Assembly (NCBI GenBank): GCA_020832405.1 | Contig: JAFIET010000002.1 | Span: forward strand, 62,001-126,000 | Length of the DNA stretch: 64,000 bases | Direction of reading: 5' to 3' | From: Balneolales bacterium | GTDB taxonomy: Bacteria > Bacteroidota > Rhodothermia > Balneolales > Cyclonatronaceae | Shown here: in pieces, positions 1-64,000 of the stretch | Layout of the letters: each line of letters opens with the position of its first letter | Position numbering within the stretch: the stretch's first letter is position 1 | Position numbers and translations under genes: made by a program | The notes under the pieces: generated by a model | The model's input: only the letters and a program-made list of their open reading frames with translations | Told to the model about the DNA's origin: nothing | Databases searched by the model: none

Positions 1-1103
1 TGTATGCAATAAAAGCCAACGACAACCCGCATATTCTTTCTCTGATTCAAAAATCCGGTATTGGCTTTGATACCGTAAGTTTCGAGGAAGTGCTGCTGTG
101 CCGGCATTTTACAGATAATCCCCGGCAGATTTTCTACACTGAAAACAGCATGAGCGATGCTGAAATGGATGCTGCCATACAGATGGGCGTAATTCTCAAT
201 ATTGGTTCATTAAAACGACTTGAACGCTTTTGCCGGCACCCTGAAGCGACTGAATGCTGCGTGCGAATTAATCCGGCAATTGGCGACGGGCATCACGCAC
301 GGGTAAACACCGGCGACTCCGAAAGTAAATTCGGAATCCGGATCGGGCAGATTGAAGAAGCAGTAGCACTGGCCAAAAAATACGGCAAACGCATTATCGG
401 TTTGCACGCTCATATTGGCAGCGGTATTAAAGAACCCGAAAACCTGATTGCAGCCATGAAAGTGTTAATAGAGCTCTCAAAGGAGTTTTCTGACCTTACC
501 TTCATAAACTTTGGCGGCGGAATGCCGACCCCTTACCGGAGTTCGGAGAAACCTTTTGATATGGCGCATTTCGGCAGGCTTGCATCTGCGCTTTTTGAAG
601 CTGACCTGAAAGGCCGGCCGGAGGGCTTTCACTATTTGTTTGAGCCCGGCCGCTGGTTTGTAGCTGAAGCCGGGTTTTTACTCACGAAGGTGCAAACCAT
701 CAAAGATCAGCTCGAAACACGTTATCTTGGCACTGATACGGGTATGCATCACCTGATGCGCCCAATTATTTATGATGCCTGGCATGATGTGGTAAACCTC
801 ACCAAAATTGAGCACACGCCAGATCAGCTCTACACAATTTCGGGTAACATATGCGAAAGCGGCGATATTCTGGCCTTCGACCGACTGCTTCCAGAGGCCG
901 AAATGGATGATGTGCTCGCGTTCTGCGATGCCGGAGCCTACGGTATGACGATGGCTTCACAATATAACCGGCGGGCGCTGCCGGCTGAAGCACTGCTTAA
1001 AACCGACGGCACGTTTCAAATAATCAGACCTGCGCAAACGGCAGAAGAAACGGTTGCCGAATTTTTGGATAAATGCAGGTTTACAACTACCATCAATAGC
1101 TGA
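1..1103 (+). CDS. lysA: Diaminopimelate decarboxylase, 5'-truncated by the window edge
   Basis: PLP-dependent decarboxylase that makes L-lysine from meso-diaminopimelate, the last step of lysine synthesis. The reading frame is already open at base 3 and begins with YAIKAN, the PLP-lysine motif of fold-type III (alanine racemase-like) decarboxylases, so only a short N-terminal part is missing. Further on come a glycine-rich phosphate loop (GGGMPTPY), the EPGR motif, and the C-terminal CESGD and AGAYG motifs that supply substrate and dimer-interface residues. The segment GMHHLMRPIIYDAWH resembles LysA better than ornithine or carboxynorspermidine decarboxylases, but those relatives are not fully excluded. 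The stop is at 1101-1103. An 80-base gap separates it from the next gene on the same strand. Confidence 0.85.
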   Translation, partial: YAIKANDNPHILSLIQKSGIGFDTVSFEEVLLCRHFTDNPRQIFYTENSMSDAEMDAAIQMGVILNIGSLKRLERFCRHPEATECCVRINPAIGDGHHARVNTGDSESKFGIRIGQIEEAVALAKKYGKRIIGLHAHIGSGIKEPENLIAAMKVLIELSKEFSDLTFINFGGGMPTPYRSSEKPFDMAHFGRLASALFEADLKGRPEGFHYLFEPGRWFVAEAGFLLTKVQTIKDQLETRYLGTDTGMHHLMRPIIYDAWHDVVNLTKIEHTPDQLYTISGNICESGDILAFDRLLPEAEMDDVLAFCDAGAYGMTMASQYNRRALPAEALLKTDGTFQIIRPAQTAEETVAEFLDKCRFTTTINS

Positions 1104-1183
1104 TTCATCCTAAGCTCCGCAGGCTGGCGGAGTGGTTCATGTACTGTTATATCAACTGAAACAATCCTTAAATCATAAAATGT

Positions 1184-2041
1184 ATGAGCATTCAGAAAAT
1201 TGTAGTTATTGGCGGCGGAACCATGGGCAACGGTATTGCGCATGTTGCTGCACAATCCGGCTTTAACGTAACCCTGGTGGATATCAGCGCTCCTGTACTT
1301 GAGCGTGCTTTAGGCACCATCACAAAAAACCTCACCCGAATGGTTGCCAAAGAAAAGATTACAGAAGCCGGCAAAGACGCTGCGCTCGGGCGGCTTACTA
1401 CATCAACCGATCTTGAAACCGCTGCTGCTGAGGCTGATCTGGTGATCGAAGCTGTAAACGAGAATTTCGACCTGAAAAAAAAGATTTTCAGCACACTCGA
1501 TGCGGTTACCCCCCCGGAAACCATTCTTGCATCTAATACTTCATCCATATCCATCACAAAACTTGCAGGGGTAACAAAACGCCCGGATAAGGTTATTGGC
1601 ATGCACTTCTTTAACCCTGTTCCGGTCATGAAACTGGTTGAAGTTGTTCGCGGGCTTGAAACGAGCGACGAGGTGAACAGTACAATCGAGAAGCTATCCC
1701 GCGATTTCGGGAAAGTTCCGGTTCCTGTAAATGACTCTCCGGGCTTTGTTTCAAATCGGGTACTTATGCCCATGATTAATGAAGCGATATTTTGTGTATA
1801 TGAGGGAGTTGGTACCCCCGAGCATGTGGATGAGGTAATGAAGCTCGGAATGGCGCACCCGATGGGGCCGCTGCGTCTTGCCGATTTTATTGGTCTTGAT
1901 GTCTGCCTCGATATCCTCAACGTGCTTTACGACGGCTTCAGAGACCCAAAATACCGGCCGTGTCCGCTGCTGGTTAAAATGGTAGATGCCGGCAAGCTGG
2001 GAGATAAAACCGGATCTGGTTTTTATTCCTTCAAAAAATAA
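1184..2041 (+). CDS. 3-hydroxybutyryl-CoA dehydrogenase
   Basis: A 285-residue NAD(P)-dependent 3-hydroxyacyl-CoA dehydrogenase. It begins with a Rossmann dinucleotide loop (GGGTMGNGIAHVAAQSG). The catalytic histidine is in HFFNPVP (His141), and the C-terminal all-helical dimerisation domain ends in the family signature GDKTGSGFYSF. Length and single-domain layout match Hbd/PaaH-type enzymes that interconvert acetoacetyl-CoA and 3-hydroxybutyryl-CoA. It stands apart from the beta-oxidation operon at 14-20 kb, which carries its own fused dehydrogenase, so it may serve short-chain (C4) substrates; that is inference. A strong intrinsic terminator follows directly. Confidence 0.9.
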   Translation: MSIQKIVVIGGGTMGNGIAHVAAQSGFNVTLVDISAPVLERALGTITKNLTRMVAKEKITEAGKDAALGRLTTSTDLETAAAEADLVIEAVNENFDLKKKIFSTLDAVTPPETILASNTSSISITKLAGVTKRPDKVIGMHFFNPVPVMKLVEVVRGLETSDEVNSTIEKLSRDFGKVPVPVNDSPGFVSNRVLMPMINEAIFCVYEGVGTPEHVDEVMKLGMAHPMGPLRLADFIGLDVCLDILNVLYDGFRDPKYRPCPLLVKMVDAGKLGDKTGSGFYSFKK

Positions 2042-2059
2042 AAATTAACTGCATCTCAT

Positions 2060-2099
2060 AAAGCCGCTGCTTCAAAAGAAGCAGCGGCTTTAATTTTTA
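2060..2099 (+). terminator. Rho-independent terminator after the 3-hydroxybutyryl-CoA dehydrogenase gene
   Basis: A 14-bp perfect stem (2060-2073 with 2078-2091) closes an AAAA loop and is followed by a T-rich tail. It isolates the upstream gene from the threonine aldolase gene. Confidence 0.85.
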
Positions 2100-2132
2100 A
2101 CCGCTATTATTTCAACATTAAACTCAAAAAAA

Positions 2133-3143
2133 ATGGCTATGATTGATTTGCGAAGTGATACCGTAACCCGGCCAACACCGGAAATGCTTCAGGCTATGAT
2201 AAACGCCCCCGTCGGGGATGATGTGTTCGGTGAGGACCCAACCGTAAACGCTTTTGAAGAAAGAGTCGCAGCCATGTTTGGGCAGCAGGCGGGTCTGTTT
2301 GTGCCAAGCGGTGTGATGGGTAATCAGATTTGTCTGTATGAGCTTACCAATCCCGGTGATGAGATTATACTTGATAACAAAGCTCACATATTTAATTATG
2401 AAGCCTCAACCGCTGCCTGGCTTTCGTCGGTTCAGCTTCGCCCTCTTCAAGGGAAAAACGGAATTCTTGATCCTGAAGCGGTAGAAGCGGCTGTTCGCAC
2501 AAAAAACGACTGGGACCCGCATACGCGCGTAATTGCTGTTGAAAACACTACAAATAAAGGAGGAGGGGCTGTGTATTCGATGCCGGTACTAAAAACACTG
2601 CGCGAAATTGCGGACAGACACGGCCTTTTTCTGCACCTCGATGGTGCCCGAATCTGGAATGCTCTGGCAGAAAACCCGTACAGCGCAGCCGAAATCGGAT
2701 CACTTTTCGATACCATTTCAGTTTGTTTCAGTAAAGGGCTTGGCGCTCCGGTTGGCTCGATGGTTCTCTCAACGGCAGAGCGCATCCGTTCAGCCCGGCG
2801 CACCCGGAAAATGCTCGGCGGAGGTATGCGGCAGACCGGTCTGCTGGCGGCAGCCGCCGCTTACGCGCTGGATCATCATTTTGATAAGCTGAAAACAGAC
2901 AACGAAAGGGCACGAAAACTGGCGCATGTAATTCAGAAAAAAGGCCGTTATGCGGCTGATCCGGAAAACGTATTTACGAATATCCTGCTTTTCGATACAC
3001 CGGGGCCGGCTGAGCAAACCCTCAGTGAACTTGCACAGGCTGGCATAAGTATGACGGCTTTTGGCCCGCAAACCATTAGGGCTGTATTCCACTTTCAGAT
3101 TACAGATGATGAGTTTACACAAGTATGTGATTTTTTTAAATGA
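2133..3143 (+). CDS. ltaE: Low-specificity L-threonine aldolase
   Basis: A 336-residue fold-type I PLP enzyme that cleaves L-threonine and allo-threonine to glycine and acetaldehyde. The N-terminus carries the family hallmark [14 protein letters not shown], followed by [23 protein letters not shown] provides the PLP-contacting Asp. The Schiff-base lysine is Lys201 in [10 protein letters not shown]. The length is typical of bacterial enzymes. The ATG at 2133 is chosen because the conserved N-terminal motif starts within three residues of it. It appears to be a single-gene unit: terminator upstream, and a 144-base gap to the next gene. The acetaldehyde product could feed the aldehyde/alcohol dehydrogenases at 9-11.6 kb, but nothing in the sequence links them directly. 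Confidence 0.92.
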
Positions 3144-3287
3144 ATCAGTATTTTCAGTTAGTAAAAAATACTTGCAGTATTCGTAGTATATTTTTTAAAT
3201 ATGTTGTGTTGAAAGGTATTCAGCAGCAGATGCAGCATAGAACAAACCCATGTTTTTTTAAAGCAGATTGCCAAAGAAGGATATTTT

Positions 3288-6200
3288 TTGATTACAAGGG
3301 AAATACTTAACCATAGCCCTTTTGGCTTCCTCGAGTGTCGCGTAATCCGCGACAGTACCAAGCGTGTTTCTGATTTTGAAATTGTAAACTATAACCCAAA
3401 ACTGGAGCTCATGCTGGCCAAGCTCAGCATCGGGCTCAATCAAAACCGTATCGGTGCCCTGTTTCCGGGCTTTCATACGCAGGACCGTGAATGGGGGCAG
3501 ATCATCTCGTTTGTAGAGAGCGATAACTTTACACTTGAGATCGAGACTTACTTTGTTACCCTCGACGACTGGGTCCGGCTTTTTGTTTTTAGACAGGCTG
3601 GTGAAGCTGATCTTTTAGGGGTGATGGTTTTCGACACCAATTATGAGCGGAAACGAATTGAAGAAATCGAAGCACTTTTTGAGGCAAGTCTGGATATGCT
3701 TTGCATTTTCGACTCGAATATGCAAATGGTTTATCTGAACACCCAATGGGAAAACTTTACAGGCTACAAACGCTCTGAGCTGTATCATAATCCGTTTCAT
3801 ACTCTTATTCACCCGGTTGATCAGAGAAATACGCTAAAAAAAATTACAAACCTCACTCTTGAAAACTCCCTTACGATAAGAAACCGGATTATCACCAAAA
3901 GTAAAGAAGTAAAGCATTTCGAATGGAAAGCGACTCTTCAGAATGATCGAATCTATTGTGCTGCCCGAGATGTTACTGCCGAAGTGCTTCAGGCAGAAGA
4001 AGTTGAACTGCTTAATAAGCAGCTGAGAAGCATTCTTGACGCTATGCCAAATTATATTTTTGCCAAAGATCAGCAGGGCAGATACCTGATGGCGAATACG
4101 CAGTTCGCAAACTGGTACGGAATAAGTCCGGATGAAATTATCGGAAAATCAGATGTTGACCTTGGCGTTGATCCCAAGCTGAGCCGTAAATTTACGGCGT
4201 TTGATAAAACGGTTATAGAAAACGGCAAACGGGTAACAATGCCTGAAATGTACGAAATGAACCGTACGAGCCAGGAAAAAGGCTGGTTTCAGACCATTAA
4301 AATACCTTACAGACATCCCGGTTTGGGTGAGATGGCAATTCTGGGTATTTCCACCAACGTTACAAGCCTTAAACAGGCAGAACTGAGTTTAAAGGAAAAA
4401 ACCCTCCAATATGATCTGGCACTAAAAGGCACGAAAGACGGAATCTGGGATTGGGAACTGTTTTCAGGCCGTATGTTTTTTTCGCCCCGATGGAAAAAGC
4501 AGCTTGGATATGCAGAAGAAGAGCTCTCTGCTACGATTGATGCTTTCGTGGATCAGTTACATCCTGATGATAAAGCATTTGTGCTTGGCTACCTTGAGAA
4601 ATTCGTTTGTGGCGATGAGGCAAATTTTGATATCGAATACCGGATGCGCCACAAACACGGCTATTACCGTTGGATTAACGGCCGGGCCGCAGCTATCAGG
4701 GATGCAAGCGGCAGAGCTGTCCGAATTGCAGGGTCAAATGCTGATATAACCCAGCGAAAGCAGGCTGAAAAAGACCTGCTGCGCCTCAAACAGATATTGG
4801 TTGAGACCAACAGGATTGCCCGTATCGGAAGCTGGGAGTATGTACCCGTAACCGATACCCTGATCTGGACAGAGGTTTGCTATCTTATTCACGATCTTGA
4901 ACCGCATGCTATCGGCGAACTGTCTCTAAAAGATGCCAACAGTTTCTGCCATCCTGAATTCAGAAACACGTTCGATTCAGCTTTTCAGGATTTGCTGGAA
5001 AAGGGCAAAAGCTACGATCTTGAAATTCAGATTTTAACAGCGGCAGGGCGGCGTGTTTGGGTAAGAACTATTGGTCAGGCAGAGATACAGGCTGGCAAAC
5101 CGGTACGTCTTTTTGGTTCCGTTCAGGATATTGATGAGCGTAAGCGTAACAGAGATGAACTTGCAAAAACAAGAACAAGGCTTAGTAACATTCTGGCAGA
5201 TATGTCGGATGTTGTTTATAGCTTTGATTTGAAAGAAAAAAAACTCCTTTTTATCACACCCTCTGTAGAGCAGCTTTACGGTTTCCCGAAAGAGCGGTTG
5301 TTTGAGGATGTAAATGTATGGCGGGCACACACCCACCCTGATGATCTGCACGCTTTTGATCAGCTTTCTAAAGTCCTCACAGAAGGGGTCGATTCCGAAA
5401 TGGAGTACCGGATAATCGATTCGGAAGGCAGGGTGAAATGGGTGAGAAACCGTACCAAGGTTGTTTATGATGATGATCAAAACAAAGCAAGGCTCGACGG
5501 TTTCAAGATTGATATCACCAACCAGAAAAATGCGGAAATAGAGGTTGCCGAATACTCACGCATGCTTAAAACACTGTTCGATATCGTTCAGGTTTTCATC
5601 AGTGTGGAACGGCAGCAGCTTGATGAAACCATTCAGGATGCCCTCATTTCCATTGCAGATCTCGTAGAGGCAGACCGCGTGTACATCTTCGATTTTAATG
5701 AATCACATACCGAAATGTCTATGCGGTACGAGTGGTGCAAAGCCGGTATCGTTTCAACGGTTCAGCTTTATACAGCTTATGATATTTCAAATATTCCGGA
5801 AATAGGTGAAAAAATAACGAAACACCAGAATGTTGATATTTCTGATGTTTCTGAGATGAAAGACGGGGCTTATAAAAAGCTATTAGAGTACGACAAGGTG
5901 AAGAGCATTTTCTGCTCCCCCATGGTTGATAATGGCGTGGTTGTCGGCTTTACAGGCTTTGAAACGGTGAGTGAGCTGAAGCACTTTTCTTTAAATGAAA
6001 AAGATTTACTTCGGGTATTTGCCAAGGTGCTCGTGAGTCTGAAGCAACGGATGCTTCTTGAAGAAACCCTCGAAAAGGCAAGAAACAAAGCCGAAGAAGC
6101 ATCTAAAGCAAAGTCAATGTTCCTTGCAAACATGAGCCACGAAATCCGTACCCCGCTCAATGGGGTAATAGGGTTTTCGGAGCTGCTTGCATCAACTTCG

Positions 6201-7715
6201 CTGGATGAATTACAGGGGCAGTACCTGGAGTACGTGCTTACTTCTGGAAGGTCGCTCATGAATATCATCAATGATATTTTGGATTTTTCCAAAATTGAGG
6301 CCGGAAAACTCGAAATCGAGTATATACCTACAAATATCCGCAAGCTTGTTGAAGAAACAGCGGATATAATCAGTTATCAGGCTACCGCCCGTAATATCGA
6401 AGTTATTCTTGATATCGGGCTTGACGTTTCGGATACTATTCTTACAGACTCAATCCGGCTGAAGCAGGTTTTGCTTAACCTGATGAACAATGCCGTTAAA
6501 TTTACTGAGAAAGGCACTGTAACGATCCGTTTGTCGGAGCAACGCCTGAGCCCGGGCCGAAGCCGGTTTTTGTTTGAAGTGCAGGATACCGGCATCGGAA
6601 TTCACCCGGACCGCCAGCAGCGTCTCTTTAAAGCTTTTTCGCAGGCTGATAATTCAGATACCAGAAAGTACGGCGGCACCGGTCTCGGGCTTGCGATTTC
6701 GGCTTCCATCATTAATAAACTGGGGTCAAAAATTAACCTGCGCAGCAAGCCGGGCAAGGGTAGTTTATTTAGCTTCACGCTCGTTAGTAATGTTGTGCTC
6801 AACGAGGAAGCAGATATTACCGAACGAATCATGCAGAAGCAAAACGCTGGTTCGGAAATCGGTAAAACCATAAAAATCCTTATCTATGAGCCCTGTGAAG
6901 CGCAAGCTGATCTTATGAAGCTGATGATCCAAAAACTTGGATTTGTTTGTGAAATTTGCAGTTCAGTTACTCAAGTGCAGCATATACTGGAAACCAGCCG
7001 GTTGGAAAATATTGCGATGATTTCACTGAACCCCAATCAGCAATTCGAAATTGATGCCATTTTTAAATGCTGCACGGCTGCAGCAAACACACATCCCGTC
7101 GTATTTGCCTACAGTCCGTCGCACCGGGCACGGCTCAGCTCCCTTTTTAGCCGGTTGAGTAAGAATCAGTATATTACTTTGTCAAAACCGGTGAAATGGC
7201 ATCAGCTGCGGGAGGTACTGGCCGAAGCTTCAAAGCAGGCTGAAAATAATCAGCATCGAAATACGGCAGTGTCCACACCTCAGGAATCAGGGCTGAAGCA
7301 AGAGTCGCCGCCGGCCGTTGAAAAGAAAGAACTGAAGCGGGTACTCGTTGCCGAAGATGTGCCGCTGAACCTTACCCTGATTAAAACAGTTTTAAGAAAA
7401 TTGCTGGGTGATGTTCACATCATAGAGGCTGTTAATGGTCAGCAGGCAGTTGAATTAACGATGCGGGTGAAACCTGATTTTATTATCATGGATATTCAGA
7501 TGCCGGTGATGAGCGGCATCGACGCTACAAAAGAAATCCGCAGCATGGGTGAAGATTTCAGTGCAATTCCAATAATTGCGCTTACAGCCGGTGTTGCCAA
7601 AGAGGAAAAACAGCGTTGTTTCGATTCCGGCATGTCCGGTTTTCTTTCAAAACCACTGCGTACTACCCTTTTGAAAGAAACCCTCGAAAACCTGGGGCTT
7701 TTATCGAAGGTATAA
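3288..7715 (+). CDS. Multi-PAS/GAF hybrid sensor histidine kinase with receiver domain
   Basis: A 1475-residue hybrid kinase with no clear transmembrane segment, so probably cytoplasmic. Order of domains, with rough positions: a PAS-like start (1-110), five PAS domains (about 118-235, 240-360, 370-495, 500-625, 630-755), GAF (765-925), HisKA with phospho-accepting His951 in MSHEIRTPLNG, HATPase_c (N box NLMNNAVKF, DTGIGI, GGTGLGLAIS), a degenerate receiver without the phospho-Asp (about 1200-1310), and a complete C-terminal receiver with Asp1402 in IIMDIQMPVMSG. The start is TTG: an AAGAAGG-like ribosome site lies 6-7 bases upstream of 3288 and no in-frame ATG fits. A FIST sensor protein follows after 86 bases, probably in the same transcription unit. 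Confidence 0.9.
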   Translation: MITREILNHSPFGFLECRVIRDSTKRVSDFEIVNYNPKLELMLAKLSIGLNQNRIGALFPGFHTQDREWGQIISFVESDNFTLEIETYFVTLDDWVRLFVFRQAGEADLLGVMVFDTNYERKRIEEIEALFEASLDMLCIFDSNMQMVYLNTQWENFTGYKRSELYHNPFHTLIHPVDQRNTLKKITNLTLENSLTIRNRIITKSKEVKHFEWKATLQNDRIYCAARDVTAEVLQAEEVELLNKQLRSILDAMPNYIFAKDQQGRYLMANTQFANWYGISPDEIIGKSDVDLGVDPKLSRKFTAFDKTVIENGKRVTMPEMYEMNRTSQEKGWFQTIKIPYRHPGLGEMAILGISTNVTSLKQAELSLKEKTLQYDLALKGTKDGIWDWELFSGRMFFSPRWKKQLGYAEEELSATIDAFVDQLHPDDKAFVLGYLEKFVCGDEANFDIEYRMRHKHGYYRWINGRAAAIRDASGRAVRIAGSNADITQRKQAEKDLLRLKQILVETNRIARIGSWEYVPVTDTLIWTEVCYLIHDLEPHAIGELSLKDANSFCHPEFRNTFDSAFQDLLEKGKSYDLEIQILTAAGRRVWVRTIGQAEIQAGKPVRLFGSVQDIDERKRNRDELAKTRTRLSNILADMSDVVYSFDLKEKKLLFITPSVEQLYGFPKERLFEDVNVWRAHTHPDDLHAFDQLSKVLTEGVDSEMEYRIIDSEGRVKWVRNRTKVVYDDDQNKARLDGFKIDITNQKNAEIEVAEYSRMLKTLFDIVQVFISVERQQLDETIQDALISIADLVEADRVYIFDFNESHTEMSMRYEWCKAGIVSTVQLYTAYDISNIPEIGEKITKHQNVDISDVSEMKDGAYKKLLEYDKVKSIFCSPMVDNGVVVGFTGFETVSELKHFSLNEKDLLRVFAKVLVSLKQRMLLEETLEKARNKAEEASKAKSMFLANMSHEIRTPLNGVIGFSELLASTSLDELQGQYLEYVLTSGRSLMNIINDILDFSKIEAGKLEIEYIPTNIRKLVEETADIISYQATARNIEVILDIGLDVSDTILTDSIRLKQVLLNLMNNAVKFTEKGTVTIRLSEQRLSPGRSRFLFEVQDTGIGIHPDRQQRLFKAFSQADNSDTRKYGGTGLGLAISASIINKLGSKINLRSKPGKGSLFSFTLVSNVVLNEEADITERIMQKQNAGSEIGKTIKILIYEPCEAQADLMKLMIQKLGFVCEICSSVTQVQHILETSRLENIAMISLNPNQQFEIDAIFKCCTAAANTHPVVFAYSPSHRARLSSLFSRLSKNQYITLSKPVKWHQLREVLAEASKQAENNQHRNTAVSTPQESGLKQESPPAVEKKELKRVLVAEDVPLNLTLIKTVLRKLLGDVHIIEAVNGQQAVELTMRVKPDFIIMDIQMPVMSGIDATKEIRSMGEDFSAIPIIALTAGVAKEEKQRCFDSGMSGFLSKPLRTTLLKETLENLGLLSKV

Positions 7716-7804
7716 GCCAATTGGTCGAAAAACAGTTGGGAAATGAATCATTCTGTCCCTACTTTCTGTTTTAAAAATAACGTATTTAAATTAATGATAT
7801 CTTG

Positions 7805-8911
7805 ATGAAACCATGCTATTATTCCGATTTTGGTAATGTTGATAAGGCCGTAATGGAAATTAATGCAGCCGGGAGCTGTGCAACTGCCTTAATCTTAATT
7901 TCAGAAACACATCGAAAAGAGACAGATCAGATAAAAGCTTTTTTTGAAAAACTGGAAAAGCCCTTTTTTGGAGCGTTTTTTCCCGGTTTAATTTCAGGAT
8001 CGAAGCGCAAAGAAGCCGGTTTCGTTGTGATCCCTCTGCCTGAACCTGTGTTTACAATGGCTATTCCCTTCGGTTTGGCAGAATCGGAGTATGATGCGCT
8101 GCTTGATCGCTTTACAGCCGAAGCGGGCCCCGGAATCCGGACTGTTTTTTGTTTTGTGGATGCTATGGGGCAGGGTAAGCCTGAAAGTGTTTCTTTTTTG
8201 TACAATTATTTCGGAATCGGGGTAAACTACCTTGGTGGTGGCGCAGGTTCACTTTCTTTTGAATCATTTCCCTGTGTTTTCAATGAGCAGGGGATGTATG
8301 CAAACGCAGCCATGATCGGGCTTTCATCACTGTCTGTTGCTATTGGGGTAGAACACGGCTGGCGGCCGGTTTCCGAGCCGCTTAAAGTGACCAAAGCGAC
8401 CGGAAACATGCTCGAGGAGCTTGAGTGGAAACCTGCTTACCAAGTGTACCGGGAGCTGGTTGAAAAACACTCCGGTTTAAAGTTTACTGACGATAACTTT
8501 TTTGATATTGCTAAATCATATCCCTTCGGAATGGTTAAGATTGATTCAGAAATGGTAATTAGGGATCCTATTCAGGTTGTCGGAAATAAGATTCATGTAG
8601 TTGATGAAGTACCTGAGGGCGAGTATGTAAGCCTGATGCACGGCAATATGACATCTCTGTTAGAGGGAGCGCGAGCAGCAAGAAATAAATCAGCCCTTCA
8701 AAACAGCAGCTCTGAGGGCCAATTTTCATTTTTGTTCAGTATCGACTGTATATCCCGCTCACTATATATGGGCGATGATTTTGATGCCGAGCTTAGCATC
8801 ATAGCAGGAGATGGTGAAGTGAATGGCGCACTCACTATCGGCGAAATAGCCAATTCCGGGGAATTATTTCTCGAAATTTACAACAAGACAGTTGTGGTCT
8901 GCCGCTGGTAG
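7805..8911 (+). CDS. FIST N/C domain sensor protein
   Basis: About 368 residues matching the FIST (F-box and intracellular signal transduction) architecture: an N-terminal domain to about residue 180 with the GGGAGSLSFE turn, then a C-terminal domain including VTKATGNMLEELEWKPAYQVY and a late SxxCxxR-like SIDCISRSLYMG segment. FIST proteins are thought to bind small ligands and usually sit beside, or are fused to, signalling domains. Here the gene lies directly downstream of the multi-PAS kinase, so it may supply a ligand input to that kinase; that is inference. A TTG three bases before the ATG is an alternative start. No good Shine-Dalgarno is visible, and ATG is preferred. A strong terminator follows. 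Confidence 0.85.
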   Translation: MKPCYYSDFGNVDKAVMEINAAGSCATALILISETHRKETDQIKAFFEKLEKPFFGAFFPGLISGSKRKEAGFVVIPLPEPVFTMAIPFGLAESEYDALLDRFTAEAGPGIRTVFCFVDAMGQGKPESVSFLYNYFGIGVNYLGGGAGSLSFESFPCVFNEQGMYANAAMIGLSSLSVAIGVEHGWRPVSEPLKVTKATGNMLEELEWKPAYQVYRELVEKHSGLKFTDDNFFDIAKSYPFGMVKIDSEMVIRDPIQVVGNKIHVVDEVPEGEYVSLMHGNMTSLLEGARAARNKSALQNSSSEGQFSFLFSIDCISRSLYMGDDFDAELSIIAGDGEVNGALTIGEIANSGELFLEIYNKTVVVCRW

Positions 8912-8934
8912 CAGTAAACTGAATTCCGGGATAA

Positions 8935-8967
8935 GCTGCACAGTTGTTAAACTGTGCAGCTTTTTTT
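8935..8967 (+). terminator. Rho-independent terminator after the FIST gene
   Basis: An 11-bp perfect stem (8935-8945 with 8950-8960) and a run of seven T. It ends the kinase/FIST unit just before the convergent alcohol dehydrogenase gene. Confidence 0.88.
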
Positions 8968-8974
8968 ATGACGC

Positions 8975-10168
8975 TCAGCTGGCAACAAGCGCATCACCAT
9001 AAGCATGCCGGTAAATTTGTTCAGCGTCAAGTGCAGTTACCGGGCGGGGGTTATTATCCATGAGCCGTTTGATTCCCGCCGCTGACTGAGCCATTCCGGG
9101 TATGGCAAGTTCGGGAATATTCACTCTGTGCAGCCCTTCAGGAATGCCAATATCCCTTGATAGCTGTTTTATATAACGTATCAGGGCATCGGCACCGGAA
9201 GGAGCGTCTTCTGTTTCTATTATACCGGTAATGCGGGCAAGTTCATGGTAGCGCCCGGCACAAGCGGGTTTATTAAACTGCATTACATACGGAAGCAGCA
9301 TGCTGTTGGCCACTCCATGAGGTACATCATAAAGCCCTCCAAGAGGGTAAGCAAGCGCATGAACAGCCGCTACACCTGCGTTTGTAAAAGCGATGCCGGC
9401 ATAAAAACTGCCAAGCAACATAAAATGTCGTGCATCTTGCTGCAAGCCGCTTAAAACAGCCGTTTTCAGGTACGGGATAATGAACCGCACTGCTTCTCGC
9501 GCAAAACTGTCTGAGAAAGCATTTGCCCGTGTTGAGGTGTAGGCTTCGATAGCGTGTGTGAGGGCATCCATACCGCTGCCAGCAGTAACCAAAGCGGGCA
9601 TACGCAGCGATAAGTGAGCATCGAGCAGAGCAACTTCCGGAATAAGGTGCCTGGAAACAACGGCTTTCTTTATCCCGTCGGAGTCGTCGGTAAATACTGC
9701 AATCGGGCTTACTTCACTTCCCGTTCCGGCTGTAGTAGGAATGGCAATAAGCGGGATTCCTTTGGTTCGAACGGCATCAGGGAACAGATAGCTAACGGCT
9801 TCTCCGCCCTGATGTACCATCACGGAAAGCAATTTAGCAATATCCATCGGGCTTCCGCCACCCAGTGCAACAATCAGATCGGGCCGGAAATCCTTCACCC
9901 GACCGTATAATTTATCAACGAGGCCGGTAGATGGTTCTTTGCTTATTCCTGATTCGATTAATAGTTCAAGCTGGTTGCCCTTCAGTGATTTTACAACAAC
10001 ATCGAGAATTCCGCTTTGTACAATTCCTGTATCGGTAACGATGAGAAGGCGTTTTGCACCGCTTCTTGCAGCAAGCACAGGCAGTTCGCTAAGGGCACCG
10101 GGCCATGCATAAAGTTCAGGTATTCGGTAGGTTTGGAGAGGTTTCATGGTAATATCATTAGAGTACAT
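8975..10168 (-). CDS. Iron-containing alcohol dehydrogenase
   Basis: A 397-residue group III (Fe-dependent) alcohol dehydrogenase that reduces aldehydes to alcohols with NAD(P)H. The N-terminal Rossmann-like half contains ALGGGSPMDIAK and IPTTAGTGSEVSPIAVFTD. The metal-binding half carries the conserved GMDALTHAIEAYTS and DVPHGVANSMLLP histidine motifs. The start codon overlaps the stop of the upstream aldehyde dehydrogenase in a TGATG arrangement, which supports translational coupling and the 10168 start. A Met at 10147 is a weaker alternative. Together the two genes equal a bifunctional AdhE split in two. The ethanol/acetaldehyde substrate is inferred; other short aldehydes are possible. 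Confidence 0.9.
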   Translation of the reverse strand: MYSNDITMKPLQTYRIPELYAWPGALSELPVLAARSGAKRLLIVTDTGIVQSGILDVVVKSLKGNQLELLIESGISKEPSTGLVDKLYGRVKDFRPDLIVALGGGSPMDIAKLLSVMVHQGGEAVSYLFPDAVRTKGIPLIAIPTTAGTGSEVSPIAVFTDDSDGIKKAVVSRHLIPEVALLDAHLSLRMPALVTAGSGMDALTHAIEAYTSTRANAFSDSFAREAVRFIIPYLKTAVLSGLQQDARHFMLLGSFYAGIAFTNAGVAAVHALAYPLGGLYDVPHGVANSMLLPYVMQFNKPACAGRYHELARITGIIETEDAPSGADALIRYIKQLSRDIGIPEGLHRVNIPELAIPGMAQSAAGIKRLMDNNPRPVTALDAEQIYRHAYGDALVAS

Positions 10169-11604
10169 CAGGCAAATTCAGAAACGGCAGGTTCATCATC
10201 CTGAAATATATTTTCGGTTTCTAAGGGCACACGAACACGGAATGCGACCCGCTTTTTGTTTATCAGGTGATGAGCGGTAATATTATCAGATGTGATATTC
10301 CCTCCCCAGCTTCCGCAGCCAAGAGTTGTTGTTGGCGTAAGGCGGTTATGTCGTGCGCCTCCGCTGCTCGTTGCAGCCGGCTGATTGACAAGCACGCGGC
10401 TTGCCTTCATTTTATGAGCAAACTGCAGGGCTGATTCGCGATCGTTGGTGTGAATACTTGCTGTATGCCCGGCGCCCTGGAAATGAAGTAACCGGCTTGC
10501 AAATTCAATTGAACGCTCGAAGTCAGGTGTTATGTAAAAGGCAAGAATAGGACTCATTTTCTCTGATGAAAACGGGTATTCTGAGCCTATGCCTTCGGTT
10601 GGAACCAAAAACAGCCGGATATCAATATTTTTAGGAAGCTCAATACCTGCAAAACGAGCAATTTTTTCAGCTGACTGGCCAATTACATTAGGTAGTACGT
10701 GCCCGTCTTCACCGAAAGCGGCCTGTTGAAGCAAGAGTTTTTCCCGAACATTGGTAACAAAGGCACCCTGCCTTTTAAATTCGTCCCATACTACGCCGGA
10801 TATATCCTGACTCACGATTACGGCTTGTTCACTTGCGCAAATTAAGCCATTATCGAAAGTTTTGCTTCGGATAATATCAGCTACTGACTGTTTAATATTA
10901 GCGCTTCGGTGAATTACGCACGGAACATTACCTGCTCCGACTCCCAATGAAGGTTTTCCGCTGCTGTAAGCGGCTTTTACCATGCCAGAACCACCGGTTG
11001 CAAGAATGTAATTCGAATTATGCATCAGGGTTTGGATGTCTTCCCGGGAGGAATCCATCAGAATCTGAATAGCTCCGGATGGCAGCCCGAGGGCACGCCC
11101 GGCTTCTTTCATGAGCTGTACGGTATGTTCCGTTACTTTTTTTGCTCGGGGATGCGGGGCGATGATAATCGGATTACGGGTTTTGATGCAAAACATGGCG
11201 TTACTCATAGCTGTTACCGTTGGGTTCGTACACGGTATAATTGCCGCTACAATACCTACCGGCTCGGCTATTGTAAGTAAGCCCTGAACCGGATTGTCTT
11301 CAATAATGCCGACCGTTTTCTCATATCGCAAATTGTGATAGATAAGCTCACTTTTCGTTTTGTTTTTTATGATCTTATCTGAAACATTACCCATACCTGT
11401 TTCGAGCACGGCTTCTTCTGCAAGCATTTCAGCATTCTCGTGAACTATTTTGGCAAGTGCCTTAACTATTCGGTCAACCTGAACCTGAGTAAAAGACTCC
11501 AGTTCTTTAAGTGCTTTATTTGCACGTTCAAGTACAAATTCAATTTCTTCCCGTTTGTTCAAATCCTTTAGTTCCATATCTGATTTAGTTTGGGCAATAT
11601 TCAT
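10168..11604 (-). CDS. CoA-acylating aldehyde dehydrogenase (acetaldehyde dehydrogenase type)
   Basis: A 478-residue protein of the aldehyde dehydrogenase superfamily, closest in motif pattern to the N-terminal half of AdhE and to EutE: EPVGIVAAIIPCTNPT, ATGGSGMVKAAYSSGKP, GVGAGNVPCVI, and the catalytic nucleophile Cys256 in FDNGLICASEQ. It is expected to interconvert an acyl-CoA and its aldehyde, with the aldehyde passed to the coupled alcohol dehydrogenase. No microcompartment-targeting extension or shell-protein genes are nearby, so a free cytosolic enzyme is likely. Sulfoacetaldehyde dehydrogenase belongs to the same family and is not excluded. It is the first gene of a two-gene operon, with a 26-bp palindrome about 155 bases upstream. 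Confidence 0.87.
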   Translation of the reverse strand: MNIAQTKSDMELKDLNKREEIEFVLERANKALKELESFTQVQVDRIVKALAKIVHENAEMLAEEAVLETGMGNVSDKIIKNKTKSELIYHNLRYEKTVGIIEDNPVQGLLTIAEPVGIVAAIIPCTNPTVTAMSNAMFCIKTRNPIIIAPHPRAKKVTEHTVQLMKEAGRALGLPSGAIQILMDSSREDIQTLMHNSNYILATGGSGMVKAAYSSGKPSLGVGAGNVPCVIHRSANIKQSVADIIRSKTFDNGLICASEQAVIVSQDISGVVWDEFKRQGAFVTNVREKLLLQQAAFGEDGHVLPNVIGQSAEKIARFAGIELPKNIDIRLFLVPTEGIGSEYPFSSEKMSPILAFYITPDFERSIEFASRLLHFQGAGHTASIHTNDRESALQFAHKMKASRVLVNQPAATSSGGARHNRLTPTTTLGCGSWGGNITSDNITAHHLINKKRVAFRVRVPLETENIFQDDEPAVSEFA

Positions 11605-11757
11605 CAGTGAAACATTCAGAAGCTATCGGAAGGGTGGGTGACTTAAACCATTTAGCTTATGCCTGATGCATCTGATTGCCGTATAAGGGGTTGATTGTGT
11701 TGTTTTGATACTTGCAGAGCAACGGTAATATACAACATAGGTATTAGATTATTGAAT

Positions 11758-11783
11758 AAACTTTCAATTTAAATTGAAAGTTT
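11758..11783. promoter_or_regulatory. 26-bp perfect palindrome, candidate operator
   Basis: An uninterrupted inverted repeat with 13-base arms (core CTTTCAATTTAAATTGAAAG). It sits upstream of the aldehyde dehydrogenase start and just past the terminator of the bactofilin gene. Its symmetry and AT-rich character fit a dimeric repressor or activator site for the aldehyde/alcohol dehydrogenase operon. It lacks a loop and a T-tract on either strand, so it is not a typical terminator. Confidence 0.55.
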
Positions 11784-11800
11784 GAATCTGGAGTAAGCTT

Positions 11801-11850
11801 AAAACAAAAAACCCCGGCTTCCTGATCGTGAATCGGATCAAAAGCCGGGG
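11801..11850 (-). terminator. Rho-independent terminator after the bactofilin gene
   Basis: A 9-bp GC-rich stem (11812-11820 with 11842-11850). Reading on the minus strand, it is followed by a TTTTTTGTTTT tail. It lies 28 bases past the bactofilin stop. Confidence 0.85.
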
Positions 11851-11877
11851 CTAAAAAAGTGCGTAAAAAAACTGAGA

Positions 11878-12486
11878 TCAGAAAAGGAGTGAGTTGTTAC
11901 CTCTTTTTCCTTTTTCGCTGGTTTCAGTTGTGTCGGGCGGGGTAGTTGCTTTTTCTTCGGTTTTAAGGCGGAATCTGGCGGCCTTCTTTTTCTGAGATTC
12001 AGAAGGGGCACTGCTCTCGGATTCTCTGTTTAGTTGCTCTTCAAATAAGCTGTTGATATAGCTTATGTTATCGGTGTAAAAGCTGTCGTTTGCGGTTCGG
12101 TAGGGTTCTGAAAGTTTATCAGTACTGCCAACGCTACCGTCAATTTTACAAAAGGCACCTTCATCGATTTTGATAATCTTACACTGAACTGTACCGCAGA
12201 TTTGCGCATTTTCGTGAATATGCACTTTTTCACTTGCCTGTATATTTCCGGCAACTTTACCATATACATGCACTGAGTCAGCAAAAATATTACCGATAAC
12301 AACTGCCCCTTCAGAAATAACCAGATTCTGCTGACAATAAATATCCAGCATTAATGCGCCTGATATTTTTGAATTTGCGAAAGCAATTAACCGGTTATCT
12401 TTAATGAGAGAGTTTCTCCCCAGCATGCAGACATTTTCAAAGTCTGAAAATTCTTTCTCTTCGGGTTTAGGTTTATTTTTTAGCAT
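11878..12486 (-). CDS. Bactofilin (polymer-forming cytoskeletal protein)
   Basis: A 202-residue bactofilin-family protein. Residues about 20-125 form the beta-helical core with regularly spaced hydrophobic and glycine turns (SGALMLDIY, GNIFADSVHVYGKVAGNIQASEKVHIHENAQICGT is the middle part, in pieces). It is flanked by a short charged N-terminus and a long polar C-terminal tail (about 140-202) rich in Ser, Glu and Lys. Bactofilins polymerise without nucleotide and organise cell shape, stalks or chromosome-partition complexes in other bacteria. No M23 peptidase, the common partner, is adjacent. Instead, the next gene upstream on the same strand is an actin-fold protein, separated by a terminator, so the two are neighbours but probably not one transcript. 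Confidence 0.85.
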   Translation of the reverse strand: MLKNKPKPEEKEFSDFENVCMLGRNSLIKDNRLIAFANSKISGALMLDIYCQQNLVISEGAVVIGNIFADSVHVYGKVAGNIQASEKVHIHENAQICGTVQCKIIKIDEGAFCKIDGSVGSTDKLSEPYRTANDSFYTDNISYINSLFEEQLNRESESSAPSESQKKKAARFRLKTEEKATTPPDTTETSEKGKRGNNSLLF

Positions 12487-12698
12487 TATTCCATTTCGTT
12501 TAATTGCAGCCTGTAATGCGCCTCAGCAGAAAAATCTGATTTACTGACAAATTTATTTATAATTGAACCACAAGGTTTAGGTTTTAACATTCAGCAGGAA
12601 CAGTATATTAAAAAACGCTAAGAGTTTTTTGTTATAAACAACTGCTGTAAATGCTAAAAGAGGGGCTGTTGAGTCTATAATTTAGGATATTCCTTCGC

Positions 12699-12736
12699 AA
12701 AAAAAAACCTCATGTCACAAAGAACATGAGGCTTTT
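12699..12736 (-). terminator. Rho-independent terminator after the actin-like gene
   Basis: An 8-bp stem (12708-12715 with 12724-12731) that on the minus strand is followed by at least eight T. It lies 22-60 bases past the actin-like stop codon. Confidence 0.8.
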
Positions 12737-12757
12737 AATTTTAAAATTCTAATGCTT

Positions 12758-13780
12758 TCAGCTGTCCTTGAAGAGGCTGATAACAGTTTGAGCGTTACCT
12801 ATATCTATTCCCACACAAACTGATTTATTACCTTCTGCCATTTCAAATGAATTCAGGCAGTATCCGATGCTTGCCTGAAAAGCAGGGCGCTCAGGAATAA
12901 ATACCTCAAGAATGGAATCAAATTCTTCTTTGAAGCAATTAACAAGATCTTTGTAATAGGCACCGCCTCCTACAAGAACAAGCGATTCAGCCGTATTAAA
13001 ATCTTCATCAGACCAATGGTTACGGATCAGCGATGAAATTACTTCATTATAGTAATTTTGAAGGGTCCGTGAACGAACTTCAGTGAGGTCAAGAGGGCGG
13101 CGGTTAACTACAATTTTGCCCTTTTGGAAGGCAATATCAAACTGATGTTCGGTGCGCAAACCAAGATAATGGGATTCATTTAATTGGTCCATCGCGCGGT
13201 TTATGGCATACCGAAGGCCGCTTCCCGAAGCCATGGTACGTTTAACCATACCATCGGGGGTACTGAGGGCAACTTCAACAGTGCCGTACCCAAGGCTGAC
13301 AATGAAAAAATTACTCAGCTTTTTTTCGGGTATATCGCGAACAGCTTTATTTGCTGCTTCAATTTCACCTATGATGTTAACATCAGCTATTTCAAGCTGT
13401 CTGGTTTTGTACCCATCGCCTCCGGCTGGGCTTGAATCATAAACAATGTTATCAATTCCGGATACGAACTCGATAGCCTGGCGCTTGTTGATGTTTATTG
13501 TTGAAAGCGGAAAACCCGTTGTAACTACAAGCGGCTCATGAATAAATTTAGTTGCTACCAGAAGCGCTGCCTTAATAAGAAGCCCGTAATCTGCTTCATT
13601 TACATAGCTGTTAATTGCTTTGTGTGGGTTCTTTCCCTCTGTAAGTGCAAGATTACCAATTAAATAATCCGTATTGCCATCCTGGATTTTGAGACCGTTA
13701 AGTTCATACCTTGTAACGCCCTTAAGCTGTACACTGTATGCCTCGATAACACTGGGGAATACGACTGATTGGATTTCCAT
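12758..13780 (-). CDS. Actin-fold ATPase-like protein with apparently permuted phosphate-1 motif
   Basis: About 340 residues, counted from the ATG at 13780; a TTG at 13837 gives 19 more, with an in-frame stop just before it. The protein resembles ParM/Ta0583-type actins but in rotated order. It starts at the beta strand that normally follows phosphate-1 (QSVVFPSVIEA). It continues through VVTTGFPL, a phosphate-2-like strand at 160-170 (IVSLGYGTVEV, with Ser where the usual catalytic Asp is), and the adenosine motif VLVGGGAYYKD at 267-277. The connect-2 helix (AFQASIGYCLNS) comes next, and a phosphate-1-like VGIDIGNAQTVI lies at the very C-terminus (323-334). No phosphate-1 is found upstream in any frame. 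Polymerisation and ATPase activity are unproven. The motif order is seen directly; calling it a circular permutation is my inference. Confidence 0.75.
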   Translation of the reverse strand: MEIQSVVFPSVIEAYSVQLKGVTRYELNGLKIQDGNTDYLIGNLALTEGKNPHKAINSYVNEADYGLLIKAALLVATKFIHEPLVVTTGFPLSTININKRQAIEFVSGIDNIVYDSSPAGGDGYKTRQLEIADVNIIGEIEAANKAVRDIPEKKLSNFFIVSLGYGTVEVALSTPDGMVKRTMASGSGLRYAINRAMDQLNESHYLGLRTEHQFDIAFQKGKIVVNRRPLDLTEVRSRTLQNYYNEVISSLIRNHWSDEDFNTAESLVLVGGGAYYKDLVNCFKEEFDSILEVFIPERPAFQASIGYCLNSFEMAEGNKSVCVGIDIGNAQTVISLFKDS

Positions 13781-13949
13781 ATAATTAATGTGTTGTTTGA
13801 ATCTAAGCGTTGTCTGCTTCAGTAAAATTAGTGTCAATTATAAAGGAAAAAAAGCTAATAGCAAAACGGTATATTTACTCATACACTTTCTTTTCCGCTA
13901 TTATTCTAAGCAATAATACGCTTTTTAAACCCACTTTTTTCAAAAACTG

Positions 13950-13978
13950 TTGACTTCATGCTTTCCGTTTAGTATGTT
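13950..13978 (+). promoter_or_regulatory. Candidate promoter of the beta-oxidation operon
   Basis: A TTGACT box at 13950-13955 and a TATGTT box at 13973-13978 are separated by 17 bases, about 60 bases before the fadN-like start. The downstream box overlaps the first GTTAAC repeat. Sigma-factor preference in this group can differ, so the call is tentative. Confidence 0.45.
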
Positions 13979-14007
13979 AACACCGTTAAGCAGTTAACGC
14001 TGTTAAC
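13976..14007 (+). promoter_or_regulatory. GTTAAC repeat cluster, candidate operator
   Basis: Three GTTAAC hexamers (13976, 13993, 14002) and one GTTAAG (13985) occur at intervals of 8-9 bases. They run from the putative -10 box into the presumed 5' untranslated region. Each hexamer is itself palindromic. This is a plausible site for a fatty-acid-responsive repressor of the downstream operon. Confidence 0.5.
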
Positions 14008-14039
14008 TTTTCAACTAACGAAAAGAATCAATTTCTCTA

Positions 14040-16406
14040 ATGTCAACTAACATCAGCAATTTCAAAACTGCCGCCGTTCTTGGTGCCGGTGTTATGGGCT
14101 CACAGATTGCAGCTCATCTTGCAAATGCAGGTCTAACAGTGTGGCTGCTTGATATGCCCGCTAATGAAGGCAACAAAAATGCCATTGTTCAACAGGCATT
14201 CTCCAAAATGCTCAAAATGAAGCCTTCTCCGGTTGTTTCTGATTCGGTAGCAGGCCGCATATTTACCGGCAATTTCGATGATGATATTCAGGTTCTGGCT
14301 AAAGCTGACTGGATTATAGAGGTGATTGTCGAGCAGATGGATGCCAAAAAAAGCCTGATGGCCCGTGTTGAAGAGTACGCTAACCCTGGCGCCGTTATCT
14401 CTTCGAATACCAGCGGTTTGCCTATTAATGAGATTGCCGCCGATTGTTCTGAGGGTTTCAGGAAGCGCTTTTTAGGTACTCATTTCTTTAATCCGCCCCG
14501 CTATCTCAAACTGCTCGAAATTATCCCAACACCGGATACTGACCCTGAGGTAACAGCCCGTGTGAGCAGTTTTGGCCGTATTCATCTTGGTAAAGGGATC
14601 GTTGTTGCGAAAGACACTCCCAATTTTATTGCTAACCGGGTTGGCACCTATTCTATGATGCTCACCTTCGGGTTTCTTCAGAAGGGATATTCTATAGAAG
14701 AAATCGATTTGCTCACCGGCCCTTTAACCGGCCGGCCGAAGTCAGCAACTTTCAGAACTGCCGATGTGGTCGGGCTCGATACCCTCACCTATGTTTCCAA
14801 AAATCTGTATAAAGCCATTCCTGACGATCCCGACCGCGATGTTTTCAGGGTACCGGATTTACTGCTGAAGCTGGTTGAGCAAAAGGCCCTCGGTGCCAAA
14901 ACCGGCAGAGGCTTTTATTTTAAAGACGGCAAAGTGATAAAATCGCTCAACCCCGGCACTTTTGCTTATGAGCCGCCTAAAGAAATGGACTTAGGGGACT
15001 TAAGCAGTATTAAGAAGAATTCGCTTTCGAAACGCTGGGAAATACTTTTTGGGGAAGAGGGCAGAGCCGGTGATTTCATTCGGGAGCATACCACAAGAAT
15101 GATTGCCTACGCAATGAACCGTATCCCCGAAATATCAGATTATCCGAGAGATGTTGACCTCGCCATTCAGTGGGGCTTCGGCTGGCAGATGGGGCCGTTC
15201 GCAGTTTGTGATGCAATTGGCCCGGTCCGCTTTTCTCAGGAAGCCGGCAAGCTTGGCCTTGAGCTCCCCCTTTGGTTTCGCAAAATGCTTGCTGACGGCG
15301 ATTATTTCTTTTTCAAGAAAAAGGAAAACGGCGCCCTGATGCACTATGTGCCCGGCAGCGGCTATCAGCAGGCTGAAGTGCATTCGGATGAAATCAGCCT
15401 GGCCGCGATTAAATCTTCCGGAAAAGACAAGGAAGTTTGGAGCAACCCTGAGGCTGCGCTTATCGACGCTGGTGACGGCGTGCTTATTTATGAGTTCAGA
15501 TCAAAAGCCAATACGCTGGGCTTTAACGTAATTAACGGTGTGTTTGAAGCGCTTGAGTTCGTGGAGAAAGGCGACTGGCGCGGGCTCGTAATAGCAAACG
15601 ACGGCGAGAATTTCTCAGTCGGTGCCAATCTCGGTGAGCTTGCTCAGGCAGGTCTTGCCGGTCAGTTCGATCTGATTGAAAAGGCTGTTCACAATTTTCA
15701 GAAAGCAGCACTGGCAATCCGGTATGCACAGAAGCCTGTTGTGAATGCCATTCGTGGCAGGGTACTGGGCGGAGGGGTAGAGCTCACCATGGGCGCTGCT
15801 TCCGTTGTAGCCTCAACCGAAACTTATATGGGGCTTGTCGAGCTTGGTGTCGGGCTCATCCCTGCGGGCAGCGGAACAATGACCATGGTTGCACGTGCCG
15901 GTGAAGCTGCCCCAACGCAGCACCCATCCCACATACAGCCGTTTCTGCAGAAGGTTTTTGAAACCATTGCAATGGCCAAAGTGGCAACGAGCGGTCAGCA
16001 GGCAATCGATCTCGGCTACCTCACCAAAGAACAGACCCGCATCGCCATGAACGACGCCCGCCGGATATACATCGCGAAGGAGGAAGTCATACGGCTTTCC
16101 AATCAGGGCTACATTGCCCCGCCAGTGCGGCACCGCGTTTTTGTGCCGGGCAAGCCCGGTTTTGCCCCGCTTCAAAATGCCGCATGGCAAATGCAGCAGG
16201 CCGGCTGGATATCCGAATATGATGCTTATCTCGCAACCCGGCTCGCCCACGTGATGTGCGGCGGCGAACTCCTCGGCCCCGAGTACGTGCATGAGGATTA
16301 CCTCATTGATTTGGAGCGTGAAGTGTTCCTTTCGCTGCTTGGTGAGGAGAAAACGAGGGCGAGAATCGAAAGCATCCTCAAAACCAACAAGCCGCTGCGT
16401 AATTAA
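14040..16406 (+). CDS. fadN: 3-hydroxyacyl-CoA dehydrogenase / enoyl-CoA hydratase fusion (FadN type)
   Basis: A 788-residue bifunctional beta-oxidation enzyme. The order is dehydrogenase first, hydratase last, which is the FadN/YusL order rather than the FadB/FadJ order. The Rossmann loop GAGVMGSQIAAHLANAG is at 15-31, and the dehydrogenase catalytic histidine is His148 in THFFNPPRYLK. Two helical C-terminal dehydrogenase domains follow. The crotonase domain starts around residue 480, with oxyanion-hole segment FSVGANLGEL and the glutamate pair Glu581 (GGGVEL) and Glu601 (GLVEL) spaced 20 apart as in active hydratases. It is first in a three-gene operon with thiolase and acyl-CoA dehydrogenase, behind a promoter with GTTAAC repeats. 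Confidence 0.93.
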   Translation: MSTNISNFKTAAVLGAGVMGSQIAAHLANAGLTVWLLDMPANEGNKNAIVQQAFSKMLKMKPSPVVSDSVAGRIFTGNFDDDIQVLAKADWIIEVIVEQMDAKKSLMARVEEYANPGAVISSNTSGLPINEIAADCSEGFRKRFLGTHFFNPPRYLKLLEIIPTPDTDPEVTARVSSFGRIHLGKGIVVAKDTPNFIANRVGTYSMMLTFGFLQKGYSIEEIDLLTGPLTGRPKSATFRTADVVGLDTLTYVSKNLYKAIPDDPDRDVFRVPDLLLKLVEQKALGAKTGRGFYFKDGKVIKSLNPGTFAYEPPKEMDLGDLSSIKKNSLSKRWEILFGEEGRAGDFIREHTTRMIAYAMNRIPEISDYPRDVDLAIQWGFGWQMGPFAVCDAIGPVRFSQEAGKLGLELPLWFRKMLADGDYFFFKKKENGALMHYVPGSGYQQAEVHSDEISLAAIKSSGKDKEVWSNPEAALIDAGDGVLIYEFRSKANTLGFNVINGVFEALEFVEKGDWRGLVIANDGENFSVGANLGELAQAGLAGQFDLIEKAVHNFQKAALAIRYAQKPVVNAIRGRVLGGGVELTMGAASVVASTETYMGLVELGVGLIPAGSGTMTMVARAGEAAPTQHPSHIQPFLQKVFETIAMAKVATSGQQAIDLGYLTKEQTRIAMNDARRIYIAKEEVIRLSNQGYIAPPVRHRVFVPGKPGFAPLQNAAWQMQQAGWISEYDAYLATRLAHVMCGGELLGPEYVHEDYLIDLEREVFLSLLGEEKTRARIESILKTNKPLRN

Positions 16407-16445
16407 CCACGGTCAAAAACCAAAGAATTTCAAGGAGATATAAAG

Positions 16446-17624
16446 ATGAAAGAAGTTGTACTTGTAAGTTCTGTCCGCACGGCCGTTGGTAAAGCCAAGA
16501 AGGGCAGTTTGCGGCACACCCGTCCCGAAGCTTTGGGTGCGGCTGCGGTGAAAGGTGCCATTGAGCGTTTGCCGGGGCTGGATCCCGCCGAAATCGACGA
16601 TGTGCTTATCGGCTGTGCCATGCCTGAAGGGGAGCAGGGGCTGAATATGGCCCGCGTGATCTCACTTCGTGCAGGCCTGCCCGAATCGGTGCCAGCCGCA
16701 ACCATCAACCGGTTTTGCTCCTCAGGGCTGCAAACCATCGTGATGGGCGCACAGGCTGTAATGGCCGGCCATGCTGAAGTCGTGATTGCGGGCGGCGCCG
16801 AATCAATGACGCTCGTGCCGATGAGCGGCTACCATTTTGCACCCGATCCGTACATGGCCGAGCATCACCCCAACGTTTACGTCGGGATGGGAATAACGGC
16901 CGAAAATGTGGCGATGAAATATAAAATCAGCCGCGATGATCAGGATGAGTTTGCATACCAATCGCACCGCAAAGCTGTTGAGGCGCTTCAGCAGGGCGTT
17001 TTTAAGGATGAAATTGTTCCGGTAGAGGCCATTGTAACTTACATGAAAGACGGTCGCCCGGCTGAAAAATCGTTTGTTTTTGATACTGATGAAGGTCCCC
17101 GTGCCGATACAAGTCCGGAAGCACTCGCAAAACTGCGCCCAGCGTTCAACCCGCGCGGAACCGTTACGGCGGGTAACGCCAGCCAGATGTCAGACGGCGC
17201 CGCTGCAACGGTTGTAATGACGGCCGAAAAAGCCAAAGCTATCGGGGCAGCGCCCATCGCAAGACTCGCGGGCTACGCGGTTGCCGGAGTCGCTCCCGAA
17301 ATCATGGGCATTGGCCCCATCGAAGCCATTCCCAAAGCCTTAAAGCAGGCAGGGCTCAAACTTTCTGATATCGGGCTTATTGAACTGAACGAGGCCTTTG
17401 CCTCACAGTCGCTTGCAATCATCCGTGAGCTCGGTATCAATCCGGAAATTGTGAATGTGTACGGCGGTGCCATCGCGCTCGGCCATCCGCTGGGCTGTAC
17501 CGGCGCCAAACTAACGGCAACCCTGCTTCATGCGATGAAGCGCCGGGGCGTGCGCTACGGTATGTGCACTATGTGCATAGGCGGCGGCATGGGAGCTGCC
17601 GGCATTTTCGAGCTGCTCGATTAG
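16446..17624 (+). CDS. fadA: Acetyl-CoA C-acyltransferase (3-ketoacyl-CoA thiolase)
   Basis: A 392-residue thiolase that performs the last step of each beta-oxidation cycle, releasing acetyl-CoA. All catalytic elements are present: the acyl-accepting Cys91 in [10 protein letters not shown], the NEAF motif, His347 in [11 protein letters not shown], and Cys377 in the [10 protein letters not shown] loop. A strong ribosome site (AAGGAG, 16432-16437) sits 8 bases before the ATG. It lies 39 bases after the FadN-type gene and 93 bases before FadE, so it almost certainly belongs to one operon. Motifs alone cannot separate a degradative from a biosynthetic thiolase; the operon context points to degradation. 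Confidence 0.94.
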
Positions 17625-17717
17625 GCAGCGGCAATAATCTCCCCTGGTTTTTCGGGGTGAAAGCTTTAAACCAACACGAATCGCATCAATCTACTCATCA
17701 ACAACTATCACAATATT

Positions 17718-20237
17718 ATGGAAGCTTTATTTTTCGGATTTCTTTCTGGTCTCGAAGCAAGCTGGCCCGTATGGACCGCCGCGGCAGTCGCCGTGCTGAT
17801 CCTTGGCTTTACCGGTGCACCTCTGATGCTCTGGCTGCTCGGAACTGGCTTGCTGATGTGGGGCTATGCAGCCCCGACCTGGGCCTGGATTACGCTGGGC
17901 GTAATTGCGCTCTTTTTTGCCGTGAAGCCGGTTCGCCGTGCAACGCTCTCAAACGGCATCATGAAGGCCATGAAAGCCTTCAATTTTCTGCCCGTAATTT
18001 CGCAGACCGAGCAGACCGCCATCGATGCAGGCACGGTATGGATCGACGGAGAGCTTTTTTCCGGCAAGCCCGATTTCAACCGGATTCTAAATGAATCCTA
18101 CCCCGAGCTGAACGAGCGCGAGCAGGCCTTCCTGGATGATCAGGTTGAAAAGCTCTGCGCCATGACCAACGACTGGGAGGTTTTCCAAAACCGCGATCTT
18201 CCGCCCGATGTTTGGGAGTACATGCTGAAAGAGAAGTTCTTCGGCCTTATCATTCCTCAGGAATATGGCGGACTTGGTTTTTCTGCTCTTGCCAACAGTG
18301 CAATTGTTTCCAAACTTACGACCCGCTGCGGTCCGCTGGCCACAACCGTGATGGTACCCAACTCGCTGGGCCCGGCTGAACTTCTGATCCATTACGGTAC
18401 GCAGGAGCAGAAAGACTACTACCTGCCGCGTCTCGCCGTTGGTCAGGAAATTCCCTGTTTCGCATTAACCGAGCCTAATGCGGGCTCTGATGCAGGCGGC
18501 ATAAGCTCGAACGGCGTCGTTTTTAAGGGAGACGACGGCAAACTTTATCTGCGTCTGAATTGGGAAAAACGCTACATCACATTAGCTGCGATCTCAACAG
18601 TGTTGGGCCTTGCATTTAAACTTCGCGATCCTGAAAATCTGCTTGGAAAAGGTAAAGATCTTGGTATCACCTGTGCGCTTATCCCGACGGATTCCGGCGG
18701 AATTAAGCTTGGTGAGCGTCATGACCCTCTTGGTGTACCGTTCTACAATTGCCCGACCTCAGGGAAGGATGTAATCGTACCGGTAAGCGCCATTATTGGT
18801 GGTACCGATGGTGCCGGACTTGGCTGGAAGATGCTCATGGAGTGTCTGGCTGCCGGACGCGGTATTTCACTTCCGGCATCAAGTGCCGGCGGTATGAAAG
18901 CCATGCTGCGCGTTTCTGGTGCCTATGCCGCGGTTCGTAAGCAGTTCGGTCTGCCGATTGGCAAGTTTGAAGGCATCGAAGAGCCTGTCAGCCGCATTGC
19001 GGGGTACAGCTACATTTTTGAAGCAGCCCGCCGGTTTACCTGCGGCGCGCTTATGGATGGTGCCAAGCCTGCGGTGGTAACTGCTATAGCCAAATACAGC
19101 TTCACTGAATCTTTCAGGGAAGTCGTTAACGATACGATGGATGTGTTAGGTGGTGCGGCCATCTCCAAAGGCCCGAAAAACATGGTTGCCCATGCCTACT
19201 ATTCTGTTCCGGTTTCCATCACGGTTGAAGGTGCCAATATTCTCACCCGTACCCTGATGATTTTTGGTCAGGGCGCCATCCGCTGCCATCCGTATGCGCT
19301 TAAGGAAATTCAGGCGCTCACCAATAATGATCTCAAAGCTTTTGATGATGCTTTCTGGAAGCACATCGGTCATGTGGGGCACAATTTCTTCCGCTCGGTG
19401 CTGCTTAGCCTTACCCGCGGCCGCCTCGCTGGTTCGCCGGTTAACGGTGTGGCCGCGCCCTACTACCGCAAGATGTCATGGGCATCTGCCACCTTTGCTT
19501 TCATCGCGGATATCGCGATGGGTTCACTGGGCGGCGCGCTCAAAGTGCGCGAAAAACTCACCGGCCGTTTTGCTGACGTGCTGATCTGGATGTACCTCGG
19601 TACCTCCGTTCTTCGCCGGTTCGAAGCGGAAGGCCGCCGCAAAGAAGACGAAGCCTTCCTTCATTACGCCATGCAGCTGAGCTTTGCCAATATTCAGAAA
19701 GCTTTCGAAGGCATCTTCCGTCATCTTGATGTGCCTGGTCTTGGCTGGCTCTTCAAAGGCCCGGTTGCCCTGTGGGCGCGTACCAACACGCTAAGCACAG
19801 GCCCAAGCGATGATACTGCACAGCGCCTTGCCAAAGCCGTTCAGGTGCCGGGTCAGCAGCGCGACCGCTTCACCGAAGGCATGTTCATGCCAAAGCCGGA
19901 AGCCGATCCGCTTGCACAGCTTGAGCGCGCCTTCCGCCTCTCGGTTCAGTCAGAGGAAGTTGCCCGTAAAATCAAGGATGCCATCCGCAAGAAAACCCTG
20001 CCCCGCATCAAGCCGGCTTTGCTCCTCGATCAGGCACTTGAGAAAGCCGTCATCACGCAGGCTGACTATGACCTTGTGATGCTTGCTGAAAAAGAAAGAG
20101 CCGAGGCCATCCGCGTCGATTCCTTCACCCTCGAAGAGTACAAGCAAACGGCGCATATCCCGCAGCCAACCCTGAATGTTCGGAATGGCAAAGGAAACGC
20201 AAATGGCCTGAAAGATTTTCAGCAGGTGCTTAATTAA
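17718..20237 (+). CDS. fadE: Long-chain acyl-CoA dehydrogenase, FadE family
   Basis: An 839-residue FAD-dependent acyl-CoA dehydrogenase of the long FadE type; ordinary family members are about 380 residues. Residues 1-80 contain two or three hydrophobic membrane-associated segments. The catalytic flavoprotein part spans about 130-560, with the substrate and flavin motif CFALTEPNAGSDAGG and the helical PVSRIAGYSYIFEAAR and TVEGANILTRTLMIFGQGAI segments. A C-terminal extension specific to FadE fills 560-839. It catalyses the first dehydrogenation of fatty acyl-CoA. It is the last gene of the operon and is followed by a strong terminator. The electron acceptor genes (etfAB and a quinone reductase) are not in this window. 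Confidence 0.93.
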   Translation: MEALFFGFLSGLEASWPVWTAAAVAVLILGFTGAPLMLWLLGTGLLMWGYAAPTWAWITLGVIALFFAVKPVRRATLSNGIMKAMKAFNFLPVISQTEQTAIDAGTVWIDGELFSGKPDFNRILNESYPELNEREQAFLDDQVEKLCAMTNDWEVFQNRDLPPDVWEYMLKEKFFGLIIPQEYGGLGFSALANSAIVSKLTTRCGPLATTVMVPNSLGPAELLIHYGTQEQKDYYLPRLAVGQEIPCFALTEPNAGSDAGGISSNGVVFKGDDGKLYLRLNWEKRYITLAAISTVLGLAFKLRDPENLLGKGKDLGITCALIPTDSGGIKLGERHDPLGVPFYNCPTSGKDVIVPVSAIIGGTDGAGLGWKMLMECLAAGRGISLPASSAGGMKAMLRVSGAYAAVRKQFGLPIGKFEGIEEPVSRIAGYSYIFEAARRFTCGALMDGAKPAVVTAIAKYSFTESFREVVNDTMDVLGGAAISKGPKNMVAHAYYSVPVSITVEGANILTRTLMIFGQGAIRCHPYALKEIQALTNNDLKAFDDAFWKHIGHVGHNFFRSVLLSLTRGRLAGSPVNGVAAPYYRKMSWASATFAFIADIAMGSLGGALKVREKLTGRFADVLIWMYLGTSVLRRFEAEGRRKEDEAFLHYAMQLSFANIQKAFEGIFRHLDVPGLGWLFKGPVALWARTNTLSTGPSDDTAQRLAKAVQVPGQQRDRFTEGMFMPKPEADPLAQLERAFRLSVQSEEVARKIKDAIRKKTLPRIKPALLLDQALEKAVITQADYDLVMLAEKERAEAIRVDSFTLEEYKQTAHIPQPTLNVRNGKGNANGLKDFQQVLN

Positions 20238-20290
20238 TTAGCTTTTTTGCTGATTATCAGTTAAAAAACAAATACGTAGTGGTTAAGGTT

Positions 20291-20334
20291 GAGCCGGGTT
20301 CGGAAGTGCATCACTTTCGGGCCCGGCTTTTTTT
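20291..20334 (+). terminator. Rho-independent terminator of the beta-oxidation operon
   Basis: GC-rich stem (agccggg at 20292-20298 with cccggct at 20322-20328, extended imperfectly inside) followed by seven T. Confidence 0.85.
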
Positions 20335-20366
20335 AATCCCGCAATACAGAATCGGCGGTATCGGTC

Positions 20367-20717
20367 TCATTTCACCGCATTCAACAAAACGGCCTTTTCC
20401 CGGATCATTTCCAAAAAGGTTGGATTGGTTTTGGTAACATCATCATAAACCACATCAATTTTCTGATCACCGATTCCTTTCTTCACACGAACCAGAAAGC
20501 TGATTTTGTTATCAAGCGTGAAGGCAGACTTTTCGGGTTCCGGCAGTTGCAGCAACAGATCAATATCACCGCCTTTCTGAGTCAGATCGGCACGGGAACC
20601 AAAAAGGAGTACCGAAACTGAATCCCCAAAAACGGTCTTTGCAGCCTGATTTATGGCCGCAATCTCTTCCTCAGAGAGCCTTACAGGCTTGCCGGTGGTT
20701 GGGGGTTTGTATTCCAT
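20367..20717 (-). CDS. MNT-type minimal nucleotidyltransferase (putative antitoxin)
   Basis: A 116-residue nucleotidyltransferase of the MntA/HI0073 type. The active-site signature is present: FGSRAD at 39-44, then KGGDIDLLL with Asp51 and Asp53 as the metal-binding pair. A third acidic residue is probably in KIDVVYDD. In HEPN/MNT (type VII) toxin-antitoxin pairs, such proteins AMPylate the HEPN partner to neutralise it. The gene overlaps the end of the HEPN-like gene upstream by 37 bases, so the two are translated from one transcript in the order HEPN then MNT. Start is the ATG at 20717. Confidence 0.85.
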   Translation of the reverse strand: MEYKPPTTGKPVRLSEEEIAAINQAAKTVFGDSVSVLLFGSRADLTQKGGDIDLLLQLPEPEKSAFTLDNKISFLVRVKKGIGDQKIDVVYDDVTKTNPTFLEMIREKAVLLNAVK

Positions 20718-21187
20718 CCTCTTAAATTTAGTTCGTTTTTAATATGGTTATATACAGAGATCAAAACCTCTGAGTCTTCCCAAACTTTATTTAGTGCGAT
20801 AGCAGTTTCATTAATCGTTGACGGGTAATCATTCGAAATTATATTTCGGGTTTCCCGCAAAGAGCGCCATAAGTCTGCACTCCTGATAAGACCTACCTTC
20901 TCAAGTCTGTTTAAGGTATCGGTCATTGTATAACCGTTTGTAACTTCGTCTAAACATTGAAGGGTAAGCGGAAATAATGAACCCCCCATTTTGTCCTGTA
21001 GCTTGCTAAAACGGAATACAAGTTGGTCGGTATAAGTTAAGTAGCTTTTCTTATTGAAGGATATAAGCTCGGGTGAAAAGGGATACATTGGGCTAAGGTT
21101 CTCTCTTGCAAAGGAAATAGTCAATGCGTGTGAATCACACTGATAAATCACACCCAAAAGTTTGCTTTGTAACTCTTCCTTAATCAT
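20681..21187 (-). CDS. HEPN-like protein, partner of the MNT nucleotidyltransferase
   Basis: A 168-residue, mostly helical protein just upstream of, and overlapping, the MNT gene. It contains LRETRNIISNDYPST, which aligns with the RN-x3-H-x-Y active-site segment of HEPN RNases: Arg114 and Asn115 are kept and Tyr121 is in place, but the catalytic histidine position (119) is Asn. Assignment therefore rests on context plus this motif. If it is a true HEPN, it may be inactive as an RNase or act differently. The stop is TAA at 20683-20681. No transposase or integrase genes flank the pair. Confidence 0.65.
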   Translation of the reverse strand: MIKEELQSKLLGVIYQCDSHALTISFARENLSPMYPFSPELISFNKKSYLTYTDQLVFRFSKLQDKMGGSLFPLTLQCLDEVTNGYTMTDTLNRLEKVGLIRSADLWRSLRETRNIISNDYPSTINETAIALNKVWEDSEVLISVYNHIKNELNLRGWNTNPQPPASL

Positions 21188-21275
21188 AGATCACTTTCTC
21201 TCAAATAATGGGTTTAAGTAATTTATGATTATTGATTTAAATGAAAGCTATAACATGCTGCCATTAAGAGCATCA

Positions 21276-21971
21276 TCAAAATCCGAAACTTAACGTCAGC
21301 CCGTGAAACAGCTGCATGCTGCCATCAGGCAGAGCCGTGAGGAAGGTGTCTGGCATGGCGCTCAGGCGGTTTAGCCGGGCAGAGGAATTCCACAAAAGCC
21401 AGGCATCGAAAGCCATCAGGAAGGCGCCCTGCACCATCACGGCACTGCCAAACTGCCGTACCCTGCTGCTGCTGCCCAGATAGTTCATGGTAAAACCCGT
21501 TGCAATGTAGCCGGCATTAAGTCCTGAGTTTACGGCCAGAATCCTGTTGAAGAGCATTTCATCGCGCATCACGGTCTCAAAGCTTACGCCCGCGGTGTAG
21601 CTGTCGGCATTGGCAAGGGCAAAAGCTGCGATGCCCGCATTTACCAGGCCCCAGCCGGCTGTCATGAGTCCGAAATCACGCAGGCCTTCGCTGCTGAAAG
21701 CAAGGGCACTGCCGCCAATCAGATTTGCGCTGCCCCAGCCCAGCAGTATGAGCATGGCAAGGCGCTCCTGCCGGAGCCTTTCGTTGCCGGGCTTCAGCCA
21801 GTCATTTCCGGTTGTAACAGTTAACGAATGGATGGCGGGCATGTCGCGGGCTGAATCACCCCCGTTTTGACTGAAAGCGGTACGGGCATCTGTTGCAATA
21901 AAAAACAGAAAAAGCAGCATCAGTACTGCCGGATGGTATAGGAAAGTGGACTTTTGGGCGGATGGAATCAT
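21276..21971 (-). CDS. Integral membrane protein of unknown function (DUF6992-like)
   Basis: About 231 residues starting at the ATG at 21971; a TTG at 22013 would add 14. A hydrophobic signal or anchor segment lies near residues 10-35. Several glycine-rich membrane segments follow (MLILLGWGSANLIGGSAL, GLMTAGWGLVNAGIAAFAL, NAGYIATGFTMNYLG, AMVQGAFLMAFDAWLLW). The alternating GW/GLxN pattern recalls a Bacteroidota membrane family that I tentatively identify as DUF6992, from memory only. No catalytic motif is visible. It is a single gene between the HEPN/MNT pair and the M16 peptidase operon, and nothing in the context gives a function. Confidence 0.6.
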   Translation of the reverse strand: MIPSAQKSTFLYHPAVLMLLFLFFIATDARTAFSQNGGDSARDMPAIHSLTVTTGNDWLKPGNERLRQERLAMLILLGWGSANLIGGSALAFSSEGLRDFGLMTAGWGLVNAGIAAFALANADSYTAGVSFETVMRDEMLFNRILAVNSGLNAGYIATGFTMNYLGSSSRVRQFGSAVMVQGAFLMAFDAWLLWNSSARLNRLSAMPDTFLTALPDGSMQLFHGLTLSFGF

Positions 21972-22202
21972 GGTAAAAATCGTTTGGTAAATGGAGCGTA
22001 ACACAGTCTTCAATCTAACGTTTGTGCAGGGAATTCCCTCAAATAGGTGTATTTTACAAACTGTTCGTCAATAATTGCCCTAAATCTGCTAAGCCGGATT
22101 TGACCGAACAATGCCGGTTCATGTGCCGGCTTTGGTTACGCCTTTAATGAGCGGAATATCAATATCATCAATAATCATTATAACCAATACTCTTTCATTC
22201 CT

Positions 22203-23717
22203 ATGAAACAGCTTATGCTTATAGTTGTTCTGCTGTTTGTTTCCGGATTTCAGCCGGTACAGGCGCAGAGCCTCGAAGCTTTCGAGCAGCGGGTTACCGA
22301 GTTCACCCTCGATAACGGCCTGCATTTTATCATCATTCAGCGGGATGTTGCTCCGGTGGCATCTTTTGTCACTTTTGGCAACATCGGCTCAGTTGACGAG
22401 CCTGTCGGGCAGACGGGCATCACACATATTTTTGAGCACATGGCTTTCAAAGGCACGCACACCATTGGCACAACCGATATAGAAGCGGAAATGCCCCTCA
22501 TTATGGCGATGGATGATGCCTACCGCGCCTGGCACCGCGAGCACACAAGCCGACAGCCGGATGAGGTGCGTGTTGCCGAGTTATGGGCTGAGTTTGAGCG
22601 CCTGCGCGATGAAGCTCAGCAATTTGTGGTCAACAACGAGTTTTCAACCATCATCGACCGGGAAGGCGCTGTTGGCATGAATGCTTTCGTAAGTGCCGAT
22701 GCCACCGGCTATTTCTACAGCCTGCCCCAAAACCGTGCCGAGCTTTGGTTTAAGCTGGAAGCGGATCGTTTTATGAACCCTGTGATGCGCGAATTTTATC
22801 AGGAGAAGGATGTGATCTGGGAAGAGCGCCGCGACCGAACCGATAACAACCCGACAGGCCGTCTTGTTGAGGAGTTTTTGTCGGTTGCATTTTCGGCGCA
22901 CCCGTACCGTAACCCGCCGATTGGCTGGCCTTCTGATATCGACGCGGTTACCATCCGTGAAACCCTCGCTTTCTATGAAGCCTACTTTATCCCGCAAAAC
23001 CTCACCATGGCCATTGCCGGGGATGTGGATCCTGCCGAGATGCGCCGCCTTGCCGAAAAATACTTTGGGAGCTGGCCTGCACGCGAAGACTCCCCCCGTG
23101 TGGTAACTGTTGAGCCACCTCAGCGGGGCGAGCGCCGGCTTACGATTGAAGATCAAAGCCAGCCCGTTATGCTAATTGGCTATAAAAGTGTAGATGAGCA
23201 GCATCCTGATTTTGCGCCACTAAGCATGCTCGCTTCTATCATGTTTGACGGCCGCACTTCCCGTTTAAATCGCAGTCTTGTAGTTGAAGAGCAGCTGGCC
23301 CTGCAGGTACAGGGTTTCAATGGTTTCCCGGGTACCCGTTTCCCGGGCCTTTTCCTGATGATCGGGGTGCCCAATGCAGGTGTTGAAACCGCTGAAATAG
23401 AACAGCGCATCTATGAAGAAATTGAGCGCATTAAAAACGAAGGCGTCACCGAGACCGAGCTTGAACGGGTTCGCACTCAGGCGCGCGCATCTACCATTCG
23501 CGGCCTAACGAGTAATATGAATATCGCGCTTTCCTTTGCCCAAACCCATGCCCGTACCGGCGATTGGCGCAATACCTTCCGCGATATCGACCGCCTTTCT
23601 GAAGTTACTGTAGAAGATATTCAGCGTGTTGCGCAGCAATACCTCGTTCCGCAGTCCCGCACGGTCGGCAAAATCGTGAATTCCGATACGCCCGTTGCAA
23701 CCCAATCTGATAACTGA
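22203..23717 (+). CDS. M16 family zinc metallopeptidase, catalytic subunit, exported
   Basis: A 504-residue M16 (insulinase/pitrilysin/processing peptidase-like) enzyme with an N-terminal signal peptide (about 1-20, ending near VQAQS). The inverted zinc motif HxxEH is intact at His75, Glu78 and His79 (THIFEHMAFKGT). The downstream acidic ligand is probably in KDVIWEERRDR. The second, structural M16 domain covers about 240-490. The gene after it, 15 bases downstream, encodes a lipoprotein M16 homologue lacking the zinc motif. This is the classic active/inactive two-subunit arrangement, so the product probably works as a heterodimer in the periplasm or at the membrane on peptides. The insert between the zinc motif and the next conserved block is rather long. 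Confidence 0.92.
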   Translation: MKQLMLIVVLLFVSGFQPVQAQSLEAFEQRVTEFTLDNGLHFIIIQRDVAPVASFVTFGNIGSVDEPVGQTGITHIFEHMAFKGTHTIGTTDIEAEMPLIMAMDDAYRAWHREHTSRQPDEVRVAELWAEFERLRDEAQQFVVNNEFSTIIDREGAVGMNAFVSADATGYFYSLPQNRAELWFKLEADRFMNPVMREFYQEKDVIWEERRDRTDNNPTGRLVEEFLSVAFSAHPYRNPPIGWPSDIDAVTIRETLAFYEAYFIPQNLTMAIAGDVDPAEMRRLAEKYFGSWPAREDSPRVVTVEPPQRGERRLTIEDQSQPVMLIGYKSVDEQHPDFAPLSMLASIMFDGRTSRLNRSLVVEEQLALQVQGFNGFPGTRFPGLFLMIGVPNAGVETAEIEQRIYEEIERIKNEGVTETELERVRTQARASTIRGLTSNMNIALSFAQTHARTGDWRNTFRDIDRLSEVTVEDIQRVAQQYLVPQSRTVGKIVNSDTPVATQSDN

Positions 23718-23732
23718 AATTAAGCCAAACCC

Positions 23733-25850
23733 ATGAGAAACAATTTTAAAAGCCTGTTCCTGTTTCTGTTTGCGGCTGCTGTTCTTGCTACAGCTTGTGC
23801 AGGACCTTCACAAACAGCGTATGAGCCGCAATTCAGGTTTATTGACCGTCCGGAAACCCTTGATTTTCCGGAGCTGAATCCTATTGTTGTACCGGAAGTA
23901 CACACCTTTGAGTTTAACGGCATCACTTTTTATCTCGTTGAAGATAATGAGGTGCCACTCATCAGCCTGAGCGCCATAATCCGCGCTGGTTCGTGGATGG
24001 AGCCTAACGATAAAGTCGGCCTTGCAAGCATTACGGGCGAGGTGATGCGTACCGGCGGTACAGTAAACATCCCCGGTGATGAACTCAATGAACTGCTTGA
24101 GGGCCGGGCAGCTTCCATCGAAACTTCTTTTGGCCTGAGTTCAGGCAGTGCAGGCATGAGCGTGCTCCGTGAAGATTTCGAGGAATTACTTCCCATATTC
24201 ATTGAAGTACTTACACAGCCGGCTTTCCCGCAGGATAAACTGGATCTGGCACTCACGCAGCGCCGCAGCATTATCGGCCGCCGGAACGATCAGCCGTCAG
24301 GCATTGCAGCACGTGAGTTCCGTCATCTTATCTATGGAAAAAACAGCGTGTTCAGCAGCGTACAGGAGTATGATGACCTGAACAACATTTCCCTTGCGGA
24401 TCTGGCTGACTTCCACAGCCGCGCAGTGAATGCAAATAATCTGTTAATCGGAATTTCCGGTGATTTTTCTGTTGATGAAATTCGTCCGGTGCTCGAGCGC
24501 TATTTTGCCGCAGTTGAGCAGGGTACGCCAAACGAATTGGATTTCCCTGCTGTGAATTACACGGAGGGGCCGTCCATCAACTTCATCCCAAGAACGGATA
24601 TGAATCAGGCAATAATCCGGATGGGCCATATAGGCGGTTTTCGTGATAACCCGGATTATGCCGCGCTTCAGGTGATGAACCAAATGCTGAGTGGTGGGTT
24701 TTCCGGTCGTTTGATGCAGGAGGTGCGTACGCGCCAGGGCCTTGCCTACTCCGTAAGCGGCTCTTTCGGCAGCGGCACCCTGTTCCAGGGGCAGTTCTTT
24801 GCCGGGCTGAGTACCGCGAGTGAAACGACCGGCCGCGCCATCAACGCGACCATCAATGAAATCCGACGCCTGCAGGATGAGCCTGTAACACAGGAAGAAC
24901 TCGATGAAACCCGCGACCGCTTCCTGAATTCGCTTGCGTTTCGCTATTCCAGCCGGGCTGCAGCGCTCAGTGAGCGCATCAACAACGCTTACATAGGCCT
25001 GCCTTTCGATGCCTTCGAGCAGTACGTAGAGCAGGTGCGCCTTGTAACCCCTGAAGATATTCAGCGCGTTGCGCGTGAGTATCTGAGGCCTGAAGCCCTG
25101 CACATTCTCGTAGTGGGTAACCCGAATGAAATCGGGGATCAGCTTGAGCGTTTCGGAGAAGTGCGCGAAATCGACATCACCATACCGCGCCCGGGCGCTT
25201 CTGAACCGCGGCCTGTTGCCTCGGGTGATGCGCAGGCCGGTCGCGAGTGGGCGGGCCGCATGGCCAGCGCCGTGCTCGGCGGCTCCGCCATCGAAACGCT
25301 GAAATACGAAGGCAGCTTCGCCTCAAGTCAGCTCCCGCCGGGCATAACCATCGATGTGAATGTGAACTACAACTTCGCCGAAAACAGCGTTGTTCAGGTG
25401 CTGAACACGCCGATGGGTTCTCAAACCATCGGATTTGCCAACGGTGCAGCGTATGTCGAAGCCATGGGGCAGCGGCAGAATCTGCCTGCTGAGGCCGCTG
25501 CTTCTTACCGCCGCATGCTCGAGCTTCACTATGTTACCCTCGCCCTTAAAGCCATGCACGGTACCCTTGCCGTTGAATACACCGGCACTGAAACTCATGA
25601 AGGCCGCGAGTTTGCCGTCCTTTACCTGTCCGGCTCCGAATCGACCCTCAAACTTGATGCTGAAACATCCCTGCCGGTTCAGCTCAGCTACATGGAGTTT
25701 GTGCCGCAGCTTGGTGCCGAGGCTGAAATGGTGATGCGCTTCGAAAACTGGACGAGCGGCAGTGGCATTCAGGCCGCTCTTATGCAGCGCCAGCTGATGA
25801 ACGGCGATGAAGTGAGTACATACACCTTCCGCACTCATACCGCCGAATAG
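23733..25850 (+). CDS. M16 family non-catalytic subunit, lipoprotein with C-terminal extension
   Basis: A 705-residue M16 homologue. A lipoprotein signal (LATAC, with lipidated Cys22) anchors it to a membrane. Where the zinc motif would be, the sequence reads LASITGEVMRTGG, so the HxxEH residues are absent. The RxGLAYSVSG segment typical of the substrate-binding non-catalytic subunit is present. Residues about 490-705 form an extra domain with beta-rich character (GTLAVEYTGTETHEGREF and following), which I do not recognise. It resembles periplasmic lipoprotein-carrier or outer-membrane-associated folds only vaguely. It is cotranscribed with the active subunit and followed by a strong terminator. 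Confidence 0.88.
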   Translation: MRNNFKSLFLFLFAAAVLATACAGPSQTAYEPQFRFIDRPETLDFPELNPIVVPEVHTFEFNGITFYLVEDNEVPLISLSAIIRAGSWMEPNDKVGLASITGEVMRTGGTVNIPGDELNELLEGRAASIETSFGLSSGSAGMSVLREDFEELLPIFIEVLTQPAFPQDKLDLALTQRRSIIGRRNDQPSGIAAREFRHLIYGKNSVFSSVQEYDDLNNISLADLADFHSRAVNANNLLIGISGDFSVDEIRPVLERYFAAVEQGTPNELDFPAVNYTEGPSINFIPRTDMNQAIIRMGHIGGFRDNPDYAALQVMNQMLSGGFSGRLMQEVRTRQGLAYSVSGSFGSGTLFQGQFFAGLSTASETTGRAINATINEIRRLQDEPVTQEELDETRDRFLNSLAFRYSSRAAALSERINNAYIGLPFDAFEQYVEQVRLVTPEDIQRVAREYLRPEALHILVVGNPNEIGDQLERFGEVREIDITIPRPGASEPRPVASGDAQAGREWAGRMASAVLGGSAIETLKYEGSFASSQLPPGITIDVNVNYNFAENSVVQVLNTPMGSQTIGFANGAAYVEAMGQRQNLPAEAAASYRRMLELHYVTLALKAMHGTLAVEYTGTETHEGREFAVLYLSGSESTLKLDAETSLPVQLSYMEFVPQLGAEAEMVMRFENWTSGSGIQAALMQRQLMNGDEVSTYTFRTHTAE

Positions 25851-25875
25851 GTTTAGTCTAAGAATAAATCTTTAC

Positions 25876-25914
25876 AAAGGCCGCATCTTCACGGATGTGG
25901 CCTTTCTTTTTGTT
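25876..25914 (+). terminator. Rho-independent terminator of the M16 peptidase operon
   Basis: A 12-base stem with one G-T pair (25876-25887 with 25894-25905) followed by a CTTTTTGTT tail. Confidence 0.87.
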
Positions 25915-26089
25915 ATTTTTTAAGTTAGGAGAAATTTCACTGATGGTCTGGGAATTCAGAGTGAGCTTTTTGTAGCTGTATGAAAATTATGTTCCTTATA
26001 TTTAAAGGAGTTTATATAAATAAATATCCTTAAGGTCTGCTTTTGGTGCCCAAGCACTGTAATCAGTTAAAAAATTTGAGGTTGTGCGG

Positions 26090-28306
26090 ATGAAACGTGA
26101 ATCAATCGCGACCAAAAACCTGTTGGTCCTGATTTTATCTTTTTTGCCGTTTATTGCCGGAATTGGCTATTCGGTACTGAACAGCCCGGAGCGATCTTAT
26201 TTCAGCGAAGCCATCAATATGGCGGGCTCTCAGCGTATGCGCACCATGCTTATTGCAAATTATGCACAACAGCTCAATGCAGCAGCAACCGGTTTAAATT
26301 CAAAAGAAGCACAGCAGGAAATCTCAGCCGTACTGTCGGATGAAATTGACATCTACCGTCGTTTTGCTGCTGCCCTGCGCTATGGCGATGAAAGCTTGGG
26401 TCTGATTCCTAATCATGTGCCTGAAATCCGGGATGAACTTATACGAATTGATCAGGAAATTGAGGCCTATATCCGAAACGGTCTGCTGTTATTGCAAAAT
26501 CCGGCTGGAACTGATTATGTGAGGGATATCATCGCATCAGCTATGAATCTGAAAGATGAGTTTCACCTAATTACGGCGCTTTTTCAGCAGGGCAATGATA
26601 CGATGATTGAACGGCAGCGGCGTATCGATCTTGGTCTTATCAGCTTTGCTTTTTTTATTACCATTTTAGGCGTTGTGCTTACCCGTAAGATTAAAAAACA
26701 GGAAGAGAACCTGCTCATTGCAAGTGAGGAGGCATTGGCTGCGAATGAGGCTAAATCGCTTTTCCTGGCAAACATGAGTCACGAAATCCGCACTCCCCTG
26801 AACGGCGTAATTGGCTTTACTGAGCTGCTGAGCGATACGGAGCTTTCGCCGGTGCAGAAGCAGTATGTTGAAAGTGCGAATGTTTCCGGGCATATATTAT
26901 TAGGTATCATCAACGATATTCTTGATTTTTCTAAAATTGAGGCTGGCATGATGAGCCTCGATGTGGTAAAAACCGACCTCATCGAACTCGCAGAAAGCAG
27001 TGTTGAGATAATCCGTTTTTCGGCTGACAAGAAAAAACTTGAAGTTTTGCTAAATTTTGGTGGTGATATACCCCGCTATGCATGGATCGATCCGGTGCGA
27101 CTTAAACAAATTCTTGCTAATCTGCTCGGTAATGCAGTTAAATTTACAGAGGAGGGAGAGGTCGAACTTCGTGTGAGTTTTGAAAAGTATGATGAAGAAA
27201 GAAGTAAACTCAGATTTGACGTGAGAGATACGGGTACCGGAATTACCGAAGAAGACCAAAAGAAACTTTTCAAAGCCTTTTCACAGGGCGATCCTTCAAC
27301 AACCCGTAAGTATGGGGGCACCGGTCTGGGCCTGATTATCTCTCAGATGATTGCTGAAAAAATGGGAAGCAGCATTATGCTTAGCAGTACAGCAGGCAAA
27401 GGAAGTGTTTTTTCCTTTGAACTGCTTACCAGAACTGAACAGGGAGCTACGCCTGAAAAAAAAGACTTCAGCCATATCCGTTCTGTTTTAGTGGCAGATG
27501 ATAATTTCAATAACAGGAGTATTTTAGATGCCATGCTCTGGGCTAAAAAAATAACCCCGGTCGTTTGTGCGTCTGGCACGGAAGCAATCAGGCTGCTAAA
27601 ATCAGGAAATAAGTTTGATGTGTTTTTGTGCGATTATCATATGCCGGAGTTCGACGGGCTGCAAACCATTCAGCTTATCCGCGAAGAATTTGGTAACACA
27701 CTTCCTGTCATATTGCTTCATTCATCCTCTGATGAAGTACATATCAGTAAATTCTGTAAAGATTATCATGTGGCGGGCAGGTTAACCAAGCCGGTTAAAT
27801 CCAAGGATCTTTTTGAACGGATGCTGGCCATCTTGCCGGGTACCCTTCCCGGTACAGAGAAAGTGGAAACCGCTGAGTTGAAGCCTTTTGTCTCCAAAGG
27901 TTCAGCTGTTGAGGGAACAGTTCTGATTGCTGAAGATAATATGATGAATATGCGCATGATTACCGCCACAATGAGGCGGTTTTTTCCGAATATCCGGGTT
28001 ATTGAAGCCGTTAACGGAGCGCAGGCGGTTCAGCTCACAGAAAAGCTCAATCCGGATTTAATTTTGATGGATATTCAAATGCCGGAAATTGACGGAAATG
28101 AGGCCGCAAAAATTATCCGGCGTAACGAATCTGAAAAGGGCAGGGTTAACGGCGTACCCATTGTTGCCCTTACCGCCGGGGCGTTAAAAGAAGATCAGAC
28201 CAAAGCAGTTGAAGCAGGAATGGACGCTTTTCTAACTAAACCGGTTGATACAAACAAGCTTTGTTTTGTTATTGGCAGCTTCCTTTTTCCGGAAGAAGCA
28301 ATGTAA
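26090..28306 (+). CDS. PilJ-domain transmembrane hybrid histidine kinase with two receivers
   Basis: About 738 residues. A transmembrane helix (about 10-30) is followed by a periplasmic PilJ/NarX-type helical sensor (EAINMAGSQRMRTMLIANYAQQ), the fold that binds nitrate in NarX. A second membrane helix lies at about 180-200. There is no HAMP domain. HisKA has His231 in MSHEIRTPLNG. HATPase_c is complete (NLLGNAVKF, DTGTGI, GGTGLGLIIS). Two receivers follow, with Asp515 (FLCDYHMPEFDG) and Asp661 (LMDIQMPEIDGNE). The ATG at 26090 is preferred over the GTG at 26084 because a GAGG site lies 8 bases before the ATG. No partner regulator gene is adjacent. Confidence 0.9.
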   Translation: MKRESIATKNLLVLILSFLPFIAGIGYSVLNSPERSYFSEAINMAGSQRMRTMLIANYAQQLNAAATGLNSKEAQQEISAVLSDEIDIYRRFAAALRYGDESLGLIPNHVPEIRDELIRIDQEIEAYIRNGLLLLQNPAGTDYVRDIIASAMNLKDEFHLITALFQQGNDTMIERQRRIDLGLISFAFFITILGVVLTRKIKKQEENLLIASEEALAANEAKSLFLANMSHEIRTPLNGVIGFTELLSDTELSPVQKQYVESANVSGHILLGIINDILDFSKIEAGMMSLDVVKTDLIELAESSVEIIRFSADKKKLEVLLNFGGDIPRYAWIDPVRLKQILANLLGNAVKFTEEGEVELRVSFEKYDEERSKLRFDVRDTGTGITEEDQKKLFKAFSQGDPSTTRKYGGTGLGLIISQMIAEKMGSSIMLSSTAGKGSVFSFELLTRTEQGATPEKKDFSHIRSVLVADDNFNNRSILDAMLWAKKITPVVCASGTEAIRLLKSGNKFDVFLCDYHMPEFDGLQTIQLIREEFGNTLPVILLHSSSDEVHISKFCKDYHVAGRLTKPVKSKDLFERMLAILPGTLPGTEKVETAELKPFVSKGSAVEGTVLIAEDNMMNMRMITATMRRFFPNIRVIEAVNGAQAVQLTEKLNPDLILMDIQMPEIDGNEAAKIIRRNESEKGRVNGVPIVALTAGALKEDQTKAVEAGMDAFLTKPVDTNKLCFVIGSFLFPEEAM

Positions 28307-28372
28307 CAGTCAATAATGCCGCGTTTAGGGAATATCCATCATTGTTCCGTAAAGCGGTTTTTGAAATATATA

Positions 28373-28411
28373 AAAAAGGGTTTCCGCCAACGAATGGCTG
28401 AAACCCTTTTT
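28373..28411. terminator. Bidirectional Rho-independent terminator between convergent genes
   Basis: A 12-bp perfect stem (28373-28384 with 28400-28411) has A-rich and T-rich flanks. It serves both the hybrid kinase on the plus strand and the S9 peptidase on the minus strand. Confidence 0.85.
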
Positions 28412-28454
28412 GATTTTGTTGAACTGAACTGAACTGTTATGCAGTGATAAAGGC

Positions 28455-30557
28455 TTAGCGCGGACGCGGCCCCGGAGGTGCGTATTTTTCAACCCATTCC
28501 CGCACCTGATGGTACCAGTAAATGGAGTTGTTTGGCCGCAGAATCCAGTGGTTTTCGTTGGGGAAGTAAATCAGGCGGGAATCTACACCGCGGCTTTGCA
28601 GGGTGCGGAACAGCTCGAAGATCTGCCCGACCGGCACCCGGAGGTCGTCCTGACCGTGGGTGAGCAGGGCAGGGGTGTTGAAGTTTCCGGCGAAGTAGTG
28701 CGGGGAGATGGCCTCATAAATGGTACGGCCATCGAAATGCGAGCCGTCATCTTCCCAGTAATTTCCGAAGCGGGTTGAGTGAACGGCGAAATCGGCAGCC
28801 ATTTGCGAGTAGAGGTTGTAAACCGGCGCGTGGATGAGCAGGGCGTTGAACGGGTGCTCTTTGCCTAACAGGATGCTCGAGAGGTAGCCACCGTAGCTTG
28901 CACCGCCGGCAAACATGCGGTCACTATCGATCCAGTCTTTTTCCATGAACCACTCTGCGGCACGGATGGTGTCTTCGTAGGGCTTGGTGATCCAGTCGGG
29001 GTTGATGGCATCAGTGAAATCCTGACCGAAACCGTCGGAGCCGTGGAAGTTGTGCCAGGCCGTAACGTAGCCCCAGGAGGCAAAGGTCTGCGCGTTCCAG
29101 CGGAAGTGGAAGCCGTCGGTGATGGCACTGTGCGGACCGCCGTGGATGAGCAGAAACAGCGGATATTTTTTGCTTGAATCGAAGCCGGCCGGGTAATGAA
29201 CCCACATTTGGATCTCTTTTCCGTCAGCGCCGGTGTAGGTAACTGACTCGTAAGTGCCGAGATCAACTTCGGCCATGATGTCGTCGTTGAGGGTGTCGAT
29301 TCGTTTGCTGCTGCGCTCAGGGATGTCAAGAATGTGCAGCTGCGGCGGGTGCAGGAAGCTGTGGTTGAGAGCCACAACGGTGCCGTTCAGGGCTACATCG
29401 AGAGAGGGATAATCGGTTGCGCCGGTTACGGGCAGCGGCTCAACACCCGGCACGATGTGGAAGCGGAAGATGCGGCGGGTGCCGGCATCAGACACGGAGC
29501 CGAACAGGCTTTCGTTGTTCGCATCCCAAACGACTGAGCCGACCGAGCGGTCCCAGTTTTCGGTCTGATTTCGGATCGCGCCGGTCTCGACCGTGTAGAT
29601 CATCAGGTCGTTGGTGTCGGCGTAAAAGCCGGGGATGCGGTTCCGGGTGAAGGCGAGCAGCCGGCCGTTTCGGCTGAATTGCGGATTGCCGTCAACACCG
29701 ATGTTATCGGCGGTGATGTTAACGGCTTCGATGCTGCCGGGGGCAACGCGGAACAGGTCAATTTTGGGATTGAGGTCGTCGCGGTTGGCATCGCTCATGA
29801 ACACTACGAGCGACTCATCGGGGCTCACATCGTAGCTCGAAGCACCCGAAGAGGAACGCGGCAGCTCACGGCCGGTTGGCAGGGTTATGTTGAGGGTTTC
29901 GCCGCCGGTGTGATGGATGCGGAACAGATGCGATTGCCGCTCTTCATTGAGGAAGCGATCGAAGGATGCAAAGGGCAGGCGGTTCCAGGTGAGGCCGCTC
30001 ATGTGTGAGGCGCGGTCAGCGGCGAGGCGCTCAGCCATTTCACTCCAGCTCATGCCGGGGAAAATGCTCGAAATAAAGTACAGGTGCTCGCCCACCCACT
30101 TGATACCGGTAACGCCGGTCGGGATTTCCGTGAGGCGGATGGCCTCGCCGGGCTCGCTGATAGGCAGGATGTAGATCTGAGCGGCTTCATCGCCGTCGCG
30201 GCGGCTCACGAATGCCAGGTGATTCCCGTCCGGGCTGAAAGCCGGCTGACCGTCGGCTGAGCCGTGCCGGGTGAGGGGCCGTTCCACGCTGCCATCGGCA
30301 GTGTACAGCCAGAGGTCGGTATGGGAGCGGTCGTCGCTAACGGTGTAGCGCGTAACGGGGGCCACAATCCAGCGGCCGTCAGGCGAAATTACCGGGTTAC
30401 CGATGCGTTTCATTTCCCACATGCGCTCAACGGTGAGGGCGCGGGAGTCGTCGGCCTGCCAGGCCGGCGAGTGCGCTTCAAGCTGTGCCGTGCTGCTGCA
30501 GCCGAGCGCAAGCGGCAGCAGGGTTATCAGCAATAGTGCAGTAAAGTAGCGTTTCAT
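28455..30557 (-). CDS. S9 family prolyl oligopeptidase-like peptidase, lipoprotein
   Basis: A 700-residue serine peptidase. The signal peptide ends in a lipobox (LALGC, Cys20). Residues about 40-430 form a beta-propeller with repeated SPDG-type blades (ISPDGRWIV, FSPDGNHLAF, FSRNGRLLAF). The C-terminal alpha/beta hydrolase carries the catalytic triad Ser554 (GGASYGGYL), Asp638 (HGQDDLRVP) and His670 (NENHWIL). Architecture and length fit acylaminoacyl/dipeptidyl peptidases that trim peptides in the periplasm. It appears to be a single-gene unit. Its terminator is the hairpin at 28373-28411, and an M3 peptidase lies upstream on the same strand but behind its own terminator. Confidence 0.92.
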   Translation of the reverse strand: MKRYFTALLLITLLPLALGCSSTAQLEAHSPAWQADDSRALTVERMWEMKRIGNPVISPDGRWIVAPVTRYTVSDDRSHTDLWLYTADGSVERPLTRHGSADGQPAFSPDGNHLAFVSRRDGDEAAQIYILPISEPGEAIRLTEIPTGVTGIKWVGEHLYFISSIFPGMSWSEMAERLAADRASHMSGLTWNRLPFASFDRFLNEERQSHLFRIHHTGGETLNITLPTGRELPRSSSGASSYDVSPDESLVVFMSDANRDDLNPKIDLFRVAPGSIEAVNITADNIGVDGNPQFSRNGRLLAFTRNRIPGFYADTNDLMIYTVETGAIRNQTENWDRSVGSVVWDANNESLFGSVSDAGTRRIFRFHIVPGVEPLPVTGATDYPSLDVALNGTVVALNHSFLHPPQLHILDIPERSSKRIDTLNDDIMAEVDLGTYESVTYTGADGKEIQMWVHYPAGFDSSKKYPLFLLIHGGPHSAITDGFHFRWNAQTFASWGYVTAWHNFHGSDGFGQDFTDAINPDWITKPYEDTIRAAEWFMEKDWIDSDRMFAGGASYGGYLSSILLGKEHPFNALLIHAPVYNLYSQMAADFAVHSTRFGNYWEDDGSHFDGRTIYEAISPHYFAGNFNTPALLTHGQDDLRVPVGQIFELFRTLQSRGVDSRLIYFPNENHWILRPNNSIYWYHQVREWVEKYAPPGPRPR

Positions 30558-30600
30558 TTGGTTGGATCTGTGATTAGGGTTATGAGGACTTCATCCGATA

Positions 30601-30647
30601 AAATAAAAAACAACCATCAGACCAAAAGGGCGGGCTGATGGTTGTTT
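30601..30647 (-). terminator. Rho-independent terminator after the M3 peptidase gene
   Basis: A 13-bp stem (30608-30620 with 30635-30647) that on the minus strand runs into TTTTTTATTT. It separates the M3 and S9 peptidase genes. Confidence 0.85.
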
Positions 30648-30732
30648 CAGTTTTGCGAAATCAGTCAGATTTCATCTGAACATTCCGGTACAAAATACAG
30701 GAACGCCAAAAATATTGTCTTAATCGACTGAT

Positions 30733-32931
30733 TTAATTTACCGGTGTAGGGTCGAGGCCGCGGCGGCGAAGCAGCGCATCTACGGTGGGGTCCTGACCGC
30801 GGAAATCGCGGTATAGCTCCATCGGATCCCGGCTGCCGCCGCTTGAGAGTACGGTGCGCTGGTAATGACGGATGATTTCCGAACCCAGCCCGCCGCTTTG
30901 CTGCACAAACTCAAAGGCATCGGCTGCAAGCACTTCGCTCCAGAGGTAGGCGTAATAGCTCGCTGCATAGCCGCCCGGCCATACGTGGTTAAAGATGCCG
31001 CTTGTGTATCGTGGCGGCACGAACGACCAGTCCACACTGTGGCGTGCAAGCGATTCGCGCTCAAAAGCTTCTGCATCAGTCGGGATTTCGCTGCTGCTAA
31101 GGGTGTGCCAGTCGAGGTCGAGCAGTGCTGCCGCGATGTACTCAAAGGTATCGAATCCCTGATTGAACTTGCGTGCCTCGAGGAAACGGCCGAGCAGGTC
31201 AAGCGGGATGGGCTCCCCGGTTTCGTAGTGCAGGGCATAGTTGCGCAGCACTTCCGGCTGTATGGCCCAGTCTTCCTCATAGGTTGACGGAAACTCCACA
31301 AAATCGCGCGGTGTAGCGGTGCCTGCAAGCGAGGGGAAACGAACATTCGAGAACAGCCCGTGAATGCCGTGCCCCATTTCATGGAAAAGTGTAACCACAT
31401 TGCTTAGGGAAACAAACTGCGGTTCGCCCTCGGTAGCTTTCGGAATGTTGAGCACATTCACCACAACCGGCAGCTCGCCTTTGAGGCGATTCTGAACCAC
31501 GTAGGAGCTCATCCAGGCTCCGCCGCGCTTGCCGTCGCGGGCGAAGAAATCTCCGTAAAACAGCCCGATTTCACTTTCATCTTCAGCGAACACGGTGAAA
31601 ACGCGCACGTCCGGATGGTACACCGGCAGGTCGAAGCGCTCTTCGAAGGTGATGCCGTACTGCTGCTCCATCACATAAAAAACGCCGTCGTGCAGCACGC
31701 GCTCCAGCTCGAAGTACGGGCGGATTTCGTTTTCATCCACATTAAACTGATCGGCGCGCACGCGCTCGGCGTAGAATTCCCAGTCCCAGGGCTGCAGCTC
31801 GTCGGTTATGCCGTCGGCCCGCATCAGCGCGGTGATAGCATCGGCTTCGGCGCGGGTATTGGCTTTAACGGCAGGCAGCATGTTCAGCATGATGTCGTAG
31901 GCCGCATCGGGATGGCCCGCCATTTCGTTTTGCAGCTGGAATTCGGCAAAGTTATTGAAGCCCAGCAGCTCAGAGCGCTCGGCCCGCAGCGCGGCAATTT
32001 CCAGGATGATTGGGCGATTGTCGATATGCCCGTCGTGACCAAGCCCGCGGAAGGCGGAAGCTTCCCAAACCTTGCGGCGGGTTTCCCGGTTCTGAAGGCT
32101 TGCCGTAATGGGCTGGCGCGTCGTGTTGGTGAGGCTGAGCAGGTACTTGCCTTCGTGCCCGCGGGCGGTGGCGGCTTCGGCAGCTGCGCGGATTCGGGCG
32201 TCGCTCAGGCCGGCGAGCTCTTCGCGGGTTTCGATCAGCACGGCGCGCTCACGGCTGGTATTGAGTACGTTTTCTGAAAACTGCGTGGCAAGCGAAGACA
32301 GCCGGCCGTTGATTTCACGCATCCGGGCCTGACCCGCTTCGTCGAGGTTGGCGCCTGCCCGTACATGGGCACGGTACTGACGTGTAAGCAGCTGACGCGA
32401 CTCTTCGTCAAGCTCATTAGCGGCATCGCTGTACATCAGCGTTCTTACCCGCGCAAAAAGCTGGTTATTGAGCTGAATGTTGTCGGAATGTGCCGCAAGC
32501 TGCGGAGCCATCTCGGTTTGGATGGCCTGAAGCTCGGGGTTTGTGTTGGCTGAACTCATGTTCGAGAAAACCCGCGATACACGCAGCAGCATGGCACCGG
32601 TGTGCTCGCGGGCTTCTACGGTGTTTTCAAAAGTAGGCGGTTCGGGATTGTTCGCAATAGCTTCAATTTCACGAATCTGCTCCTCCATCCCTCTGAGAAA
32701 GGCAGGCTTGTAGTGCTCCAGCCGGATGGCCGAAAAATCAGGCGCCTGAAACGGTAGCGAGCTGGGCTCAAAAAAGGGATTGTCGGTATCGGTAGCTTGC
32801 ATGGGTTGCGTTGTTTCGGAAGAGGAAAGGGGAGCGCTTTCTGCCTGCAAAGCCGGAACTGCGAAAAGTCCGGCAGTGAGGCAGCTTAGCAGGGCGCCTT
32901 TCAAAAGCGAATTGACCGGTGAAAGATTCAT
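30733..32931 (-). CDS. M3 family metallopeptidase (peptidyl-dipeptidase Dcp-like), exported
   Basis: A 732-residue zinc peptidase of family M3. The HExxH motif is intact: His517, Glu518 and His521 in FHEMGHGIHG. The third ligand is expected about 25-30 residues later, in FPSTYEEDW. The large helical N-terminal half and the C-terminal segment FNHVWPGGYAASYYAYLWSEV are hallmarks of the Dcp/oligopeptidase A group. Unlike cytosolic OpdA, it carries an N-terminal hydrophobic signal segment (about 8-30), so export to the periplasm is likely. It would cleave dipeptides or short fragments from peptides, complementing the S9 and M16 peptidases nearby. Confidence 0.92.
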   Translation of the reverse strand: MNLSPVNSLLKGALLSCLTAGLFAVPALQAESAPLSSSETTQPMQATDTDNPFFEPSSLPFQAPDFSAIRLEHYKPAFLRGMEEQIREIEAIANNPEPPTFENTVEAREHTGAMLLRVSRVFSNMSSANTNPELQAIQTEMAPQLAAHSDNIQLNNQLFARVRTLMYSDAANELDEESRQLLTRQYRAHVRAGANLDEAGQARMREINGRLSSLATQFSENVLNTSRERAVLIETREELAGLSDARIRAAAEAATARGHEGKYLLSLTNTTRQPITASLQNRETRRKVWEASAFRGLGHDGHIDNRPIILEIAALRAERSELLGFNNFAEFQLQNEMAGHPDAAYDIMLNMLPAVKANTRAEADAITALMRADGITDELQPWDWEFYAERVRADQFNVDENEIRPYFELERVLHDGVFYVMEQQYGITFEERFDLPVYHPDVRVFTVFAEDESEIGLFYGDFFARDGKRGGAWMSSYVVQNRLKGELPVVVNVLNIPKATEGEPQFVSLSNVVTLFHEMGHGIHGLFSNVRFPSLAGTATPRDFVEFPSTYEEDWAIQPEVLRNYALHYETGEPIPLDLLGRFLEARKFNQGFDTFEYIAAALLDLDWHTLSSSEIPTDAEAFERESLARHSVDWSFVPPRYTSGIFNHVWPGGYAASYYAYLWSEVLAADAFEFVQQSGGLGSEIIRHYQRTVLSSGGSRDPMELYRDFRGQDPTVDALLRRRGLDPTPVN

Positions 32932-33112
32932 TTATTTTTGTTTTGGATGAGGGATGTTGCGGCAGGGCAGTTCCCGGATCGGTGAAGATGAAGATGCTGC
33001 CAGAAGAGCAACTTTTTCCATCCTGCATTTACCGCAGTTTTACTAATTGAATACAAACATTCAAATTAAGCTATTTCCCTGTTCTGAACAACAAATGCAA
33101 ATAAGTTGCAGA

Positions 33113-33958
33113 CTAAGAAATTCGTTTGTTGATGACAAATTCCTGTGGTACTTCAATGTCTTCTATACCCAGGCCAAAGAGGGCGTAATCGTACTTCGCA
33201 GGGTCTTCAGGGTCGAGCAGCCGAAGCTTTCGGGTGAGTTCGGTTACAGCCTGCCAGTCGTTTTGCTTGCGGCCCAGCAGCCCAAGGCGGCGGGCGTGTC
33301 GCGCAACGTGCACATCAAGCGGAATCATGAGTTCGGAGGCGGGCATAAAACTGTAAATGCCCGTATCGACCACGCTGTTCTGCCGCACGGTCCAGCGCAG
33401 GTACAGGTAGAGACGTTTGCAGCTGCTTCCTTTTTCGCTGCTTGCGATGTGCTTGCGGGTACGCTGCGGCCCGGTGTGATAGGCCATGAAACGCTCATGA
33501 AAAGTCGCGATAAGCTCACGGTTTTGTTCCAGAGCCTGCTGCCGCACGGATTTCCAGAAGGCTTCGAAATTTCCGAAGTCGTCGAGTACCTGCCGCAGGT
33601 TGAAGATCAGGTGATGCACGTCTTCTTCGGTGAAGGTGCGGTGTTTGAAACCGGCAAGGGCTTCACGGTCGGCTTCCGAGTAACTGCCGATGAAGGCTGC
33701 CGGCTTGTGCCCCATGCGCTCCATCAGCTCACCGACTTTGGCAATCACAATATCGCGCCGTCCCCATGCCATGATGGCGGCAAAAAAGCCCGCCAGCTGT
33801 TTATCGATAAGCCCGTCGTAGGCGTGCAGGAAAAGCACGGGATCTTTGTCGATGTAAGCAGGTACTTCAACCCGGCTAACAACCTCGTCGAGAAAAGGGC
33901 GCATCTCAGGGATTCGTTTGAGGGCGATGGTACGGTGTCGCGATGCTTTTGAAGCCAT
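33113..33958 (-). CDS. TIGR02757/DUF2400 family protein
   Basis: A 281-residue protein of the DUF2400 family (TIGR02757), common in Bacteroidota and some archaea. Conserved blocks seen are AIMAWGRRDIVIAKVGELM near residue 63, CKRLYLYLRWTVR, IPLDVHVARHARRLGLL, and YALFGLGI. The helical layout and the LDVHV motif recall HhH-GPD-like DNA glycosylase folds, but the function of the family is not established to my knowledge. Start is the ATG at 33958; no ribosome site is obvious. It appears monocistronic and diverges from the TauE/SafE-like gene. Confidence 0.8.
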   Translation of the reverse strand: MASKASRHRTIALKRIPEMRPFLDEVVSRVEVPAYIDKDPVLFLHAYDGLIDKQLAGFFAAIMAWGRRDIVIAKVGELMERMGHKPAAFIGSYSEADREALAGFKHRTFTEEDVHHLIFNLRQVLDDFGNFEAFWKSVRQQALEQNRELIATFHERFMAYHTGPQRTRKHIASSEKGSSCKRLYLYLRWTVRQNSVVDTGIYSFMPASELMIPLDVHVARHARRLGLLGRKQNDWQAVTELTRKLRLLDPEDPAKYDYALFGLGIEDIEVPQEFVINKRIS

Positions 33959-34115
33959 TTATAAGGAATAAGGGTGATGCAGGAGTTCGGGCCAAATATA
34001 ACAAGCTTCCGATAGGGCAGGGCAGGATAAATCAGAATCCGGTCTTTTCGGTGTGGTAATAGCTTAAATCTATTCTTATATTGATATTATATTTTTGAAC
34101 TGAAACAATTGCATC

Positions 34116-34826
34116 ATGGAATTATACTTTGCGGGCTTCCTTTTTGGCCTGTTCGGGAGCATGCACTGCGTAGGCATGTGCGGCCCCATCGCCCTGGCTT
34201 TGCCGGGAAACGATAACAAATTTGCCTTCTGGGCAGGGCGCATCAACTATAACCTCGGCCGCAGTATCACTTACGCCCTCATGGGCGGCGTGCTCGGCCT
34301 TATAGGTCTGGGCGCTTTCCTCGCCGGATATCAGGAACTGATTTCGGTGCTGGCCGGCGGGCTCATCATCACGGTTGCCGTTATTGCCATAATATCGGGC
34401 AAAGTAAACTGGATGCACCTCAAGCCGATGTGGCTGCCCATTGAGTCGCTCAAAAAGGGGATGGGGCGCATGCTTAAGTTTAACACACCCGGCGGACTGC
34501 TCGGGCTCGGGCTTCTGAACGGCTTTCTTCCCTGCGGTTTTGTGTATGTCGCCCTGGCAGGCGCGCTTGTGAGCGGCTCGGCTATCGACGGCATGATTTA
34601 TATGTTCGCCTTTGGGCTCGGCACGTTCCCTGTTATGTTTCTGGTCTCTGCCTCGAACAAGCTGGTGACCCTCGACATCCGCCTCAAAATGCAGAAGGCG
34701 GTGCCTTATGTGGCTATTGCACTTGGCGTGCTGCTGATCCTTCGCGGTCTGGCACTCGGTATTCCATTCATCAGTCCGGTGCTGGGCGGCGACATGAGCA
34801 ATGCCGGCGAAATGATGTGTCACTGA
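34116..34826 (+). CDS. TauE/SafE-like (DsbD_2) membrane protein
   Basis: A 236-residue polytopic membrane protein with about six hydrophobic helices. The first helix carries the paired-cysteine motif SMHCVGMCGPIALA (Cys18, Cys22), and LLNGFLPCGFVYVALAG repeats the theme in the fourth. This matches the sulfite exporter TauE/SafE family branch (urease accessory UreH/DsbD-like) that is often found behind cbb3 oxidase genes and linked to copper or thiol handling. Here no oxidase genes are adjacent, so the substrate cannot be named. It ends in a cysteine- and histidine-containing tail (MMCH). Confidence 0.85.
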   Translation: MELYFAGFLFGLFGSMHCVGMCGPIALALPGNDNKFAFWAGRINYNLGRSITYALMGGVLGLIGLGAFLAGYQELISVLAGGLIITVAVIAIISGKVNWMHLKPMWLPIESLKKGMGRMLKFNTPGGLLGLGLLNGFLPCGFVYVALAGALVSGSAIDGMIYMFAFGLGTFPVMFLVSASNKLVTLDIRLKMQKAVPYVAIALGVLLILRGLALGIPFISPVLGGDMSNAGEMMCH

Positions 34827-34953
34827 TGCAGCGGGTTAAGGCCTGGTAACCCATCACCCTAAAAAACACAACGCCCGGCTTATTTTGGGAAAATGAAGGT
34901 TTGGGGCTAAATTCCGGCCTTCAAAATTAACCTGCATCTAAAAGAGAGAAAGC

Positions 34954-35433
34954 ATGTCAGAAACACGCTACTGGCTCATGAAAACGGAGCCCGATGAATT
35001 CAGCATAGACGACCTCGCGAGCCGCGAAAATCAGACAACCTGGTGGGAAGGTATCCGCAATTATCAGGCGCGCAATTTTATGCGTGATGAAATGAAGGTC
35101 GGCCACAAAATCTTTTTTTACCACTCCCGTGCGAATCCGCTGGCGATTGTGGGCACGATGGAAGTGGTGAGTGAGCCTTACCCGGATCCGAGTCAGTTTG
35201 ATCCTGAATCCAAATATTTCGACGCAAAAGCCACGGAAGAAAATCCGCGATGGATACTCGTAGATGTGAAGCTCATCAAAAAGTTTGACAAACCGGTACT
35301 TCGTGACGACATCAAAGAAGAGCCTGAGCTGGCCGATATGATGCTCATTAAAAAAGGAAGCCGCCTGTCGATTCAGCCCGTTACGGAGCACGAATGGCTG
35401 AAGGTTCATGAAATGGCCGGAGAACAACCCTGA
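34954..35433 (+). CDS. EVE domain protein
   Basis: A 159-residue EVE domain protein (thymocyte nuclear protein 1 / PUA-like). It starts with YWLMKTEPDEFSIDDL. It carries TTWWEGIRNYQARNFMRDEM and GHKIFFYHSRA, the aromatic pocket segments that in this family are thought to recognise modified nucleobases. The length is typical. A GAGAG-like ribosome site precedes the ATG. No methylation or restriction genes lie nearby, so it is probably a housekeeping member. Confidence 0.92.
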   Translation: MSETRYWLMKTEPDEFSIDDLASRENQTTWWEGIRNYQARNFMRDEMKVGHKIFFYHSRANPLAIVGTMEVVSEPYPDPSQFDPESKYFDAKATEENPRWILVDVKLIKKFDKPVLRDDIKEEPELADMMLIKKGSRLSIQPVTEHEWLKVHEMAGEQP

Positions 35434-35604
35434 GAGGTCTTATGTTGAGAGTTAAAGCAAGAGCCGCTTTTCCGGAATCAGGGAAATCGGATCTTGCTGT
35501 AAGCATTCCGGTTGCGGGGAAGAGCGTAATTGCTGGTAGTATTAAGTGCCTGTTTTGCTTATTTTGTAAAGTTTGATTCAAGCATACACCCCGTAAACCA
35601 TAAT

Positions 35605-36075
35605 ATGTCCCTCAACAGAAGAAAAGCCCGGGAAACTGCAATGATGGCGCTCTATGCGGCGGAATTGAGTAATGAAACCCTCGAACACATCCTTGAGACG
35701 GTTATCAAACCGAGGTTGCAGGATGATACAAAGCTGAGAGAATTTGCAAATGCTCTCTTTCTTAAAACAGTACGTGATTCTTCTGAACTTGATGAAATCG
35801 TATCCGAATTTGTCACAAACTGGGACGTTAAACGAATTGCGACTATCGATCGTTGTGTGCTTCGTCTGGCTTTGACAGAAATGATGACTTTTGAAGATAT
35901 TCCCACGAAAGTTACCATCAACGAAGCTATTGAAATAGTAAAGAAATATTCGACTTCTAAATCAGGAAAATTTGTTAATGGTATTCTTGATGCGGCTTCA
36001 AAAAAATTGACAGAGCAGGGCAAAATTATTAAGAAAGGCTCCGGGCTTATCACCAAATCTCTGCCCAGGAGCTGA
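35605..36075 (+). CDS. nusB: Transcription antitermination factor NusB
   Basis: A 156-residue all-helical protein beginning MSLNRRKARETAMMALY, the NusB N-terminal RNA-binding helix. The C-terminal signatures are IDRCVLRLALTEM, VTINEAIEIVKKYS and SGKFVNGILDA. NusB with NusE (S10) binds boxA in rRNA leaders. The reading frame extends upstream to 35530, but the extension is not conserved in character and the ATG at 35605 places the family start correctly. A short gap leads to the phosphatase gene. Confidence 0.93.
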   Translation: MSLNRRKARETAMMALYAAELSNETLEHILETVIKPRLQDDTKLREFANALFLKTVRDSSELDEIVSEFVTNWDVKRIATIDRCVLRLALTEMMTFEDIPTKVTINEAIEIVKKYSTSKSGKFVNGILDAASKKLTEQGKIIKKGSGLITKSLPRS

Positions 36076-36100
36076 AAGAAAAACATGAAATACATGCGTT

Positions 36101-36769
36101 TTGAGCTCAGACAAACTAATTGCAATTGGTGACATACACGGCTGTCCTGAAACCCTGAAAGAACTCCTCAAAAAGTTAAAGTTATACAGCGGATCAACTT
36201 TTATTTTTGTAGGTGATTATATCGACAGGGGCCCCGACAGCAAGGGTGTGCTTGATTATCTGATCGATTTTCAGAAATCTGAAAACTGCATTTTTTTGCG
36301 CGGAAACCACGAAGAAATGATGTTACAGGCGGCAATTGACGGTGATCATCGAATGTGGACCCTTAACGGTGGCGATCGAACCCTCAGATCCTTTGGGTTT
36401 AACAAGTGGCCGGAAGATTTTCTGAAATCTCAGTATTATTTTTTTCTGAAAGAAACACTTATGTACTACGATACGGATGATTATATTTTTGTGCATGCAG
36501 GCATGAATCCGCATGTAAGCATCCGTACTAACTTTGAGTGGGATAATGTAGATAATTTCCTATGGGAAAGAAGCCATGTGAAAGAAACCGAAATTGAATG
36601 GGAAAAGCCGGTAGTTTTTGGTCATACTCCGCTTGCAAAACCCATGAATGAAGAGCTTAAAATCGGTATCGATACCGGCTGTTGCTATGCCTATCACAGA
36701 GATTATGGTGTACTTACTGCTGTTGTACTGCCCGATCGTATTTTTATCCAACAACCCTATCTTGACTGA
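36101..36769 (+). CDS. PPP-family metallophosphoesterase (Ser/Thr phosphatase-like)
   Basis: A 222-residue phosphoesterase of the PPP class. It has GDIHG near residue 12, GDYIDRGPDS near 38, LRGNHEEMM near 69, and later HAGMNP and FGHTPLAKP, together supplying the two-metal site. It is close in form to bacterial PrpA/ApaH-like phosphatases; the substrate (protein or dinucleoside polyphosphate) is undetermined. Start is TTG at 36101: an in-frame TGA at 36086-36088 and no ATG in between leave it as the only start that includes the first motif. Confidence 0.88.
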   Translation: MSSDKLIAIGDIHGCPETLKELLKKLKLYSGSTFIFVGDYIDRGPDSKGVLDYLIDFQKSENCIFLRGNHEEMMLQAAIDGDHRMWTLNGGDRTLRSFGFNKWPEDFLKSQYYFFLKETLMYYDTDDYIFVHAGMNPHVSIRTNFEWDNVDNFLWERSHVKETEIEWEKPVVFGHTPLAKPMNEELKIGIDTGCCYAYHRDYGVLTAVVLPDRIFIQQPYLD

Positions 36770-36780
36770 AAACCAATTAT

Positions 36781-37884
36781 ATGAGCGTACGCTGTGGTAT
36801 TGTCGGCCTTCCGAATGTCGGAAAATCGAGCCTTTTTAATGCACTTTCCAACGCCGGCGCCGAAGCCGCCAATTTCCCGTTTTGCACCATCGATCCGAAT
36901 GTGGGCATCGTTCCGGTACCCGACCCCCGGCTTGATAAACTCACCGAACTGGTGAAGCCAAAAAAGACCATCCCCACCAATATTGAATTTGTTGATATTG
37001 CCGGTTTGGTTAAGGGAGCTTCAGAAGGGAAGGGCAAAGGCAACGCCTTCCTGTCACACATCCGTGAAGTGGATATTATCGTGCACGTTGTCCGCTGTTT
37101 TGAGGACGATGACGTGATACATGTTGAAGGGAGTGTCGATCCCGTGCGGGATATTCACATCATCGATTCTGAGCTGCTTTACAAGGATCTGGAAAGCGTC
37201 GAAAAACGCATCGACCGTGTTAAAAAGCAGACCAAAAGCGGCGATAAAGCCATGATTGCGCAGCTTGATACCATAGCACGCCTGCAGCAGCATCTTGAAA
37301 ACGGCGAACCGGTTCGCACCTTTGAGGTAACCGAAGAACAGCGCGAGCCCTATAAAGATTTGTTTCTGCTCACAGAAAAGCCGGTCCTTTTTGTGTGTAA
37401 TGTTTCGGAAGATGACATTGCCAACGCAGGTGCCGATAACCCCTATGTAGCGAAGGTCCGCGAGCTGGCGGAAAGCCGCGATTCGCAAACGGTTGTGGTT
37501 TGTGCAAGTATTGAAGCTGAAATAGCCGAGCTTGATGAGGAAGCAAAACGCGAATTTCTGAACGATCTTGGCATCGACAGCGCAGGCCTTGATCAGCTGA
37601 TTCAGGCTGCCTATCGCAAACTCGGCCTCATTACATACTTTACTGCCGGTGAGAAAGAAGTCCGTGCCTGGACCATCCGGGAAGGCTTCAAGGCGCCTCA
37701 GGCCGCCGGGGTGATTCACTCCGATTTTGAGCGCGGCTTCATTCGTGCTGAAACCATCGCTTACGACGATTTTGTTAAGCACGGCTCAGAGTCAGCTGCC
37801 CGCGATGCCGGTAAGCTCCGCAGCGAAGGCAAAGAGTACCTTGTGAAAGACGGCGATGTGCTCCATTTCCGCTTTAATGTGTAA
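36781..37884 (+). CDS. ychF: Redox-regulated ATPase/GTPase YchF
   Basis: A 367-residue OBG-family P-loop NTPase. G1 is GLPNVGKSS near residues 8-16; G3 region [10 protein letters not shown]. The G4 position reads NVSE instead of NKxD, the feature that gives YchF its ATP preference. A coiled-coil insert follows around 130-200, and the C-terminal TGS-like domain (TFYTAG-type [15 protein letters not shown]) closes the protein. It lies 11 bases after the phosphatase and is probably cotranscribed. A terminator follows. Confidence 0.96.
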
Positions 37885-37915
37885 AGCTGCTGTAAGTACT
37901 TAAACGCCTGTTTTT

Positions 37916-37954
37916 ATAGCCCTCTCTGCTTCGCGCAGGGAGGGCTATATTTTT
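37916..37954 (+). terminator. Rho-independent terminator after ychF
   Basis: Stem of about 14 bp with one mismatch (tatagccctc at 37916-37925 pairing with gagggctata) and TTCGC loop, followed by a T-rich tail. Confidence 0.8.
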
Positions 37955-38071
37955 GCCGCAGGGCATCAGGCCGTGTTACCTCAAGCCTGCTTATATCCGG
38001 TAACTACCACAGGGTTGCGGCGTATAAGCATCTATCCTTCAATGCATTCAGCACTCTTTAATGCTACGGTT

Positions 38072-39178
38072 ATGAAAAAACGGACGCTATTCTTCATACT
38101 TATTTCGGCAATCGCAGCAGCTGCGGTCGGTTGGTTCTATCTTCAGCAAAAGCAGCAGACCTCACAGCAAACAGAACCCATGGTTGTGGTTGAACGGGGA
38201 TCGGTTACTGACAAGGTGCTTGCGGTTGGCACCATAGAGCCGGAGCAGCAGGTCGAGGTAAAATCAAAAGTATCGGGGGTGGTAAGCAGGATTTTCGCAC
38301 AGCCCGGTACTTATGTGAATGAGGGAGATCCGCTTATTGAAGTGCGCCCCGACCCCACACCCCTTGAACTCGCAGAAGGCCGCCGGAATGTTGAGCTGTC
38401 GGAAATTCAGCTTGCTACCATCACACAAAACATGGAGCGGCAGTCGCAGCTGATGGCGCGCGGCATCATATCAAGAAGCGAATATCAGGAAACTGAGCGT
38501 CAGTTCAACGATGCGCGGGTGAGGGTGCAGATGGCGCAGGAACGCCTGGCTTTGCTGGAGTCCGGGCGGGTAACCATGGGTGATATCGAAATTGAGAGCA
38601 TCATCAAGGCGCCGGTATCCGGCTATATTCTGGAGCGCATGGCCGATATCGGCGATCCCGTAGTACCGCTCACCTCCTATCAGGCCGGAACGCCGCTGAT
38701 GATTATCGCTGATATGGACCGGCTGCTGTTTAAAGGCACGGTTGATGAAATCGACGTAGGCCGCATTCAGGAGGGCATGCCGGTTCAGCTCAAAATCGGT
38801 GCCCTGCCGCAGGCTCAGGTGTCCGGAATGCTGCGGCATATCGCGCTGCGTGCCAACCGGGCCGATAACACAACCGTTTTCCGGGTTGAGATAGACATCA
38901 CAAATGCAGGCGGCTCCGTACTTCGGGCTGGCTACTCCGCAAATGCGGATATCGTCATCAATCAGCTTGATGAGGTGCTGCTGATTCCTGAGCGGGTTAT
39001 TGTTTTCCGTGATAACCGCACTTTTGTAGAGGTTCCGGATGAATCTGCCGAAAACGGCGGCCGCAGAGAAGTAGAAATCAGAACCGGTACCGGTAACGCC
39101 ATCCTGATAGAAGTAAAAGAAGGCCTCGAGGAAGGTCAGAAAGTTTTTGAACGTCCGCTGAGATCGCTTTCGATGTAG
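38072..39178 (+). CDS. MacA-like periplasmic adaptor (HlyD/RND membrane fusion) protein
   Basis: About 368 residues. An N-terminal membrane anchor (about 5-22) is followed by a biotinyl-lipoyl half-motif (EVKSKVSGVVSRIFAQPGTYV), a helical hairpin (about 95-150), the second lipoyl half (IKAPVSGYILERMADIGDPV), then beta-barrel and membrane-proximal domains. This is the MacA/HlyD fold that links an inner-membrane transporter to an outer-membrane channel. The ATG at 38072 is chosen because it directly precedes the signal anchor; the longer frame from 37973 adds 33 unlikely residues. Two MacB/FtsX-type permeases follow in the same operon. Confidence 0.9.
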   Translation: MKKRTLFFILISAIAAAAVGWFYLQQKQQTSQQTEPMVVVERGSVTDKVLAVGTIEPEQQVEVKSKVSGVVSRIFAQPGTYVNEGDPLIEVRPDPTPLELAEGRRNVELSEIQLATITQNMERQSQLMARGIISRSEYQETERQFNDARVRVQMAQERLALLESGRVTMGDIEIESIIKAPVSGYILERMADIGDPVVPLTSYQAGTPLMIIADMDRLLFKGTVDEIDVGRIQEGMPVQLKIGALPQAQVSGMLRHIALRANRADNTTVFRVEIDITNAGGSVLRAGYSANADIVINQLDEVLLIPERVIVFRDNRTFVEVPDESAENGGRREVEIRTGTGNAILIEVKEGLEEGQKVFERPLRSLSM

Positions 39179-39232
39179 CCGCGCCTTTATCCCGTAAACC
39201 CAATCCTTTAATAAACTTACGCGGGAACTGAA

Positions 39233-40456
39233 ATGGAACTGATTCGTGAATTCTTCAAACAAATTATGCAGCAGCGGCTGCGGACCTTTCTCACGGTCAG
39301 CGGTATTATGTGGGGTACGGCTACGCTGATTTTGCTGCTGGCTTTCGGCATGGGGTTCCGCAATCAGATGACGCAAAACCTGCTGGGCCTTGGCGACCGC
39401 ATAGCCATCGTTTTTAACGGGAACACATCTCTTGCTTATGAAGGCATGGGTGTTGGCAGGCGCATTCAGCTGCGTGAAGCTGATGCCTGGTACCTCAAGC
39501 GGGAAGTGAGCGGTATAGCGGAAATCTCGCCGGAGTATTCCGGCTGGAATGAAACCATACGCTACGCACAACGCCGGAATACGCCTAATGTGGCAGGAGT
39601 GCATGTGAATTATGGTGAGATGCGCAGTATTTTTGCCAGGGAGGGCGGCCGCTGGCTTAATCCGATCGATATTGATGAGCGCAGGAGAGTCGTATTTCTG
39701 GGAGACCGGCTTGCCGGTTTGCTCTTTGAGGATGAAGATCCGGTCGGGAAGATAGTACAGCTTGGCGACCGTCCGTTTATTGTAATCGGCGTGATGCAGC
39801 GTAAGGAGCAGAATTCATCTTACAGTGCCCGTGATGAAAACCGGGCTTTCATCCCGGCCTCAACTTTTTCTGCGCTGTACGGCACCGACCGGCTCAATAA
39901 TATCATTTATCTGCCGGAGTCTCCGGTAGTTGCGGCTCAGGTTCAGGCTGAGGTGAAGCAGGCACTTGCACGCCGGCACAGGTTTGATCCCAACGACCCT
40001 AACGGAGCCCCCGTGTGGGATACCAACGAAGCCTGGGAATTTTTCCACTACTTCTTTGTCGCTCTGAATGCTTTTCTGGGCCTCATCGGCTTTTTCACCC
40101 TTGCAGTGGGTGGTATAGGCGTGGCAAATATCATGTTTGTGGTTGTACAGGAGCGCACCAAAGAAATCGGCATCCGCCGTGCTGCCGGGGCAAAGCGGGG
40201 TACCATCATGCGGCAGTTTTTGGGTGAAAGTTTTCTGCTGGTCGGTTTTGGCGCCTCGCTTGGCTATGCCGCCGGCTGGGGCATAGTAAGGCTGCTTCAG
40301 AACAACCCGATACAGGAGTTTGTAGGCACGCCGGTTTTCTCCGGGGAAGTTGCCTTTGTGGCCTTTGCCGTATTGTCGTTTATCGCCCTGAGTGCGGGGT
40401 TTATGCCGGCTTACCGGGCATCCCGCCTCAATATTATTGATTGTTTAAGGAGCTGA
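39233..40456 (+). CDS. MacB/FtsX-type ABC transporter permease (first)
   Basis: A 407-residue permease with an N-terminal membrane helix (LRTFLTVSGIMWGTATLILLL), a large periplasmic MacB_PCD domain (about 45-270), and three C-terminal helices. The coupling segment VVQERTKEIGIRRAAGAKRGTIMRQFLGES is the FtsX signature that contacts the ATPase. No nucleotide-binding domain is fused to it. It is paired with a second, related permease three bases downstream, suggesting a heterodimer. Substrates of such systems include antibiotics, lipoproteins and signals; this one is unassigned. Confidence 0.9.
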   Translation: MELIREFFKQIMQQRLRTFLTVSGIMWGTATLILLLAFGMGFRNQMTQNLLGLGDRIAIVFNGNTSLAYEGMGVGRRIQLREADAWYLKREVSGIAEISPEYSGWNETIRYAQRRNTPNVAGVHVNYGEMRSIFAREGGRWLNPIDIDERRRVVFLGDRLAGLLFEDEDPVGKIVQLGDRPFIVIGVMQRKEQNSSYSARDENRAFIPASTFSALYGTDRLNNIIYLPESPVVAAQVQAEVKQALARRHRFDPNDPNGAPVWDTNEAWEFFHYFFVALNAFLGLIGFFTLAVGGIGVANIMFVVVQERTKEIGIRRAAGAKRGTIMRQFLGESFLLVGFGASLGYAAGWGIVRLLQNNPIQEFVGTPVFSGEVAFVAFAVLSFIALSAGFMPAYRASRLNIIDCLRS

Positions 40457-40459
40457 GCG

Positions 40460-41704
40460 ATGTGGTACATTCTTTTATCTGAATTTGTGCGCGATTTGCG
40501 GAAGCAGAAACTGAGGGCCTTCCTCACTATTATGGCCATCAGCTGGGGTACGTTTGCGGTGATACTGCTGCTGGCTTTTGGTCAGGGGCTCAGCTCAAAA
40601 ATGATTGAGGGGCTGCTTGGCGGAGGCAATCAGGTGATGATGATTTACCCGGGCCAAACCTCTACCGAGTTTAACGGCCTGCCGCCGGGCCGGCGCATCC
40701 GCTTCACCGAAGAGGATCTGCGCCTGATTCAGGAGCGGGTTCCGGGTATAGCGTACATCAGTCCGCAGTATGGCCGCCACAACATGAACCTGCGCAGCCC
40801 GCATCACTCCGTTAATACCTACGGGGAAGGGGTAGGGCCTGATTATGAAATTATGCGCACAACTTTTGCGGCAAAGGGCAGCCGGTTTATTAATCCGTAC
40901 GATGTTGCGGAGCAGCGCAGGGTTGTTTTCCTGGGGGATGAAATTGCCGCAGAGCTTTTCCCTAACAACGATGCCGTTGGCAGTACGCTGTTTATCGACG
41001 CAACGCCGTTCACGATAATCGGTCTGATGCAGCCCAAACTGCAAACGTCTATGAACAACGGCCCCGACTCGCGCCGGGCCATCATGCCTTATACAACGTA
41101 CCGGAACATGTATAATGAGCGCTATCTTGGCTCCATTTTGGTAAGTCCGGAAAACCCGCAGCTGCAGCAACACACGGTTGATGAAATTATGAAGGTGCTC
41201 GCCGGCAGGTATCAGTTCGATCCAGCGGATACAGAGGCCGTTTTTATCTGGGATTTTATCGAGTTTGAAGAGATGAACCGTAAGGTAGCAGATGGTATCA
41301 CCCTGTTTTTATTTTCTGTTGGTTTCTTTACTCTGCTGATTGCCGGGGTAGGAGTGGCAAATATTATGTATGTGGTTGTGAAGGAACGCACCCATGAAAT
41401 TGGTGTCAAAAAGGCACTTGGAGCACGACGGAAGCACATCCTCCTGCAGTTTATAACAGAAAGCCTGCTCATCTCTTTTGCAGGCGGCCTTCTTGGAATC
41501 GCCGCGGCATCCGGCATTATCCGTTTTGTGATTTCTCTGAATCTTACTGAAGGTGCCGGCGAGTTTTTTGGTCAGCCGATTTTGTCTTACCAGGTGGTTC
41601 TGGTTACGGTCGGGCTACTAACGCTTATCGGCTTTGCAGCAGGTGTATTCCCGGCCCGAAAAGCCGCAGCACTGCAGCCGGTTGAGGCGTTGCGGTATGA
41701 ATAG
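40460..41704 (+). CDS. MacB/FtsX-type ABC transporter permease (second)
   Basis: A 414-residue paralogue of the preceding permease, with the same layout: a helix at about 18-40, a MacB_PCD periplasmic domain, and three C-terminal helices with VVKERTHEIGVKKALGARRKHILLQF. It starts three bases after the previous stop, so it is coupled in translation. No ATP-binding protein gene follows: after about 240 non-coding bases comes the convergent isocitrate lyase gene. The ATPase must be encoded elsewhere or shared. Confidence 0.9.
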   Translation: MWYILLSEFVRDLRKQKLRAFLTIMAISWGTFAVILLLAFGQGLSSKMIEGLLGGGNQVMMIYPGQTSTEFNGLPPGRRIRFTEEDLRLIQERVPGIAYISPQYGRHNMNLRSPHHSVNTYGEGVGPDYEIMRTTFAAKGSRFINPYDVAEQRRVVFLGDEIAAELFPNNDAVGSTLFIDATPFTIIGLMQPKLQTSMNNGPDSRRAIMPYTTYRNMYNERYLGSILVSPENPQLQQHTVDEIMKVLAGRYQFDPADTEAVFIWDFIEFEEMNRKVADGITLFLFSVGFFTLLIAGVGVANIMYVVVKERTHEIGVKKALGARRKHILLQFITESLLISFAGGLLGIAAASGIIRFVISLNLTEGAGEFFGQPILSYQVVLVTVGLLTLIGFAAGVFPARKAAALQPVEALRYE

Positions 41705-41854
41705 GAAATGCGCTTTGAGCTTAGGGGAGAGCTGTTTTGAAACCTGTTTGCTGCATCCTTAACCAAAAAAACAAAAGGACGCCTGTTCAGGACGCCCTTT
41801 TAGAGTGTTTTGGGATAGAATTATGACCTTTCTTAGCGAAAGCTTGTAATTCAG

Positions 41855-41880
41855 GTCCGGCAGGGTTCAGCCTGCCGGAC
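41855..41880. repeat. Perfect GC-rich hairpin between the permease and isocitrate lyase genes
   Basis: 10-bp perfect arms (41855-41864 and 41871-41880) with loop GTTCAG. There is no T-tract on either strand, so it is not a standard intrinsic terminator. It may be a dispersed palindromic element or an RNA-stabilising stem at the end of the isocitrate lyase transcript. Confidence 0.5.
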
Positions 41881-41946
41881 GTGTTGTGAACTAACCAATA
41901 ATTGCTTTTAAAACTTAACCTAATACTTTCGTGTTGCGCAGGTTTC

Positions 41947-43212
41947 TCAGAACTGCTCTTCTTCAGTTGAGCCTTTGAGGGCCAGCGTTGAAGATTCGCC
42001 ACCGGTAATGGTGTTGCTCACGAGATCGAAATACCCGGTACCCACTTCGCGCTGATGGCGGGTTGCGGTGTAGCCGTCTTTCTCGGTTGCAAACTCCTGC
42101 TCCTGCAGTTTGGAGTAGGCAGCCATGCCGGCTTCTTTGTAAGCCTTGGCAAGGGTAAACATGCTGTAATTGAGCGCATGGAAACCGGCCAGGGTGATGA
42201 ACTGGAACTTATAGCCCATCTCGCCCAGATCTTTCTGGAAGCTTGCGATGGTAGGTTCATCGAGATGCTTTTTCCAGTTGAAGGATGGTGAGCAGTTGTA
42301 GGCCAGCAGCTTGCCGGGGAATTTCTCGTGAACGGCTTGTGCAAATTCGCGGGCTTCACCAACATCCGGTTTGGAGGTTTCGCACCACACAAGGTCAGCG
42401 TAAGGTGCGTAGGCAAGACCGCGGGAAATAGCTGATTCAATGCCGCCGCGAATCCGGAAGAAGCCTTCTGCCGTGCGCTCGCCGGTGATGAAAGGCTCAT
42501 CATACGGGTCAATGTCGGAGGTTTGCAGGAAGGCACCGTTGGCATCGGTGCGTGCAACGAGTACGGTCGGCACATCACATACATCAGAAGCGAGGCGCGC
42601 TGCGGTGAGCGTGCGGATAAACTGAGCAGTCGGTACCAGAACTTTACCGCCCATGTGGCCGCATTTTTTCTCGGAAGCAAGCTGATCTTCGTAATGTACA
42701 CCGGAGGCTCCGGCATCAATCATTCCTTTCATAAGTTCAAAAACATTCAGCGGGCCGCCAAAACCGGCTTCAGCATCAGCTACGATCGGGGCAAACCAAT
42801 CTACGCTGTTATCGCCCTCAGAGTGGTGAATCTGATCGGCGCGCTGCAGGGCGTGGTTAATCCGGCGAACCACATCAGGCACACTGCTTGCAGGGTAGAG
42901 GCTCTGATCGGGGTACATTTGTCCGGCGTTGTTGGCATCGGCGGCAACCTGCCAGCCGCTCAGGTAAATTGCCTTCAGACCGGCTTTAACCTGCTGCATC
43001 GCCTGATTACCCGTGAGGGCACCAAGGGCATTGATGTACGGCTCGGTGTGCAGCATGTCCCAGAGTTTTTTTGCGCCGTTTTCGGCAAGCGTGTACTTGA
43101 TTTGTACGCTGCCACGGAGCTTAATAACATCTTCGGCGGTATAGGCACGGGTGATGCCTTTCCAGCGGGGGTCGTTGTTCCAGTATTCGTTGAGTTCGGA
43201 TGCGTTTTTCAT
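41947..43212 (-). CDS. aceA: Isocitrate lyase
   Basis: 421 residues from the ATG at 43212; the frame is open further upstream but without conserved sequence. The enzyme splits isocitrate to glyoxylate and succinate, the first step of the glyoxylate shunt. The catalytic signature [11 protein letters not shown] holds Cys184. Metal and substrate segments include [25 protein letters not shown] and [13 protein letters not shown]. Length and motifs match the short bacterial type. The malate synthase gene lies upstream on the same strand with a 149-base gap, so the pair is probably one aceBA operon. Confidence 0.96.
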
Positions 43213-43361
43213 AATAATATGTACCCGTAGGGTTAATGGTGTTGTGTGTGAAGGATTGATTGACAGTTGAATCAAGCAGTTGGTTGAGGGTGAAGGATGC
43301 GGGATGAATTGCTTCATCCCGCGCACATACAAAAGCTTACAGAAAGGTTCCGTGTCCCGGA

Positions 43362-45035
43362 TCAGGCCGGATCAGAGGCCATGGACAGAAAATCATCAAG
43401 CTCATCTTTTACGAATGCTGCTTCGGCATCGGCTGCTGCCTGCGTGAAATCTTTTTTCAGTTTCTTCGCAAGCGCATCGTTTTTGCCGGAGAGGCTTTCG
43501 TCAACTTCAGCCAGAATTTTTCCCAGCTCTTCTACAAAGACCTGATGAATCAGCTCTTTGGTTACTTTGGTACCACAATCAAGCTGAACATTATGGTGCA
43601 GCCACTGCCAGGTCTGCGCCCGGGATATTTCCAGGGTTGCGAGGTCTTCCATGAGGCCGTCCCAGGCTACACAGCCGATATCCTGATTCCAGCCCTGCAT
43701 GTAGCCGATGCCAACACGTACATTGGTACGCAGGCCCTTCATGCTGCAGGCGCCTTTTGAATTGGGCAGGATGTCCGGATATTTATCGAAGTCATCGAGG
43801 GTGCGTGTAAGCTGATTATCGTGTTTGAACTCGTTGAGCGCATACCCGATAAAGTAGGGGTGAGATACCCAGCAGCCGTCGTGCCCTATGGCTGCTTCGT
43901 AGCCCTTATCGGCCACAACTTTTGCGGTTTGTTCGGCACGGGCCTGTTCGGTTTTGCCGGGCGTAAAGGCCGACATCCCGCCGATTGCAAATGCACCTCT
44001 TGAATGGCAGATTTTAATGAGCCGCTTGGCGTAATTATCCATCCAGTATTTGTGCATATTAATGGTCGCGCGGTCTTCCATCACGCGGTCGCGGTGCGTT
44101 TTGAGCACTTTGATATCGCTGAAGATTTTATCCCAGCGGCCAACATTGAGGCCGGCTGCACGCTCGCGAAGCTCGAAAAGAATCTCTTCGATTTGAAAAG
44201 CGGCGGTAAGCGTCTCGATCAGGAAGGTTGTTTTGATGGTTCCGGGCGATACATCCAAAACTTCTTCGATATCCGAAAATACGCGGTTCCACCAGCGGGC
44301 TTCCAGATAGTGCTCGCATTTGGGCACATAAAACTTGGGTGTTTTGCCGCGTGCGATCTGATTTTCGACCATAAAATAAGCGCTCATCCAAAGGTCAAAC
44401 AAACCGCCGGAAACCGGCTCTCCGTCTATGCTTACATTCACTTCATCCAGATGGAGGCCGCGAACGCGCACCATCACGCCGGCCATGTCGTTGGGGTCGA
44501 GTTCGTAATGTTTTTCCGGGTTGGAAGGGTCGGTCCAGGAAAGGTTTCCTTTACTTGCGCCGGCAACGTTCAGTACGCCGTCGAGTACATTTTCCCAGCT
44601 GGGTTTCATGGAATCTTCGAAGTCCAGCATGGCCATATCGGCACGGAAACCGTCTGAATTTCTCGAAAGCATATTGATGACCATTTTCGGGGAGTTCACA
44701 GGGCCGGTAATTTCTACCCGCCGCCGGCGAAGGTCTTCGGGTATAGGATTTACGATCCAGTTTCCTGATGCAGCTTCGGTATTAGCATCTAAATAGCCGG
44801 GCAGGGCACCGTTATCAAAAGCAGTCTGACGAACCTTACGCTCGGCTAAAAGCGCTTTTCTGTCGGCCTGAAATTTACGGTGAAGAGTTACCAGTGTGGC
44901 GAGGCTTTCGTTGGTAAACACTTGTTTAGCTTTTTTACTAAGGGCTCTATCCGTAATCACGACTCCTTCGGGAATCTTCAAATTTTGTGTCTCAGTTGGT
45001 AAACTCATAAGAAGGGATTGGTTGATTGAAGGCAT
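43362..45035 (-). CDS. aceB: Malate synthase A
   Basis: About 557 residues from the ATG at 45035; an ATG at 45008 is an alternative start. The enzyme condenses glyoxylate and acetyl-CoA to malate. Conserved blocks are [73 protein letters not shown], and [12 protein letters not shown] near the C-terminus. This is isoform A by length (AceG is over 700). It is transcribed away from the ScfR/RamB-type regulator, with TTCGC repeats between them. Confidence 0.95.
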
Positions 45036-45084
45036 TGTTTCCAAATCACTTTTTGAATGTAAGTCAACGAAAACTGATAAGCAA

Positions 45085-45179
45085 GCGAATATTCGCAAAA
45101 AACATAAATTCGCAAAAATTATTTTATTTGCTGAATATTGCGGTCTGTTTGGGAAAGCCTTAAATTCGCTATTAGCGAA
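45085..45179. promoter_or_regulatory. TTCGC inverted and direct repeats, candidate glyoxylate operators
   Basis: The 277-base gap between the divergent aceB and regulator genes holds a perfect 12-bp palindrome (gcgaatattcgc, 45085-45096), a direct half-site ttcgcaaaaa (45109-45118, matching the right arm of the first), and a spaced inverted repeat ttcgct-att-agcgaa (45165-45179). The shared core TTCGC[AT] in both orientations fits binding by the regulator encoded at 45313. Confidence 0.55.
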
Positions 45180-45312
45180 AATTTATTCCTGTATTAAACA
45201 GACTGCTGTTTCAAAGCCAAACTGCCTGTTGTTATCTTTTCAGATTATTGTTCAAACGAATAGTTCTTTTCTCCTGTAAGGCAGGTCTTTTCTCAACTAA
45301 TTTTAAAAGTTA

Positions 45313-46806
45313 ATGGACGAACAAAACCTAAAATTTATCTTTGGACTGAAACTGAATCAGCTCAGGTCTAAAAAGAATCTGTCTCTTAAGGAGCTTTCTG
45401 CGGCCTCCGGTGTATCGGCTTCCTACCTGAATGAAATTGAAAAGGGCAAAAAATATCCCAAAGCGGATAAGATTGTGGCTCTGGCCGAAGCTCTTGATAT
45501 TTCTTACGATGACCTCGTTTCCCTTAAACTTGAAGCCGAGCTTAACCCTCTGAGTGAAATCCTCAAAAACGGCACCCTTCAGGATATACCGTTTGAATTA
45601 TTCGGTCTTGAGCCTTCTGACATAATGGAGCTGATGAGCAACTCGCCCATGAAGTTCTCCGCCCTGCTCGATACGTTCTCGAAAATTGCCCGCAATTACG
45701 ATATGCGGGTCGAGCATTTGTTGTTTGCAGCCATGAGGTCTTATCAGGAAATGAATAACAACTACTTCGAGGATATCGAGAACAAGGTTGATATTTTCGT
45801 TAAGAAATATGCCCGTTTCGATTTCAGAAATAAAAATGCTGCCGCAATGGCTGAGCTGCTCACTCAGCAGTATGGCATTGAGGTAAAGGTTCAGCATTTT
45901 TCAAAAGAAGAAGCCATCGACGGCATACGATCAATTAATGTACCCGGCAAACATCCGAAACTGCTGCTCAACGAAAAGCTGATTGAAGCACAGCGGAAAT
46001 TTCTCATTGCAAAAGAAATCGGGTTTCAGGAACTGGGCCTCAAAGAGCGGGCTCACGTTTCGGTCTGGAATAAGGTTGATACCTTCGATAAGCTCCTCAA
46101 CAATTTTAAAACCTCCTATTTCGCCGGTGCGCTGCTCATTCCGCGCAACGAGCTGGTAAACGAGCTCAAAGAGTTTTTCAAAAAGCCACAGTGGGACGGG
46201 GAAGCCTTTCTGGCCATCATGAACCGTTTTGATGCAACCCCTGAAATGTATTTTCACAGGCTTTCGCAGCTGCTGCCTCATTATTTTGAAATTGATCAGC
46301 TTTACTTCCTGCGGTTTAATCATCATATGCCTACGGATTTCTTCACCCTCACCAAAGAGCTGCATTTTTCCCGTCTGCATCAGCCTCACGGGGTAGGGCT
46401 TAGCGAACACTATTGCCGCCGCTGGATTACCCTTATTCTGCTTAAAGATCTCGCCGCGCAGAAAAATACCGGCACCCTTAAATACCCGATTGTTGGCGTG
46501 CAGAAATCACGCTTCCATCAAACTGAAAACGAATATTTCTGTGTTTCTATGGCGCGGCCGCTGGTATTAAACCCTGAGGTAGGCTCGTGTGTAACCCTCG
46601 GTTTTGTGATGACCGAAAAATTCAAGAGAAGAGTCCGTTTCTGGAATGATGACCGCATCAAACTGCTCACGGTTAACAAAACCTGTGAGCGTTGCGGAAT
46701 TGCAGATTGTAATGAGCGCGTAGCTCAGCCTGTTATTTTTGAACGTCTTAAAGCACAGCAGAAAATGGAAGATTCCCTGCATCGCATTATTCAGGAAAAT
46801 CAGTAA
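45313..46806 (+). CDS. XRE-family ScfR/RamB-type transcriptional regulator
   Basis: A 497-residue regulator. An N-terminal Cro/C1 helix-turn-helix (about 10-65, LKELSAASGVSASYLNEIEKG) is followed by a long middle region and an IrrE-like domain. In that domain the peptidase motif is degenerate: LIAKEIGFQEL replaces HExxH. A C-terminal region carries a cysteine cluster (Cys458, Cys461, Cys466). This is the short-chain fatty acyl-CoA regulator layout (ScfR, RamB, PrpC-type); RamB represses aceA and aceB in Corynebacterium. Its divergent position beside aceBA and the TTCGC repeats between them make it the likely controller of the glyoxylate shunt here. Confidence 0.85.
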   Translation: MDEQNLKFIFGLKLNQLRSKKNLSLKELSAASGVSASYLNEIEKGKKYPKADKIVALAEALDISYDDLVSLKLEAELNPLSEILKNGTLQDIPFELFGLEPSDIMELMSNSPMKFSALLDTFSKIARNYDMRVEHLLFAAMRSYQEMNNNYFEDIENKVDIFVKKYARFDFRNKNAAAMAELLTQQYGIEVKVQHFSKEEAIDGIRSINVPGKHPKLLLNEKLIEAQRKFLIAKEIGFQELGLKERAHVSVWNKVDTFDKLLNNFKTSYFAGALLIPRNELVNELKEFFKKPQWDGEAFLAIMNRFDATPEMYFHRLSQLLPHYFEIDQLYFLRFNHHMPTDFFTLTKELHFSRLHQPHGVGLSEHYCRRWITLILLKDLAAQKNTGTLKYPIVGVQKSRFHQTENEYFCVSMARPLVLNPEVGSCVTLGFVMTEKFKRRVRFWNDDRIKLLTVNKTCERCGIADCNERVAQPVIFERLKAQQKMEDSLHRIIQENQ

Positions 46807-46851
46807 CCACCCTGGTTATTCATTAGAAAATTTGGAAAAGGTTTTGCCACT

Positions 46852-48237
46852 TTGGATGGGTATGTGATTAAAAAATATCTGCTTCCGGCAGCTTGGCTGA
46901 TTATGCTGAGCGGGCTTGCTGCACTCGTATTGCTGATGACAGCCTTTTTTTATTACGTGAATTATTACGAGCGCGATTTAAATCTTCCGGGTTGTACCGA
47001 TACGGCTGCACTCAATTTTGATTCATCTGCTGTTGTTAATTCGGGTAACTGCGTGTATCCGCGTACCGTTATTTCTCATACAAGGCGCGCCCGAATGGTC
47101 AGCCGTGCGTACGAGTCGTCGGGCCTTCTTTACTGGCAGCACAAGTTCTGGACACAAAACGATCACGCTGATCTTAATCTTTACGGCTTTACATTCGAAG
47201 AGCCGCTTTCTGTCGAAACGGTAAAACTCAACGGACTCCAAAATATCGACTGGGAAGAAATCGTGCAGGACGATAACTTCCTTTATGTAGGCGATATTGG
47301 TAATAATTACGGAAACAGAACCAACCTGCTGATTTACAAAATTGAAAAACGCAGCCTTCAGGAAGAATTCCTCCGGTATCAGGTTATTCGTTTCCGGTAT
47401 GAGGATCAGTTTTATTTCGGAAGAAGAAGCAGGCCTGGATTTGGCTTCGACAGCGAAGCCTTCATTCTGAAAGGGGAGTACATTTATCTCTTCACCAAAG
47501 AAATGCATACGCTTAAAACCAGCGTTTACCGTATTCCGAATCAGGCCGGCAATCATGTTGCACGAAGGGTGAACGGGTTCAATTCCAAAGGCATGATTAC
47601 CGGTGCCATGTACCTGCAGGAAGAACGTCTGCTCGCGCTTGTGGGCTACAATTTCCCCTTTATTTCTGCACCTTTCATCTGGCTGCATTATGATTTTGAA
47701 GGAGATGATTTTTTCGGTGGCAACAACAGGCGCATCGGCCTGAACTATTTTCAGTTTATGCCCCTGCAAATTGAAGCCATCACCACTATCGACGGGCACA
47801 GCTGGTACCTGACCAACGAGCAGGCAGGTTTGAGGCGGCCGTTTCGCTTCGGCTCGGTTCAGATGATTCATGAAATTAACCTGAACCCTTTTCTTGAAGC
47901 TTATTTTGCCGGCCTTCCCGAACCCGATAAATACTATTTTCGCGGGTTTGGTGAGCTCACCGATCCTGCAAACTGGTTTACAAATCCCAACGGATCAGGG
48001 CGGAGTCCGGCTGACTTTTCGGCTCAGGGGGTGAGCTGGCACCTCACAGCCGAAGGCGAATATCAGATAAATCAACCATGGCATATCAGCGGTGAGGGCA
48101 GCCGGCTGGTGATTGGTAACGGGGAACAGCCTGTGAAGCTGACAAGCCGTTATCCGATAAAAGCTCAGTTTAAGGTTAAATCAGCATCCGAACTCCTTAT
48201 TAATCATATTGGCGTACCAAGTTCCGCGAATGAATGA
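46852..48237 (+). CDS. Membrane-anchored GCTD-module beta-propeller-like protein (first of tandem pair)
   Basis: 461 residues. Start is TTG at 46852, preceded by GGAAAAGG about ten bases upstream; a GTG at 46864 is possible. A single membrane segment lies at about 12-38 (AWLIMLSGLAALVLLMTAFF). Then comes a short cysteine module (GCTDTAALNFDSSAVVNSGNC) found in many FCB surface proteins. Residues about 80-345 look like a beta-propeller with acidic WEEI and GDIGNNYGNRTN blades. It ends near RYPIKAQFKVKSASELLI without any sorting domain. It is a paralogue of the N-terminal 440 residues of the next gene. No function is recognisable. Confidence 0.75.
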   Translation: MDGYVIKKYLLPAAWLIMLSGLAALVLLMTAFFYYVNYYERDLNLPGCTDTAALNFDSSAVVNSGNCVYPRTVISHTRRARMVSRAYESSGLLYWQHKFWTQNDHADLNLYGFTFEEPLSVETVKLNGLQNIDWEEIVQDDNFLYVGDIGNNYGNRTNLLIYKIEKRSLQEEFLRYQVIRFRYEDQFYFGRRSRPGFGFDSEAFILKGEYIYLFTKEMHTLKTSVYRIPNQAGNHVARRVNGFNSKGMITGAMYLQEERLLALVGYNFPFISAPFIWLHYDFEGDDFFGGNNRRIGLNYFQFMPLQIEAITTIDGHSWYLTNEQAGLRRPFRFGSVQMIHEINLNPFLEAYFAGLPEPDKYYFRGFGELTDPANWFTNPNGSGRSPADFSAQGVSWHLTAEGEYQINQPWHISGEGSRLVIGNGEQPVKLTSRYPIKAQFKVKSASELLINHIGVPSSANE

Positions 48238-48321
48238 GTTAACGCTAATTTGTGTATTTTGAAGAACGGGCAAACCCAGACGTCAGAACCATTAAAGAGA
48301 AAAATTTACAGGAGTCATCAT

Positions 48322-51300
48322 ATGTTTAAGGGCAAATCAAACGGAACGTGGATTGTGGTATTTATGGCAATGTTTTTTGGGGTACTATTTTCGTACCCGC
48401 TTAGGGCATATGCAACGGCTGAGATCCCCGGTTGTACTGATCCGCTTGCTCAAAACTTTGATCCTGTGGCAACAGTTAATGACGGCAGCTGTACATACAA
48501 CGCGACAACCATTACCTTCACTGAAAGAAAAGAACTTTCTGCAGACGTAGATGAAACTTCCGGTCTGATTGTCTGGCAGAATAAGTTCTGGACCCATAAT
48601 GATGATACCGACCTTAATATCTACGGGTTCACCTTTGAAGCCCCCCTTGAATTACAGCCCATTGAGCTTACCGGCCTTACCAATATCGACTGGGAGGAGC
48701 TCACGCAGGATGCACACTATTTATATATGGGTGATTTCGGAAACAACTTCGGAAACCGTACCAACCTCAAAATCTATAAAATTGAAAAGCTTGGGCTGCT
48801 GAGAGGAGAGGTGAATGTTGAGGAAATTGCATTCAGCTACGACGATCAGGTAGATTTCAATCCCGGTGGCTCGCTCATCACAGATTATGATGCCGAGGCT
48901 TTTATCGTAACCGACGATTTTATCTACATTTTTACCAAACAATGGACAGCCCGCCAAACGAGCGTGTACCGCCTTCCCAACGCAGCCGGCACACACGTGG
49001 CTGAAAATATCGGAACCTTCGATGTGGAGGGTTTAATTACCGGGTCTGTTTATTTACCGGAAGAACGCCTGATCGCCCTCATTGGCTATAATTTTCCCGA
49101 AATTGCAGCACCTTTTATCTGGTTGCTGTATGATTTTGAGGGGGATGATTTCTTCAGCGGCAACAAGCGCCGTCTCGATTTTAACTTTCTGGCATTCGTT
49201 GCCCATCAGCTCGAAGCTATCACTACTGTGGGCGGCCTCATTTACTATGCAACCAACGAGTTTGCCAGTACAACGAATCCGTTCCCAATCACCATCCCGC
49301 AGCGCATTCATAAGCTCGACCTTACTTCTTTTTTGGCAGGCTATCTCGATGCCCTGCCGGTGGCGGAATCATACTTTTATCGGGGCTTTGGTGATCTTGA
49401 AGACCTCTCCAACTGGGCTACCAACCCCAATGGCAGCGGCCGAATCCCCACAACTTTTGCAACGGATAACGTGAGCTGGCACATTGTGTCGCCCGATACG
49501 CTCACCCTTGCTGCCCCGCTTCCGGTAAGCGGGGCGAATGCGCGCGTTATTTTGGGGGACGGCACCTTCCCCGTGCACCTGATTGCCGAAGCTGAAATCA
49601 CAGGTGTGCTTTACCTCAGCGAAAACAGCTCTGTGCACTTTAACGGTGTACAGCCGCCTGCTTTTGGTCAGATAGCCGATAACAGCTCGGTGAGCATTAC
49701 CGGTGTGAATGGTTTGAGCCTCAATGAAAGCAGCTTCTGGAATCTGAGCATTACGGAAAGCAGCTTTGTAGCTGCCGATCCGGCAAGGACCCTCAGCATC
49801 CGCGGTGATCTCGTGCTGGAAAACAGCAGCGCACAAACGGCCGACGGCTGGCAGGTTACATTTGATGGAACAGGCGGACAGGCATTAACGGCCATCCCGT
49901 CCTGGGCATTCAGCCGCATGACCGTTGATAAAGCTGCCGGCACCCTTGAGATTGCTCCCGGGAGTCAGCTTCGGATTGCATCCCTGCTGAATCTGGTGCA
50001 GGGGCAGCTGAGCGGCAGTTCTGCCATTACTATTGCTTCTGATGGAAGTGTATGGGATGATGGCGGCCTTGCCCCGACCCAAACCTTCGAGCGTGAAATT
50101 ACTTCACCGGATTTCAGCGGCGGAAACCTTGGTCACTGGGTTGGGCTTGCATCACCTGTTGCCGCGCCCTATGCAGGTGCCGGCGGGCTGCTCGAACCAC
50201 TTTGGACACAAGGCTTCCCCGGCTCCGATGAAAACCTGCCCGGCACGCCCTCATCTGTTCTGCTTTACACCGCACAGCCCGGTCAACCGGTTTATACAGG
50301 CCCGACTAATAACCTGATTGTACCCGGCACAGGCTTTTTCGCCTTCCTTCTTCAAAACAATCCTCCCGGTGACAGTTCCTCAGCTGTTGATTTTACACAG
50401 CCACTGCGGGTTTCCGGTGCGGCTCCCTGGTTCGATAGCAGCGGAGCATTTGCGTTTGGCGCCCTCAACGGCTCAGACACCGGAGAGTCCGCCGGGTGGA
50501 GTCTGCTTGGTAATCCTTTGGCTGCATGGCTCAACTGGGGCGACGGCAATCACTGGCAGCGGGAGCAAATCAGTCGGTTTGCCTGGGTCTGGAACCCCAT
50601 CACCCGGGAATACCGCCTGCTTGAACAAGACGGCACCGACCCGATTGACGGCATAGCCATTGAACCCGTAATCGCTCCGTTTCAGGCATTTTGGGTGAGA
50701 GCAACAGACAGCAATCCGGAACTGACAGTTGACCGGCCTGCGGTTGTGCTCGCCGGGCATGATGAGCAGCTTTTTGAATCACCGGCGGAGAATCCCTTTA
50801 TTTTGTTTACCATGGATGCTGAAGGGCAGCGCGCAAGCACAGCAATCAGATTTTCAGACCACTATGCCGGAGCTGCCGGCAACTATGATGCCCCGGCACT
50901 TTGGCCTGCATCTGAGACCTTCAGCTACCTTGCGCTTGTTCCGCAAGAGCGCCCTGTGCCCCTGATGCTCATGTCCCGAACTACGGACTTCACAGAAAGC
51001 ATCTCAGTCGAAATTTCTGCAGCAGCATTTGTGCAGTCGCAACCCTATTCCGGTGCAGCTGAGCTGAGCTGGACATTGCATGATAATCTCCCCGAAGACT
51101 GGCAGCTAAGCCTAACCCACGTTCCGACAGCTGAGGTAACCGACCTTCGTTCACAAAGCAGCCTTGTATTCGAAACGCAGTTTACATCAGTTGAAACCGG
51201 TACCATAAACGCTCCGGTCTCTTTTCCGGAAAAAACCTTGTCAGAGCCCGTATTCATTTTAACAATACAGCCTGAAGGTAGCACATCACTTAGCCCTGAA

Positions 51301-51576
51301 GCTGAAAAGCCGGCATTTGTACAGTTACAGCAAAATTATCCGAACCCTTTTAATCCTGAAACAAGGATCACATACACCCTGCCTGAAAGTGCAGAAATCA
51401 GCCTCACTATATATGACAGTCTCGGGAGAAGGGTGGCGGTAATTATTCAGGGGCAGCAAGCAGCCGGTACGCATACAGCTGTTTTCCGATCAGGAAACCT
51501 CTCCTCCGGACTTTACTTTTATGAGCTCCGAACCCCAACGGCCACACTTATCAGGAAAATGACTATATTGAAATAA
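48322..51576 (+). CDS. Secreted GCTD-module protein with type IX sorting domain (second of tandem pair)
   Basis: 1084 residues from the ATG at 48322, which has AGGAG (48310-48314) at ideal spacing; an in-frame extension to 48250 is not used. A signal peptide (about 1-31) is followed by GCTDPLAQNFDPVATVNDGSC, the same propeller-like region as its upstream paralogue (about 50-380), then a repetitive beta-rich region with SITG/SLNESS strands (about 410-580) and further beta domains. The C-terminus (about 1005-1084) is a type IX secretion sorting domain: QNYPNPFNPETRITY, SLGRRVAVI, GLYFYELRT. It is expected to be exported and possibly attached to the cell surface. Function unknown. Confidence 0.85.
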   Translation: MFKGKSNGTWIVVFMAMFFGVLFSYPLRAYATAEIPGCTDPLAQNFDPVATVNDGSCTYNATTITFTERKELSADVDETSGLIVWQNKFWTHNDDTDLNIYGFTFEAPLELQPIELTGLTNIDWEELTQDAHYLYMGDFGNNFGNRTNLKIYKIEKLGLLRGEVNVEEIAFSYDDQVDFNPGGSLITDYDAEAFIVTDDFIYIFTKQWTARQTSVYRLPNAAGTHVAENIGTFDVEGLITGSVYLPEERLIALIGYNFPEIAAPFIWLLYDFEGDDFFSGNKRRLDFNFLAFVAHQLEAITTVGGLIYYATNEFASTTNPFPITIPQRIHKLDLTSFLAGYLDALPVAESYFYRGFGDLEDLSNWATNPNGSGRIPTTFATDNVSWHIVSPDTLTLAAPLPVSGANARVILGDGTFPVHLIAEAEITGVLYLSENSSVHFNGVQPPAFGQIADNSSVSITGVNGLSLNESSFWNLSITESSFVAADPARTLSIRGDLVLENSSAQTADGWQVTFDGTGGQALTAIPSWAFSRMTVDKAAGTLEIAPGSQLRIASLLNLVQGQLSGSSAITIASDGSVWDDGGLAPTQTFEREITSPDFSGGNLGHWVGLASPVAAPYAGAGGLLEPLWTQGFPGSDENLPGTPSSVLLYTAQPGQPVYTGPTNNLIVPGTGFFAFLLQNNPPGDSSSAVDFTQPLRVSGAAPWFDSSGAFAFGALNGSDTGESAGWSLLGNPLAAWLNWGDGNHWQREQISRFAWVWNPITREYRLLEQDGTDPIDGIAIEPVIAPFQAFWVRATDSNPELTVDRPAVVLAGHDEQLFESPAENPFILFTMDAEGQRASTAIRFSDHYAGAAGNYDAPALWPASETFSYLALVPQERPVPLMLMSRTTDFTESISVEISAAAFVQSQPYSGAAELSWTLHDNLPEDWQLSLTHVPTAEVTDLRSQSSLVFETQFTSVETGTINAPVSFPEKTLSEPVFILTIQPEGSTSLSPEAEKPAFVQLQQNYPNPFNPETRITYTLPESAEISLTIYDSLGRRVAVIIQGQQAAGTHTAVFRSGNLSSGLYFYELRTPTATLIRKMTILK

Positions 51577-51979
51577 ATACGATCATATTTTTGCCCTGGT
51601 CGGAGAGCAGGTAATTTTGCCCCGAACCAAGTGTAATTACGTATTTTTTGGATCTGAATTAAGCAAAATAGCGGATTCTGATGCTTAAAAACACCATCAG
51701 CGGGTGTGTTAGGATACAGGTTCCACAATGGAAAAAGCTTATAAAGTTTGATTTAAGTACCCCTTAGGCTGAATTAAACAGCAGTTTTGCCTTTTTGCTT
51801 TGATACCCATCGGAATTTAAAATTCATTCATCGAAGAATTTTAACAGTTTATCGAAAAATATCCGAAAAAGTACGTAATTCCCCTTATCCTACACCCAAG
51901 GACAACGGAAATTTGATTATGCACTGATAATGATCAATTCGGATATCAATCAATCTTAAACTCTTAGTTGCGTTCATTC
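51577..51979. other. Gene-free AT-rich stretch
   Basis: About 400 bases after the type IX cargo gene. I see no convincing ORF, tRNA or strong terminator here. A short imperfect AACACC/GGTGTT stem near 51700 lacks a T-tract. The last 100 bases may hold the promoter of the small membrane protein at 51980. Confidence 0.5.
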
Positions 51980-52105
51980 ATGCGAACAAGAAACGAATCT
52001 GCAAGTACAACCGGAGCTTTTTTTCTGCTCATTGTTGGCTTTATAATTTATGTAACCATCGCAGTGATTGGTACGCTTGAAGTACTTTTCAGATACTGGA
52101 ATTAA
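51980..52105 (+). CDS. Putative 41-residue membrane protein
   Basis: A short frame starting at ATG 51980: a charged N-terminus (MRTRNESASTTG), one hydrophobic helix (AFFLLIVGFIIYVTIAVIGTL), and the C-terminal tail EVLFRYWN. It is directly followed by a strong terminator, which supports expression as a single small gene. There is no clear Shine-Dalgarno. The pattern resembles small single-span proteins found in FCB genomes, but I recognise no family. Confidence 0.5.
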   Translation: MRTRNESASTTGAFFLLIVGFIIYVTIAVIGTLEVLFRYWN

Positions 52106-52114
52106 TTTCTTCAT

Positions 52115-52162
52115 AAAACAAAAGCAGGCCTTATTCTGTACAGTGAGGCCTGCTTTTGTTTT
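52115..52162. terminator. Bidirectional Rho-independent terminator upstream of the purE stop
   Basis: A 17-bp perfect stem (52115-52131 with 52146-52162) flanked by A and T runs on both sides. It can end both the small plus-strand gene and the minus-strand purK-purE operon. Confidence 0.88.
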
Positions 52163-52193
52163 ATAGATTTAGAAATCAAATTGCCACTCTACT

Positions 52194-52700
52194 TCACTTC
52201 AGGTTTGCCGTTTTCTCCATGCTTTCCTGATGAATTTCCCGGCGATAAAGGTCAAGTTTTTCAGTAACAGCGGCATCTGCAACCGATAAAATGCTCAATG
52301 CCAGCAACCCTGCGTTGGCAGCATTGTTAATGGCGACAGTCGCAACCGGTACCCCTTTCGGCATTTGTACAATTGAAAGCAGGCTGTCGATGCCTTTCAG
52401 ACTTTTGCTCTCCACCGGCACGCCAATAACCGGCAGCGTTGTGCAGGCAGCGAGCATGCCCGGCAGATGCGCTGCCCCTCCGGCTCCCGCTATAATGACC
52501 TTAATGCCCCTCTCCCGTGCTTCTTTCCCGTAGGTAACCATCACTTCCGGGGTGCGGTGCGCCGAAACGACCCTGCATTCACAGCTCACCTCAAAAATAT
52601 CGCAGACGTCCCGTGCTGCTTTCATTACGGGCCAGTCTGAGTCGCTGCCCATCACAATGCCAATCAGCGGATGTTGGGGTTCCGTTTCGGAATTCATCAT
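52194..52700 (-). CDS. purE: 5-(carboxyamino)imidazole ribonucleotide mutase
   Basis: A 168-residue class I PurE, which isomerises N5-CAIR to CAIR in purine synthesis. Signatures are [41 protein letters not shown] and the C-terminal [13 protein letters not shown]. It lies 38 bases behind purK in the same operon, so the two-step bacterial route is used. Confidence 0.96.
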
Positions 52701-52738
52701 GCTTAAAAATTTTTTATGTTTTGTTTTGGGATGGAGAA

Positions 52739-53902
52739 TTACAGCACCGTAGCTTTTTCAAGACGGTCGGCCGTAGCAAGGGTGCTTTCAGGGTTGTTGC
52801 CAAGCACCGTTATATGGCCCATTTTGCGGCCCAGACGGCTTTCAGATTTTCCGTACACATGCAGGTGCACTTCTTCATGCGCGGATTCAGAGACGGGCAG
52901 GGTTAGTTCAGCGGGGCCGTTAAATTTGCCCAACAGATTCACCATAACAGCTGCAGGATAACGCATAACAGGCTTAATGAGGGGTAAACCGCAAACCGCC
53001 CTAACATGCGTTTCAAATTGGGAAACCGAGCAGGCTTCCATGCTGAAGTGCCCGGAGTTGTGCGGCCGGGGCGCAGATTCGTTGAGCAGCAGCTCGTTAT
53101 CTTTGGTGAGGAAAAACTCAAAGCCGAAGATGCCGATGCCGTCAATTGCCTGAATGGCCTTTTCGGCAAGAGCCACGCACTCATCGCGCAGCCGGCGTGA
53201 AATCGGAGCCGGAGCCAGCACTTTGGCGCAGATGTGATGGTGCTGAATGGTTTCGCAGCAGGGGAAGGATACCATGCCGTGCGCGTTTCGGGCCACCATT
53301 ACCGCGAGCTCCTTGGTGAAATCGACCATTTCTTCGGCGATAACCTCGCGGCCTTCTTCGCCGCCGAAATTCCGGAAGGCTTTTTCCGCTTCCGCCTGAT
53401 TGCTCACAACGGCGTTGCCGTACCCGTCGTAACCGCCTTTCGATGACTTCAAAATAAAAGGCCAGCCCAGCCGGGCGCCGGTTTTCTGAATGGCCTGAAC
53501 ATTTTCTACGACCACAAAATCAGCAACCGGAATGCCGGCCTCGCGGAAGGTTTCCTTTTCCAGCCGCTTGCTCTCGATTAGTTTGAAGGATTTCGGGGAA
53601 GGGTACACGGGTTTGCCCGAATCCCGCTGCACGCGCTCGAGCACCTCGCCGTCGAGAAATTCATTTTCAAGGGTGATGACATCTGCCCACTCCGCGAGCT
53701 TCATCAGCGTGTCGTAGTCCGACACATCTCCTCTGAAAACTGTTGGTGTTACCTGTTCCATCGGGTCCTTTCCCGATTCGCTGCAAACGGCCCCTACGTG
53801 AATACCAAGTTTAAATGCTTCATACGCGCTCATGCGGGCAAGCTGACCGCCCCCAATAATGCCGAGCCTGAAGCCCGGGGGGAGTCCGAATCGTGTCATC
53901 AT
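52739..53902 (-). CDS. purK: 5-(carboxyamino)imidazole ribonucleotide synthase
   Basis: A 387-residue ATP-grasp enzyme that carboxylates AIR with bicarbonate and ATP. The N-terminal preATP-grasp loop is [15 protein letters not shown]-grasp segments include [19 protein letters not shown], and metal-ligand residues are in [20 protein letters not shown]. It is first in the purKE operon and divergent from prfA with a 78-base gap. Confidence 0.96.
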
Positions 53903-53980
53903 GCTGTCTTCTCCTGTTCGTTAGCGGCTCTGATTTTTCGTATTTTGCCAAGATAAGCAAATTGAAACCCACACGCCTGT

Positions 53981-55060
53981 ATGAACATCGAAAATAAGCT
54001 TGAACGGCTCAAATCCCGCTATCAGGAACTGACCGTAGTATTGAGTGACCCGGATATTTACAGCAATCAGAAGCAGTACGCTTCGCTGAGCAAGGAGCAT
54101 TCGGATTTAAAGGAAATTATTAGCCTGTACGACGACTGGCGAAAAACCGGCGCAGAATTGCGCGGTGCCAAAGAGATGATTGCTTCCGAAACGGATGCCG
54201 ATCTTGTGGAAATGGCCGAAGCCGAGCTCGAAGAGCTCAAAGAGAAGCTGGCTGAAAAAGAGCAGGAAATAAAAATGAAGCTCATCCCCCGTGATCCGGA
54301 GGATGCGCGCAACGCCATCATCGAAATCAGGGCGGGCACAGGCGGCGATGAGGCCGCCATTTTTGCCGGTGACCTGTTCAACATGTACCGCCGCTACGCA
54401 GATACCATGCGTTGGAAGGTAGAGGTGATGGATTCTTCGCCCGCTGCCAAGGGCGGTTTTAAGGAAATTGTGTTTATGCTGAGCGGCTCCGATATTTTTG
54501 CCCGCATGAAATGGGAGAGCGGGGTACACCGCGTGCAGCGCGTGCCCGAAACAGAGTCGCAGGGCCGTGTGCATACCTCCGCAGCAACGGTTGCGGTGCT
54601 TCCCGAGGCCGAAGAGGTGGACATTCAGATTAATCCGGCCGACCTGGAATTTGAGGCCTTTCGCGCTTCCGGGGCGGGAGGGCAGCACGTAAACACGACC
54701 GACTCCGCTGTGCGTATCCGGCACATTCCGTCGGGTATCGTGGTGGGGAGTCAGGAAGAGCGCTCGCAGCACAAAAACCGCGACAAAGCCATGATGATGC
54801 TCCGCACCAAGTTGTACGAGGTCGAGCTGGAAGCAAAGCGGGCCGAGCGCGATGCCAACCGGAAAAATCAGGTTTCGACCGGCGACCGCAGTGCGAAAAT
54901 ACGGACCTACAATTTCCCGCAGGGGCGCATGACCGATCACCGCATCAACTACACCATCTACAACCTCGATGACTTCATGAAGGGAGATATCGACGGTGTG
55001 ATAGATGCGCTTCAGCTCGAAGACAACCTGCGTAAGCTTCAGGAAGTCGCCGAGACGTAG
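53981..55060 (+). CDS. prfA: Peptide chain release factor 1
   Basis: A 359-residue class I release factor for UAA and UAG. The GGQ hydrolysis motif is at 233-235 in GAGGQHVNTTDSAVR. The codon-recognition loop reads PET in HRVQRVPETESQGRVHTS, a common variant of the PxT motif of RF1. The C-terminus NYTIYNLDDFMKGD is typical. RecQ follows after 40 bases. Confidence 0.96.
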   Translation: MNIENKLERLKSRYQELTVVLSDPDIYSNQKQYASLSKEHSDLKEIISLYDDWRKTGAELRGAKEMIASETDADLVEMAEAELEELKEKLAEKEQEIKMKLIPRDPEDARNAIIEIRAGTGGDEAAIFAGDLFNMYRRYADTMRWKVEVMDSSPAAKGGFKEIVFMLSGSDIFARMKWESGVHRVQRVPETESQGRVHTSAATVAVLPEAEEVDIQINPADLEFEAFRASGAGGQHVNTTDSAVRIRHIPSGIVVGSQEERSQHKNRDKAMMMLRTKLYEVELEAKRAERDANRKNQVSTGDRSAKIRTYNFPQGRMTDHRINYTIYNLDDFMKGDIDGVIDALQLEDNLRKLQEVAET

Positions 55061-55100
55061 GCCCGGGGCATGCATCCGACCGCGAAACACATCACCCTAT

Positions 55101-57065
55101 ATGATTGAAATCCCCACAGGGCAGGCAGAAGAGCTTTTTGGCAGGGCAGAGAAGGCCCTGCACAAATTCTGGGGATTTGAGAAATTCCGCCCGGGTCAGG
55201 ATGATGTCGTAAAATCGGTGCTTTCCGGGCGCGATACGCTCGTGCTTTTCCCGACCGGCGGGGGGAAATCGCTCTGCTATCAGGTGCCGGCGCTCGTGCT
55301 CGAAGGCCTCACCATCGTGATATCGCCGCTTGTGGCGCTGATGGAAGATCAGGTAGAACAGCTCAACAGCCGGAACATCCGGGCGACTTTCATCAACAGC
55401 ACCATCAGCAAACAGGAAATCGAGCAGCGGCTGATTAACGCCCGAAACGGCATGTACCGCCTGCTCTACATGGCACCCGAGCGGCTGGCGACTCCGCTGT
55501 TTCAGTACGAGCTGCTCAACCTGAAGCCCGCGCTCATCGCCATCGACGAAGCGCACTGTATCTCGGAATGGGGGCATGATTTCCGGCCTTCCTACCGCAG
55601 CATACGCGAAAACCTGGAGCCCGTGGCCGGCAGGGTCCGCTGGGTGGCCCTCACCGCAACGGCAACGCCCGAAGTGCGGGACGACATCCTGAAAGTGCTG
55701 GGGTTTCAGGAACCGAACGTGATTTCCAAAGGATTTGAACGGCCCAACCTGCACTGGTGGGTGTATTACGGGGATGACCGCATCCATGCCGTGCAGCGCA
55801 TGGTAAAACGGCATCAGGGCTCCGGGCTGATCTACGCGGGCACGCGCAAGGGCTGTAACGAGCTTTCCTCACAGCTGCAAAAAGTGAGCGGGCGCCCGGT
55901 AAAGCCCTATCATGCGGGGCTGAGCGCCGAGCAGCGCAGTCTCGTTCAGGAGCAATGGGTGAAAGGCAAGGTGCCGCTTGTGGTGGCAACCAACGCATTC
56001 GGCATGGGCATCGACAAGCCCGACTGCCGTTACGTGATTCACTACGATGCGCCCGGTTCGCTCGAGGCCTACTATCAGGAAGCGGGCAGGGCCGGCCGCG
56101 ACGGGCAGATCGGCTACCCCGTACTGCTCTATAACCCGCATGCCTTCACGGTAATGCGGCAGCAGATCGAAGACAGCTACCCGACCCGGCCGCAGCTGCT
56201 CAAAATCTACAACTGCGTGTGCGATACCCTGCAGCTCGCCGAAGGCTCCGGCATGGATCGCGGGGAGATGCTCGACCTCAAAAGTGTGGAGCAGCGAAGC
56301 GGCTTCGGCACAGGGAAAATTCTTGCCGCTCTCCGCATTTTTCAGCGGCTTGAGCTATTCGAACTTAGCAGCGAGCCGGGCCGGCAGATCGGCGTTCAGT
56401 TTATGATGGACCTCGGCCTGATCCGGCAGATAACCGCTGATGCCCGCTACAGCGAGAAAAAAAGAAATTTCGTGATGGATATTTTCCGGCTTTTTGGTCC
56501 CGAAAGCCTGGATCAGATGGCTTGGGTGCCTGCCCGTTACGTATCTGATAAAACGGGTTTCACCGTAACCCGCATTATCGCGGGGCTGGAAGTGCTGCAG
56601 CGCGAGCAGCTGCTCGTGGCGCGGGTGCTCAACGGCGACCCTATGGTGCGCATCACCGAAAGCCGTGAGGTGAAGCCGCCAATGGACAGCAAGGTTGTGG
56701 AGCAGTATCGGGAGATCCTCATTACAAAACTAAAGCACATGCAGGCCTACTGTGAAACCTCCGACTGCCGCAGCCGCTTCCTGCGCACCTACTTCGGGGA
56801 GGTGAGTCCGCCGCGCTGCGGCACCTGCGATAACTGCGTGAAAAAAGAGCGAAAGCCTGATGTCGAAGTCATCCAAAAAGAAAGCGGGCAGATCCGGCGC
56901 ATCCTGTTTGCCCTGCGCAAAAACAAACAGCTGCATATTCACGGACTTGCACAGGAAACCGGCATCAAACCCAAAGAGCTGCGGGGATGCCTCAATCAGC
57001 TTATGCGGGAACGCCTTGTGCGGCAGATAAGAAGCGATACGGGGGCGTTTTATGAGCTGGTTTAG
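55101..57065 (+). CDS. RecQ-family ATP-dependent DNA helicase
   Basis: 654 residues from the ATG at 55101; the longer frame from 55005 overlaps prfA and is rejected. The Q motif (FRPGQDDVV), Walker A (FPTGGGKSLCYQVP), DEAH box (IDEAHCISEWGHDFRPSY), and C-terminal helicase motifs (ATNAFGMGIDKPDCRYVIHYD, EAGRAGRDG) are present. The RecQ-Ct zinc site is in ETSDCRSRFLRTYFGE and CGTCDNC. A short winged-helix or HRDC-like tail follows; a canonical HRDC domain is not evident. It is a 3'-5' helicase for recombination and fork repair. The gene is adjacent to prfA and perhaps cotranscribed. Confidence 0.92.
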   Translation: MIEIPTGQAEELFGRAEKALHKFWGFEKFRPGQDDVVKSVLSGRDTLVLFPTGGGKSLCYQVPALVLEGLTIVISPLVALMEDQVEQLNSRNIRATFINSTISKQEIEQRLINARNGMYRLLYMAPERLATPLFQYELLNLKPALIAIDEAHCISEWGHDFRPSYRSIRENLEPVAGRVRWVALTATATPEVRDDILKVLGFQEPNVISKGFERPNLHWWVYYGDDRIHAVQRMVKRHQGSGLIYAGTRKGCNELSSQLQKVSGRPVKPYHAGLSAEQRSLVQEQWVKGKVPLVVATNAFGMGIDKPDCRYVIHYDAPGSLEAYYQEAGRAGRDGQIGYPVLLYNPHAFTVMRQQIEDSYPTRPQLLKIYNCVCDTLQLAEGSGMDRGEMLDLKSVEQRSGFGTGKILAALRIFQRLELFELSSEPGRQIGVQFMMDLGLIRQITADARYSEKKRNFVMDIFRLFGPESLDQMAWVPARYVSDKTGFTVTRIIAGLEVLQREQLLVARVLNGDPMVRITESREVKPPMDSKVVEQYREILITKLKHMQAYCETSDCRSRFLRTYFGEVSPPRCGTCDNCVKKERKPDVEVIQKESGQIRRILFALRKNKQLHIHGLAQETGIKPKELRGCLNQLMRERLVRQIRSDTGAFYELV

Positions 57066-57101
57066 GTCATCCTGTGTGTTGCCCTCAGAATCATATCCCG
57101 C

Positions 57102-57470
57102 TTAATCAACCTGTTCCCGGCTGCGTGAATGCACCTGACCGTAAGCCTCATTGATGCGATCAACAGCCCGGCGTTTTCGCTGAATCTGTGCATCAATATC
57201 CCGCTCGTACCATGCGTGTGAGCGGTCGAATTGATCCGGGCTAATGTTGTAACTGTTAAACAACAGGTTCAGAAACTCACGCTGTGCAAGGCTGTCAGCC
57301 TCAGTGCCATACAGAAAGTTTATGAGCTCAAACTCAACGAGCAGATCAATATAGATTTCCTCGGGAATAAGGTCGTCGGGCTGCTGATTACAGGCGGCGA
57401 GTCCGCCAAGTAGCACAAAAGTGAGGATGAGGAAGCCTGCCGCTTTCAGTTTGATGCGTTCAAAAAACAT
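57102..57470 (-). CDS. DUF4296 lipoprotein
   Basis: A 122-residue lipoprotein. The signal has a GLAAC lipobox, with lipidated Cys27. The body matches DUF4296: LIPEEIYIDLLVEFELI, then FNSYNISPDQFDRSHAWYERD, helical and acidic. Members are restricted to the Bacteroidota-like lineage and have no established function. It ends 36 bases from the convergent recQ stop with no obvious terminator between. Confidence 0.82.
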   Translation of the reverse strand: MFFERIKLKAAGFLILTFVLLGGLAACNQQPDDLIPEEIYIDLLVEFELINFLYGTEADSLAQREFLNLLFNSYNISPDQFDRSHAWYERDIDAQIQRKRRAVDRINEAYGQVHSRSREQVD

Positions 57471-57757
57471 GGAGTGAGTATTAATTGCTGTGGATTCGTG
57501 AAACTAAGGTTTTTTGAACAAATCTTTATGCCTGGCGCACACCTGGTCTGATTGATGATTAAACGGAAGCCGCAAGTGTACTTGTAAGTACTATTACGTA
57601 ATTGTGTTTTGGTAACTATTGCCAATTGTGGTACTTTAGAAGGTCTTATGGTATTGAAATCATGGTATTTGCGAAGTAGCCAAATTAAAATTACAGATGC
57701 GCAATATTTATTGGTTAATGACAGGAAAAAGAAGTTGTGCAGAGGTGTTAAATTAAA

Positions 57758-58243
57758 TTGTATCTAAAAAATAATCAATATTTTACTTTTACTGTAGAAG
57801 ATCAGCGGCTGGCACTTAAAGTCGAGGAAGTTGAGAAGGTGATTCATGCTGTGTATGTGACTCCCATACCGGATTCGCCTGTTGAAATCGAAGGTGTTTT
57901 CGAATACCATCAGTTGCTTGTGCCGGTTCTGAATCTGAGAAAACGGTTTGGCGCGACCGCGAAACCGCTCGAAGTACAGGATGTTTTCATCCTTGTTAAG
58001 CAAAAGGACGGCACCCTGCTTGCCCTTTTAGCCGATACAGTTGAAGGAGTGCTGGAGAAAAAAGGCCTCACCAAAGCTGATACGGAGGCTGATCTTGCTG
58101 CACTTTCTGAAGTTCACCTTGAAAGGGCAAAAGTTATGCGGGATGACAGCGGGATTTTGCTCCTTTACCGCGCTGAGCAGCTTCTAACCGAAAGGCTTCA
58201 GCATTATCTCGAAGGTCTCATGGAAAAATATTCCGAAAGCTAA
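57758..58243 (+). CDS. CheW-like adaptor (WspB position)
   Basis: A 161-residue CheW domain: YFTFTVEDQRLALKVEEVEKV, GVFEYHQLLVPVLNLRKRFG, and LLALLADTVEGVL. It couples a chemoreceptor to CheA. The start is TTG at 57758 with GAGGTG some 11 bases upstream; no ATG lies near the conserved beginning. It is first in a chemosensory operon with the CheR-TPR gene 10 bases downstream. Confidence 0.88.
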   Translation: MYLKNNQYFTFTVEDQRLALKVEEVEKVIHAVYVTPIPDSPVEIEGVFEYHQLLVPVLNLRKRFGATAKPLEVQDVFILVKQKDGTLLALLADTVEGVLEKKGLTKADTEADLAALSEVHLERAKVMRDDSGILLLYRAEQLLTERLQHYLEGLMEKYSES

Positions 58244-58253
58244 GCGATCCTCA

Positions 58254-59753
58254 ATGGAACAGGATTCGGTACATCAGAAACTTGCATGCCATGTGCATCG
58301 TCACTTTGGGCTCGACTTCAAACGGTCGCAGTGGAAGAGCATGGAGCACCATCTCAGCCGGGCAGCAATTGCACTTCAGCGAAGCCCCCGGCCCTCTGCT
58401 GTACTGGAGTGGCTTTCATCCGATAGGCTTTCCGCTTCAGAATATGAAGCCCTTACCCAAAACCTGACTGTCGGTGAAACCTACTTTTTCCGGGAGAAAG
58501 CCGCTTTCACCCTGCTTAGAAACGAACTGCTGAAACCACGCAGTGAGGCAACTCACCCGAAGTTCCGGCAGCTTCGCATCTGGAGTGCCGGCTGCAGCAG
58601 TGGTGAGGAGCCCTACAGCATCGCCATGACCCTAAAAGAGTTTCTCCCTGATCTTGACAAATGGGATATCCGGATTACCGCCACTGACCTGAACGCCGCT
58701 GCCCTCCAAAAAGCAAAGGCAGCACGTTATCGGAGCTGGTCGTTTCGCGATACCCCGGAGTTCATCAAAGAACTGTATTTCATAAAGAAGGGCGATACTT
58801 TTGAGCTCATCCCCGAAATCAAAAAGATGGTAACGTTTCAGCAGCTGAACCTCATCGGGGAAAGCTACGCGCCGGTTGTGCCGTACCCCGGCAGCTGCGA
58901 CATCATTTTCTGCCGCAACGTGCTGATGTATTTCAGTCCGGAAGTTATTGAGGCTGTGGCGGCACGCTTTTGGGAGGCGCTTACAGCTGAAGGGTGGTTT
59001 GTTACAAGTCAGGTAGAGCTGAACGAAGTGTATTTCGGTCTGTTTGTGAGGCGTCAGCATGGCACCGGACTCTTCTACCAGAAATCAAACAAAGCCGTAT
59101 CCATTCAGCTTCCGCCTGTTGAAAATTACCCCGTTCCGCTAAAAAAACTCACTCCGGGCAACAGGCCCAAACGGCAAGAGGAAACATCGGACGGGAAAAG
59201 GCGGGCTGTTGCAAAGCGGGAAACACCGCTGCCCGGGAGTGAAAAGTACCTGGCTGAGAAAAAGGCAATGCTCAGTCTAAGTCAGATCCGCAGTTTGTTT
59301 GAAGCCCAAAATTACGCGCAGTGTATCAGGGTTGCAGAGCGCTATGTAGAAGAACACGGGTACTCTGTGCTGGTCGGGGAGATGCTGGCCCGTGCATATG
59401 CCAATACCGGCCGTTACGCTGAGGCGGAACAGCAGCTTACCGGCATTCTTACCACCCGGCCTGACTACCCCGCGATGCTGCTGCTGCTTGCCGACATCCT
59501 TGCCGAGCAGGGGCGTACGGAAGAAGCAGATGCACAGCTGGTGAAAGTGCTGTATCTGGAACCCGATAATAAAAGCGCTCTTTTTACCCGAAGTCGTTTG
59601 CTCACTCATTTGGGCAAAACGGAGCTCAGTCAGAAACACCTCCGCCGCCTGCTTTCGCTGATTGACCTGCTTGATGATGCCGAGTCCTTGCCCGAGCTGG
59701 ACGGCCTCTCAGCCGGAAGCCTGCGTCGTATGGCTCTCTCCGAAACCTCATAA
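58254..59753 (+). CDS. CheR-type methyltransferase with C-terminal TPR repeats (WspC-like)
   Basis: A 499-residue protein. The N-terminal CheR domain (about 1-275) has ETYFFREKAAFTLL, the SAM loop WSAGCSSGEEPYSIAM around 110-125, ITATDLNAAALQKAK, and FCRNVLMYFSPEVIE. It methylates receptor glutamates. A polar linker is followed by TPR repeats at about 345-470 (ARAYANTGRYAEAEQQL, ADILAEQGRTEEADAQLVKVL). A CheR fused to TPRs is characteristic of WspC and FrzF-type systems rather than flagellar chemotaxis. It sits between two cheW genes. Confidence 0.92.
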   Translation: MEQDSVHQKLACHVHRHFGLDFKRSQWKSMEHHLSRAAIALQRSPRPSAVLEWLSSDRLSASEYEALTQNLTVGETYFFREKAAFTLLRNELLKPRSEATHPKFRQLRIWSAGCSSGEEPYSIAMTLKEFLPDLDKWDIRITATDLNAAALQKAKAARYRSWSFRDTPEFIKELYFIKKGDTFELIPEIKKMVTFQQLNLIGESYAPVVPYPGSCDIIFCRNVLMYFSPEVIEAVAARFWEALTAEGWFVTSQVELNEVYFGLFVRRQHGTGLFYQKSNKAVSIQLPPVENYPVPLKKLTPGNRPKRQEETSDGKRRAVAKRETPLPGSEKYLAEKKAMLSLSQIRSLFEAQNYAQCIRVAERYVEEHGYSVLVGEMLARAYANTGRYAEAEQQLTGILTTRPDYPAMLLLLADILAEQGRTEEADAQLVKVLYLEPDNKSALFTRSRLLTHLGKTELSQKHLRRLLSLIDLLDDAESLPELDGLSAGSLRRMALSETS

Positions 59754-59772
59754 TCTGTAATGTATTGATGTG

Positions 59773-60285
59773 ATGCATACTGCTAACAGCCTCGAAATTC
59801 TTAAAAAACGGGCCAGGAAATTAGCTGAGCCGCTTCGCAAAGAAGAGCCGGGTGAGCGCATTTCGGTGATTCGTTTCCTGCTATACCCCGAAACCTTTGC
59901 CATTGAGGCCTCCTGCGTTCATGAAGTGTTCTCCCTGCGCGACCTTACATCCATACCGGGTACCCCTGCGTTTGTGATGGGCGTCATCAATTTCCGGAGT
60001 ACCCTTGTGCCGGTGGTGAACCTCAAAAAACTGCTGGGCATACACGAAACAGGCCTTACGGAAATGAACAAGGTGCTGCTTCTGCGTGATGGCAGCATGG
60101 AGTTCGGCCTGCTTTGCGACCGCATTTTGGGCTCTGCGTTCATCCTTCAAAAAGATATACGCGATGCGCCGGCTACAGTGAGCCGCCTTGGCTCTGAGCT
60201 GATAGCCGGCATGGCTGATGAAAATACCATTTTACTCGACGGCAGGACCCTGCTCAAAAGCCGGCAATTAATCGTTGATCAATAA
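59773..60285 (+). CDS. CheW-like adaptor (WspD position)
   Basis: A 170-residue CheW domain protein with an N-terminal helical extension of about 30 residues. Core motifs are [39 protein letters not shown] and [13 protein letters not shown] at 59773 is preferred; a GTG sits three bases earlier. It is the second CheW of the operon, with a sequence clearly different from the first, as in Wsp systems that use two adaptors. Confidence 0.9.
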
Positions 60286-60305
60286 TATTTAACAAGGATA
60301 GTGCT

Positions 60306-61796
60306 ATGAATTTCTTCAACCTAAGTTTTACCGGACGCATCATTGCCTTTGCGGTTGCTTTGGTATCCGTATTTGCGCTCACGTTCATCTACCTGAATAA
60401 TAATTTAATCAGGCTTGGAGAATCAGCTGATGAACTTGAGGAGCTTACAGAGCTTTTTGATCAGGCCGATCTTGTCTCAAACCTGACGTCCAGGATATTC
60501 ATCTTGCAGTTTGAAGCGGTTGTGGCTGCTGATCTGCGGGAAACCAAAACGGCCGAGAGCGAAGTTCAGATTCGCCGCCTGAATGAGGCAACACAGCGGC
60601 TTCAGCAGGCTGCGGCGAACAGACCTGCAATAAACGCCGAAATTTTCGGATTGCTGCCCCACTTAAATTCGCTGATTGATGAGTATGAGCAAAATAATCA
60701 GCAGCTTCGTTCTGCGGTTGCCGGTACGGGTACGGCCATTCAGGCATTCAGCGCGGCTGATTTTGCTTCCTATGAAACTGTATTTACTGCTATAGGAGCC
60801 CTACAGGATATGATAATGGAGGAACGGGATGAAATCAGAATTGAGGCCGATGCGCAGAAAGCTTCAAGTGCGCGCGCCATGATTTTATCAGCTATTTTGC
60901 TGATTGGTCTCATTATGGCATCCGCTTTTCTGCTGTACCGCACCATGCGGCGTATTACAACCGAGCTGAAAAGCAGTATTCAGGTGCTGGGCACTTCAGC
61001 CGCTGAAATTCAGACTACGGTTACCGAAATTTCAACCGGGGCAACGGAAACGGCTACGGCCATTGCGGAAACGACCTCAACGGTTGAGGAGGTGCGGCAA
61101 ACGGCCTCAGTAGCAAGCGACCGTGCGCGAAACCTACAGGAGACCTCGCAGAAATCAGCAAGTATGGGAGATCAGGGCCTCGAAGCATCAAGGCTTATGG
61201 TTGACGGCATGAATAAAATTGACCAGCAGATGAAGGTCGTTCAGAAAGCCATCACACGCCTCTCCGAGCAAAACCGCTCTATTGGCGAAATCACGACTAC
61301 TGTATCAGATATTGCCGATCAGTCGAATCTGCTGGCTGTGAATGCATCAATCGAAGCCGCAAAAGCGGGCGAGCATGGCAAAGGCTTTTCTGTTGTGGCG
61401 CAGGAAATCAAGAGCCTGGCCGAACAGTCCAAGAAATCAGCCGCGCAAATCAAGAGCATCCTCAACGATATTCAAAAATCGGTAAGTGATACTGTGGAAG
61501 CCATCCGCACCGGTACAACTACGGTAGAGGAAGGAAGCCGCACGGTAATGGAAGAGCGCCGTATTCTGGAATCGCTGATTGAAAGCATCGATGAAGCCCT
61601 CGATGCCTCTGTGCAGATTTCCTCATCGAGTCAGCAGCAGCTCGCTGGTATGGAGCAGATTGCCCCGGCTATGGAAAACATACGCGTGGCAAGCGATCAG
61701 AACGTAAGCGGCAGCCGGCAGACACAGCAGGCGATTCAGGAACTGAACGAACTTGCCCGTAATTTGGAGCAGATTATAGAAAAATACAGGCTCTGA
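60306..61796 (+). CDS. Methyl-accepting chemotaxis protein without HAMP (WspA position)
   Basis: A 496-residue transducer. TM1 is about 11-30, a helical periplasmic sensor (four-helix-bundle type) spans about 31-189, and TM2 is about 190-211. The cytoplasmic part goes directly into a long coiled coil with no recognisable HAMP domain. The signalling tip is [27 protein letters not shown] in pieces around 340-360, followed by [16 protein letters not shown]. Methylation-helix Glu/Gln pairs appear on both sides. It is encoded between the second CheW and the CheA-REC gene. Confidence 0.9.
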
Positions 61797-61800
61797 AGGT

Positions 61801-64000
61801 ATGAGTACTTCTGACGAAGAATTCCTGAAAGAACTGCTGGAAGACTTTAAGCTGGAAGCTGCCGAGCACCTTCAGGTGATCGGAGACGGACTGCTTGAGC
61901 TGGAAAAATCAGCTGATTCAGGCGGAAATCCCACCAAAACGGAAGAGGTTTTCCGGGTGATTCACAGCATGAAGGGTGCTGCGCGGGCGGTAAACCTGCA
62001 GCGCCTGGAGCAGCTCGCTATGGTGCTTGAGGGTGTTTTTCATGAAGTAAAAAACAAGAAGCTCACACTGCATCCGGCTATGTTTGATGTGCTATACCCC
62101 GCAACGGACATGCTCGCAGCCCTGCTCGGCGAAATAGACAAGCCTCTGAAGTCAGTTTCTCAGAATGATTTCAACCTGATGATTGGTCGGGTGCAAGCCA
62201 TCAGGAATGTGAGGAAAGGGGGAGCTGAGCCCGCACCACAGCCTGCGAGATTGAATACTGAACCGGCTGCCGGTGAGTCAGTGCCGGAGCCGGAACCGCC
62301 CGAAGCACAGCTAAGGCCTCAGAAGCCATCACCCGAAAAACACACACACCAAAAAAAGGAAGAACAAGAGCAGCGGCAGCCGCAGACACAGCAAACTCCT
62401 TCTGAAGCCGGGCCGGAAGCACAGCAGGATGCGGCTCCTGCTGATTTCAGTGCGGTAAATACAAGCGGCCGCGGCGTTTCCGAAAATGAGACCGTACGGG
62501 TACCCGTAACCCGGCTGATCGAAATTCTGAACCTTGCGGAAGAGATGATCACGAGCAAAAATATTCTGCGCTGGCACGCGGATGAGTTCGGGGAAAGTGC
62601 GGCGGAGCTTGCCCGGCTGAGAACCCGGCTGGAAGAAGAACTCACAGATAACCGGCAGGCAACGCTGCCCGATGAGAGGGTTGCTCTGCGGAAGACCATT
62701 CAGGATTTACGCTCCTCAGCCGGGCGGCTGGCCCGGCTCTCAGATGAGCTCAGCGCGCATCAGCGGCGCTCCGGCCGAAATATCGACGAGCTGGTTGAAC
62801 ATATGCGGCACACCCTGCTGCAGCCGTTTTCGGTACTCTTCGCCGTTGTGCCCCGGCTGGTGCGCGATCTTTCTAAAAGCAGCGGCAAAGAAGTGGAAAT
62901 AGCGATCTCAGGTGCGGAAACCGAGCTCGACCGCCGTATTCTGGAACAACTCAAAGATCCGCTGATTCATCTCATCCGCAACAGCGTAGATCACGGCATT
63001 GAGCCAAAGGCTGAGCGGAAAAAGGCTGGCAAGTCCGAAATGGGAAAGCTTGCGGTTAAGGTAGGCAAAGCCGACGGCCGTAAAGTTCAGATTGTTATTG
63101 AAGATGACGGTGCAGGCATCAACCGGGAGCGCTTGCTCGAGGCTGCCCGCAAATCGGGGGCAGTTTCGAAAGAGGCCCTTCAGGAAATAAGCACGGCGGA
63201 AATAAACCGGCTCATTTTCGCATCGGGTGTTACCACAAGCCGCATGATTACCGATGTTTCGGGCCGCGGACTCGGAATGGCCATTGTGCTTGAAAAGATC
63301 ACCAACATGGGCGGCACGATTGAGGTGGAAAGCGAGCCCGGCAGGGGTACGCGGTTTATCATCAGGCTGCCGCAAACGCTCGCAACCTTTCAGGGCATTT
63401 TGGTTGAAAGCGCATCTGAGCTCTTCCTGATGCCGGCACAGGCCGTAAGCCGTGCGGTTAGGGTAGATGCCTCACGCGTAAAAACCGTAGAGTCGAAGAG
63501 CGTGGTTCAGACAGGCGGGCACACGGTTGCCCTGGTGAAGCTTTCTGCCGTGTTGGGGCTGAGCAGCAGGGAGCGCAAGCCTGGTGGGCCGATGATGACC
63601 GGGCTGCTCCTTGAGCGGGAAGGCCGCCGCCTCATTTTTCTGGTTGATACTATTTTGGGCGAGCATGAGGGTATCGTGAAGCCGCTGGGCGCCATGCTGC
63701 GGCGCGTAAAACATATAGAAGGCGCCTGCCTGATGGGCGACGGCCGTATTGTGCCGGTGCTCAGGCCCTCAGAGTTATTTGTGAGCGCGGCGGGTCTCGG
63801 GCTTCAGGTACGCAGCGGGGATGCTGCCACGGCAGAAAAACCGGAGCAGAAAACGAGAGTGCTCGTAGCCGAAGATTCCATCACCATCCGCAACACCATG
63901 CGCAACTACCTGGAACTTGCCGGCTGCGAAGTAACTACGGCCTTCGACGGGCAGGATGGCTTCGAAAAACTGATGACCGGCACCTTCGATGTGGTGGTTA
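61801..64000 (+). CDS. CheA-type histidine kinase with receiver domain, 3'-truncated by the window edge (WspE-like)
   Basis: The frame is open from ATG 61801 to the end of the window, at least 733 residues. The Hpt domain has His55 in RVIHSMKGAARAV. A Pro/Glu/Gln-rich linker spans about 140-215. The dimerisation region, HATPase (HLIRNSVDHGIEP, DDGAGIN, GRGLGMAIV) and CheW-like P5 domain (to about 660) follow. A receiver begins near residue 685 (RVLVAEDSITIRNTMRNYL) and runs off the edge. No CheY-binding P2 domain is obvious. A CheA fused to REC is the WspE architecture. It starts four bases after the MCP stop. Confidence 0.92.
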   Translation, partial: MSTSDEEFLKELLEDFKLEAAEHLQVIGDGLLELEKSADSGGNPTKTEEVFRVIHSMKGAARAVNLQRLEQLAMVLEGVFHEVKNKKLTLHPAMFDVLYPATDMLAALLGEIDKPLKSVSQNDFNLMIGRVQAIRNVRKGGAEPAPQPARLNTEPAAGESVPEPEPPEAQLRPQKPSPEKHTHQKKEEQEQRQPQTQQTPSEAGPEAQQDAAPADFSAVNTSGRGVSENETVRVPVTRLIEILNLAEEMITSKNILRWHADEFGESAAELARLRTRLEEELTDNRQATLPDERVALRKTIQDLRSSAGRLARLSDELSAHQRRSGRNIDELVEHMRHTLLQPFSVLFAVVPRLVRDLSKSSGKEVEIAISGAETELDRRILEQLKDPLIHLIRNSVDHGIEPKAERKKAGKSEMGKLAVKVGKADGRKVQIVIEDDGAGINRERLLEAARKSGAVSKEALQEISTAEINRLIFASGVTTSRMITDVSGRGLGMAIVLEKITNMGGTIEVESEPGRGTRFIIRLPQTLATFQGILVESASELFLMPAQAVSRAVRVDASRVKTVESKSVVQTGGHTVALVKLSAVLGLSSRERKPGGPMMTGLLLEREGRRLIFLVDTILGEHEGIVKPLGAMLRRVKHIEGACLMGDGRIVPVLRPSELFVSAAGLGLQVRSGDAATAEKPEQKTRVLVAEDSITIRNTMRNYLELAGCEVTTAFDGQDGFEKLMTGTFDVVV

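Follow-up and report, generated by a model that had tools for sequence, protein, structure and literature searches.

To our knowledge, all described actins share one chain order. In the archaeal actin homologue Ta0583 (2fsj) the phosphate-1 motif comes first, as it does in the Pfam family ALP_N. Plasmid ParM/StbA proteins (pCBH ParM, 6ixw; the Alp families, ALP_N, PF17989) and the chromosomal actin MreB are likewise of ordinary order. Bactofilins are cytoskeletal proteins of another kind, and pairs of a bactofilin with an M23 peptidase are a known shape module that sets local curvature in other bacteria (PMC10945521). For the BacA-LmdC module of this kind no actin-like member is described, and mention of a terminal Trp tail was not found (PMC10945521). 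A 2025 paper on chromosomal ParMs leaves permutation, Bacteroidota and bactofilins unmentioned (PMC12270681), and no natural circularly permuted actin, ParM or ASKHA protein was described in the open-access text searched.

The locus considered here lies in a stretch of 64,000 nucleotides (hereafter the window) from a genome of 3.96 Mb in 188 contigs, and encodes an actin-like protein of 340 residues (N-terminal sequence MEIQSVVFPSVIEAY; C-terminal sequence SVCVGIDIGNAQTVISLFKDS) that opens on strand beta-3 (MEIQSVVFPSV) and closes with the phosphate-1 hairpin GIDIGNAQTVISL. With plasmid ParM/StbA it has the fold and the motif set in common (approximately 18% identity to the rotated protein over 303 aligned columns), but it differs from them in its C-terminal phosphate-1, in the Ser that replaces the phosphate-2 Asp, in its chromosomal location and in having a bactofilin rather than ParR as neighbour. 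It resembles MreB as a chromosomal actin fold for which a cell-shape role is plausible, while differing from it in chain order and in the weakness of the profile similarity. With the BacA-LmdC module it shares the bactofilin partner, and an M23-domain gene adjoins the actin in three loci. Coordinates of the features are collected in Table 1.

Table 1. Features of the permuted actin-like gene and its neighbourhood in the window
Feature	Position	Strand	Evidence
Permuted actin-like protein, 340 aa + stop	12758-13780	-	ORF, homologues, AlphaFold2
Residues 3-11 at the new N-terminus, with strand E3-9 and PSV; counterpart of the ParM strand that follows the phosphate-1 hairpin	13748-13774	-	hhalign to ParM profile; DSSP; P9 and S10 invariant
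Connect-1, residues 131-148, invariant Glu139	13337-13390	-	E in 30/30
Phosphate-2, residues 158-170, FIVSLGYGTVEVA, with Ser162 in place of the canonical Asp	13271-13309	-	S in 27/30, G in 2, N in 1; E169 in 30/30
Adenosine motif, residues 266-276, SLVLVGGGAYY	12953-12985	-	GGG in 30/30
Connect-2 helix, residues 299-314; corresponds to the C-terminus of ordinary ParMs	12839-12886	-	P299 and G306 in 30/30; helix 299-314 in model
Phosphate-1 hairpin GIDIGNAQTVISL, residues 324-336, permuted segment	12773-12811	-	Rotation tests, alignment; modelled strands E322-327, E331-337
Bactofilin of 202 aa (PF04519) whose tail looks unstructured and ends in -NSLLF	11878-12486	-	Pfam E 1.9e-17
Hairpin and U run between actin and bactofilin genes, terminator-like	12703-12736	-	-18.3 kcal/mol, z -4.06 for 12690-12750; listed on opposite strand

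Chain order and its conservation

Judged by the order of motifs along its sequence, the protein is a ParM/Ta0583-type actin that has undergone circular permutation in nature. A permutation of the actin fold had been proposed in the preliminary description, which placed phosphate-1 in the C-terminal segment VGIDIGNAQTVISL; its coordinates for that segment (12773-12814) were correct, all the motifs that it quoted were found in the protein, and the proposal itself is supported by rotation tests, by the optimum of a profile-profile comparison and by the chain order of homologues. Against canonical families the rotated sequence outscored the native order, as that description had anticipated. Moving the last 23 residues to the front raised the Pfam ALP_N score from 39.7 to 48.4 bits (cut-off, 26.3 bits) and extended coverage of the profile from positions 16-143 to 1-143, and the score against a ParM profile rose from 76.7 to 90.8 bits. 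In hmmsearch against plasmid ParMs, rotation improved 30 of 30 proteins, by 11.0 bits on average. When rotations were compared by hhalign with a profile built from 11 plasmid ParM-like proteins of ordinary order, the score was 180.4 for the native sequence and 201.8 on a plateau of cuts at 308-320, falling off on either side, and the optimum thus coincided exactly with the predicted cut.

A family profile used in hmmsearch aligned with BiP in permuted order (residues 316-339 with BiP 17-40, 130-183 with 185-239 and 252-289 with 335-374), and phmmer with a single protein as query returned only a chance match among PDB sequences. Similarity to the MreB profile was weak (hhalign probability 85%), and in the rotation scan against it the score was governed by other regions; the MreB_Mbl profile did not match the window protein and gave 12.7 bits for the homologue L010, against a cut-off of 27.

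Over 30 homologues, distributed among several families of the phylum, have the permuted order, on which basis a frameshift or a wrong start was rejected. In this comparison, which the preliminary description had recommended, the order is kept throughout, and an N-terminal phosphate-1 occurs in none of the homologues. Nine proteins from the same order (39-95% identity) align end to end with identical motif order, five further permuted members come from one order, and relatives occur in other classes as well; among 129 genomes of the order 19 have such a homologue, as do 23 of 395 genomes sampled across the phylum. In all those that were read, PSV comes a few residues after the start and GxDxGN 15-58 residues before the stop. 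A set of 198 genomes yielded eight Pfam ALP_N matches, each of which begins at profile position 16-21 and hence misses phosphate-1. No intermediate with two copies of phosphate-1 was present among 30 proteins examined. The cut appears to be ancestral to the family and, thus, stable and functional.

An artefact, in which an N-terminally truncated or mis-started actin happens to end in a DxG motif, would draw on the fact that this motif is short and common among nucleotide-binding folds, but it is very improbable given that the tail is invariant, that scrambled tails moved to the front gave almost no gain, and that when about 1,550 other 23-residue segments were fronted per protein, none equalled the real tail in four proteins and one did so in a fifth. 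Every homologue read has the identical order, and for most the reading frame opens just 2-12 codons ahead of the Met, which leaves no room for a normal N-terminus. The window ORF is read from the ATG at 13780 (-). Translation might instead begin at 13837, where there is an in-frame TTG, but this codon is without counterpart outside the genus.

The permuted actin is chromosomal in every genome seen. No permuted relative was found on plasmids, phages or viral contigs, and an origin from these was rejected for that reason; PHROG 691 is a family of ordinary order, as far as an alignment covering 27-318 of 329 positions shows.

Active-site motifs and predicted structure

All five actin-fold (ASKHA) motifs were located and are conserved, phosphate-2 with a Ser in place of Asp. 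The C-terminal residues G324, D326, G328, N329 and T332 are unchanged in all of 30 members (37-60% identical to the window protein), and so are Glu139 of connect-1 and the GGG loop. The segment IVSLGYGTVEV, which the preliminary description had likened to phosphate-2, is present at that position, but departs from the canonical motif in that the first Asp is Ser162 and the second is Glu169. Whereas ParM-like proteins have IIDIG.xT.D here, the first Asp is Ser in 27 of the 30 permuted proteins and the second is Glu in all of them. From what is established for actins, these motifs predict nucleotide binding with altered hydrolysis; loss of the phosphate-2 Asp could leave hydrolysis weak or abolish it.

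AlphaFold2, supplied with 30 natural sequences, returned a confident actin fold (pLDDT 89.9, pTM 0.91) with a C-terminal hairpin (strands 322-327 and 331-337; 10-residue blocks in this part average 88-95). The best Foldseek matches were Ta0583 (TM 0.72 by target length; E 1.4e-15) and pCBH ParM (TM 0.70), followed by other Alps, MreB and Hsp70, and the model has the duplicated RNase H-like fold; because Foldseek follows chain order, these TM scores leave out the moved hairpin. The protein also matches Pfam MreB-like_C. In three dimensions the tail would occupy the position of beta-1/beta-2.

The loss of the phosphate-2 Asp throughout the family would also suit a permuted protein that does not polymerise, namely a nucleotide-dependent switch within the actin/Hsp70 superfamily, comparable to an assembly adaptor, through which bactofilin would be regulated with no filament being formed, and BiP was the first profile match among PDB sequences. 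We consider such a switch unlikely, as structure searches rank the filament-forming ParM, Ta0583, Alp12 and CorM above Hsp70, and Pfam and PHROG matches go to Alp and partition families.

Linkage to a bactofilin

Of 31 readable regions, 25 have a bactofilin gene 3' of the actin gene and in the same orientation; later loci bring the figure to 30 of 38. The identity of divergent bactofilins beside the actin was confirmed by Pfam. We know of no earlier case in which actin and bactofilin genes are paired. An adjacent bactofilin is absent from six regions (L056, L057, L058, L061, L064 and L067), so the pairing is not obligatory; nothing consistent was found when loci without a bactofilin were searched for another aromatic-tailed neighbour. 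On a tree in which L039 and L041, not read themselves, were given the label of the near-identical L042, linkage requires three changes and is present on both sides of the midpoint root, suggesting that it is probably old, with losses. In the window the two genes are separated by 271 bases, and the terminator-like hairpin in this gap implies that they may not share all transcripts and that their transcription may be partly uncoupled there. In one lineage (L070, L079 and L080), the genes run in the order M23 peptidase-like protein, permuted actin, TPR protein and ordinary bactofilin, after which come genes towards AtpB (ATP synthase subunit A). In L067, from a lineage without a bactofilin neighbour, a gene for a 1,239-residue pentapeptide-repeat protein (4308-8024, +) lies directly upstream of the permuted actin.

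These neighbourhoods bear on whether the protein could be a chromosomal segregation motor of the ParM type, with bactofilin anchoring DNA instead of the envelope. Plasmid ParM profiles match the family, and the partition protein phrog_691 matches L010 (E 2e-22); however, the conserved neighbour is a bactofilin, no conserved ParR-like gene, which would be expected to encode a small DNA-binding protein, was present nearby among 29 oriented loci, and, as described above, the search of plasmids, phages and viral contigs gave no relative with the permuted order. A segregation role is accordingly given little credence.

Most bactofilins beside the actin have an aromatic end. With the TPR-type loci excluded, all 27 carry a terminal Trp (22), a terminal Phe (3) or a penultimate Trp (2) (the window, L052-L055, L059, L060, L062, L063, L065, L066, L068, L069, L071-L078, L082, L147-L150 and L153), whereas a terminal or penultimate Trp or Phe occurs in none of 13 bactofilins of ordinary type, comprising 10 encoded elsewhere in the genomes and those of the three TPR-type loci, which were grouped with them post hoc. 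Strictly by adjacency, the tail is found in 27 of 30 actin-linked bactofilins and in 0 of 10 encoded elsewhere. A 2x2 table on the tail motif gives p of about 8e-11, a statistic that is exploratory because the sequences are related and the pattern was spotted afterwards. The aromatic end is preceded by a long low-complexity stretch, the bactofilin of the window being among those with this arrangement, and the Trp/Phe tail is a candidate docking motif.

Proposed mechanism and significance

In the proposed derivation of the permuted protein, the chain was opened between strands beta-2 and beta-3, and the former C-terminal connect-2 helix became joined to the former N-terminal phosphate-1 hairpin through a linker of about seven residues; an opening at this point would keep the folded core and the nucleotide cleft. 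The nucleotide, presumed to be ATP, would be held through Asp326 of phosphate-1, Glu139 of connect-1 and the GGG adenosine loop, and its turnover would be slow owing to the Ser at the phosphate-2 Asp position. Assembly into filaments would be head to tail, as in other Alps. The actin may then be recruited to, or may organise, the dedicated bactofilin polymer through the flexible tail that ends in Trp or Phe, such that two unlike filaments could act as a single envelope or cell-shape module.

We regard it as probable that the protein is a permuted ParM/Ta0583-type actin that binds nucleotide, forms filaments and works with a dedicated bactofilin polymer in such a module. The wider proposal, of a phylum-wide family of permuted actins that forms with its dedicated bactofilin a two-polymer cytoskeleton joined by the C-terminal Trp/Phe tail, is advanced more tentatively, at slightly less than even chances; the composite system would be one not described before. 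Cells of Cyclonatronum proteinivorum strain Omega, most likely a member of the genus represented by the window (order Balneolales), range from semicircles to whip-like filaments (PMC6243061), and these shapes, together with the role of bactofilin-M23 pairs in curvature, make envelope shape the leading guess for the function of the actin, which would dock by way of the bactofilin tail.

The actin fold ranks among the most conserved, and a natural permutant of it indicates that the nucleotide cleft tolerates a cut beside the phosphate-1 hairpin; if the permuted actin polymerises, the filament contacts tolerate that cut too. With this family, the dependence of actin folding and cleft closure on chain connectivity can be tested in a natural protein, and the bactofilin link brings with it a testable tail motif and cultivable hosts.

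The window genome encodes a separate MreB, and so does each of the 18 near-complete relatives that were tested, which makes the permuted protein an additional actin; replacement of MreB by the permuted actin was rejected on this ground. One genus (L042 and L040 in G291; L041 and L043 in G250; G473) has a pair of permuted actins, and wherever the neighbourhood was read each is accompanied by a Trp-tailed bactofilin of its own.
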